Assembly: GCF_002256775.1 (NCBI RefSeq)
Contig: NZ_NCII01000090.1
Coordinates: 1 to 34,890, forward strand
Reading direction: 5' to 3'
DNA length: 34,890 bases
Source of the DNA: Novosphingobium sp. 17-62-19
Lineage (GTDB): Bacteria > Pseudomonadota > Alphaproteobacteria > Sphingomonadales > Sphingomonadaceae
Below are positions 1 through 34,890 of this stretch, piece by piece. Within the stretch, counting starts at the first letter, position 1; each line of letters starts with the position of its first letter. The notes under the pieces are model-generated. The model ran no database searches, was not told the DNA's origin, and worked only from the letters and a program-made list of their open reading frames with translations. Position numbers and translations under genes: made by a program.

Positions 1-1
1 C

Positions 2-229
2 GAAGGCGTGTGCATCGCGCGTTCGAACCGTGGCCTCGGCTCGAACTTCACCGTGCGCAAGATCTCGTTCGGCGAAGGCGTGGAGCGCGTGTTCCCGCTG
101 TATTCGCCCAACATCGATTCGATTACCGTGGTGCGCCGTGGTGTCGTGCGTCGTGCGAAGCTCTACTATCTTCGTGGCCGCACCGGCAAATCGGCACGTA
201 TTGCAGAGCGCAAGGTCAACAAGGCCTGA
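2..229 (+). CDS. rplS: 50S ribosomal protein L19, C-terminal part (cut by window start)
   Basis: The reading frame is open from the first bases and encodes about 75 residues matching the conserved C-terminal half of bacterial L19. It includes the stretches [20 protein letters not shown] and [19 protein letters not shown], which are typical of the family. L19 sits at the interface between the 30S and 50S subunits and belongs to the large subunit. The start codon lies outside the window. A strong intrinsic terminator follows about 55 bases after the stop, so this is the last gene of its transcript. Identity is secure from the residues alone. Confidence 0.95.
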
Positions 230-283
230 GTGCTGGGGGCCTGAGCCGACCAACGCCGCAACACCGGTAACGTGTTATAAAAG

Positions 284-315
284 GCGTCCTGGCTCTCCGG
301 CCAGGGCGCTTTTTT
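284..315 (+). terminator. Rho-independent terminator after rplS
   Basis: A 10-bp stem (284-293 with 300-309, one G-T wobble) encloses a 6-base loop and is followed directly by six T residues (310-315). It lies between the rplS stop and the next gene on the same strand, so it probably ends the rplS transcript. Confidence 0.88.
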
Positions 316-405
316 GTGCTTTCAAACGCAACCATTTCGGGCCACCCAAGGGCATTGCAATCGCGCCTGCGCCATCCGTGCCGGGCCAGAGGATACCGAA
401 ACACC

Positions 406-2661
406 ATGCGTCACTTGTCGTTGCTCGCCGCCTGCGCGCTGTCTGCCTTTGTCGCCGCGCCTGCGCTTGCCCAACAGGGAAATTCCATGACTGCGAATGC
501 GCCTGCCGAAGCCAAGGCTCTGACATTTGAGCGCGTATTTGCCAGCCCCGGCCTGAATGGGCCTGCGCCTCGCGCGGTGAAGCTTTCGCCCGATGGGCGC
601 TACCTGACGCTGCTGAAGAACCGCGCGGACGACCGCGAGCGGTACGATCTGTGGGGCTTTGACCGCCAGACCAGCGAATGGAAGATGCTGGTGGATTCGC
701 TGAAGCTTTCGTCCGGTCGGCAGCTGTCCGAGGCGGAGAAGATGCAGCGTGAGCGCCAGCGCATCGGCGATCTGAAGGGTATTGTGGCCTATGAGTGGGC
801 TGCCGATGGCAAGTCGGTGCTGGTGCCGGTAGATGGCGAACTGTTCCTTGCGGGCCTTGATGGTTCGGTGCGCAAGGTCGAGGGCACCAAGGGCGGTGAG
901 CTGACGCCCAAGCTGGGTCCGAAGGGTGAGCATATCGCCTATGTGCGCGACCGGCGGCTGTGGGCAGGTCCGGTGACGGGTACGGCGCAAGCGATCACGC
1001 CTAAAGAGACGAATTCGGACGTCCATTGGGGCGAGGCCGAGTTCGTGGCGCAGGAGGAAATGAACCGCTTCAACGGCTTCTGGTGGTCTCCCGATGAAAA
1101 GCGCATCGCGGTGGAGCGCTTTGACGAGAGCATGGTGGGCGTGGTGACGCGCACCGCCATCGGCGCCGAGGACACGCGGACCTACCAACAGCGCTATCCG
1201 GCGGCGGGCACGCCCAATGCCGAGGTTTCGCTGTGGGTGATGGGGCCTGACGGATCGAACCGGGTGCAGGTGGATCTGGGTGCCGACAAGGACATCTACC
1301 TCGCGCGGGTGGATTGGGCGCCTGATGGCAAGACGCTTTATGTGCAGCGTATGAACCGCGAACAGACGGTGCTCGACATGCTCAAGGTCGATCCGGCCAC
1401 GGGCAAGGCAAGCGTGCTGTTTACGGAAAAGGCGGCGGACAAGCACTGGATCGATCTGTCGGACAGCTACCGCTTCCTGAGCGATGGCAGCCTGATCTGG
1501 TGGTCTCAGCGCGACGGGTTCGGGCATCTCTATCGCCTGAAGGGCGGAAAGTGGAGCCAGTTGACCAAGGGCGACTGGGTGGTCACCGGGCTGGTCGGCG
1601 TGGATGAGAAGGGCGGCAAGCTTTACCTGACCGGCACGAAGGATGATGTGCTGGCGAACCAGGTCTATGCGATGGACCTGAACGCGCCGGGCAAGCTGAC
1701 GCGCATCACCGAGCCGGGCTGGGTCAACAATGCCTCGATGGACAAGAGCGGTCAGACGCTGATGATCACGCGCGCATCCGATGCGCAGCCTGCACAATCG
1801 TTTATCGCGGACACGAGCGGAAAGCGGCTGGCGTGGATCGAGGAGAACAAGGTGGCAGGCGCGCATCCATATGCGCCCTATCTGGCCAGCCACCGTCCGG
1901 CGCAGTTCGGCACGATCCCCGCAAAGGACGGCACGCCGCTGCATTACATGATGATCACGCCGCCGCTGGAGGCCGGAAAGAAGTACCCCGTATTCACCTA
2001 TCACTACGGCGGGCCGACCTCGCAGGTGGTGGCCAAGGGCTTTCAGGGCGCGCTGGCACAGGCGATTGTCGACAAGGGTTACATCTACTTTGCCATCGAC
2101 AATCGCGGATCGGACAACCGGGGCGTGAAGTTTGCCTCAGCGCTGCACCATGCGATGGGCTCGGTCGAGGTTGAGGATCAGCTGGCGGGCGCAATGTGGC
2201 TGAAGCAGCAGCCGTTTGTGGATGCGGACAAGATCAGCACGTTCGGCTGGTCCTATGGCGGGTACATGTCGATCAAGATGCTGGAGGCCAATCCGGGGGC
2301 CTATGCGGCGGGGATCGCCGTGGCGCCGGTGACCAAGTGGGAGCTTTACGATACGACCTATACCGAGCGCTATCTGGGCGATCCGGGTAAGTTGCCGCAG
2401 GTTTATGAGAAATCGAATGCGCTGGCCGATACCGGCAAAATCAGCGATCCGCTGCTGATCATTCACGGCATGGCCGATGATAACGTGGTGTTCGAGAACG
2501 CTTCGGCCATCATCGCCAAGATGCAGGGCGAGGCGGTGCCGTTCGAGATGATGCTCTATCCCGGCTACACCCACCGCATCAGCGGGCCGAAGGTGAGCCA
2601 GCATTTGTATGAGACGATTTTCCGGTTTCTTGACCGTAATGGGGCGGGGAGTGGGAAATAG
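406..2661 (+). CDS. Exported S9 family dipeptidyl peptidase (DPP-IV type)
   Basis: This 751-residue protein starts with a signal peptide (MRHLSLLAACALSAFVAAPA, cleavage likely after ALA). A beta-propeller region resembling the DPP-IV N-terminal domain follows, then a C-terminal S9 hydrolase domain. The catalytic triad is visible: Ser616 in GWSYGGYMS, Asp691 in HGMADDN and His723 in GYTHRI. An EE pair in FVAQEEMNRFNGFWWSPD matches the DPP-IV element that grips the substrate's free N terminus. It should remove dipeptides from peptide N termini in the periplasm. The frame is open from 316, but ATG 406 is chosen because it opens the signal peptide, with a modest AGAGGA 12 bases upstream. Which residue it prefers at the second position cannot be read from sequence. 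Confidence 0.92.
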   Translation: MRHLSLLAACALSAFVAAPALAQQGNSMTANAPAEAKALTFERVFASPGLNGPAPRAVKLSPDGRYLTLLKNRADDRERYDLWGFDRQTSEWKMLVDSLKLSSGRQLSEAEKMQRERQRIGDLKGIVAYEWAADGKSVLVPVDGELFLAGLDGSVRKVEGTKGGELTPKLGPKGEHIAYVRDRRLWAGPVTGTAQAITPKETNSDVHWGEAEFVAQEEMNRFNGFWWSPDEKRIAVERFDESMVGVVTRTAIGAEDTRTYQQRYPAAGTPNAEVSLWVMGPDGSNRVQVDLGADKDIYLARVDWAPDGKTLYVQRMNREQTVLDMLKVDPATGKASVLFTEKAADKHWIDLSDSYRFLSDGSLIWWSQRDGFGHLYRLKGGKWSQLTKGDWVVTGLVGVDEKGGKLYLTGTKDDVLANQVYAMDLNAPGKLTRITEPGWVNNASMDKSGQTLMITRASDAQPAQSFIADTSGKRLAWIEENKVAGAHPYAPYLASHRPAQFGTIPAKDGTPLHYMMITPPLEAGKKYPVFTYHYGGPTSQVVAKGFQGALAQAIVDKGYIYFAIDNRGSDNRGVKFASALHHAMGSVEVEDQLAGAMWLKQQPFVDADKISTFGWSYGGYMSIKMLEANPGAYAAGIAVAPVTKWELYDTTYTERYLGDPGKLPQVYEKSNALADTGKISDPLLIIHGMADDNVVFENASAIIAKMQGEAVPFEMMLYPGYTHRISGPKVSQHLYETIFRFLDRNGAGSGK

Positions 2662-2690
2662 GGGCGGGGGACGTAGCCCAATCCAATCAC

Positions 2691-2780
2691 CGTCATCCTA
2701 AACTTGGTTCAGGATCCATTGCGCCGATTGAACGGCAGCTTGAGGTGAGAAATGGACCCTGAAACGGGTTCAGGGTGACG
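2691..2780. repeat. Imperfect 30-bp inverted repeat, dispersed-repeat type
   Basis: Arms 2691-2720 and 2751-2780 are each 30 bases, separated by exactly 30 bases, and match at 24 of 30 positions as an inverted repeat. Several mismatches still allow G-T pairs. The arms open with CGTCATCCT and the mirror arm closes with AGGGTGACG, a pattern seen in dispersed intergenic palindromes of alphaproteobacteria. It lies between the S9 peptidase gene and asd and may also act as a weak transcript end, although no T-run follows. Confidence 0.7.
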
Positions 2781-2909
2781 AGCGGGTTGCAAGAGCGGGC
2801 GCGCAAGCATCGGTGTCTGGCGCACAAGCGTTTTTAACTTGGCTGGTTGGAACCAGCCGCTAGGGAACGGCCTGTCTGCAAAGCAGGCAGGCGCAGGAAG
2901 GGAAGCAAG

Positions 2910-3941
2910 ATGGGTTACCGGGTTGTAGTGGTCGGCGCGACGGGGAATGTGGGCCGCGAGATGCTCAACATTCTGGCTGAACGCGAGTTTCCCTGCGACG
3001 AGATCGCGGCGGTTGCATCGCCACGCTCGCAGGGCACCGAGATCGACTTTGGCGAAACGGGCCGCAAGCTCAAGGTTAAGAACATCGAGCATTTCGATTT
3101 CACCGGATGGGATATTGCGCTGTTTGCAGCAGGTTCCGGCCCGACCGAAATTCATGCGCCCCGTGCTGCGGCATCTGGCTGCGTGGTGATCGACAATTCG
3201 TCGCTCTACCGCATGGACCCGGACGTGCCGCTGATCGTGCCAGAGGTTAACCCCGACGCCATCGATGGCTACACGAAGAAGAACATCATCGCGAACCCCA
3301 ACTGCTCGACCGCGCAGATGGTGGTGGCGCTCAAGCCCTTGCACGACGCCGCCACGATCAAGCGCGTGGTCGTAGCCACGTACCAGTCGGTTTCAGGCGC
3401 GGGCAAGGATGGCATGGACGAGCTGTTTGAACAGACCCGCGCCATCTACATGCCGCAGGGTGAACTGGGCGCGCCCAAGAAGTTCACCAAGCAGATCGCC
3501 TTCAACGTGATCCCGCACATCGACGTGTTCCTTGATGATGGTTCGACCAAGGAAGAGTGGAAGATGGTTGCCGAGACCAAGAAGATCCTTGATCCCAAGA
3601 TCAAGATATCAGCCACTTGCGTGCGCGTGCCGGTGTTCGTCGGCCATTCCGAAGCGCTGAACATCGAATTCGAAAAAGAGATCAGCGCTGAAGAAGCCCA
3701 AAACATCCTGCGCGAAGCGCCGGGCGTCATGCTGATCGATAAGCGCGAGAACGGCGGATACATCACGCCGGTAGAATGCGTGGGCGACGATGCGACTTAT
3801 GTCAGCCGCGTGCGCGAAGATCCGACCGTGGACAGCGGGCTTTCGCTGTGGTGCGTTTCGGACAACCTGCGCAAGGGGGCCGCGCTGAACGCGGTGCAGA
3901 TTGCCGAACTGCTTGGCCGCCGGCATCTGAAGAAGGGCTGA
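2910..3941 (+). CDS. asd: Aspartate-semialdehyde dehydrogenase
   Basis: The 343-residue enzyme reduces aspartyl phosphate with NADPH to aspartate semialdehyde, the branch step to lysine/diaminopimelate, threonine and methionine. Visible features are the N-terminal nucleotide loop GATGNVGREM, the active-site Cys132 in NPNCSTAQMV, and the later catalytic His246 in RVPVFVGHSEALNIEF. The length is normal for the family. The frame is open from 2847, but ATG 2910 is preferred because GGAAGGGA lies 6-13 bases upstream and the protein then begins with the usual MGYRVVVVGATG. It stands alone, with a 10-bp hairpin downstream. Identity is secure. Confidence 0.96.
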   Translation: MGYRVVVVGATGNVGREMLNILAEREFPCDEIAAVASPRSQGTEIDFGETGRKLKVKNIEHFDFTGWDIALFAAGSGPTEIHAPRAAASGCVVIDNSSLYRMDPDVPLIVPEVNPDAIDGYTKKNIIANPNCSTAQMVVALKPLHDAATIKRVVVATYQSVSGAGKDGMDELFEQTRAIYMPQGELGAPKKFTKQIAFNVIPHIDVFLDDGSTKEEWKMVAETKKILDPKIKISATCVRVPVFVGHSEALNIEFEKEISAEEAQNILREAPGVMLIDKRENGGYITPVECVGDDATYVSRVREDPTVDSGLSLWCVSDNLRKGAALNAVQIAELLGRRHLKKG

Positions 3942-3947
3942 TCGATT

Positions 3948-3980
3948 TGCGGCGGGCGAGCCTTCGGTCTGCCCGCCGCA
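3948..3980 (+). terminator. Probable terminator after asd
   Basis: A perfect 10-bp GC-rich stem pairs 3948-3957 with 3971-3980 around a 13-base loop, 6 bases after the asd stop. The tract after it (GTTTGTC) is poor in T, so it may be a weak or Rho-assisted terminator. Confidence 0.55.
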
Positions 3981-4122
3981 GTTTGTCGCCTCTACGCAAC
4001 ATCATAGCTGTATTCCCAACTTCTAAAGTAGAGATTTTTCAAACTCGCCATTGCATCGGACATAAAGGAAGCGTTATGTGCGGTGCAGCAAGGCAGTCTG
4101 CCAAGCGCAACCATGGGGGGTT

Positions 4123-4905
4123 ATGCTCGAACACCTGGACATACTCCACGGCATAGCAGGCCTTTTTGTTGGCGTGCTGGTGGGATTGACTGGCGTTGGC
4201 GGCGGTTCGCTGATGACTCCGATCCTGGTGCTGATGTTCGGGGTCAGCCCCGCGACGGCTGTTGGCACCGACCTTTTGTTTGCGGCAATTACCAAGATCG
4301 GCGGCTCTTTCGTCCACAACCAGCACGAGAGTGTGGATTGGAAGATCATGAAACGGCTGGCTGCGGGGAGTGTCCCGGCGGCCATCGTCACGCTGGTCGG
4401 CGTGTCCTATTTCGGCAAAGTGGGCAAGGATTCCAGCGGGATCATCCTGACGGTGCTGGGCTCGATGCTGGTGCTGACAGCTTTTGCCACGCTGTTTCAG
4501 AAGCAACTCGGCCGATTTGCTAAAACACACGAACGGCTTAACGATTCGCATACGTTGCTGCCCACGGTGGGACTTGGGGCAGTACTGGGCGTTGCGGTGT
4601 CGATCTCGTCGGTCGGGGCAGGCGCGATTGGGGTGACGGCACTGCTGATGCTCTATCCGGCGCTGCGGGTATCACGCATTGTCGGCACGGACATTGCCCA
4701 TGCGGTGCCGTTGACGCTGGTAGCGGGTTTTGGCCACTGGTTGATTGGCGGGGTGGACCCCTATCTGCTGCTGAACCTGCTGATGGGATCGCTGCCCGGT
4801 GTGGCTATCGGGAGTATGCTGTCAGCACGTTCACCGGACAAATTGCTGCGCCCGGTACTGGCAGCAGTGCTGCTGTTCTCGGGTGTGAAGCTGCTGACGG
4901 CATGA
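4123..4905 (+). CDS. TauE/SafE family sulfite or anion exporter permease
   Basis: This 260-residue integral membrane protein has about seven or eight hydrophobic segments in two related halves. The first half contains the loop GLTGVGGGSLMTPILVLMFGVSPATAVGTD and the second SSVGAGAIGVTALLMLYPALRVSRIVGTD, the duplicated G-x-G and VGTD signatures of the TauE/SafE (formerly DUF81) family. Members move sulfite, sulfoacetate or other small anions across the inner membrane; the substrate here cannot be read. ATG 4123 is chosen because a run of six G lies just upstream and the first membrane segment follows. A GTG at 4078 in frame would add 15 poorly conserved residues. The stop overlaps the start of the next gene by 4 bases, so the two are co-transcribed. 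Confidence 0.88.
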   Translation: MLEHLDILHGIAGLFVGVLVGLTGVGGGSLMTPILVLMFGVSPATAVGTDLLFAAITKIGGSFVHNQHESVDWKIMKRLAAGSVPAAIVTLVGVSYFGKVGKDSSGIILTVLGSMLVLTAFATLFQKQLGRFAKTHERLNDSHTLLPTVGLGAVLGVAVSISSVGAGAIGVTALLMLYPALRVSRIVGTDIAHAVPLTLVAGFGHWLIGGVDPYLLLNLLMGSLPGVAIGSMLSARSPDKLLRPVLAAVLLFSGVKLLTA

Positions 4906-5660
4906 ACATCACCACGGAGATTTTTGACGGCTTTGATGGCGCACAACTGGCGTTGCACCGGATGGGCGCGGGGCGACCGGTGGTGTTGCTGCACGGGCTG
5001 TTTTCCTCGGCAGAAGTCAACTGGATCAAGTTCGGCACGGCGGCAAAGCTGGCGGCGGCGGGCTTTGAATGCCTGATGCCGGATTTGCGCGTGCATGGGC
5101 AAAGCGCTGCGCCACATGATGCGGCGGCCTATCCTCAGGACGTGCTGGTGCGCGATGCAGAAGCGCTGGTGGCGCATCTGGGGTTGAGCGACTTTGATCT
5201 AGTCGGCTTCTCGCTGGGGTCGCGCACATCGGCGCGGGCCGTGATCGCCGGGATGCAGCCACGCAGGCTGGTGCTTTCGGGCATGGGCTTGCAGGGGCTT
5301 GCCGGATGGGCGCGGCGGCAGGATTTCTTTGTCGATGTGATCGACCGTTTCGGCACTATCAAGCGCGACGATCCGGCCTATTTTGCACAGCAGTTCCTCA
5401 AAACGATGGGCACGGACCGTGATGCTGCGCGGTTGTTGCTGAAATCGATGGCCGATACGAACCCGGCAGAACTGGCGGCGATCACGATGCCGACGCTGGT
5501 GTTGTGCGGTGATCAGGACAACGATAACGGATCGGCCGAGCAACTGGCCGAGGCATTGCCCAATGCGCGGCTGGCACTGATCCCCGGCACACACATGAGC
5601 AGTGTGACAATGCCTGAGCTTGGGCAAGAACTGGTCAAGTTCCTTACGGCCGAGGGTTGA
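4902..5660 (+). CDS. Alpha/beta-fold hydrolase
   Basis: This is a 252-residue cytoplasmic alpha/beta hydrolase. The oxyanion-hole motif is VVLLHGLF. The triad is visible as Ser104 in the nucleophile elbow GFSLGSR, Asp204 in LCGDQDND and His231 in PGTHMS. The start ATG overlaps the TauE-like permease stop (ATGA), giving a two-gene operon by translational coupling. The substrate is unknown; esters or thioesters are typical of the family. There is no signal peptide. The function of the pair cannot be deduced beyond the operon structure. Confidence 0.85.
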   Translation: MNITTEIFDGFDGAQLALHRMGAGRPVVLLHGLFSSAEVNWIKFGTAAKLAAAGFECLMPDLRVHGQSAAPHDAAAYPQDVLVRDAEALVAHLGLSDFDLVGFSLGSRTSARAVIAGMQPRRLVLSGMGLQGLAGWARRQDFFVDVIDRFGTIKRDDPAYFAQQFLKTMGTDRDAARLLLKSMADTNPAELAAITMPTLVLCGDQDNDNGSAEQLAEALPNARLALIPGTHMSSVTMPELGQELVKFLTAEG

Positions 5661-5750
5661 CCCCGACGGTTTCACCGGTAACCAGAAGGCAAGCCTTTCG
5701 ACGCCGCATTTTGCGGGGCAGGCACGGTCCTTCCGGGAGATCCTGAGATC

Positions 5751-7562
5751 ATGAAATCACTTGTATCGAGCTTGGCGCTTGCCGCCGCGACGCTTGCCAC
5801 CCCCGCATTTTCCCAAAATGCGCCCGCCGATGCTGCTGCCGTGGCTGACTGGGTGAAGCAGGCTGAGGCTGAAGTGTTGGCAAAGTCGGTGGAGACATCG
5901 CGCGCCAACTGGATCTACGCCACGTACATCATCGATGACAGCGCAGCGCTGGTGGCCATCGCCAATGGTGAAGCCACTGCCATGCAAGTCGCCCAGGCCA
6001 AGCAGGCGGCGGAATATGCCAAAGTGAGCGGGCTTGCCCCCGACGTCGCGCGCAAGCTGGTGATGATGCGAACGCAGATTACCGGACCCGCGCCAAGCAC
6101 GCCCGGTGCGACGCAGGAATTTGCCGCGCTTCAGGCCAAGCTTGAGGGCATTTATGGCAAGGGTATGGGCACGCTGAAGGGTCAGCCGATCAATGGCAGC
6201 GACATCGAAGAAGCGATGGGTGCCAATCGCAACCCCGATGAGCTGAAAGAGATGTGGCTGAGCTGGCACGACAATGTCGGCGCGCCGATGAAGGCCGATT
6301 ATCAGGAGATGATCGGGATCGGTAACGCGGGAGCGCAGGAGCTGGGCTTTGCCGACATGGGCGCGTTGTGGCGGTCAAACTATGACATGCCGCCTGAGGA
6401 ATTTGCCGCGCTGACCGAGAAGATCTGGAACGAGGTGAAGCCGCTCTACAACCAGCTTCACTGCTTCACGCGCATGAAGCTGAACGAGAAGTACGGCGAT
6501 GCGGTGCAGGCGAAGAGCGGCCCGATCCGCGCAGATATTCTGGGCAATATGTGGGCGCAAGAATGGGGCAACATCTACGAAGTGGTTGCTCCAGCTGGGG
6601 CGGGCGACATCGGGTATGACGTAGGCGAGTTGCTGACGGCCAAGGGCTATGATGCGATCAAGATGGTCAAGGCTGGTGAGGGGTTCTATTCCTCGCTCGG
6701 GATGGCGCCTTTGCCGCAGACGTTCTGGGAGCGGTCGCAGTTCGTAAAGCCGCGCGATCGTGATGTGGTGTGCCATGCCTCGGCGTGGAACGTCGACAAT
6801 GTGGACGATTTGCGCATCAAGATGTGCATCAAGGTCAACGGAGACGATTTCGTCACGATCCACCATGAGCTTGGCCATAACTACTATCAGCGCGCTTACA
6901 AAAAACAGGACGCGCTCTATCTGGGTGGCGCGAACGACGGTTTCCATGAGGCGATCGGTGACTTTGTGGCGCTTTCGATCACGCCCGAATACCTGGTGCA
7001 GATCGGCTTGCTGGATCGTGCCAAGGTTCCGGCGGAGTCCAAGGACACCGGGCTGCTGTTGCGCCAGGCGATGGACAAGATTGCGTTCCTGCCGTTCGGC
7101 CTACTGATCGACCGTTATCGCTGGGATGTGTTCAGCGGCAAAATCGCTCCGGCCGACTACCAGAAGGGATGGGATGCAATGCGGCTGAAGTATCAGGGCG
7201 TGGTGCCGCCCGCTGCGCGCCCGGCCGATGGCTTTGATGCCGGGGCGAAGTATCACGTGCCCGCCAACGTGCCTTATACCCGCTACTTCCTTGCGCGGGT
7301 GCTGCAGTTCCAGTTGTATGAGGCTGCGTGCAAGCAGGCAGGCTGGAAGGGGCCGCTCCACCGCTGCAGCTTCTATGGCAACAAGGAAGTTGGTGCGAAG
7401 CTGAATGCCATGCTGGAAATGGGGGCTTCGAAGCCCTGGCCTGATGCGCTGGAAGCCTTTACCGGCAGCCGCGAGATGAGCGGCAAGGCGATGATCCGCT
7501 ACTTTGCGCCGCTGACCAAGTGGCTGGCGAACCAGACCAAGGGGCAATCATGCGGCTGGTAA
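5751..7562 (+). CDS. Exported M2 family peptidyl-dipeptidase (ACE-like zinc metallopeptidase)
   Basis: The 603-residue product begins with a signal peptide (MKSLVSSLALAAATLATPA, then FSQ). It carries the gluzincin motif HHELGH: His372 and His376 bind zinc and Glu373 is the base. The third ligand Glu400 lies in GFHEAIGD, 28 residues after the first His, exactly the spacing in human ACE. Further on, KYHVPANVPYTRYFLARVLQFQ matches the ACE segment holding the substrate His, the transition-state Tyr and a chloride-binding Arg. Members remove C-terminal dipeptides from oligopeptides. Paired Cys residues suit a periplasmic location. Together with the S9 peptidase upstream it suggests peptide scavenging outside the inner membrane. 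Confidence 0.94.
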   Translation: MKSLVSSLALAAATLATPAFSQNAPADAAAVADWVKQAEAEVLAKSVETSRANWIYATYIIDDSAALVAIANGEATAMQVAQAKQAAEYAKVSGLAPDVARKLVMMRTQITGPAPSTPGATQEFAALQAKLEGIYGKGMGTLKGQPINGSDIEEAMGANRNPDELKEMWLSWHDNVGAPMKADYQEMIGIGNAGAQELGFADMGALWRSNYDMPPEEFAALTEKIWNEVKPLYNQLHCFTRMKLNEKYGDAVQAKSGPIRADILGNMWAQEWGNIYEVVAPAGAGDIGYDVGELLTAKGYDAIKMVKAGEGFYSSLGMAPLPQTFWERSQFVKPRDRDVVCHASAWNVDNVDDLRIKMCIKVNGDDFVTIHHELGHNYYQRAYKKQDALYLGGANDGFHEAIGDFVALSITPEYLVQIGLLDRAKVPAESKDTGLLLRQAMDKIAFLPFGLLIDRYRWDVFSGKIAPADYQKGWDAMRLKYQGVVPPAARPADGFDAGAKYHVPANVPYTRYFLARVLQFQLYEAACKQAGWKGPLHRCSFYGNKEVGAKLNAMLEMGASKPWPDALEAFTGSREMSGKAMIRYFAPLTKWLANQTKGQSCGW

Positions 7563-7601
7563 AGTCGGACGCATAAATCACCCTTTTCGCATTTCCCGCT
7601 C

Positions 7602-7670
7602 AGGGCCTCTTGCCGGATCGCTTCGTTGGTGGCAGCTTGATGACACAACGAACGGGCCGGCAAGAGTCCT
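7602..7670 (+). other. Two-tier hairpin between the M2 peptidase gene and the YbjN-like gene
   Basis: A perfect 10-bp outer stem (7607-7616 with 7657-7666) encloses a 7-bp inner stem (7622-7628 with 7646-7652). A further AGG/CCT pairing is possible at the base. There is no T-run, so a classic terminator is unlikely. It ends 18 bases before the next start codon and could be a leader structure or an mRNA-stability element. The role is inferred only from the fold. Confidence 0.45.
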
Positions 7671-7688
7671 ATCGGGATTGAAGATGCG

Positions 7689-8177
7689 ATGATGTTAAAA
7701 GGCGTGTTTGCGGCACTGGCTGTGAGCGTTCTGGTTCCCTCAGCAGCAAATGCGACGACAGAGCCGACAGGCAGGGTTTCGGCGATCCAGCCGGATGGCG
7801 TGGCTCAAGCGCTTATCAACCTTGGCTACACGGCGGAATTGGCAACGGACTCCAACGGCGATCCGCTGATCAATGCTGACATCGGAGGCTGGCAGGCCGC
7901 GCTGCTGTTCTACGAATGCAACGCCAAGACCCATGATGGGTGCCAGTCGCTGCAGTTCGTGGCCAATTTTACGCCGGAGAAGAAATTTACTGCTGAAGAC
8001 GCCGTGCGTTTCAACCGGAACACCCGCTTTGCCTCGGTTTCACTGGGCAAGGACGATGCCGTGATGATGACTTGGGATGTTGTGACGGGCAAGGGCATCG
8101 ACCTTGAGGTGTTTTCCAACTCGGTCGACATGTTCCGCAGTGCGATGGACACGCTGGGCACCGAAGTTTTCAAATAG
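7689..8177 (+). CDS. Exported YbjN domain-containing protein
   Basis: The protein has 162 residues with a signal peptide (MMLKGVFAALAVSVLVPSAA, then NA). The rest resembles the YbjN family (type III chaperone-like fold): a leading PDGVAQALINLGYTAEL helix, strands around ADIGGWQAALLFYECN, and a closing helix SNSVDMFRSAMDTLG. Two Cys (ECNAKTHDGC) could form a disulfide in the periplasm. YbjN-like proteins have no agreed enzymatic role. ATG 7692 is an equally possible start. It is a single-gene unit, with a strong terminator 45 bases downstream. Confidence 0.75.
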   Translation: MMLKGVFAALAVSVLVPSAANATTEPTGRVSAIQPDGVAQALINLGYTAELATDSNGDPLINADIGGWQAALLFYECNAKTHDGCQSLQFVANFTPEKKFTAEDAVRFNRNTRFASVSLGKDDAVMMTWDVVTGKGIDLEVFSNSVDMFRSAMDTLGTEVFK

Positions 8178-8222
8178 TCAGGACCCCGCTTCGGCCACCC
8201 CGGAGCGATGGGACGCAACCTC

Positions 8223-8271
8223 GGCAATCCGCAAGCAGGGCTAGCTGCTTCGGATTGCCTTTTCTTTTTGT
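8223..8271 (+). terminator. Strong Rho-independent terminator after the YbjN-like gene
   Basis: A stem of about 15 bp pairs 8223-8238 with 8245-8259, with one bulged C at 8232 and a six-base loop. It is followed by a T-rich tract (8260-8271, eleven of the first twelve bases excluding one C and one G are T). It is one of the clearest terminators in the window. Confidence 0.9.
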
Positions 8272-8274
8272 TGG

Positions 8275-8290
8275 TCTAGTGGATTGATTT
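8275..8290. repeat. Left half of palindromic box 1, split from its partner by IS66
   Basis: The bases TCTAGTGGATTGATTT continue directly into 13357 onward if the IS66 and one target copy are removed. The restored box is a long palindrome whose mirror arm ends CCACTAGA at 13421. The last eight bases (8283-8290) are the IS target duplication. See the array entry at 13349-13553. Confidence 0.8.
8283..8290. repeat. 8-bp target-site duplication, left copy
   Basis: ATTGATTT here is repeated exactly at 13349-13356, directly outside the two ends of the IS66 element. Eight bases is the usual duplication length for IS66-family insertion. Confidence 0.92.
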
Positions 8291-8312
8291 GTATCGCTCC
8301 GGTGAGGGCCGC
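8291..8312 (+). repeat. IS66 left terminal inverted repeat
   Basis: It begins GTATCGCTCCGGTGAGGGCC and matches the inverted right end (13327-13348) at 16 of 22 positions, including the GTA tip and two six-base blocks. The target duplication abuts its first base. Confidence 0.88.
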
Positions 8313-8389
8313 CTTGCGGTGATCGGCTGATATTTCGAGATGGCACCGGTGCAAGCGCTGGTGTTTGCACCAGTACTAGGGACGGTGCG

Positions 8390-8719
8390 ATGAGTCAGAT
8401 CACGGTAATTTCAGGCCCGGAGCGGCGGCGAGTATGGACCGACCAACAGAAGCGTGAGTTGGTCGCGGCTGTTTCGGCGCCCGGGGCGAACGTGGCGGAG
8501 ATTGCCCGCCGTGCTGATCTACGGCCGAACCAGATCTACAGATGGCGACGGCAGATGGGGCAGGCAGCGCAGAGCTTTGCAGAGGTGCAGGTGCAGCCCG
8601 ATCCAGCGCCGGTGAGCGGATCGTCGATCATCGTGGAGTTCGAGCGGGCGATCGTACGCATCCCCGCTGGCGCATCACCTGGGTTGGTGTCGGCAGTGCT
8701 CCGGTCGATCAAGCCGTGA
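8390..8719 (+). CDS. tnpA: IS66 family accessory protein TnpA
   Basis: This 109-residue protein has an N-terminal helix-turn-helix of the IS3/IS911 OrfA kind: RRVWTDQQKRELVAAVSAPG, then VAEIARRADLRPNQIYRWRRQ. It is followed by a short C-terminal part with SSIIVEFERAIVRIPAGAS. This is the usual first gene of IS66 elements and probably binds the ends. The stop overlaps the GTG start of tnpB by 3 of 4 bases (GTGA), so tnpB translation is likely coupled. Confidence 0.9.
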   Translation: MSQITVISGPERRRVWTDQQKRELVAAVSAPGANVAEIARRADLRPNQIYRWRRQMGQAAQSFAEVQVQPDPAPVSGSSIIVEFERAIVRIPAGASPGLVSAVLRSIKP

Positions 8720-9063
8720 TCCCAGTTCCCTCCGGCGTCCGGATATGGATCGCGACCGGGCATACCGATATGAGGAAGGGCATGCGATCCCTGGCCCTGC
8801 AGATACAGCAGAGCTTCAGGCGTGATCCCCATGCCGGTGATCTTTATGTCTTCCGAGGGCGCCGTGGCGACCTGTGCAAAATCCTGTGGCATGATGGCAT
8901 TGGCATGTCGCTCTATGCCAAGCGCCTGGAGCGCGGGAAGTATATCTGGCCATCGGCTGTAGACGGGGTGATTGCCATCTCCGCCTCCCAGTTGGCTTGC
9001 ATGCTGGAGGCGATCGACTGGCGTAATCCGCAAGCGACCTGGCGGCCGACCCTGGCCGGATAA
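8716..9063 (+). CDS. tnpB: IS66 family accessory protein TnpB
   Basis: The 115-residue product begins at GTG 8716 as VIPVPSGVRIWIATGHTDMR and continues with MRSLALQIQQSF, DLYVFRGRRGDLCKILWHDG and SLYAKRLERGKYIWP, all hallmarks of IS66 Orf2 (TnpB). The frame is open further upstream to 8542, but that portion lies inside tnpA and shows no family resemblance. TnpB is required for transposition together with TnpA and TnpC, though its biochemical role is unclear. Confidence 0.92.
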   Translation: MIPVPSGVRIWIATGHTDMRKGMRSLALQIQQSFRRDPHAGDLYVFRGRRGDLCKILWHDGIGMSLYAKRLERGKYIWPSAVDGVIAISASQLACMLEAIDWRNPQATWRPTLAG

Positions 9064-9110
9064 TCAATGTCGGAGAGCTAAAAAGCTAGAGATTCCGGTG
9101 CTTTTCTGCT

Positions 9111-10516
9111 ATGCCTTTGGGCATGGGTGACGCGGCGCAAGCAGAGATCCAGAGCCTTCGCGCGCAGCTCGCCGCAGCCCAGGCGGTCGCCGCTGAAGTG
9201 GCCCGCATCAAAGCCATCAACGCCGACCTGGAAGCCCGTAACGCCCTTCTCGAACTGCAGAACGAGAAGATGCGCCGCACTCTTTTTGGCCAACGCTCCG
9301 AGCGCACGCGCCATCTGCTCGACCAGATGGAACTGACCTTCGAGGAGTGCGAGACCGCTGCCAGCGAAGATGAGCTTCTGGCTGCCCTGGCAGCGGCGAA
9401 GACCAACGTCGCACCGTTCGAGCGCAAGCGGCCCGCCCGCAAGCCCTTGCCCGAACATCTTCCACGCGAACGCGTCGTCATCGCCGCGCCCGATGCCTGC
9501 CCCTGCTGCGGCTCGGATCGGCTGTGCAAGCTGGGTGAGGATATCACCGAGACACTTGAGGTCGTGCCGCGCCAGTGGAAGGTGGTCCAGACCGTGCGGG
9601 AGAAGTTCTCCTGCCGGGATTGTGAGAAGATCACCCAACCGCCGGCGCCTTTCCACGTCACGCCCCGCGGGCTATTTGGCCCCAGCTTCCTGGCGATGCT
9701 GCTCTTCGAGAAGTTCGGTGCGCATCAACCGCTTAACCGCCAGCGTGATCGCTACGCCCGGGAAGGCGTCGACCTGAGCCTTTCCACTCTGGCCGATCAG
9801 GTCGGCACCTGCACCGCCGCGCTGATGCCGCTCTATCTGCTGATCGAAGCCCACGTCCTTGCTGCCGAGCGATTGCATGGCGACGATACAACGGTGCCAG
9901 TGCTGGCCAAGACCAAGACCGATACGGGCCGGATCTGGACCTATGTTCGGGATGATCGACCTTTTGGCGGACCGGCACCGCCCGCAGCGATCTTCCATTA
10001 TTCCCGGGACCGGCGGGGCGAGCATCCTGTGGGCCATCTGCGCGGTTGGAGAGGCATTCTTCAGGCTGATGCCTATGCTGGCTATAATGCCCTGTTCCAT
10101 GGCGACCGCCTGCCGGCGCCGCTGACCCGCGCCCTTTGCTGGAGCCACGCGCGCCGTTATTTCTTCGAGCTGGCCGATATCGCCGCGCAGCTCAAGAAGC
10201 GCCGCAAAAAGGCCGTCATCTCGCCGTTGGCAGTGGAGGCGGTCCGCCGCATCGATGTGATCTTCGACATTGAGCGCGCCATCAACGGCAGACCGGTACA
10301 GGAGCGCCACACCCTTCGACAGGAACTCAGCGCACCTCTGGTTGCCGATATGGAAGAATGGATGCGCGACAACCGGTCAAAGCTATCGAAGAACAGCGAT
10401 GTGGCCGAGGCTATGGATTATATGCTCAAGGCATGGCCTGCATTTACCGCCTTCCTCGACGATGGCCGCATCTGCCTGACGAACAATGCGGCGGAACGGG
10501 CGCTCAGAGGCATTGC
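9111..10516 (+). pseudogene. tnpC: IS66 transposase TnpC, 5' portion (interrupted)
   Basis: The first 468 codons encode an N-terminal coiled coil (LRAQLAAAQAVAAEVARIKA and onward), a zinc finger (CPCC at about 125, then FSCRDC), and the IS66 DDE catalytic domain. HGDDTTVPVL and LQADAYAGY supply the two Asp and NNAAER the Glu (Glu462). The cassette interrupts codon 469, six codons past that Glu codon. The C-terminal 73 residues resume at 13102. The frame happens to stay open through the cassette to 12860, but everything after Ala469 is antisense to the recombinase and not transposase. The rejoined gene would encode 541 residues, the normal length. Confidence 0.93.
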
Positions 10517-10530
10517 AACGACCGATTCAT
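10502..10530. other. Left recombination site (att) of the serine-recombinase cassette
   Basis: Transposase sequence ends at ...GGCATT, followed by the dinucleotide GC (10515-10516), which is also present at the right junction (13102-13103). Ten bases inside the cassette lies TCAT (10527-10530), mirrored by ATGA (13088-13091) at exactly the same distance inside the right end. Large serine recombinases leave a 2-bp shared core, as seen here. Confidence 0.75.
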
Positions 10531-10544
10531 ACTACACCTCCTCT

Positions 10545-12614
10545 TCAAATGTCCGGAAACAGGGACTTTTGGTTTTCCATTTTGATGCGACACGGGCCTC
10601 TGTGACGCGGGAACTGGGTCACTTCGTCCTTTTCCAGGTCCGTGGCTCGGATTTGGTGCGGCGCATCGGGTACAACTTGCTCGGTAGGGAGCACGCCCTC
10701 CTTGATCAGTCGACGGACCCGATGGGCAGTAACCCCAAGCTTTTTGGCGGCTTCGGTCAGCGTGAGCCACTCTCCATTCTTTTCGGCGGATCGGTAGCCG
10801 TGGATTTTGTGGACAGTGCGCAGCGAGCCGACACGGCGCGCTGTCCAGGTCTTGCCTTGTCCGGTTTGCATTCCCATCCGGTTGAGAGTGGCGGCAATGT
10901 CTGCATCGGACCACCGGGTGGCCATGGAGCGGATGATGGCAAGGGCGGCTTCGGGCGTACTCTGGCCATGTTCGCCTGCTTTGGGTTTGCGAATGCGCAG
11001 CTGAGAATGTTGGCCACCTTTCCAGTGGATCGTCAAAATGACTTCACGTTGCTCTTCATCGACATCAGCGATGATATCGGTCACGAGCGTGCGGAGGAGC
11101 TGCTGACGACAACGCATGTCGACGTTAGGCGAGCGCCAAGCGGTCTCCAGGTCGGTGGCAATGCCAGCAAAATCGGGCGCCGGCGCGGCCAGATCGATTT
11201 GTCGCGCTTGGGCCAAACCCGCTTCATAGGCTTCAACACGCCTGAGCGCTGCTTCCCAGCTATTCTCAAGTTGGGCAGCGATCAGGCGGTTATCAGGGTC
11301 GCAGGCAGCATAGCGACGTTCAGCGAGAGATGCCTCGTATCGGGCTTGCTGCAAGTCCAGCTCCACCATGCGGTGCCGTTCTTCCAGATTATCCCGATGC
11401 GCCCGATCAGCTTCCATTGCGGCCTCGATCGCCATCGGCGTCACGGCTCTCAATATCTCTTTGCCTATGGCAGGGTCGATGCGAGATGCGCCAAAAGTCA
11501 TGCATCGTGGCTTGGCCAGCATCTGGTTGATACGTTCGCAGCGGTAATAGGGATGACCCGGAGGCCGGCCCGAATAGACAACGCCCAACCGTCTTCCACA
11601 TCGGCCGCAGGTGAGCAGGCCCGCGAGCAACGCGCGGCCACCACGACCCGACTTGATGCCGCCCTTCTGTCCGAACGCGTTGACGGCGATATGGCTCTGG
11701 TTCCTCTCAAACTCACTCCAATCGATATAGCCTTCGTGATGATCCTGGAGCAGCACTTCCCACGTTCCAAAGGGCTTGCTGTGGCCGTAACTTTTGCGTG
11801 CCCTGCCATCGACAATCTCGGTTCGCTTCTCGCTTTTACCATAGACATAGACCCCAGCGTAGAAGGGGTTCTTCAGGATCGAAATAACGCTTCGATAGCG
11901 AACCGGCACCCAGTCGAAGGACACCGTTTTGCGGCCGTCAGAAGGGCGGGGAAAATGGAAATTGTCAGCTGTCAGCGAAATCAGCACCTGGCGGGCGCTG
12001 CCAAGCTCGCGGAAACGCGAAAAGATGAGGCGGATCGCCTCCTGTACCCGGATATCGGGATCCAGCCCCAGGCCGTATTCGCGGTGCCAGATATAGCCGA
12101 TCGGAACACTGAGGCGCAGTTCTCCCCGCCTTGCCTTGGCGCGCGCCGCGTCAAGCATGCGTGTTCGCAAAATGCCAAGCTCAAACTCGCTGATGCTGCC
12201 CTTCATGCCCAACAACAATCGATCGTTTGGTCGACAGGGATCGTATACCCCGTCGAGATCGATCACGCGCGCTTCAACCAGGCCACACAGCTCCAAAAGG
12301 TGGTGCCAGTCCCGGCCATTACGGGAAAGGCGCGATGCGTCCAAGCAAAGCACCGCGCCAACCTTGCCCGTGCACAGGCCGCTGACCAGTCGTTCGAAAC
12401 CGGGGCGGTCGACAGTGCCGCTGGCGGTCCGACCAAGGTCATCGTCGATCACCTCGACATCGTGAAATCCCCAGCGTCGCGCAACATCGACAAGCTCATA
12501 TTGTCGGCGCTGGCTCTCCAGGTTGTTCTGGACCTGACCCGGGGTCGACTGTCGGACATACACCACAGCTTTGCGCTTGAGCACCGTGACTGGAAGGAGA
12601 TCATTGCCCGTCAT
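10545..12614 (-). CDS. Large serine recombinase with zinc ribbon, coiled coil and C-terminal helix-turn-helix
   Basis: The 689-residue protein opens with a resolvase/invertase catalytic domain: VVYVRQSTPGQ with nucleophile Ser23, and CLDASRLSRNGRDWHHLLEL. A recombinase domain follows, then a zinc ribbon (LLTCGRCGRR then YYRC...KPRC). A coiled coil around NLEERHRMVELDLQQARYEA comes next, and finally two C-terminal DNA-binding segments, one (LTEAAKKLGVTAHRVRRLIK) like excisionase/MerR helix-turn-helix. Such enzymes join attP to attB and may need a partner protein to excise. ATG 12614 has AAGGAGG seven bases upstream. It overlaps the 61-residue gene by 14 bases. The extra C-terminal HTH is less common and could direct the choice of site. 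Confidence 0.93.
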   Translation of the reverse strand: MTGNDLLPVTVLKRKAVVYVRQSTPGQVQNNLESQRRQYELVDVARRWGFHDVEVIDDDLGRTASGTVDRPGFERLVSGLCTGKVGAVLCLDASRLSRNGRDWHHLLELCGLVEARVIDLDGVYDPCRPNDRLLLGMKGSISEFELGILRTRMLDAARAKARRGELRLSVPIGYIWHREYGLGLDPDIRVQEAIRLIFSRFRELGSARQVLISLTADNFHFPRPSDGRKTVSFDWVPVRYRSVISILKNPFYAGVYVYGKSEKRTEIVDGRARKSYGHSKPFGTWEVLLQDHHEGYIDWSEFERNQSHIAVNAFGQKGGIKSGRGGRALLAGLLTCGRCGRRLGVVYSGRPPGHPYYRCERINQMLAKPRCMTFGASRIDPAIGKEILRAVTPMAIEAAMEADRAHRDNLEERHRMVELDLQQARYEASLAERRYAACDPDNRLIAAQLENSWEAALRRVEAYEAGLAQARQIDLAAPAPDFAGIATDLETAWRSPNVDMRCRQQLLRTLVTDIIADVDEEQREVILTIHWKGGQHSQLRIRKPKAGEHGQSTPEAALAIIRSMATRWSDADIAATLNRMGMQTGQGKTWTARRVGSLRTVHKIHGYRSAEKNGEWLTLTEAAKKLGVTAHRVRRLIKEGVLPTEQVVPDAPHQIRATDLEKDEVTQFPRHRGPCRIKMENQKSLFPDI

Positions 12615-12786
12615 CGCTGGCCTCCTTCGCCGCGACGCCGGCTGCGGCCATCAAGAGGGTCGCCAGCCTGGCAACAACGGCGCTTCGCTGCGCCTCGCTC
12701 AGGCCTCGCATCTGCGGCGTATCGAGCGGCATGCTCAGCTGCTGGGTCAGCATCGGTAGCGACGAGGGTCGTGGTAGTGCCTTCAT
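12601..12786 (-). CDS. Small cassette protein of 61 residues, unknown function
   Basis: The predicted product begins MKALPRPSSLPMLTQQLSMP and has a helical segment (SEAQRSAVVARLATLLMAAA). The frame is open to 12858, but ATG 12786 is strongly preferred because AGGAGG lies seven bases upstream. The stop overlaps the recombinase start by 14 bases, implying coupled translation and joint work with the recombinase, possibly as a directionality factor or subunit; this is inference only. No family was recognised with certainty. The well-placed ribosome site and overlap support it being real. Confidence 0.65.
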   Translation of the reverse strand: MKALPRPSSLPMLTQQLSMPLDTPQMRGLSEAQRSAVVARLATLLMAAAGVAAKEASDDGQ

Positions 12787-13069
12787 GGCGCGCCTCCTGG
12801 ATGGCCGTGAGTCCATCCGTCGAAGTCTGCCTGAAACCGCGATCGGTAAGCAGTCCATGAAGCTCTACAAGCCCAATCACCGCAACGCGCGGTTCGCCCA
12901 TCTCCATGTCGGCGCACAACGCCCTGTCCAGCATCCACTCTGCGACCTGGATGATCTCACCCGGCCTGATCTCTACCCGGATGATCGCGCCATTGGCCCG
13001 GTCCTCGCGGCCTTCATGCCGAAAACGACCGCCGTAATATGGATGCCAGCGATAATGAAACTCTACCAT
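12611..13069 (-). CDS. Cassette protein of about 152 residues, DUF5372-like N-terminal part
   Basis: It starts at MVEFHYRWHPYYGGRFRHEG. The aromatic HPYYGGRF pattern and the following strands (AIIRVEIRPGEIIQVAEWML) recall the small DUF5372 proteins found beside recombinase genes, although this match is from memory. The middle part PRVAVIGLVELHGLLTDRGF looks folded. The last ~55 residues overlap the 61-residue gene in another frame and look low in complexity, so the true C terminus is uncertain. The frame also extends upstream to 13120, but those codons lie outside the cassette in tnpC. It is the promoter-proximal gene of the three. Confidence 0.55.
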   Translation of the reverse strand: MVEFHYRWHPYYGGRFRHEGREDRANGAIIRVEIRPGEIIQVAEWMLDRALCADMEMGEPRVAVIGLVELHGLLTDRGFRQTSTDGLTAIQEARHEGTTTTLVATDADPAAEHAARYAADARPERGAAKRRCCQAGDPLDGRSRRRGEGGQR

Positions 13070-13087
13070 CTGCCCGACATGGGCAGA

Positions 13088-13117
13088 ATGACCCTGCGAT
13101 GGCCCTTGGAAGAAAAT
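13088..13117. other. Right recombination site (att) of the serine-recombinase cassette
   Basis: Cassette sequence ending CTGCGATG meets GC (13102-13103) and then CCTTGGAAGA of tnpC. ATGA at 13088-13091 mirrors TCAT at the left end, each ten bases from the GC. Joining the two cassette ends gives an attP candidate with partial two-fold symmetry (7 of 14 positions per half). Confidence 0.72.
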
Positions 13118-13323
13118 CATGGCTCTTCGCTGGGTCAGACCGCGGCGGTCAGCGCACCGCCTTCATGCTGAGCCTCATTGGCACGGCGAAGCTCAACGAT
13201 ATAGATCCCCAGGCTTGGCTAGCCGATGTGCTCAGCCGCATCGCCGACATCCCCCAGAACCGTCTCCAAGAACTGCTGCCATGGAATTGGCGAGCCGCCG
13301 AATATCAACGCGAAGCCGCCTGA
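13102..13323 (+). pseudogene. tnpC: IS66 transposase TnpC, 3' portion (separated from its 5' part)
   Basis: The frame encodes ALGRKSWLFAGSDRGGQRTA and then MLSLIGTAKLNDIDPQAWLADVL and LQELLPWNW, the conserved C-terminal domain of IS66 transposases, ending with a stop at 13321-13323. Upstream of 13102 the frame enters the cassette. ATG 13099 could in principle start it, but it lies in cassette DNA and has no ribosome site. Confidence 0.9.
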
Positions 13324-13326
13324 TCC

Positions 13327-13348
13327 GCGGCCTTCACCGAATGCTTAC
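13327..13348 (-). repeat. IS66 right terminal inverted repeat
   Basis: Read on the minus strand from 13348 it begins GTAAGCATTCGGTGAAGGCC, the typical GTAAGC tip of IS66 ends, and matches the left end at 16 of 22 positions. It starts three bases after the tnpC stop. Confidence 0.9.
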
Positions 13349-13356
13349 ATTGATTT
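13349..13356. repeat. 8-bp target-site duplication, right copy
   Basis: ATTGATTT is identical to 8283-8290 and directly abuts the right terminal repeat. Confidence 0.92.
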
Positions 13357-13400
13357 TGACATTTGCATCCCCTGTCGGTTGGGATGGGTCTGCAAATGTC

Positions 13401-13486
13401 AAAATCGTAAAATCCACTAGAATCAAAAGCTTCTAGTGGTCCGAAAATCGTAAAATCCACTAGAATCAAAAGCTTCTAGTGGTCCG
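13401..13486. repeat. Tandem direct repeat, two exact 43-bp copies
   Basis: 13401-13443 and 13444-13486 are identical. Each copy holds the small palindrome CCACTAGAA-TCAAAAGC-TTCTAGTGG. The 43-base period equals one 33-base box plus the 10-base spacer, so the tandem repeat is the signature of box 2 amplification. Confidence 0.92.
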
Positions 13487-13549
13487 AAAAGATTCTGACA
13501 TTCGAACGTCGCCTAACCTTATACGGTACCGAATGTCAGAATCGGACCA

Positions 13550-14986
13550 CTAGCGGAATGGCGGCTCGTTGAACGCGCGCAGCTTGCGGCTGTGCAGGCG
13601 CGGGCCTTCCTTGCGGAGCAAGTCGCACGCTGTTGTGCCGATGGCGAGGTGGGCGGCGATGGCCTCTTCATAGAAGCGGTTGGCCTGCCCTGGCAGCTTG
13701 ATTTCGCCATGCAGCGGCTTGTCCGAGACGCAGAGCAGGGTGCCGTAGGGCACGCGGAAGCGATAGCCCTGTGCGGCGATGGTGGCGCTTTCCATGTCGA
13801 TGCCGACGGCGCGTGAGAGCGACAGACGACGTGCGGAGTGCGAATAGCGCAGTTCCCAGTTGCGGTCATCGGTGGTGACGATGGTGCCTGTGCGCATACG
13901 CCTTTTCAGGTCAATACCGCCTGCGCCCGACACCATTTCAGCCGCTTGTTGCAAGGCAACCTGCACTTCGGCGATGGCAGGGATCGGGATTTCCGGCGGC
14001 AGGACCGGATCGAGCACGTGATCATCACGCAAATACGCGTGGGCGAGCACATAATCGCCGATCTTCTGCGTGGGGCGCAGCCCGCCGCAGTGGCCGATCA
14101 TCAGCCATGCTTCAGGCCGCAGTACGGCCAGGTGATCGCAGATGGTCTTGGCGTTGGATGGGCCGACGCCGATGTTGACCAGCGTGATGCCCGACTTGTC
14201 CGGCGCGACGAGGTGATAGGCTGGCATCTGGTGCCTTCGCCACGCGGTGTCTGACAAGCGGGCGCGGGCATTCTCGGTGCGGGCATCTAGCGACAGACCA
14301 CCGGCACCGGTCAGCGCGACGTAGTTTTCACCATCGATCTGCAAGCCTGCCCAGTCGACGAATTCGTCAACATAGCGATGGTAGTTGGTGAACAGGATGT
14401 AGCGCTGGAAATCTTCGATCTGCGTGCCCGTGTAGTGGGCGAGGCGCGCGAGGCTGAAATCCGTGCGCAGGCCATCGAACAGGGAGAGTGGCAGTGGCCC
14501 GTCGCCCACATTGTATTCGCCATCGGCGATCTCGTCACCGATATGGGCAAGCTCGGTTGTGGGGAAATGCTTGGCCAGTTCCTGTGGGCTGACCCTGCCA
14601 ATCTGCGCGCCATAGGCACCGTCAAGAACGTAGGGGAAGGGGATTTCCTGCCGGGAGCGGCCAACTTCGATGTTGACGTTGTAGGAACTGGCAATGAGTT
14701 CGATCTGTTCGGCAAGGTAGTCTGCAAATAGACTGGGCCGGGTAACAGTGGAAGCGTAGTCGCCCCGTTGGGTGAGACGGCCGAAAGCGCGGCCTGTGGC
14801 CTCATTGCGTGGTTCATCATCCAACCTGATGCGCAGTTCCGGGTAACAGTAACTGCCATCGTGCCGCTTGTCCGGTGAAGGCGCGGTGCCGGTGTTTGCG
14901 TAAGTCGCTATGTCATCGCGGAGTTGAGCAACGGCGCTGTCATAGAGACGGGTAAGTTCGGCGAGGATCGTTTCAGTTGTAGCCAT
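13550..14986 (-). CDS. amn: AMP nucleosidase
   Basis: This 478-residue enzyme hydrolyses AMP to adenine and ribose 5-phosphate in the cytoplasm. The N-terminal part is the AMP nucleosidase-specific domain. The C-terminal part is a nucleoside phosphorylase-like fold with GPSNAKTICDHL, GHCGGLRPTQKIGDYVLAHA, the ribose-binding GIDMESATIAAQGY and the base-recognising Asp in CVSDKPLHGE. The frame extends to 15046, but ATG 14986 (MATTETILAELTRLYDSAVA) matches the family start. The stop codon at 13550-13552 lies inside the last bases of palindromic box 3, so the repeat provides the gene's end. It is divergent from the exported amidohydrolase gene. Confidence 0.93.
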   Translation of the reverse strand: MATTETILAELTRLYDSAVAQLRDDIATYANTGTAPSPDKRHDGSYCYPELRIRLDDEPRNEATGRAFGRLTQRGDYASTVTRPSLFADYLAEQIELIASSYNVNIEVGRSRQEIPFPYVLDGAYGAQIGRVSPQELAKHFPTTELAHIGDEIADGEYNVGDGPLPLSLFDGLRTDFSLARLAHYTGTQIEDFQRYILFTNYHRYVDEFVDWAGLQIDGENYVALTGAGGLSLDARTENARARLSDTAWRRHQMPAYHLVAPDKSGITLVNIGVGPSNAKTICDHLAVLRPEAWLMIGHCGGLRPTQKIGDYVLAHAYLRDDHVLDPVLPPEIPIPAIAEVQVALQQAAEMVSGAGGIDLKRRMRTGTIVTTDDRNWELRYSHSARRLSLSRAVGIDMESATIAAQGYRFRVPYGTLLCVSDKPLHGEIKLPGQANRFYEEAIAAHLAIGTTACDLLRKEGPRLHSRKLRAFNEPPFR

Positions 14987-15096
14987 TGGGAAACATGTAG
15001 CGTGCCTTCCTTGCGGTGCAAAGACATTGGCAGCGCCAATCAGCATTGCTCGACAAACTAGAGATTTAACCGGCTTGCCAGTCCCGTTCCTTCATA

Positions 15097-15110
15097 TGAT
15101 AACGTTGTCA
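15097..15110. promoter_or_regulatory. LacI-family-like operator upstream of the amidohydrolase gene
   Basis: TGATAACGTTGTCA is a 14-base palindrome with one mismatch and a central CG step, the form of many LacI-type repressor sites. It ends 26 bases before the amidohydrolase ATG in the divergent gap with amn. No LacI-type regulator is encoded in the window, so the regulator is unknown. Confidence 0.4.
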
Positions 15111-15136
15111 AAATCGTAAGTGAAGGAGCCTGAACG

Positions 15137-16132
15137 ATGCGCATGATTTTTGCCCTGCTTGCCGGTGTCACCTTTGCTTGGGCGGCAAGCGCCACCGCAC
15201 AGAACACCACTCCAGATGTTGCACCGATCATTGATGTTCACATGCACGCTATGGACGATGCGCCGTGGGCGACGCCCATATGCCCCAATCAGGCGCGTTT
15301 TGAGGCTTCCGATCCCAAGAATGGCCCGGAAGCGCCGTTTGGTTGGTCGAAGGAAGAATGCTCGCCCAAGCTCTATCCGGCGCCCAAGGGGCAGTACATG
15401 AAGATGGTGCTGGCGGAGATGGAGCGGCTGAACGTGCGTGGTGTGGTGTTTGGTGAGCCGCACGCTGTCAAGAAATGGCAGGCCGCCGCGCCCGCGCGCG
15501 TCATCCCCGGCACGTCGTTTGGACAGGTGGGCGACAGTGACCCGGCCAAGCAACTGAAAATGCTCGAAGTTGCCTTTGGGCAGGACGGCTTCAAGGTGAT
15601 GGGCGAAATCGGCCTGCAGTATGAAGGCATTTCGCCGTCAGACATGCGCGTTGACCAGTACTTTGCGCTGGCTGAGAAGCTGGAGATCCCGGTGGCGATC
15701 CACATGGGCACCGGCGGTTCCGGGCGTGCCAATGTGGCAATGCCAACATTCCGGGGATCGATGGGCGACCCGTTGCTGCTTGAGGAACTGCTGGCGCGCC
15801 ATCCCAAGCTGCGGGTGCAGGTGATGCACGCGGGCTATCCGATGATCGACAATATGCTGACGCTACTGCAGGCCAACAGCCACGTTTATGTCGACATTGC
15901 CGGGCTGATCTGGAGCTATCCGCGCAAGGAGGTGAACCGTTATATCGAGCATATGGTCGATGCAGGGTTCGGCGACCGGGTGATGTACGGGACGGACCAA
16001 CTCGCGTGGCCGGGGCTGATGGCCTATTCGATTGGGCTGATCCAGAATGCGGATTACCTGAGCCAGGATCAGAAGCGCGATATTTTGTATAACAATGCCG
16101 CGCGGTTCCTTCGGCTGGATGCGGCGAAGTAG
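15137..16132 (+). CDS. Exported amidohydrolase family metal-dependent hydrolase
   Basis: The 331-residue protein starts with a signal peptide (MRMIFALLAGVTFAWAASAT, then AQ). It belongs to the Amidohydrolase-2 TIM-barrel group: the metal motif IIDVHMHA (His35, His37) is followed by VMGEIGLQYEG, PVAIHMGTG, VQVMHAGYP and the terminal Asp in MYGTDQLAWP. AAGGAG lies about nine bases before ATG 15137. The substrate is unknown; relatives include decarboxylases, lactonases and amidases. The operator-like palindrome just upstream suggests substrate-controlled expression. It ends at a bidirectional terminator facing rplI. Confidence 0.85.
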   Translation: MRMIFALLAGVTFAWAASATAQNTTPDVAPIIDVHMHAMDDAPWATPICPNQARFEASDPKNGPEAPFGWSKEECSPKLYPAPKGQYMKMVLAEMERLNVRGVVFGEPHAVKKWQAAAPARVIPGTSFGQVGDSDPAKQLKMLEVAFGQDGFKVMGEIGLQYEGISPSDMRVDQYFALAEKLEIPVAIHMGTGGSGRANVAMPTFRGSMGDPLLLEELLARHPKLRVQVMHAGYPMIDNMLTLLQANSHVYVDIAGLIWSYPRKEVNRYIEHMVDAGFGDRVMYGTDQLAWPGLMAYSIGLIQNADYLSQDQKRDILYNNAARFLRLDAAK

Positions 16133-16154
16133 GCCATAGAAATGAGGGCACGAA

Positions 16155-16184
16155 AAAGGGGTGTCCCGCGAAGGACGCCCCTTT
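16155..16184. terminator. Bidirectional terminator between the amidohydrolase gene and rplI
   Basis: A 12-bp stem with one G-T pair joins 16155-16166 and 16173-16184 around a six-base loop. A-rich sequence precedes it (CGAAAAA) and TTT plus TGATCTTTT follows, so transcripts from either direction meet a hairpin with a U-rich tail. It serves convergent genes. Confidence 0.85.
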
Positions 16185-16214
16185 GATCTTTTGCGCAAAA
16201 GCGACGCGAAAGCT

Positions 16215-16817
16215 TCAGGCTTCCGGTTCTGCTTCCTCGCCACCGTCCAGCATGTCGGACGAAATTTCGCCCGGCTCTGCGTTCGGATCGTACGCTTCGG
16301 TGAAGCCGCCGACTTCGGTGTCGAACATCGCGTCGATGACGTTGACGCCCTTCGACTGCAGTTCGGCTTCGTCGGGCGAACGAGCTACGTTCACCTTGAC
16401 CACAACCGAAACTTCCGGGTGCAGCGCGACCTTGACGTCGTAGACGCCAAGAGTCTTGATCGGGCGTTCCAGCACGATCATCGACTTGTTCACCTTGGCG
16501 CCCAGTTCAATGAGGCCGTCTGCGATGTCGCGGACCGATACCGAGCCGTAGAGCTGACCAGCGTTGGACGAGGCGCGGATGAGCACGACTTCCTTGCCTT
16601 CTACGTTGCTCGACTCAGCCGTTGCGTCGTCACGACGCGCAGCATTGTCGGCCTCGATGCGGGCGCGGTTGGCTTCGAAAACCTTGCGGTTGGCTTCGTT
16701 GGCGCGGAGCGCCTTCTTGTTGGGCAGCAGGAAGTTGCGGGCATAACCGTCCTTGACGGTCACTTCGTCGCCGATGGCGCCCAGCTTCTCGATGCGCTCG
16801 AGCAGGATGATCTGCAT
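16215..16817 (-). CDS. rplI: 50S ribosomal protein L9
   Basis: The N-terminal domain is MQIILLERIEKLGAIGDEVT followed by VKDGYARNFLLPNKKAL, the L9 signature. A central helix leads to the C-terminal rRNA-binding domain (GQLYGSVSVRDIADGL, and later KTLGVYDVKVALHPEVSVVV). The 200-residue length exceeds the usual ~150 because of an acidic C-terminal tail (ending DMLDGGEEAEPEA), a feature of sphingomonad L9 proteins. It is the last gene of the rpsF-rpsR-rplI operon, 12 bases after rpsR. Confidence 0.97.
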   Translation of the reverse strand: MQIILLERIEKLGAIGDEVTVKDGYARNFLLPNKKALRANEANRKVFEANRARIEADNAARRDDATAESSNVEGKEVVLIRASSNAGQLYGSVSVRDIADGLIELGAKVNKSMIVLERPIKTLGVYDVKVALHPEVSVVVKVNVARSPDEAELQSKGVNVIDAMFDTEVGGFTEAYDPNAEPGEISSDMLDGGEEAEPEA

Positions 16818-16829
16818 GTCTGGCGCTCC

Positions 16830-17054
16830 TTACTTGACGATGTAGGGCAGGAGGCCGATGTGCCGGGCGCGCTTGATCGCCTGGCTCAGCTCACGCTGCT
16901 TCTTGGCCGAAACGGCCGTGATGCGGCTGGGAACGATCTTGCCACGCTCGGACATGAAGCCCTGAAGCAGACGCACGTCCTTGTAGTCGATCTTCGGAGC
17001 GTTCTTGCCCGAGAACGGGCAGCTCTTGCGGCGGCGGAAAAACGGACGAGCCAT
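16830..17054 (-). CDS. rpsR: 30S ribosomal protein S18
   Basis: The protein has 74 residues of normal S18 sequence: [20 protein letters not shown], then [20 protein letters not shown], and the S18 core [21 protein letters not shown]18 pairs with S6 on the 30S platform. The start lies 4 bases after the rpsF stop, so expression is coupled. Confidence 0.97.
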
Positions 17055-17058
17055 TGTC

Positions 17059-17421
17059 TTATTCCCCTTCGCGTTCGCGACGACGAGTACGCTCGCGGTC
17101 GTTCTTGCGCATCATCACCGACGGGCCAGCTTCGTGCTCGTCAACGCGGACGGTCATGTAGCGGATCACGTCTTCGTTGATCTGCGTCTGACGCTCCAGC
17201 TCGGCGATCACGTCGCCGCTGGATTCGATGTTCAGCAGAACGAAGTGTGCCTTGCGGTTCTTCTGGATCTTGTAAGCCAGCGAACGGAGGCCCCAGGTCT
17301 CGGTCTTGACGACCTTGCCCTTGTTGCTCTCAACGATTTCGGTGGCGGTGGCGGCAAGAACGTCAACCTGAGCCTGGCTCAGATCCTGGCGCGCCAGAAA
17401 GACATGCTCGTAGAGCGGCAT
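17059..17421 (-). CDS. rpsF: 30S ribosomal protein S6
   Basis: The 120-residue protein begins [20 protein letters not shown] and contains the S6 core [20 protein letters not shown] with a charged C-terminal tail rich in Arg and Glu. It is the first gene of the operon. AAGGAAG lies about ten bases before the ATG. S6 binds S18 and 16S rRNA, and in many bacteria the S6:S18 pair represses its own leader; no such leader motif was verified here. Confidence 0.97.
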
Positions 17422-17531
17422 GTTCTGTGCTTCCTTATCTCAATAACCGATCGCTGGCTTGTCCGCGGGATTGCGGGGCCCCTCCGGCTTTCTTCTTTTC
17501 CACTGGCCAAATGCCGGTGAAGGGGCGGCGC

Positions 17532-18689
17532 TTAGCGATTCTGCTGCGGAAAGCAAGGAAGAACTTGGGGTTTTGCGCGTTTCGGCGTGCCGCAGAACAG
17601 CACAGAGGTGAGGTTGGTCGAGCGCACGACGAGGTAGCTGGCGACGGCCATGAGCAGAACTGCGCCCGATGTGATCAGCCATTGCGCTTCGGGCGGCAGG
17701 GGCAGGGCACGGGCCTGTGGCAGCACCAGCATCACCCACACAAGGTGGAACAGATAGATGGCGAGCGCGCCGTCGACGAAGAATGTGACGATGCGGTTGG
17801 AGCGGTGCATCGCCCAAGCAAGCAGGCGAAAAAGGGCCAGTGACATCAGGAAGGCCAGAGGGAGTTCGATAGCGCGTATGGCAAGTGCACCGGCAAGGCT
17901 GGGGTAGATTTCCTTGCCCAGTGCGGGGCGCAGCAGCGGATCAAGCGGAAGGTATAGCGCCAACAGGCCAGCGATACCCGGAATGATCCAGCGACTGCGC
18001 AGAGCGAAGATTTGATCGCCAATCCGGGCGTGCCATACAATGGTGCCAAGTGCGAAGCCCGCCGCGTGGAACAGGAACTGGTGGCATAACAGCGTTTCAA
18101 TCGGCGCATTGCGGAAGGGTGGAATTTGTTCGGCACCATATCGGACAAGGCCCCACAGCGCGAGCAACGCCATCAGAGCGAGACTTCCCGGCCCTTGCAG
18201 CAGCATCGCGCGGCGGATGCGTTCACCCGGCACAATGCGGTTGACAGGGATGGCTGCGTAGATTGCGCAGAAGCCCAGCAGGACGATAAGGAACCACAAG
18301 TGACTGAGCGCCAGAGGCAGGCCAAGAAAGCTGGGCGATGGTTGGTGCAGCACACTTTCCTGCAATTGAAACTGCAGCGCGCCCAGCGTGAGCAGGCTGG
18401 CGACAAAGGGCAGGCCAAGCCGCCGGGTGCGTTCGGCAAGCCACGCCCGCGTGCCCTTGCGTTCGCGGATCATGCCGGCAAAGTAGCCCGCCAGCAGGAA
18501 GAACGCGAACATGCGGAAGGCGTGGGTGATCGAGGTCCAACCGCCTATCAGCACAGATTGCTGGAAGGCGGTTGCCGCAGGCTCGCTCTCGAAAACCGCT
18601 TTGGTTGTCACGTGGAAAGGCAGGCCGAGCAGCAGGAGCAGCGCACGCGCGGCGTCAAGGTGATGCAAGCGGGGGGCGGGCGCGGCCAT
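17532..18689 (-). CDS. Acyltransferase 3 family membrane protein (OpgC-like)
   Basis: The 385-residue protein has about ten membrane segments. It opens with LHHLDAARALLLLLGLPFHV, the R/H-containing first segment typical of acyltransferase-3 enzymes, followed by FRMFAFFLLAGYFAGMIRER. The lowercase family feature DGALAIYLFHLVWV near the C terminus also fits. Members transfer acyl groups to sugars on glycans, lipids or glucans; closest resemblance in form is to the glucan succinylation protein OpgC/MdoC. The actual acceptor is unknown. It is a single gene downstream of nothing on its strand, 110 bases from rpsF. Confidence 0.8.
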   Translation of the reverse strand: MAAPAPRLHHLDAARALLLLLGLPFHVTTKAVFESEPAATAFQQSVLIGGWTSITHAFRMFAFFLLAGYFAGMIRERKGTRAWLAERTRRLGLPFVASLLTLGALQFQLQESVLHQPSPSFLGLPLALSHLWFLIVLLGFCAIYAAIPVNRIVPGERIRRAMLLQGPGSLALMALLALWGLVRYGAEQIPPFRNAPIETLLCHQFLFHAAGFALGTIVWHARIGDQIFALRSRWIIPGIAGLLALYLPLDPLLRPALGKEIYPSLAGALAIRAIELPLAFLMSLALFRLLAWAMHRSNRIVTFFVDGALAIYLFHLVWVMLVLPQARALPLPPEAQWLITSGAVLLMAVASYLVVRSTNLTSVLFCGTPKRAKPQVLPCFPQQNR

Positions 18690-18828
18690 TTGCGGCCCCT
18701 AGAGGAATTTTACCGGCGATAGAAGCGAGGAACCTTATTATGGTCAAATCGCTACACGCTTGCGCTTCACGGCTGGTTACCGCAAATCGGGCGTCTGAAC
18801 TTGAACCCTTCAAGGATTTTCCCTCCCC

Positions 18829-19770
18829 ATGCCCACTGGTCTTGTCGCCCTGCTAGACGACGTGTCCGTCATTGCCCGCGCCGCTGCGGCCTCGCTCGAC
18901 GATGTCGGCGCAGCGGCGGCCAAAGCCGGGTCAAAGGCGGCTGGCGTGGTCATAGATGATGCAGCGGTAACGCCATCTTACGTTACCGATTTCACGCCAG
19001 ACAGGGAATTGCCGGTGATCTGGCGGATCGCCAAAGGCAGCTTGTTCAATAAGCTCGTGATCCTCTTGCCCGCCGCGCTGCTGCTCAGCGCTTTCCTGCC
19101 CGGCGCGATTACGCCGATCCTGATGGCAGGCGGCCTATTCCTGTGCTTCGAAGGCGCGGAAAAGATTGTTGAAAAGCTGGGTGCGGAAAAGATCGGAGAA
19201 ACACTGGACGATCAGCCCAAGGATGTCGCTGCATTCGAGGAGCAGCGGATTTCCGGTGCGGTAAGGACCGATCTGATCCTGTCCGCAGAGATCATGGCCA
19301 TCGCGCTGTCTGAAGTCGCCGATCAAGGGATTTTCCAGCAGGGAATCATCCTCGCGGTTGTTGGCATACTCATCACGGTCGTTGTCTATGGCGCGGTCGG
19401 GCTGATCGTGAAGATGGACGATATCGGCCTGCACCTTGTTGAAAAGTCTTCAGCTTTGGCCCGCAGCGTGGGGGCTATGTTGCTCAAGGCGATGCCGGTG
19501 CTGCTGATGTTACTGGCCACGGTCGGCACGCTCGCGATGCTGTGGGTTGGTGGCGGTATCATCCTGCACGGCAGCGAAGAGCTTGGCCTGCATGGTCCCG
19601 CGCATCTGGCGCATGACGCGCAGATTGCCGTTGAACTGGCCACCGGGCCTCTGGGCAGCGTGCTGGGCTGGCTGACCTATGCGGTGATTTCTGCGATCGT
19701 CGGGCTGGTGCTAGGCGCAATCGTGGCAGGGATCGTCCACGTGATCGCCATGGCGCGCGGCAAACACTGA
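18829..19770 (+). CDS. DUF808 (YedI) family membrane protein
   Basis: The 313-residue protein begins MPTGLVALLDDVSVIARAAA followed by SLDDVGAAAAKAGSKAAGVV and IDDAAVTPSYV, the invariant opening of DUF808/YedI proteins. Several hydrophobic segments (for example NKLVILLPAALLLSAFLP and LLMLLATVGTLAMLWVGGGI) make it an inner-membrane protein. The central FEGAEKIVEKLG also matches the family. No function has been assigned to the family. It stands alone on the plus strand. Confidence 0.9.
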   Translation: MPTGLVALLDDVSVIARAAAASLDDVGAAAAKAGSKAAGVVIDDAAVTPSYVTDFTPDRELPVIWRIAKGSLFNKLVILLPAALLLSAFLPGAITPILMAGGLFLCFEGAEKIVEKLGAEKIGETLDDQPKDVAAFEEQRISGAVRTDLILSAEIMAIALSEVADQGIFQQGIILAVVGILITVVVYGAVGLIVKMDDIGLHLVEKSSALARSVGAMLLKAMPVLLMLLATVGTLAMLWVGGGIILHGSEELGLHGPAHLAHDAQIAVELATGPLGSVLGWLTYAVISAIVGLVLGAIVAGIVHVIAMARGKH

Positions 19771-19795
19771 GGGTTGCCGCGCTCTGGCCTCAAAG

Positions 19796-20164
19796 TCACG
19801 CAGCGTGGCGGACGGGGTGCGTCTTGGGCGCCGCTGCTTCGCGGTAGTGCTTGATGGCAAACTCGCTGACCAGGCTTTCGAAAACCTCATCATGCAGCGG
19901 TTTTTCGAATTCGAGGCCACTCACGTGATCACGGCTCCACACCACGAAGGCCAGTTTGGGCTGAAGGCCGGGCAGCATCAGACTGATCGGTTCGTCGATA
20001 CGGAGCTTTTCCAGACCCTCGATGCGTGCGCCATACTGGTTTAGATCCTTAAGGATGACCGTTGACCGATCCGTCCCGTGCTTGCAGCGGACAGGAAGCT
20101 CGATTCCAACGCGCGCGGCGCGGCGTTTGGCGTCAAAGGGATCGCTTTCAGTATCGAGCCACAT
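19796..20164 (-). CDS. PilZ domain protein
   Basis: This 122-residue, nearly single-domain protein carries the PilZ pattern: an Arg-rich switch (KRRAARVGIELPV) and, about 30 residues on, DLNQYGARIEG in the place of the usual D/N-x-S-x-x-G, with Asn for the Ser. The last strand GLEF is also present. Such proteins bind cyclic di-GMP and act as small adaptors for motility or polysaccharide machinery. ATG 20164 is chosen because GGAGGA lies seven bases upstream; the frame extends to 20191. The Ser-to-Asn change may weaken ligand binding. Confidence 0.75.
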   Translation of the reverse strand: MWLDTESDPFDAKRRAARVGIELPVRCKHGTDRSTVILKDLNQYGARIEGLEKLRIDEPISLMLPGLQPKLAFVVWSRDHVSGLEFEKPLHDEVFESLVSEFAIKHYREAAAPKTHPVRHAA

Positions 20165-20376
20165 GGCAAATCCTCCACTTGCGTTAACCACAAGCCTTAG
20201 GACGGTCTAACGCGCAAAAGTTTCAGGGGGCCTAATGGTATCAGCGCAAAAAAATGCGCGTTTTCCGCAATCGTCCTCGCCAAATTTACATTTGCCTCAG
20301 TTGCGTTGGATCAACGTTGAAAGCGTGAAGCTGGCTAGGACGTTCTTCGACATTCTTTGTCCGAGGAGACGCGAAG

Positions 20377-20907
20377 ATGACCGCTGCTACACTTGCCGCA
20401 CTGGCGCCGGTTCACCAATTGAGCACGCGCGAGGGGGTGCTGCTCGACGTGCGGCCAGCCTACGCGGAAGATGAGACCTTGCTTGAAGATTTCTTCGACA
20501 AGGTCAGTGCCGAAGATCGCCGTTTCCGCTTTCTCGCTGCCAGCAAGCACGTGGGCCATGACCAGTTGGTGCCGCTGACCCACGTCGATCACTGGCGGAC
20601 CGAGAGCTTTCTGGCTTTCGAGCGACAGAGCGGTGCGTTGGTCGCATCGGCAATCCTGGCCTGCGATGCGAAGATGGAAACCGGAGAGGTGGCAGTGTCG
20701 ATCCGCGCTGATTTTCGCGGGCGTGGCGTGGGTTGGACCATGCTGGACCTGATCGCAGAAGAAGCACGCAAGCGCGGGCTGAAGCGGGTCATCTCAATCG
20801 AGGACCGCGACAACCACTCCACCATCGCCTTGGAGCGTGAGAAGGGTTTTGTCGCCCATGGCATGGACGGCGATCCGCGCTTGGTTATGCTCGAAAAAAC
20901 GTTCTGA
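20377..20907 (+). CDS. GNAT family N-acetyltransferase
   Basis: The 176-residue protein has the acetyl-CoA pyrophosphate loop RGRGVG (residues 114-119) following strand VAVSIRADF, then helix WTMLDLIAEEARKRGLKRV and the closing segment REKGFVAHG. The N-terminal part (VRPAYAEDETLLEDFFDKVS, then RRFRFL) resembles the GNAT domain of protein lysine acetyltransferases of the Pat type, which also modify acyl-CoA synthetases. The substrate is not certain. GAGGA lies ten bases before ATG 20377. The 212-base gap upstream, shared with the PilZ gene, holds an interrupted palindrome CGTTG-GAT-CAACG at 20304-20316 that might be an operator. Confidence 0.82.
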   Translation: MTAATLAALAPVHQLSTREGVLLDVRPAYAEDETLLEDFFDKVSAEDRRFRFLAASKHVGHDQLVPLTHVDHWRTESFLAFERQSGALVASAILACDAKMETGEVAVSIRADFRGRGVGWTMLDLIAEEARKRGLKRVISIEDRDNHSTIALEREKGFVAHGMDGDPRLVMLEKTF

Positions 20908-20963
20908 CCGAAGGCAACTGCCGGTAGCCCTCGGGTCGCCCCTTCGGTGGAAGGGCCGAGGGG

Positions 20964-20996
20964 AAAGGCCGGATCGCGGGAGGCGATCCGGCCTTT
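20964..20996. terminator. Bidirectional terminator between the GNAT and Mur ligase genes
   Basis: A perfect 14-bp stem (20964-20977 with 20983-20996) with a five-base loop starts with AAA and ends with TTT. It sits between convergent genes, four bases from the Mur ligase stop, and can end transcripts from both sides. Confidence 0.85.
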
Positions 20997-21000
20997 CACT

Positions 21001-22428
21001 TTACAGGCGCTTCAGGATGTCGCGGGCAAAGAGCGCAAGCGTATCGTCGCGCGCGCCCATGACCACTACGCGGTCACCGGGGCGGGCCAGCGCGACAATG
21101 CGGTCGGCGCAATCGGCACGGGCAGGAATGTGCTCAGCTTTGCCGCCATGACCGTTGATCAGGCTGACGATGCGTTCGGAGCCGACAGAGCGATCGACTG
21201 TGCCGCCGAAATAGACTGGGTCGCACAGGATCGCAATGTCATCTGGTCCGAGCCGCGTGGCCATGACTTCGGCCAGTTCATGCCCCATCTGGCGCAAGGG
21301 GCCGTAGCCATGGGGCTGGAAGAACGCGATCACGCGGCCGGGGTGGGTCTTGAGTGTGGCAAGCGTTGCCGCGACTTTCTCGGGATTGTGGCCGAAATCG
21401 TCGATCACCATCACCCCCGAGGCTGATGTGCCGACGATATCGAAGCGCCGCGCTAGACCAATAAAACCGCCAAGGTGCCGCACCGCATCGCCCAGTTCCA
21501 CGCCCGCTGCATTCGCAGCGGCGAGTGCAGCCAGCGCATTGGTGAGGTTGTGCCGCCCCGGAACACCCAGTGCTAGTGAGTGAGTTTCGCCGCTCCGCCG
21601 GTCGATTACCCGAGCAGCGATTGTGGTGGGGCCTTCGTTGATGGAGCCTTCCTCAACCGAAATCTGCGCTGTTGCACCGAAGCCAAACGTGAGCACGCTC
21701 TGTGCCCTGCCGATCAGGCCCACGCTTTCGGCATCGTCTGCGTTGACTACCGCAGAGCCTGCGCGCGCAAGGAAATCGCCAAACAGTTCGCGCAGTTCCT
21801 CAAGGCTTTTGTGATCGAGGCTAACGTTGTTCAGCACTGCAACGGCGGGGTTGTAGAGCGCGATGGAACCGTCGCTCTCATCGACCTCTGAGACAAATGC
21901 GTCGCCCGCGCCGACCCGCGCCGAAGCAAATGGGGCATCATCCGCGACGAAGTTCTTCATCACCGCGCCGTTCATTATCGTGGGATCGCGGCCAGCTTCG
22001 GTAAGTATCCACCCGATCATGCCGGTGACGGTGGATTTGCCGCTTGTGCCGCCTACCGCAATCCCCTGCGGTGCGGCGTTGAACAGGGTGGACAACAGTT
22101 GTGCCCGGCTCATCCGCGTGCAGCCGAGTTCCCTCGCGCGCACCATTTCTGGTACAGTGTCCTCAACCGCGGCAGAGGCGACGAGCACCTGGTCGGCTGA
22201 TGCAATGCCCGAACCATCCTGCGCAAACATCTGGAAGCCAAGGCTTTCCAGCCATGCAAACTTTTCCGGCGTCCGCCCTTGATCTCGGCTGCGGTCTGAC
22301 CCCGCCACGCGAGCGCCCATGCCATGCAGGATCAGCGCCAGTGGCAGCATCCCGGATCCGCCTATTCCGCAAAAGAACCAGTCGCGGGTTGCGAGATCGT
22401 CGGCGGAGATGGGTGGTGCGTCGGTCAT
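21001..22428 (-). CDS. Mur ligase family protein, MurC/Mpl type
   Basis: This 475-residue ATP-dependent amide ligase has an N-terminal MurC-type fold (FFCGIGGSGMLPLALILHGM), a P-loop AVGGTSGKST at residues 124-132, the central NNVSLDHKSLEEL, HNLTNALAALAAA, and the C-terminal DDFGHNPEKVAATL and FFQPHGYGP. MurC adds L-Ala to UDP-MurNAc; Mpl reattaches recycled tripeptide. The P-loop (S in place of H, and ST rather than TT) and the PHGYGP segment differ from both, so it is probably a paralogue rather than the essential MurC. Its divergent neighbour is an LD-carboxypeptidase, which produces the tripeptide Mpl would use, so a recycling role is likely but inferred. Confidence 0.82.
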   Translation of the reverse strand: MTDAPPISADDLATRDWFFCGIGGSGMLPLALILHGMGARVAGSDRSRDQGRTPEKFAWLESLGFQMFAQDGSGIASADQVLVASAAVEDTVPEMVRARELGCTRMSRAQLLSTLFNAAPQGIAVGGTSGKSTVTGMIGWILTEAGRDPTIMNGAVMKNFVADDAPFASARVGAGDAFVSEVDESDGSIALYNPAVAVLNNVSLDHKSLEELRELFGDFLARAGSAVVNADDAESVGLIGRAQSVLTFGFGATAQISVEEGSINEGPTTIAARVIDRRSGETHSLALGVPGRHNLTNALAALAAANAAGVELGDAVRHLGGFIGLARRFDIVGTSASGVMVIDDFGHNPEKVAATLATLKTHPGRVIAFFQPHGYGPLRQMGHELAEVMATRLGPDDIAILCDPVYFGGTVDRSVGSERIVSLINGHGGKAEHIPARADCADRIVALARPGDRVVVMGARDDTLALFARDILKRL

Positions 22429-22514
22429 CCCCTTCCGGTATTCGTCCGCGCCGCTGGTGACAACCTTCCGATTGGCGCTTTCACCCGATGCGCGAAACGG
22501 GCTAGGGAAGGGGC

Positions 22515-23336
22515 GTGACCAGACGCATCGCCATCTGCGCGCCTTCCACGCCGTTCACGCGCGAAGATGCAGCGCGCGTAACCGCGTTGGCAGCGGCGGA
22601 GTTTCCCCAGCTCGAACTTGATTTTCACGACCAGTGCTTTGCCAGTGAGGGCCATTTCGCCGGGTCAGACAAGTTGCGTCTGTCCGCTTTTGTTGAGTGT
22701 GCCAATGATCCGGCGTTCGATGCAGTTTGGTTCGTGCGCGGTGGCTATGGCGCGAACCGCATCGCGATGGACGCCATTCCTTTGCTGGCACCGGTTGCCT
22801 ACGACAAACAGTATCTCGGCTATTCCGACGGTGGCACACTGCTTGGCGCGCTGTATCGGGCACGCATCGGGCGGCAGACCCACGCGCCAATGCCGACCGA
22901 TATCCGCCGGGCAGATGGTGAAGCTGCCGTTCGGCGCACGCTTGGTTGGCTGGCCGGTTCGCGGGCGGGGTTGGAGCCTTCACTGGACGGTACTACACCG
23001 GCGGTCGCGTTCAACCTGATGACGCTGGCCATGCTGTGCGGCACCCCGTTGATGCCGGACCTTGCTGGCCACGTGGTCATGGTCGAGGAAGTGGCCGAAT
23101 ATCATTATGCGGTAGATCGGCTGTTGTTCCATGTGGCCAACAGCTTGGCTTCGGTTGGCATCGCAGGTCTGATGTTGGGTCGTGTTAGTGATATCCCCGA
23201 AAATGACCGCCCGTTCGGATGTGAGCCCGAGGATATGGCGCGCCACTGGTGCGCCCGCAGCGGCATCCCCTATCTGGGCGCGGCTGAAATTGGCCATGAC
23301 ATTGACAACAGGATCGTGCCGTTCGGTCTTGCTTGA
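22515..23336 (+). CDS. LD-carboxypeptidase, S66 family (LdcA type)
   Basis: The 273-residue cytoplasmic enzyme removes the terminal D-Ala from murein tetrapeptides during peptidoglycan recycling. The Ser-Glu-His triad is visible as Ser104 in LGYSDGG, Glu191 in MVEEVAEY and His261 in EIGHDIDNR. The RGGYGANRI strand before the nucleophile is also typical. It starts at GTG 22515 with GGGAAGGGG just upstream. It is divergent from the Mur ligase gene across 86 bases, so the two could share a control region, and it runs in the same direction as fabD 60 bases later. Confidence 0.9.
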   Translation: MTRRIAICAPSTPFTREDAARVTALAAAEFPQLELDFHDQCFASEGHFAGSDKLRLSAFVECANDPAFDAVWFVRGGYGANRIAMDAIPLLAPVAYDKQYLGYSDGGTLLGALYRARIGRQTHAPMPTDIRRADGEAAVRRTLGWLAGSRAGLEPSLDGTTPAVAFNLMTLAMLCGTPLMPDLAGHVVMVEEVAEYHYAVDRLLFHVANSLASVGIAGLMLGRVSDIPENDRPFGCEPEDMARHWCARSGIPYLGAAEIGHDIDNRIVPFGLA

Positions 23337-23396
23337 TCGCCAAGGCCGGAATAGGGCGCGCCACCATTTATGACGCCCGCACAGCAGGAGAGTGAG

Positions 23397-24332
23397 ATGC
23401 GAGCTTTCGTTTTTCCGGGGCAGGGCAGCCAGAAGGTTGGCATGGGCCTCGAACTTGCCGAAGCCAGCGCAGCCGCGCGTGAAGTGTTCGAGGAAGTGGA
23501 CGAGGCGCTGGGCCAGAAGCTCTTCCAGATCATGAAGGAAGGCCCGGAAGACGCGCTGACGCTTACCGAAAACGCCCAGCCGGCGATTATGGCCAACGCC
23601 ATCGCCGTGCTGCGCGTGCTGGAGCGAGAAGGCGGCTTTACGCTGGCGCAGAAGGCCGATTTCGTCGCCGGACACAGCCTTGGCGAATATACCGCGCTCT
23701 GCGCAGCAGGCGCGTTCAGCCTTGCTGACACGGCGCGCCTACTGAAACTGCGCGGGCAATCAATGCAGGCGGCGGTGCCGGTGGGCATCGGTGCAATGTG
23801 TGCGCTGCTCGGTGCCGACATTGAAAAGGCGACTGCGCTGGCCGAAGCCGCAGCAGAGGATGAAGTTTGCACCGTCGCCAACGATAACGATCCCACGCAA
23901 GTCGTGCTCTCGGGCCATAAGGCTGCAATCGAGCGCGCTGTGGCGATGGTAAAGGATCACGGCATCAAGCGCGGGGTGATCTTGCCCGTATCGGCCCCGT
24001 TCCACTGCCCGCTGATGCAGCCTGCTGCCGATGCGATGGCCGGAGCCTTTGAAAAGACCCCACCCGGCCCCTTGCGCGTGGCGCTCTTTGCCAATGTCAC
24101 GGCCTCAGTCGTTACCGACCCTGCTGACGTAAAGCGCCTGCTTATCGAACAGGTCACTGGCCGCGTCCGCTGGCGCGAAAGCGCTGCGGCGATGAAGGAC
24201 GCAGGCGTCGAACGCTTCGTCGAACTGGGCGGCAAAGTCCTTGGCCCGATGATTACCCGCTCGGCCACCGACGTGTCCGTCACCAGCGTTGTCGGCATGG
24301 CCGATATCGAAGCCATTCTGAAGGAGCTTTGA
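23397..24332 (+). CDS. fabD: Malonyl-CoA:ACP transacylase
   Basis: The 311-residue enzyme loads malonyl groups onto acyl carrier protein. It begins MRAFVFPGQGSQKVGMGLEL and carries the nucleophile Ser94 in GHSLGEYTAL and the partner His203 in VSAPFHCPLM, with the C-terminal FVELGGKVLGPMI. ATG 23397 is preferred with AGGAG six bases upstream; the frame extends to 23370. It forms an operon with fabG, whose start follows by 4 bases. Confidence 0.96.
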   Translation: MRAFVFPGQGSQKVGMGLELAEASAAAREVFEEVDEALGQKLFQIMKEGPEDALTLTENAQPAIMANAIAVLRVLEREGGFTLAQKADFVAGHSLGEYTALCAAGAFSLADTARLLKLRGQSMQAAVPVGIGAMCALLGADIEKATALAEAAAEDEVCTVANDNDPTQVVLSGHKAAIERAVAMVKDHGIKRGVILPVSAPFHCPLMQPAADAMAGAFEKTPPGPLRVALFANVTASVVTDPADVKRLLIEQVTGRVRWRESAAAMKDAGVERFVELGGKVLGPMITRSATDVSVTSVVGMADIEAILKEL

Positions 24333-24336
24333 GCCC

Positions 24337-25101
24337 ATGGAAAACCGCCTTTTCGACCTCACCGGCATGACTGCCCTCGTCACCGGCGCCGCTGGTGGCA
24401 TCGGTTCTGCCATCTGCCATGCGCTGGCACAGCAGGGCGCGCGGCTAGCGCTTTCGGGCACCAATCCGGGCAAGCTGCGCAGCTTTCGCGAGGAACTGAA
24501 CGACACTTACGGTCACGACCATGTCGAGATCACCTGCGATCTGTCGAACACCGAGCAAGTCGAGCACCTTGTGCCCGCCGCTATGGATACGCTGGGCAAG
24601 CTCGACATTCTCGTCAACAACGCCGGGATCACGCGCGATAACCTCGCCATGCGGATGAAGGACGATGAATGGGACGCGGTGATCCGCGTGAACCTTGAAG
24701 CTGCATTTCGCCTGATGCGCGCAGCGACCAAGCCGATGATGAAGGCGCGGTTCGGACGCATTGTGACGATCACCAGCGTCGTCGGCGCCACCGGCAATCC
24801 GGGGCAGGTCAATTATGCTGCGGCCAAGGCGGGACTTGTTGGCATGTCCAAGTCGTTGGGGCAGGAACTGGCCACGCGCGGCGTCACCGTAAACTGCGTG
24901 GCCCCCGGTTTCATCCGCACCGCGATGACCGACGTTCTGCCCGATGGCCAGAAGGACGCGCTCAATGCACGTATTCCGATGGGCCGCATGGGTGAGGGAT
25001 CGGACATCGGCGCAGCCGTCGCTTATCTCGCCTCCAAGGAGGCAGGTTACGTCACCGGACAGACGCTGCACGTCAACGGCGGCATGGCCATGATGTCCTG
25101 A
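24337..25101 (+). CDS. fabG: 3-oxoacyl-ACP reductase
   Basis: The 254-residue short-chain dehydrogenase reduces 3-oxoacyl-ACP with NADPH. It shows the cofactor loop TGAAGGIGSA, the NNAG motif (LVNNAGITRDN) and the catalytic Ser147, Tyr160 and Lys164 (NYAAAK). The C-terminal YVTGQTLHVNGGM is the usual FabG ending. Its start is 4 bases after fabD, so the two are one transcript. In many bacteria acpP follows next; here it does not, and a truncated dnaN is found instead, which points to a rearrangement downstream. Confidence 0.96.
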   Translation: MENRLFDLTGMTALVTGAAGGIGSAICHALAQQGARLALSGTNPGKLRSFREELNDTYGHDHVEITCDLSNTEQVEHLVPAAMDTLGKLDILVNNAGITRDNLAMRMKDDEWDAVIRVNLEAAFRLMRAATKPMMKARFGRIVTITSVVGATGNPGQVNYAAAKAGLVGMSKSLGQELATRGVTVNCVAPGFIRTAMTDVLPDGQKDALNARIPMGRMGEGSDIGAAVAYLASKEAGYVTGQTLHVNGGMAMMS

Positions 25102-25152
25102 CGGGCGCTGCAGGCTGATTCTCGGGGTTTTATCCCCAACTTAGGCCGCAAC

Positions 25153-25281
25153 GGTGGGACCGGCGCTTGCCGAGTCCCGCCTCTGCGTTAAGACAGGTAG
25201 TCCGAACGAAGTGCCGGGGATGCGATTCCCCGGTTCAGCCAAATTCACGGGGGCTGGGCAATCGCCCGCTGTCCCGGGGGG
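25153..25281 (+). other. Hairpin-rich segment of unknown nature upstream of the dnaN fragment
   Basis: This part of the 197-base gap between fabG and dnaN sequence holds a 12-bp stem with one bulged A (25153-25164 with 25169-25181), a perfect 7-bp stem with six-base loop (25214-25220 with 25227-25233) and a smaller hairpin around GGGC-AATC-GCCC (25257-25268). No frame encodes the missing DnaN N terminus. I compared it from memory with tmRNA, SRP RNA, RNase P RNA and common riboswitches without a match. It may be a structured RNA or simply repeat debris. Confidence 0.35.
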
Positions 25282-25298
25282 ATCGAGACGAGAATGAA

Positions 25299-26282
25299 GA
25301 TCTTGATCTGCAAGTCATCGAATCGATGGCTGCGGTTTCGGTCGAAGGCGCGGGTGCGATTACAGTCTCGGCCCACCTCTTGTTCGACATCGCGCGCAAA
25401 CTGCCTGATGGCTCGCAAGTCAGCCTTGAAACGACTGACAACCGCATGGTCGTGAAGGCCGGGCGCAGCCGTTTCCAGCTTCCTACGCTCCCGCGTGACG
25501 ATTTCCCGGTGATCGTCGAAGGCGATCTGCCCACGAGCTTCGAAGTGCCCGCGCGCACTTTGGCCGAATTGATCGACCGCACGCGTTTTGCGATCTCAAC
25601 CGAGGAAACGCGCTACTACCTCAACGGCATTTTCCTGCACGTGTCGGACGAAGCGACCCCGGTGCTGAAGGCTGCCGCCACTGACGGTCACCGCCTTGCC
25701 CGCTTCACCATTGCCCGCCCCGAAGGGGCTGAGGGTATGCCCGATGTGATCGTGCCCCGCAAATGCGTGGGCGAACTGCGCAAGCTGCTTGAAGAAGTGC
25801 TCGATACTGCCGTGTTGGTCGATCTTTCAGCCAGCAAGGTGCGCTTCACGCTGGGCGGCGAAAACGGCGTTGTTCTCACCAGCAAGCTGATCGATGGCAC
25901 GTTCCCCGATTACAGCCGCGTTATTCCTACCGGGAACGACAAGTTGCTGAAGCTCGACCCGCGTTCCTTCTTCGAAGGCGTGGACCGCGTGGCCACGATT
26001 GCCACCGAAAAGACCCGCGCGGTCAAGATGGCGCTCGACAATGATCGCGTGACGCTTTCGGTGACCAGCCCGGACAACGGTACGGCGGCTGAAGAAATTG
26101 CGGCAAGTTACAGTGCTGCCGGGTTCGAGATCGGCTTCAACGCCAACTACCTGAAGGACATCCTCAGCCAGATTGATGGCGATACGGTTGAATTGCACCT
26201 CGCCGATGCCGGAGCGCCTACGCTGATCCGCAAGGATGATAAGAGTCCCGCGCTTTACGTGCTCATGCCGATGCGGGTCTGA
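25299..26282 (+). pseudogene. dnaN: DNA polymerase III beta clamp, 5'-truncated
   Basis: From DLDLQVIESMAAVSVEGAGA onward the frame matches sphingomonad DnaN through domains I to III and ends normally in YVLMPMRV. The first ~45-50 residues (the usual MKATIERATLLRCL... and RNTIPILSNVLI region) are missing; the codons upstream of 25299 encode unrelated sequence in every frame. A TTG at 25167 would give a 371-residue product with a foreign N terminus, and the first in-frame ATG is 25326. Losing the first strand and helix of domain I should prevent a proper clamp. It is most likely a partial second copy with the working gene elsewhere, or an assembly join. Confidence 0.72.
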
Positions 26283-26411
26283 ACGACTGACATCTTCGAC
26301 CTGTCATAGTTAACAGTATTTGATGGATGGGCTCAGTAGGCCCACTCTGGACATAAATACCGTATTTGAACCTCGAAATGCGAATTCTGGCTCTAGACAG
26401 GAGTCGGAATT

Positions 26412-27854
26412 ATGCAAAGTGGTTATGATCAGCAAGCCGTTGGAAAGAAGCTGGCATTCTTCAATATCAGCCCGGACGATGTCGGTCGTTTCCCCGAAGT
26501 TGCGTCCGCGCTGCGCAAGCACGCACCGCCCGCGCTTGACGCGCTATATGACAAGATTGCCGCAACACCTGACACGGCTAAGTTTTTCACCTCGCGCGAT
26601 TCCATGCGCCACGCTCGCGAAAAGCAAGTTGAGCATTGGGCCGGCATGTTCAGCGGCAACGTGGACAAAACCTATTTCGACAGCGCCGAAAAAATTGGCA
26701 ATGTCCACGCCCGCATCGGATTGGAGCCGGGTTGGTACATTGGCGCATATGCTGCTGTCCTTGAAAGCATCGTCAACGGCATGTTTTCCAGCTTCGGCGC
26801 CTTTTTCCGCCGTCGCAAGGTTGCCCGCTCCGTTGGTTCGATGATCAAAATGGCGCTGCTCGATATGGAAGTGGCGCTTTCAACGTATTTCAAAGCTGAG
26901 GAGTCCGCCCGAATTGCGGTGATTGACGAGGTCAGCGCCGCTTTGCGCGCCATGGCCGAGGGTGATTTCGCCACGAAGGCACCTGAACTGCCTGCGGCAT
27001 TTGCTGAACTTCAAAAGCACCTGGATGGGATGCGCGTGCAGGTTTCAGGTGCTCTTACCAACGTTGCCGAAACATCTGGGTCGGTCGATGTCGGAGCCAA
27101 GCAGATCCGTCAGGCGTCCGATGATCTTGCAAGACGCACAGAACAGCAGGCGGCGAGCCTTGAAGAAGCTTCTGCGGCCATGACGACGCTTGCTTCGAAC
27201 GTGCGAACCGCTGCCGACGATGCTGCGCATATGCACGATTCTGTGCAGCAGGCGCACGGTGAGGCCATGAAGGGTGGTGAAGTCGTGGGCGAAGCGGTTT
27301 CGGCGATGAACGACATTCATCATTCCGCACAGGAAATTGGCAAGATCATCTCGGTGATCGACGGCATTGCCTTCCAGACCAATTTGCTCGCTCTGAACGC
27401 CGGGGTCGAGGCGGCACGCGCCGGCGATGCTGGGCGTGGCTTCGCCGTTGTGGCCACCGAAGTGCGTGCGCTGGCGCAGCGCACGGCTGATGCGGCGCGC
27501 GACATCAAGACCTTGATCAGCGACAGTTCGACTCAAGTGGAACGTGGCGTCAATCTTGTTGGCCAAACGGGCGATACCTTTGCGGTGATCGTCGAACAGG
27601 TTGGCCATGTTGCCGAACTTGCCAGCAGCATCGCGCGGATGGCAAACGAGCAGGCAGGCAGCATTGGACAGGTGCGCGAAACGGTGCGCGAGATGGACAC
27701 GATGACCCAGCAGAACGCAGCCATGGTCGAAGAGGCAACCGCCGCGGCGCGAAGTCTTGCAGGCGAGGCCGACCGCCTTGCTGCACTCGTTTCACGCTTC
27801 CGGCTGGAAGGTGCTGGAGGCTACGAGCGCGATCACATGCGCCACGCGGCTTGA
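26412..27854 (+). CDS. Soluble globin-coupled methyl-accepting chemotaxis protein
   Basis: The 480-residue protein has an N-terminal sensor globin (residues ~1-160) with the probable haem-binding His99 in EKIGNVHARIGLEPGWYIGA. A linker with AALRAMAEGDFATKAPELPA resembles the end of a HAMP region. The C-terminal signalling domain has the tip IDGIAFQTNLLALNAGVEAA and GRGFAVVATEVRALA. There is no membrane segment, so it is cytoplasmic, like HemAT aerotaxis receptors. It should sense oxygen or another diatomic gas and control a CheA kinase. No che genes are nearby. It begins at ATG 26412 with AGGAG about ten bases upstream. Confidence 0.9.
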   Translation: MQSGYDQQAVGKKLAFFNISPDDVGRFPEVASALRKHAPPALDALYDKIAATPDTAKFFTSRDSMRHAREKQVEHWAGMFSGNVDKTYFDSAEKIGNVHARIGLEPGWYIGAYAAVLESIVNGMFSSFGAFFRRRKVARSVGSMIKMALLDMEVALSTYFKAEESARIAVIDEVSAALRAMAEGDFATKAPELPAAFAELQKHLDGMRVQVSGALTNVAETSGSVDVGAKQIRQASDDLARRTEQQAASLEEASAAMTTLASNVRTAADDAAHMHDSVQQAHGEAMKGGEVVGEAVSAMNDIHHSAQEIGKIISVIDGIAFQTNLLALNAGVEAARAGDAGRGFAVVATEVRALAQRTADAARDIKTLISDSSTQVERGVNLVGQTGDTFAVIVEQVGHVAELASSIARMANEQAGSIGQVRETVREMDTMTQQNAAMVEEATAAARSLAGEADRLAALVSRFRLEGAGGYERDHMRHAA

Positions 27855-27880
27855 TGATTGCACGGGCGGCGTTGTGATCT

Positions 27881-29629
27881 TTATTCTGCTGCTTCGAGCA
27901 ACTCTGCACGTTGCGGCCCACGGATCAGGCCGCCAGGCGTTTCACCGGTCCATTCGCCCTTGCGGAACGTCACTTTGCCGCCCTTGATCGTGTAGTCATA
28001 GCCTTCTGCCTTTTGCAGCAATCGCTTGCCGCCCGCTGGCAGATCGAATGCCAGCCACGGCTTGAGCAGGCGCAAGTTCTCGAAATCGATTACGTTGATG
28101 TCGGCAATATAGCCGGGTGCAAGAATGCCCCGGTCATCCAGGCCATAGAGCCGCGCAGTGTCACGGCATTGGCGCTTGATGGCCTGTTCCAGGCTGATCC
28201 GGCCACCTCGCTTCCGGTCACGAACCCAGTGTTCGAGCATGAATGTGGGACTGGCCGCATCGCAGATCGTCCCGCAATGCGCGCCGCCATCGGATAGTGA
28301 GTTGACCGTGTCGTCAGCCGCTTGCAGGCTTTCAAGAAAGTCCAGATTGCCATCGGCATAGTTGAGGATCGGCAAGTAGATGAACCCGGTGCCGTCATTC
28401 TCCATCAGCTTGTCATAGGCATAGGCATCGGGTGATGCGTCTGCCGCCTTGGCGCGAGACAGGATGCTGGCCTCGGCCTGCGGCTCATAGTCAAAGCCAT
28501 CGTCCATCACGAACTGGTTGTGCCAGCCTTGGGAAATCATCATCAGCAATCCGATGATGTCGCTTTCAGGATAGACGTTTTCCTCAGACAGCACCTGCGC
28601 GCGGAACGCCGGGTCTTTCAGCTTTGCCAATTGCGCGGACCACGGAAGGTCCGCAATCGCAACATAGCTGGGGCGGAAGCGGAAGGGGTGGATGGTGCCT
28701 TGCCACGCCATCACCACGCCGTTTCCGCGCAATGCAATCTGGGCAACAATGTTGGCGCCTTGGGCATTCTGCTTGCGCATTTCAGCGATCTGTTCGTCCA
28801 GCGGCATTTCCTTGGCGATGGATTGCAGCGCGGCATAGGTGACGGGAAGGCCCGTCTCGCGGCTTAGCGCGCCCATCCAGCCGAACTCGTCCCATTCGCG
28901 CTTCATGTCAGAAGCCATCTCGAACACACCATAGCCGACGCGGCCCATAGCTCGACCGATCTCGATGAGTTCCTCTGCCGTGGCGGAGGTTCCCGGCACC
29001 ACTTCACCATCGACGGACTTGTGGATCACCGTGCGGCTGGTGGAAAAACCCAGCGCACCTGCGCGCACGCCTTCTTCCACGATGTCCGCCATCTTGCGGA
29101 TGTCGTCCGTGGTCGGAATGGCACCCGGCTTCTCACGTTCACCCAGCACATAAGCCCGGACTGCGCCATGTGGAACGTGGGTGCCCACATCCACCGTGCG
29201 CGGCATCTGCTCCAAGGCATCAAGGTATTGGGGGAACGTCTCCCAATTCCACTTCATCCCCTCGGCCAGCGCGGTGCCGGGGATGTCTTCAACGCCTTCC
29301 ATCAGGCCGATCAACCATTCATGCCGATTGGGCGCAGCGGGCGCAAAACCGACGCCGCAATTGCCCATGATTACGGTGGTTACGCCATGCCACGAACTAG
29401 GAGCCATCTCGGCGTCCCACGTCGCCTGTCCGTCATAGTGCGTGTGAATATCGACCCAGCCCGGCGCGATGATCCGCCCCGTCGCATCAATTTCGTCCGC
29501 AGCATCGCCACGGACCGTACCGACAGCGGCTACCAGTCCGTCTTTCACGGCGACGTCTCCGGCAAAGCGCGGCGCGCCGGTGCCATCAACAATGGTTCCG
29601 TTCCTGATGATGAGATCATAGGCAGGCAT
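27881..29629 (-). CDS. D-aminoacylase-like amidohydrolase (N-acyl-D-amino-acid deacylase family)
   Basis: The 582-residue cytoplasmic enzyme starts with the urease-type beta domain (YDLIIRNGTIVDGTGAPRFA) and the metal site GWVDIHTHYDGQ (His62, His64), followed by VTTVIMGNCGVGFAPA, a signature of the D-aminoacylase group. The C-terminal SLSDGGAHCGTICDA, GYIADINVIDF and the returning beta strand complete the fold. Likely substrates are N-acyl-D-amino acids or related amides. It is convergent with the chemoreceptor gene, from which only 26 bases separate it, with no clear terminator. The adjacent FprA-like gene lies 88 bases upstream on the same strand. Confidence 0.85.
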   Translation of the reverse strand: MPAYDLIIRNGTIVDGTGAPRFAGDVAVKDGLVAAVGTVRGDAADEIDATGRIIAPGWVDIHTHYDGQATWDAEMAPSSWHGVTTVIMGNCGVGFAPAAPNRHEWLIGLMEGVEDIPGTALAEGMKWNWETFPQYLDALEQMPRTVDVGTHVPHGAVRAYVLGEREKPGAIPTTDDIRKMADIVEEGVRAGALGFSTSRTVIHKSVDGEVVPGTSATAEELIEIGRAMGRVGYGVFEMASDMKREWDEFGWMGALSRETGLPVTYAALQSIAKEMPLDEQIAEMRKQNAQGANIVAQIALRGNGVVMAWQGTIHPFRFRPSYVAIADLPWSAQLAKLKDPAFRAQVLSEENVYPESDIIGLLMMISQGWHNQFVMDDGFDYEPQAEASILSRAKAADASPDAYAYDKLMENDGTGFIYLPILNYADGNLDFLESLQAADDTVNSLSDGGAHCGTICDAASPTFMLEHWVRDRKRGGRISLEQAIKRQCRDTARLYGLDDRGILAPGYIADINVIDFENLRLLKPWLAFDLPAGGKRLLQKAEGYDYTIKGGKVTFRKGEWTGETPGGLIRGPQRAELLEAAE

Positions 29630-29717
29630 CGGGCAACTCCTTCTCCCCGCGCAGACCGACTCGCAGCGGCAGCCTATCGCGTTAATCGTTCGATTAAGTC
29701 AGAGCTTGATCGTCAGG

Positions 29718-31031
29718 TCAATCGGCAAGGCTGGTGGCGCGAATCATGTCATCGACATCGACGAACTTCTCACGTGGGGCATCGTCGCGTGCGCGCGCTT
29801 GCTCGGCTTCCTCGATCTTCTTCCAGTCGTCGAAGCTCACAACGTCCAGCCCACGCCGTTCCGCCAGTTCATCGAACCCCGCGCGCCCTGCTTTGCGCGC
29901 ACTGGCTGGGAAATCCTGCGCAATCAGTTCCACCACGCCGAATCCGTCTGGCCGGTTTGTGCCAATGGTGCCCGACGGTCCACGCCGCGCCCAGCCTACG
30001 CAATAGAGACCCGGCAAAATCCGTCCCTCGTCGTTGGCAAAGCGACCGGCGCGCTCGTCAAACGGCACGCCAGCGATTGGTGAGGTTTGGTAGCCGATGC
30101 ACGAAACCACGAGGTCAGCCGGAATCTCGTAGAACTCGCCTGTGCCCACCGCTCGACCAGCGTCGATCCGGGTGCGTTCAACCGAAATTGCGCTCACCTT
30201 GCCATCGCCGATCAACCCGCGCGGTGCGGCGAAGAAATCGAACTCCACCTCCAGTGGCAGATCGGCGCGGTGGCTTTCCGGGATCGCCGCGAACGAGCGC
30301 AAGTGCCCAACGGCTTTGCGGATGCCCGGCTCCAGCATCGCATCATCACCCACATCGGGCAGGTCGCGTGGATTAACCCATGGCGCCGTGCGTGAAAGAT
30401 GGCCCAGTTCGCCCAGTTCCTTTGGCGTCATCATGATCTGATGCGGCCCACGCCGACCGAGCACGACGATACGCCTGATCTTCGAACCCATGAGCGAATC
30501 CAGCGCATGGCCGACGATGTCGCTCCCGGCGAATTCGTCGCGCGTCTTGGCGAGAATGCGCGTCACGTCCAGCGCGACATTGCCCATGCCGATGACCACA
30601 GCGGTGTGACCGGAAAGGTCTGGATCAAGCGCTGCGAATTCAGGATGGCCATTGTACCAACCGACGAAGCCTGCGCTGCCGAAGACATTCTTGAGGTGAT
30701 CGCCGGGCACACCGATTTCGCGGTCCCGCGGCGCGCCTGTGGCCAGCACTACCGCGTCGTAAAGCCCCTGCAATTCGGGAACCGAAACGTCCTGCCCCAC
30801 CTTCACATTGCCGACGAAACGCACGTTCTCAGCCAGCGCAGTCTGTTCGTAGCGCCGGGTGACGCCCTTTATCGATTGGTGATCAGGCGCGACGCCAAAG
30901 CGGATAAGTCCATAAGGCACTGGCAGCATGTCGAAAATATCGATGGAGACGTCGTCTCCCCACTGCTTTTGCGCTGCCTCGGCCGTGTAGTATCCGGCCG
31001 GTCCTGAACCGACGATTGCGATATGCCGCAT
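29718..31031 (-). CDS. Ferredoxin-NADP+ reductase, adrenodoxin reductase type (FprA-like)
   Basis: The 437-residue flavoenzyme has an N-terminal FAD loop (IVGSGPAGYY), YGLIRFGVAPDHQSIKGVTR, the NADP loop VVIGMGNVALDVTRIL, and the C-terminal GLYCVGWARRGPSGTIGTNR, all typical of adrenodoxin reductase and mycobacterial FprA. It passes electrons between NADPH and ferredoxin, often for cytochromes P450 or iron-sulfur proteins. No P450 or ferredoxin lies in the window. It is probably transcribed with, or close to, the D-aminoacylase-like gene. Confidence 0.92.
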   Translation of the reverse strand: MRHIAIVGSGPAGYYTAEAAQKQWGDDVSIDIFDMLPVPYGLIRFGVAPDHQSIKGVTRRYEQTALAENVRFVGNVKVGQDVSVPELQGLYDAVVLATGAPRDREIGVPGDHLKNVFGSAGFVGWYNGHPEFAALDPDLSGHTAVVIGMGNVALDVTRILAKTRDEFAGSDIVGHALDSLMGSKIRRIVVLGRRGPHQIMMTPKELGELGHLSRTAPWVNPRDLPDVGDDAMLEPGIRKAVGHLRSFAAIPESHRADLPLEVEFDFFAAPRGLIGDGKVSAISVERTRIDAGRAVGTGEFYEIPADLVVSCIGYQTSPIAGVPFDERAGRFANDEGRILPGLYCVGWARRGPSGTIGTNRPDGFGVVELIAQDFPASARKAGRAGFDELAERRGLDVVSFDDWKKIEEAEQARARDDAPREKFVDVDDMIRATSLAD

Positions 31032-31162
31032 GGCCTCTCCTCAGCCGACAGACCCCGCCGTGATGGCAGCCTGTGTTGGCTACCGGCGAGTCTCGCCTTG
31101 GATGCTACTGCATGATTGGCAAAAGGAAAGCGGAAGAACGCTCTGCCCTAGCGCCATAGGTA

Positions 31163-31972
31163 TCAGGCGGTGACGGTCTCGCTATCGAGGAACGCACGTA
31201 TGTTGGTCACGAACTTTTCTCGCTGCGACAACATGAAAAGGTGCCCGCCACCATTGAACATTTCGATGCGGCTGTGCGGGATGGCATTGTGCAGGAAATG
31301 TGCGTTTGACGGAGGGACCAGTTGGTCATCCTCATCCGCCATGACCATCACGGGCACGCGCAGAAGGGGCAGGAAAGGAACGCTGGTCCAGGTCGCAAAG
31401 GCCGCCATCTGATAGGAAAAGCCGAGCGGCGAAGGGGCCTTGGCGGCATTGAGCGAGACCCGCGCACTGCCTCCACCGTTATAGATCGAAGCCAGATTGC
31501 GCTTGAGCGTCCGCTCGACTGTGTATTCGAGTGGGTCGGCCATGTGTGCCAGCATCGATGGGTTGCCCGGTACCATGGTTGCCCCTGCCGCAGTTGCTGC
31601 AAGCACCACGCTGCCTGTGCGGGCGCGGTGTTGAAAGGCAAATTGTTGGGCCACCGCACCGCCCCAACTGATGCCCAGAATGTCAACCTCGGCAATGTCC
31701 AGTCGATCAAGCAGGGCTGCCATGGTCAGGGCCATATTGGGAATTGTGTAGGGCATGATCGGATCTGGCGAACTGCCAATTCCCGGCATGTCAAAGCAGA
31801 TCACCTCGCGCTCTGGCAGCGCCCGCGCCAACGGAGCGAGCATTTCGAGATTCATGCCGAGACCGTTAAGCATTACCAGGGGCCGGTGCCGCGCCTCGCC
31901 CACATGCCAGCGGGCAAGATGCAACCTGCGTCCAGCAACGCCGATCAGCGATTTTTCTGCCGTATCTGCCAT
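31163..31972 (-). CDS. Alpha/beta hydrolase, PhaZ-like
   Basis: The 269-residue protein has the core VMLNGLGMNLEML, the acid/loop segment CFDMPGIGSSPDP, the nucleophile Ser102 in LGISWGGAVAQQFAF, an Asp at 215 or 216 in MADEDDQLVPP and His244 in GGGHLFM. The wording GISWGGAVAQQFA and YTIPNMALTMAALLDRLD resemble intracellular poly(3-hydroxyalkanoate) depolymerases of pseudomonads, but related esterases and haloperoxidase-like enzymes share them. It would act in the cytoplasm. A PHA synthase is not present here, so the specific function stays open. Confidence 0.8.
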   Translation of the reverse strand: MADTAEKSLIGVAGRRLHLARWHVGEARHRPLVMLNGLGMNLEMLAPLARALPEREVICFDMPGIGSSPDPIMPYTIPNMALTMAALLDRLDIAEVDILGISWGGAVAQQFAFQHRARTGSVVLAATAAGATMVPGNPSMLAHMADPLEYTVERTLKRNLASIYNGGGSARVSLNAAKAPSPLGFSYQMAAFATWTSVPFLPLLRVPVMVMADEDDQLVPPSNAHFLHNAIPHSRIEMFNGGGHLFMLSQREKFVTNIRAFLDSETVTA

Positions 31973-32060
31973 TTATACCCCACGCTCTGGGCGTGGTGCC
32001 TAGCAGCTTCGCATTCGCAGCAAAAGCACCTCATTGGAGGCAACTTTAACGCTTTCTAAA

Positions 32061-34772
32061 ATGGAGATGAGGCATTTGCGATCTATGTCCGCAGATACCT
32101 CCGTTGAAGCAGCCGCTCCTCTTCGCAAAACGCGTGATTTTGCGCGCACGCGGCGCCGTGAGCGTGTTCAGCCTGCATCTTCGCGAGAGGCGGGGGCAAG
32201 TTTCCTGTTCGGCAACGACCCCAACAACCGGCTGATTGCAGACGAGTGGCCTCGGTTGGCACTGCCGATTGTCCTTCTGCCTGCTGGCATCGCGGCATTC
32301 AATCTGACGTTTCCCGACCTGCTTACGGGCCTGCTGTTGGTGCTGGCGGCTGCGTTTACCTGGTTATCCCACAACATCGTCCGGTTCGAAAGCGAGCGCG
32401 CCCTTGAGACGGGTCAACGCATGGCGATGGTTGGCGCTGCCATCGCGCTGCCGATGTTCCTGTTCGGCTCTGCGATGGGTGTTTGGGGGGCTTCTGGACA
32501 GATCGACTGGTTCTATTGCCTGGTGGCTGTGGCCACGCTCTCGCTTCTGGCCACGGTTGTTCAGTCTGGCCGCCTTGTTGGCGTGCTCGCCGCGCAAGTC
32601 TCGGTATGGTCAGGCATTACTTGCGTTGCTTCGACCATCGCTGGCTATTTCTCGCTTATCGTGGGCGTGGGCATTGCCATGATTGCCTACATGCGCCAGC
32701 GCAAGATTGATCTCGTGCTGCGGGAGAAGGCCGAGAATGATGCACGCGTGCAAACTCGCGCGCAGGAAATTCTCGCCGACTATGAGGAGACTGGCCAAGG
32801 TTGGTTCTGGGAAACTGACCGACGCGGCCACTTGACCTATCTTTCTGCGCCCGTTGCCGAAAACATTGGCCGTAAGGTTTCCGATATGATCGGCCGTCCC
32901 TTTGCCGAACTGTTCAACCTTGCCGAACAGTCAGGCGAGGGTGAGCGGACGCTGGCGTTCCATCTTTCGGCTCGCTCCAGCTTCAGCGAACTGGCGGTGC
33001 GGGCCGCCACGCATGAGGAAGAGCGGTGGTGGTCGATCACTGGTCGGCCGACCTACGACACGTTCAACAATTTCACTGGCTTTCGCGGTTCCGGCACGGA
33101 TCTTACCGAAAAGCGCCGTTCGCAAGAACACGCATCGCGGCTGGCGCACTTCGATTCGCTCACAGGCCTGTCGAACCGATTCCGCATGTCGCAAACGCTG
33201 GAAAAGATCCTGCTTGCTCCACAGGCCCACAACCGCGCTTGTTCAGTGTTCCTGCTCGATCTCGACCGGTTCAAGCAAGTCAACGACACGCTGGGCCATC
33301 CGGCGGGCGATGCCTTGCTCAAGCAGGTAGCACAGCGGCTTGAACGTGTGGTCGGCAAGATGGGCCGCGTTGGCCGCCTTGGAGGCGATGAATTCCAAGT
33401 TATTTTGCCCGGCAAGATTGAACGCGAGCAACTGGGCCATCTCGCCTCGCGCATTATCGAAAGCCTGTCGCAGCCTTACTCAATCGAAGGCAGCAGGGTA
33501 ATGATTGGCGCATCGGTAGGCGTTGCCCTCGCACCCGATGATGGTGTGACCAGCGAAGCGTTGATCCGCAATGCCGACCTTGCGCTTTATGCTGCCAAGG
33601 ATGGAGGGCGCGGACGCCACCACTTCTATGCGCCAGACCTCCACAGCGATGCCGAAGAGCGCCGCCAGATGGAGGAAGACCTGCGCGATGCGGTTTCTAA
33701 CGGCGGCCTCGAACTCTACTACCAACCCGTGGTGCAGACGGCGACTGAGAAAATCACCGGGTTCGAGGCGTTGCTGCGTTGGAACCACCCGCAACAAGGA
33801 TGGATCAGTCCGTCGCGCTTTATTCCCGTGGCTGAGGACACCGGCCTGATTGCGCCGATTGGCGAATGGGCGTTGCGCACCGCCTGCCAGGACCTTTCGC
33901 GCTGGCCTGAAAACGTGCGCGTGGCGGTGAACGTTTCGCCTTTGCAGTTCGCCAATCCGTCACTTCCCGCCATCGTCACTAGTGCCCTTGCCAGCGCACA
34001 GGTCGCGGCTGAACGGCTTGAACTGGAAATCACTGAAAGCGTGTTCCTCAATGATGATGAGGGCACCGACCAGATGTTCAAGTCATTGAAAGCCATCGGC
34101 GTCCGGTTGGCGCTGGATGACTTTGGCACAGGCTACTCCTCGCTCGGCTATTTGAAGACCGCGCCGTTCGACAAGATCAAGATCGACCAGTCCTTTGTGC
34201 GCGGCGCGACCCAACCCGGCAGCCGGAATGGCGCGATTATCGCGTCGATCGTCAGCCTTGCAGAAGCGCTCGGCATGGAAACCACCGCAGAAGGCGTTGA
34301 GACGCTCGACGAACTTGATCTCGTCCGTATGCTCGGTTGCAGTCATGTGCAGGGCTATATCTACGAACGCCCGCTAAGCTCAATGAACGCGGCAGCACGT
34401 CTTTCAACCGGACTCATGGCCATTGCGCAAGGCCCCCGTTCGGCCCGCGCCGCGCGCCAATCAATGTTGCGCAAGGTCGTACTTGATCACGGCGGCCATC
34501 GTTACAACGCGATGATCCGCAACATCAGCCAGACCGGCGCTTTGATCGAAGCTTTGTGGAACGTCCCCCCCGGCACGATCTTTCGTGTGGTGCTTGCCGA
34601 CAACCACGTGGTTACGGCAACTTGCCGCTGGTCAAGCGAAGACCGCCTCGGCGTCGAATTTTCCCTGCCGCTGCGGCTCGACGATGCCGGGCGCATTGCC
34701 GCCGTTGCGAGCAGACCGCCCGCAAGCGTCGAAATGCCTGAAGCGACAGTCGCCCAGCGGAAAGTCGGCTAA
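32061..34772 (+). CDS. Membrane GGDEF-EAL-PilZ cyclic-di-GMP protein
   Basis: The ~903-residue protein has about six N-terminal membrane segments, a PAS domain (residues ~240-345, GWFWETDRRGHLTYLSAPVA), a GGDEF domain with intact GGDEF at 441-445, an EAL domain with EALLR at 569-573, DDFGTGYSSL and AEGVET, and a C-terminal PilZ-like domain (MIRNISQTGALIEAL). All key active-site words are present, so it may both make and break c-di-GMP. The position of the usual RxxD inhibitory site reads VGKM, so product inhibition is probably lost. The start is uncertain: TTG 32034, ATG 32061, 32067 and 32085 are all in frame; ATG 32061 is taken as a compromise. Confidence 0.9.
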   Translation: MEMRHLRSMSADTSVEAAAPLRKTRDFARTRRRERVQPASSREAGASFLFGNDPNNRLIADEWPRLALPIVLLPAGIAAFNLTFPDLLTGLLLVLAAAFTWLSHNIVRFESERALETGQRMAMVGAAIALPMFLFGSAMGVWGASGQIDWFYCLVAVATLSLLATVVQSGRLVGVLAAQVSVWSGITCVASTIAGYFSLIVGVGIAMIAYMRQRKIDLVLREKAENDARVQTRAQEILADYEETGQGWFWETDRRGHLTYLSAPVAENIGRKVSDMIGRPFAELFNLAEQSGEGERTLAFHLSARSSFSELAVRAATHEEERWWSITGRPTYDTFNNFTGFRGSGTDLTEKRRSQEHASRLAHFDSLTGLSNRFRMSQTLEKILLAPQAHNRACSVFLLDLDRFKQVNDTLGHPAGDALLKQVAQRLERVVGKMGRVGRLGGDEFQVILPGKIEREQLGHLASRIIESLSQPYSIEGSRVMIGASVGVALAPDDGVTSEALIRNADLALYAAKDGGRGRHHFYAPDLHSDAEERRQMEEDLRDAVSNGGLELYYQPVVQTATEKITGFEALLRWNHPQQGWISPSRFIPVAEDTGLIAPIGEWALRTACQDLSRWPENVRVAVNVSPLQFANPSLPAIVTSALASAQVAAERLELEITESVFLNDDEGTDQMFKSLKAIGVRLALDDFGTGYSSLGYLKTAPFDKIKIDQSFVRGATQPGSRNGAIIASIVSLAEALGMETTAEGVETLDELDLVRMLGCSHVQGYIYERPLSSMNAAARLSTGLMAIAQGPRSARAARQSMLRKVVLDHGGHRYNAMIRNISQTGALIEALWNVPPGTIFRVVLADNHVVTATCRWSSEDRLGVEFSLPLRLDDAGRIAAVASRPPASVEMPEATVAQRKVG

Positions 34773-34796
34773 ACGGTTCTGGAGCGGCGCTTCTAA

Positions 34797-34890
34797 GGCC
34801 TGTGGACATTTACCGCAGAGCAATTCTGAGCGCGGCAAGATTGATCATTGCTCGGTAGCTTTGATCGGTCTTTTCATAGCGGGTAGCGAT
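34797..34890 (-). mobile_element. IS5-family insertion sequence, end only (cut by window end)
   Basis: On the minus strand the last 81 bases (34810-34890) encode IATRYEKTDQSYRAMINLAA followed by LRIALR and a stop. This is the typical C terminus of IS5-group (IS427-like) transposases. The inner end probably begins at 34797 (GGCCTGTGGACATTTACC), preceded by CTAA, which fits the YTAR target preference of that group. It lies 24 bases after the GGDEF-EAL-PilZ stop and does not disrupt it. The rest of the element is outside the window. Confidence 0.75.
34810..34890 (-). CDS. IS5-family transposase, C-terminal end (cut by window end)
   Basis: Only 26 codons and the stop are present. The pattern RYEKTDQSYRAMINLAAL matches the last helix of IS5-type DDE transposases (compare the usual ATRYDK...FLA..CLAA). 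The start and catalytic residues are beyond 34890. Confidence 0.72.
   Translation of the reverse strand: MATRYEKTDQSYRAMINLAALRIALR

Follow-up and report, generated by a model that had tools for sequence, protein, structure and literature searches.

A minimal serine-recombinase cassette in an IS66 transposase gene resembles a parasite of jumping genes

In a 34,890-nucleotide stretch of contig NZ_NCII01000090.1 from Novosphingobium sp. 17-62-19 (here called the window), a 2,587-bp cassette flanked by common GC dinucleotides splits the tnpC gene of an IS66 insertion sequence. Its gene content, its borders, and the positions of its relatives make it very likely that this is an autonomous site-specific element, composed of orf1, orf2, and a large serine recombinase, that enters IS66 tnpC at conserved codons, leaves, and re-enters unrelated IS66 copies. 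As such, it seems to live as a parasite on jumping genes.

Results

The host IS66 has tnpA, tnpB, terminal inverted repeats, an 8-bp target duplication, and a tnpC that is interrupted (Table 1). The N- and C-terminal parts of tnpC each match the IS66 family model, one on either side of the insert, and joining the flanks restores the frame exactly. The initial annotation had placed the split in codon 469 and proposed that the frame would return on removal of 2,587 bases between a shared GC; this is borne out by an uninterrupted IS66 on Sphingobium sp. RAC03 pBSY17_1 (L159), which matches the window at 99.82% over positions 8291 to 10516 and at 99.6% over 13099 to 13348, has the empty site intact, and differs in length by 2,587 bp at the shared GC. 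The joined site therefore exists in nature, and a second intact tnpC with an empty site is present in the window's own assembly. Comparison with the empty site reveals one GC at each cassette border and no further duplication, a pattern that would fit conservative exchange at a 2-bp core. The conserved glutamate of AERALRGI, which we take to be the catalytic residue of TnpC, lies upstream of the split as annotated, although seven codons from codon 469 rather than six.

Table 1. Features of the interrupted IS66 and its cassette (window coordinates; domain limits in residues)
Feature	Position	Strand	Remarks
IS66 target duplication, left copy	8283..8290		8 bp, ATTGATTT
Host IS66	8291..13348	+	5,058 bp with cassette, 2,471 bp without; limits are the ends of the L159 match
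IS66 terminal inverted repeats			Imperfect; GTATCGCTCCGGTGAGGGCCGC / GTAAGCATTCGGTGAAGGCCGC
IS66 tnpA	8390..8719	+	HTH_Tnp_1
IS66 tnpB	8782..9063	+	TnpB_IS66; start placed at the equivalent of that annotated in L159
tnpC N-terminal part	9111..10516	+	468 codons and first two bases of codon 469; PF03050, PF13005, PF13007, NF033517; L159 annotation of tnpC begins at the equivalent of 9123
GC, putative 2-bp crossover core (attL)	10515..10516		tnpC N-part junction; offset shared by 60 of 60 N-type half-sites
Inserted cassette	10517..13103	-	2,587 bp; its recombinase operon runs opposite to tnpC
Cassette 3' end	10517..10543	-	Shine-Dalgarno-like GAGGAGGTG, ATG at 10529-10527, first orf1 codons
Large serine recombinase	10545..12614	-	689 aa; Resolvase, Recombinase, Zn_ribbon_recom
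Recombinase domains			Catalytic 16-165; Recombinase 191-309; zinc ribbon 329-383; C-terminal excisionase-like HTH about 613-645
orf2	12601..12858	-	Overlaps recombinase start; relatives retain its frame and C-terminal motif (14 of 33 inspected by eye)
orf1 body (HSAHVGQMVEFHYRWHP...)	12611..13101	-	Open frame runs to 13120, out of the cassette into tnpC
Conserved cassette end beside core	13078..13101	-	CATCGCAGGGTCATTCTGCCCATG; 67 sequences, conservation partly by construction (the search motif that located 67 of 79 loci covers part of the same stretch); putative recombinase arm of attP
GC, putative core (attR)	13102..13103		tnpC C-part junction
tnpC C-terminal part	13104..13323	+	Rest of codon 469, LGRKSWLFAGS... 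to stop; NF033517 profile 340-387
IS66 target duplication, right copy	13349..13356		8 bp, ATTGATTT

The order of domains from the N terminus, PF00239 (E value, 1.1e-22), PF07508 (2.3e-18), and PF13408 (5.2e-08), identifies the main product as a large serine recombinase, whose stop codon lies 28 bases from the cassette border. No structural or conjugation genes were found inside the element, the 2,587 bp being filled by three open reading frames, which argues against a prophage or an integrative and conjugative element (ICE). Neither orf1 nor orf2 has a Pfam match at an E value of ≤0.001; residues 6 to 56 of the folded part of the orf1 product are predicted to form a small SH3-like barrel. A search of the cassette for sigma-70-type promoters gave none, where 0.8 would be expected by chance. 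Open reading frames and domain searches thus confirm the earlier description of the insert as a 689-residue large serine recombinase with just two small genes, except that the larger of the two small frames runs out into tnpC and has its conserved start at the other end of the cassette.

The relatives of the cassette were compiled by similarity to its recombinase; they are not independent of one another, and those from the genome scan are the best 80 of 136. The close set (recombinases at least 57% identical) comprises 58 loci readable at both ends, the window included, with 52 distinct recombinase sequences; junctions were scored by matches to four intact tnpC proteins used as references (E value, ≤0.05). 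Carriers of the cassette include Rhizorhabdus wittichii RW1 and Sphingobium wenxiniae. The cassette lies in tnpC at the same codon in 51 of the 58 loci; 47 of these share one orientation, and 4 (L016, L017, L046, and L047) have the opposite one. The offset is identical in 117 of 121 junctions even though the tnpC genes are as little as 19% identical in the compared part. Of the 52 loci having tnpC on both sides, 38 carry GC at each border. Among the seven loci without a coherent tnpC pair, five have tnpC at one or both ends and two have none; by eye, one of the latter (L031) lies in an unrelated gene and the other (L045) resembles a decayed tnpC. Where just one end is readable, tnpC was seen in 13 of 17 loci, with none at an E value of ≤0.05 in L024, L065, L070, and L085. 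Aligned at their flanks, then, the relatives do not scatter among unrelated genes lacking common sequence, and the suggestion that the element may spread by targeting IS66 tnpC is supported. Many copies are decayed: the N-terminal half of tnpC is not open over 430 codons in 20 of the 47 loci with enough flank (it is open over at least 430 codons in the other 27), and the recombinase gene is broken in 12 of 64 (the window being counted twice among the 52 intact).

Integration splits orf1. Its ribosome site and ATG are separated from the orf1 body by the length of the cassette and come into frame with it once the ends are joined. A first count found the joined frame open over 130 codons in 58 of 58 loci, with medians falling to 45 and 33 codons (maxima, 89 and 134) when the joint was slipped by 1 or 2 bases, but this count was partly by construction, as the ends were placed at fixed distances from the ATG and the orf1 motif; the conservation computed base by base for the cassette ends carries the same reservation. 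The first count is superseded by one over the 50 loci in which tnpC sets both borders at the shared offset, minus 3 Burkholderia and Brucella loci, in which the joined frame is open for 134 to 179 codons in all 47 (42 different sequences). Across the 79 loci, 12 have no motif or upstream sequence and 9 have no ATG end, most of these being truncated elements. ATG, GTG, or TTG is found within the first 25 orf1 codons on the attR side in 23 of 58 loci, and an in-frame ATG lies in the flank in 18 of 58, the window being among them in both cases; orf1 may therefore be translated in the integrated state as well.

The histories of cassette and host differ. In 18 pairs of loci, recombinases at least 97% identical sit in tnpC genes less than 60% identical, with tnpC identity as low as 38%; the window and L011 have 100% identical recombinases and 39.5% identical tnpC genes, and two loci in a single genome (L043 and L044) have values of 100% and 43%. 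Over 630 pairs, recombinase and tnpC identities are weakly correlated (Spearman coefficient, 0.21). This discordance indicates that the cassette moves independently of its IS66 hosts, from which we infer that it is mobile, and it rules out a single ancestral integration followed by codivergence. The same evidence weighs on a second reading, in which an ancestral IS66 acquired the recombinase once as a passenger and the composite has since spread by IS66 transposition. Composites of IS66 and cassette do match as units of ∼5 kb with unmatched further surroundings (L008 with L057 and L007 with L014), and the target duplication surrounds the window's composite, but near-identical recombinases in divergent tnpC genes, even within one genome, the occurrence of both orientations, and the near-identical empty IS66 all argue against it. 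We regard a passenger as quite improbable, and the discordance rules it out as the full explanation, while hitch-hiking by IS66 transposition may serve as an additional route.

An intron- or skin-like excision element, retained because precise excision restores tnpC and regulates the insertion sequence, as in the case of fdxN and XisF for nif, is somewhat less improbable than a passenger but still unlikely. The exact restoration of the frame, the 27 open N-terminal halves, and the fact that XisF is the best NCBIfam model (albeit at 83.4 bits, far under the cut-off of 375) are in its favor, yet reversible integration accommodates these features with no need for a benefit to the host, 20 N-terminal halves have decayed, and the cassette moves among unrelated IS66 elements. 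Finally, IS66 could be so frequent on these plasmids as to make it the likely landing place of any mobile element, an effect that the shared similarity of our loci to one recombinase and the limited genome scan could enhance; its probability is negligible, however, since the constant junction offset across divergent tnpC genes rules out chance placement, and more distant recombinases occupy different genes, mostly one per clade.

Discussion

We thus favor an autonomous element with the following life cycle. The recombinase would recognize the DNA site made by conserved codons of tnpC (NNxAERAxRxx|xxGRKNWLFAGS) and carry out strand exchange at the 2-bp core, usually GC, a palindrome that would allow the element to lie in either orientation. 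The cassette would travel as a circle, in which orf1 would be rebuilt with its Shine-Dalgarno sequence and ATG so that the operon can be properly read outside the host, and integration would thereby switch the operon down. Insertion would disable the host transposase, making the element both a parasite of the insertion sequence and its silencer. The wider family would follow the same plan, each clade at its own conserved motif in the genes of other mobile elements.

Indeed, recombinases 31 to 46% identical to that of the window interrupt genes of IS3, IS4-type, IS21, IS91, IS110, IS630-type, and IS1380-type elements, IS66 tnpB, and a reverse transcriptase (host genes assigned by HMM), mostly with one clade per target gene. 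On the recombinase tree the host label changes 19 times with "unassigned" treated as a label, compared to a minimum of 16 and a shuffled mean of 40.1, and none of 200 shufflings was as low. With the joint placed by host-gene continuity, the joined orf1 frame is open in all 11 distant members evaluated (L075, L079, L083, L088, L091, L080, L082, L087, L145, L148, and L149). On balance these patterns lean toward a large family of minimal serine-recombinase elements that parasitize mobile elements, with clades on conserved, often active-site motifs of recombination proteins (two sites in IS66 TnpC, two in TnpB, and others in IS3, IS4-type, IS21 IstA/IstB, IS91, IS110, IS630-type, and IS1380-type elements, tyrosine integrases, and group II intron reverse transcriptases), in which integration would cut the first gene at the attachment site within it and circularization would mend it, a built-in switch between integrated and free states, making them natural, spreading transposon silencers.

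If this is true, these elements would constitute a class of hyperparasites of transposons, specialized on insertion sequences and recombination genes, and a natural mechanism for silencing insertion sequence families that could spread with them on conjugative plasmids. They would also be a source of many recombinases for which attB and attP can be read from the sequence, the core dinucleotide differing in some of them. Because the attachment site is also the start of a gene, translation could report the state of an element. Further, they may account for many of the tnpC, tnpB, istB, and IS4-type genes that are annotated as fragments beside a solitary recombinase on plasmids of rhizobia and sphingomonads.

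TnpX, the mobility protein of Tn4451/Tn4453, is a large serine recombinase. The circular intermediate of these transposons forms a promoter for TnpX (title of Lyras and Rood 2000, cited in PMC13023037), whereas the circle junction of the cassette would rebuild the start of a protein gene, and one conserved coding motif is targeted. The relation to TnpX is confined to the catalytic domain (PDB 2mhc; E value, 1.8e-4). DUF4368, carried by 63% of the TnpX/TndX multi-targeting clade (PMC10083194) and hence not universal there, is absent among the six Pfam families found at an E value of ≤0.001. In ICEKp1 and ICEclc, as described in PMC13023037, joining of the ends likewise puts a start signal of one end before the genes of the other, but that signal is a circle-specific integrase promoter, while in the cassette it is a ribosome site and start codon within the attachment site.

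We found no family devoted to transposase genes in the literature searched. The nearest precedent is the cyanobacterial interruption elements, a survey of which includes transposase genes in its list of interrupted hosts, together with many nitrogen-fixation or other cell genes, the elements being excised in heterocysts; its passages on these elements describe no family dedicated to transposase genes (PMC4874684). As in the fdxN element with XisF, a coding gene is split by an element that carries a serine recombinase gene (PMC4874684), but the cassette recombinase is only distantly related and falls short of the XisF model (NF041201) cut-off. It does not match the IS607 serine transposon model (NF033518, 19.7 bits versus 110), and its catalytic domain is N-terminal, whereas in IS607 the DNA-binding domain lies ahead of the catalytic domain; models of the SCC recombinases CcrA, CcrB, and CcrC gave 32.6 to 45.1 bits, compared to NCBIfam equivalog cut-offs of 700 to 900. 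The large serine integrases of phages and ICEs (phiC31, Bxb1, and SPbeta YokA) have their domains in the same order and likewise use conserved sites in coding sequence, and the target genes named in the sections of PMC10083194 on this subject are magnesium chelatase, prolyl isomerase, and competence genes, with no transposases. In contrast to these elements, the 2.6-kb cassette has no phage or conjugation genes, and none of the 132 phage records with a match covered at least 80% of the recombinase. The closest solved structure by sequence is that of YokA.

An IS66 transposase gene interrupted by a serine recombinase cassette

The initial annotation read the tnpC gene of the window's IS66 element as broken at codon 469 by 2,587 bp, and comparison with an uninterrupted relative bears this out. 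The IS66 of plasmid pBSY17_1 in Sphingobium sp. RAC03 has an intact tnpC carrying the predicted joined site and differs from the window element by exactly the cassette, which lies between GC dinucleotides common to both; the flanking parts are 99.82% identical over 2,226 bp on the left and 99.6% identical over 250 bp on the right. A second intact relative has identities of 89% (left) and 94% (right). On the strand opposite tnpC, the cassette encodes a large serine recombinase (689 residues) together with two small open reading frames (orf1 and orf2). It is present once in the source assembly (149 contigs), where a second tnpC is intact with an empty insertion site.

The recombinase has the domain order usual for large serine recombinases and ends in an excisionase-like helix-turn-helix (residues about 613 to 645; 9.8e-05 to TIGR01764, below the model cut-off, and 2.4e-04 to a PHROG excisionase), which may represent a fused directionality factor.

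Two tandem copies of a sequence of about 47 bases, aaaatcgtaaaatccactagaatcaaaagcttctagtggtccg, lie directly to the right of the IS66 (window 13400-13500), and the related CTAGTGGATT is found to the left of the IS66 at window 8276.

Insertion at a common tnpC site

Relatives were taken from a genome collection (best 80 of 136 kept), a class survey that added a few more, and plasmid records (542 matching when no identity limit was set, of which 12 had a best match of at least 80% identity). For loci with recombinases of at least 57% identity, cassette ends were found through two landmarks, the ATG after the recombinase stop and an orf1 motif, whose distances to the inferred 2-bp core were taken as fixed, and the host DNA adjoining the core was compared with four intact reference TnpC proteins. 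Among 79 tabulated loci, window included, both ends could be read in 58 (52 distinct recombinases), a single end in 17, and neither end in 4. The N- and C-terminal parts of tnpC flanked the cassette in the window orientation in 47 of the 58 and reversed in 4. The codon offset was identical in 117 of 121 junctions. Most homologous cassettes share a common tnpC site, as initially proposed.

The other both-end loci comprise four with tnpC at a single end (L028, L052, L060, and L066), two with tnpC at neither end by the four references (L031 and L045), and L034, where C-terminal parts from two different tnpC genes adjoin both ends, as if an inversion had occurred between two IS66 copies recombining at the core. 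By eye, the L045 flanks look like decayed tnpC, and L031 lies outside IS66 in a gene for a short-motif (SHOCT-like) protein. Thirteen of the 17 one-end loci had tnpC; it was not found at E <= 0.05 in L024, L065, L070, and L085.

Where tnpC flanked the cassette on both sides (52 loci), the core was GC at each end in 38, the remainder being CC/CC (3), AC/AC (2), CA/CA (1), GT/GT (1), and unequal pairs (7). The palindromic nature of GC fits the presence of two orientations. The cores of L007 (GC/GT) and L014 (GT/GC), whose hosts are related, are mirror images, suggesting that core mismatch is tolerated; such a pair would be expected if replication resolves a mismatched core.

A reading frame completed when the cassette ends are joined

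At its 3' end the cassette has a Shine-Dalgarno-like sequence and, 14 bases short of the core, an ATG; when the ends are joined this ATG falls in frame with orf1 from the other end. Because the ends had been found by fixed distances, we restricted the joined-frame test to loci in which tnpC at the shared offset confirmed the two borders (50 of 52) and left out three Burkholderia and Brucella loci; the frame was open in 47 of 47 (134 to 179 codons, 42 different sequences). Of the 58 loci in a wider set, 56 had the Shine-Dalgarno-like motif, and 35 lacked any ATG, GTG, or TTG in the initial 25 codons at the other end. The window lies outside those 35: one in-frame ATG lies roughly ten codons in, and the flank holds a second. 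Among members with other target genes, where the joint was placed so as to keep the host gene continuous, all 11 evaluated had an open frame (see table). On these sequences we infer that the attachment site attP would lie inside orf1 and that only the free circle would give the operon its conserved start. Start signals specific to the circle have been described for ICEKp1 and ICEclc and, by a cited title, Tn4451, but these are promoters, whereas the cassette signal is a start codon (PMC13023037).

Probable independent movement of the cassette

Sufficient sequence of the recombinase and of tnpC was present in 36 loci. Among these, 18 pairs had recombinases at least 97% identical and tnpC genes less than 60% identical, and the two identities were weakly correlated (rank correlation, 0.21). 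The window and L011 recombinases are 100% identical with tnpC at 39.5%, and two identical recombinases in Rhizobium johnstonii 3841 (L043 and L044) sit in tnpC genes 43% identical. The L008/L057 and L007/L014 composites each match as a single unit in differing surroundings, which points to a second route, carriage within a moving IS66.

In the most likely mechanism, the recombinase uses serine-recombinase chemistry to join the circle's attP to the tnpC site, and the same enzyme later releases the element; we speculate that direction might be set by the excisionase-like C-terminal domain, orf1, or orf2. Insertion should kill TnpC, and the element would therefore live at the expense of the IS. 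As regards a possible restoration of tnpC by precise excision, the tnpC N-terminal halves were open over 430 codons in 27 of 47 loci and not open in 20.

Distant recombinases and other target genes

More distant relatives (about 31 to 46% identity) break other mobile-element genes, recognized from HMM matches of the gene flank adjoining the recombinase.

Features of the window element and target genes of distant family members
Feature	Position or loci	Basis	Joined frame open
IS66 element	window 8291-13348	imperfect terminal inverted repeats; 8-bp target duplication ATTGATTT	
Cassette	window 10517-13103 (-)		
Recombinase	window 10545-12614 (-)		
IS4-type transposases	L079, L080, L082, L087	HMM	L079, L080, L082, L083, L087, L088
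IS66 tnpC, site 2	L091	HMM	L075, L091
IstB	L092, L098, L146	HMM	L145
IS110	L093	HMM	
DDE_3 of IS630 type	L096	HMM	
IS66 TnpB	L143, L148, L157, second recombinases of L007 (10939-13059) and L039 (6802-8853)	HMM	L148
IS21 IstA	L152, L153	HMM	
IS3	L149, L125	HMM	L149
rve	L150, L129	HMM	
Reverse transcriptase	L151, L126	HMM	
IS91 zinc domain	L132	HMM	
DDE_Tnp_1_4 of IS1380 type	L139	HMM	
Peptidase M15 (one)	L127	HMM	

In a tree of 91 recombinases, 37 fall outside the tnpC clade; a host gene was assigned for 34 of these (25 by Pfam or NCBIfam, 9 by eye, own profile, or identity), and in 33 of the 34 it belongs to a mobile element. Host labels required 19 changes on the tree (least possible, 16; shuffled mean, 40.1; 0 of 200 shuffles as low). 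The tree was built by a quick method and contains some long branches, and near-copies account for part of the clustering. IS4, both tnpB sites, tnpC site 2, reverse transcriptase, tyrosine integrase, istA, and the istB C-terminal site each form a single group (support, 99 to 100); support for the IS3 group is 87, and three changes are needed for the Walker-A istB label. Family recombinases are not everywhere: matches at E <= 1e-60 occurred in 13 of the 398 genomes representing phyla and in 7 of the 396 representing orders.

The literature searched yielded no description of such a tnpC-inserted recombinase element. In a survey of cyanobacterial interruption elements, transposase genes are among those interrupted, and therefore single precedents exist (PMC4874684); the target genes named in a large survey of serine recombinases are different ones (PMC10083194). 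On these grounds, we describe the family as serine-recombinase elements with site specificity for genes of other mobile elements.

In L007 and L039, the second family recombinase in tnpB lies a few kilobases from the tnpC-inserted one. The istA-targeting members have a DUF5372 gene and an extra helix-turn-helix gene upstream of the recombinase, and Variovorax sp. WS11 carries three identical recombinases (L079, L080, and L081) in IS4-type genes of two different subgroups.
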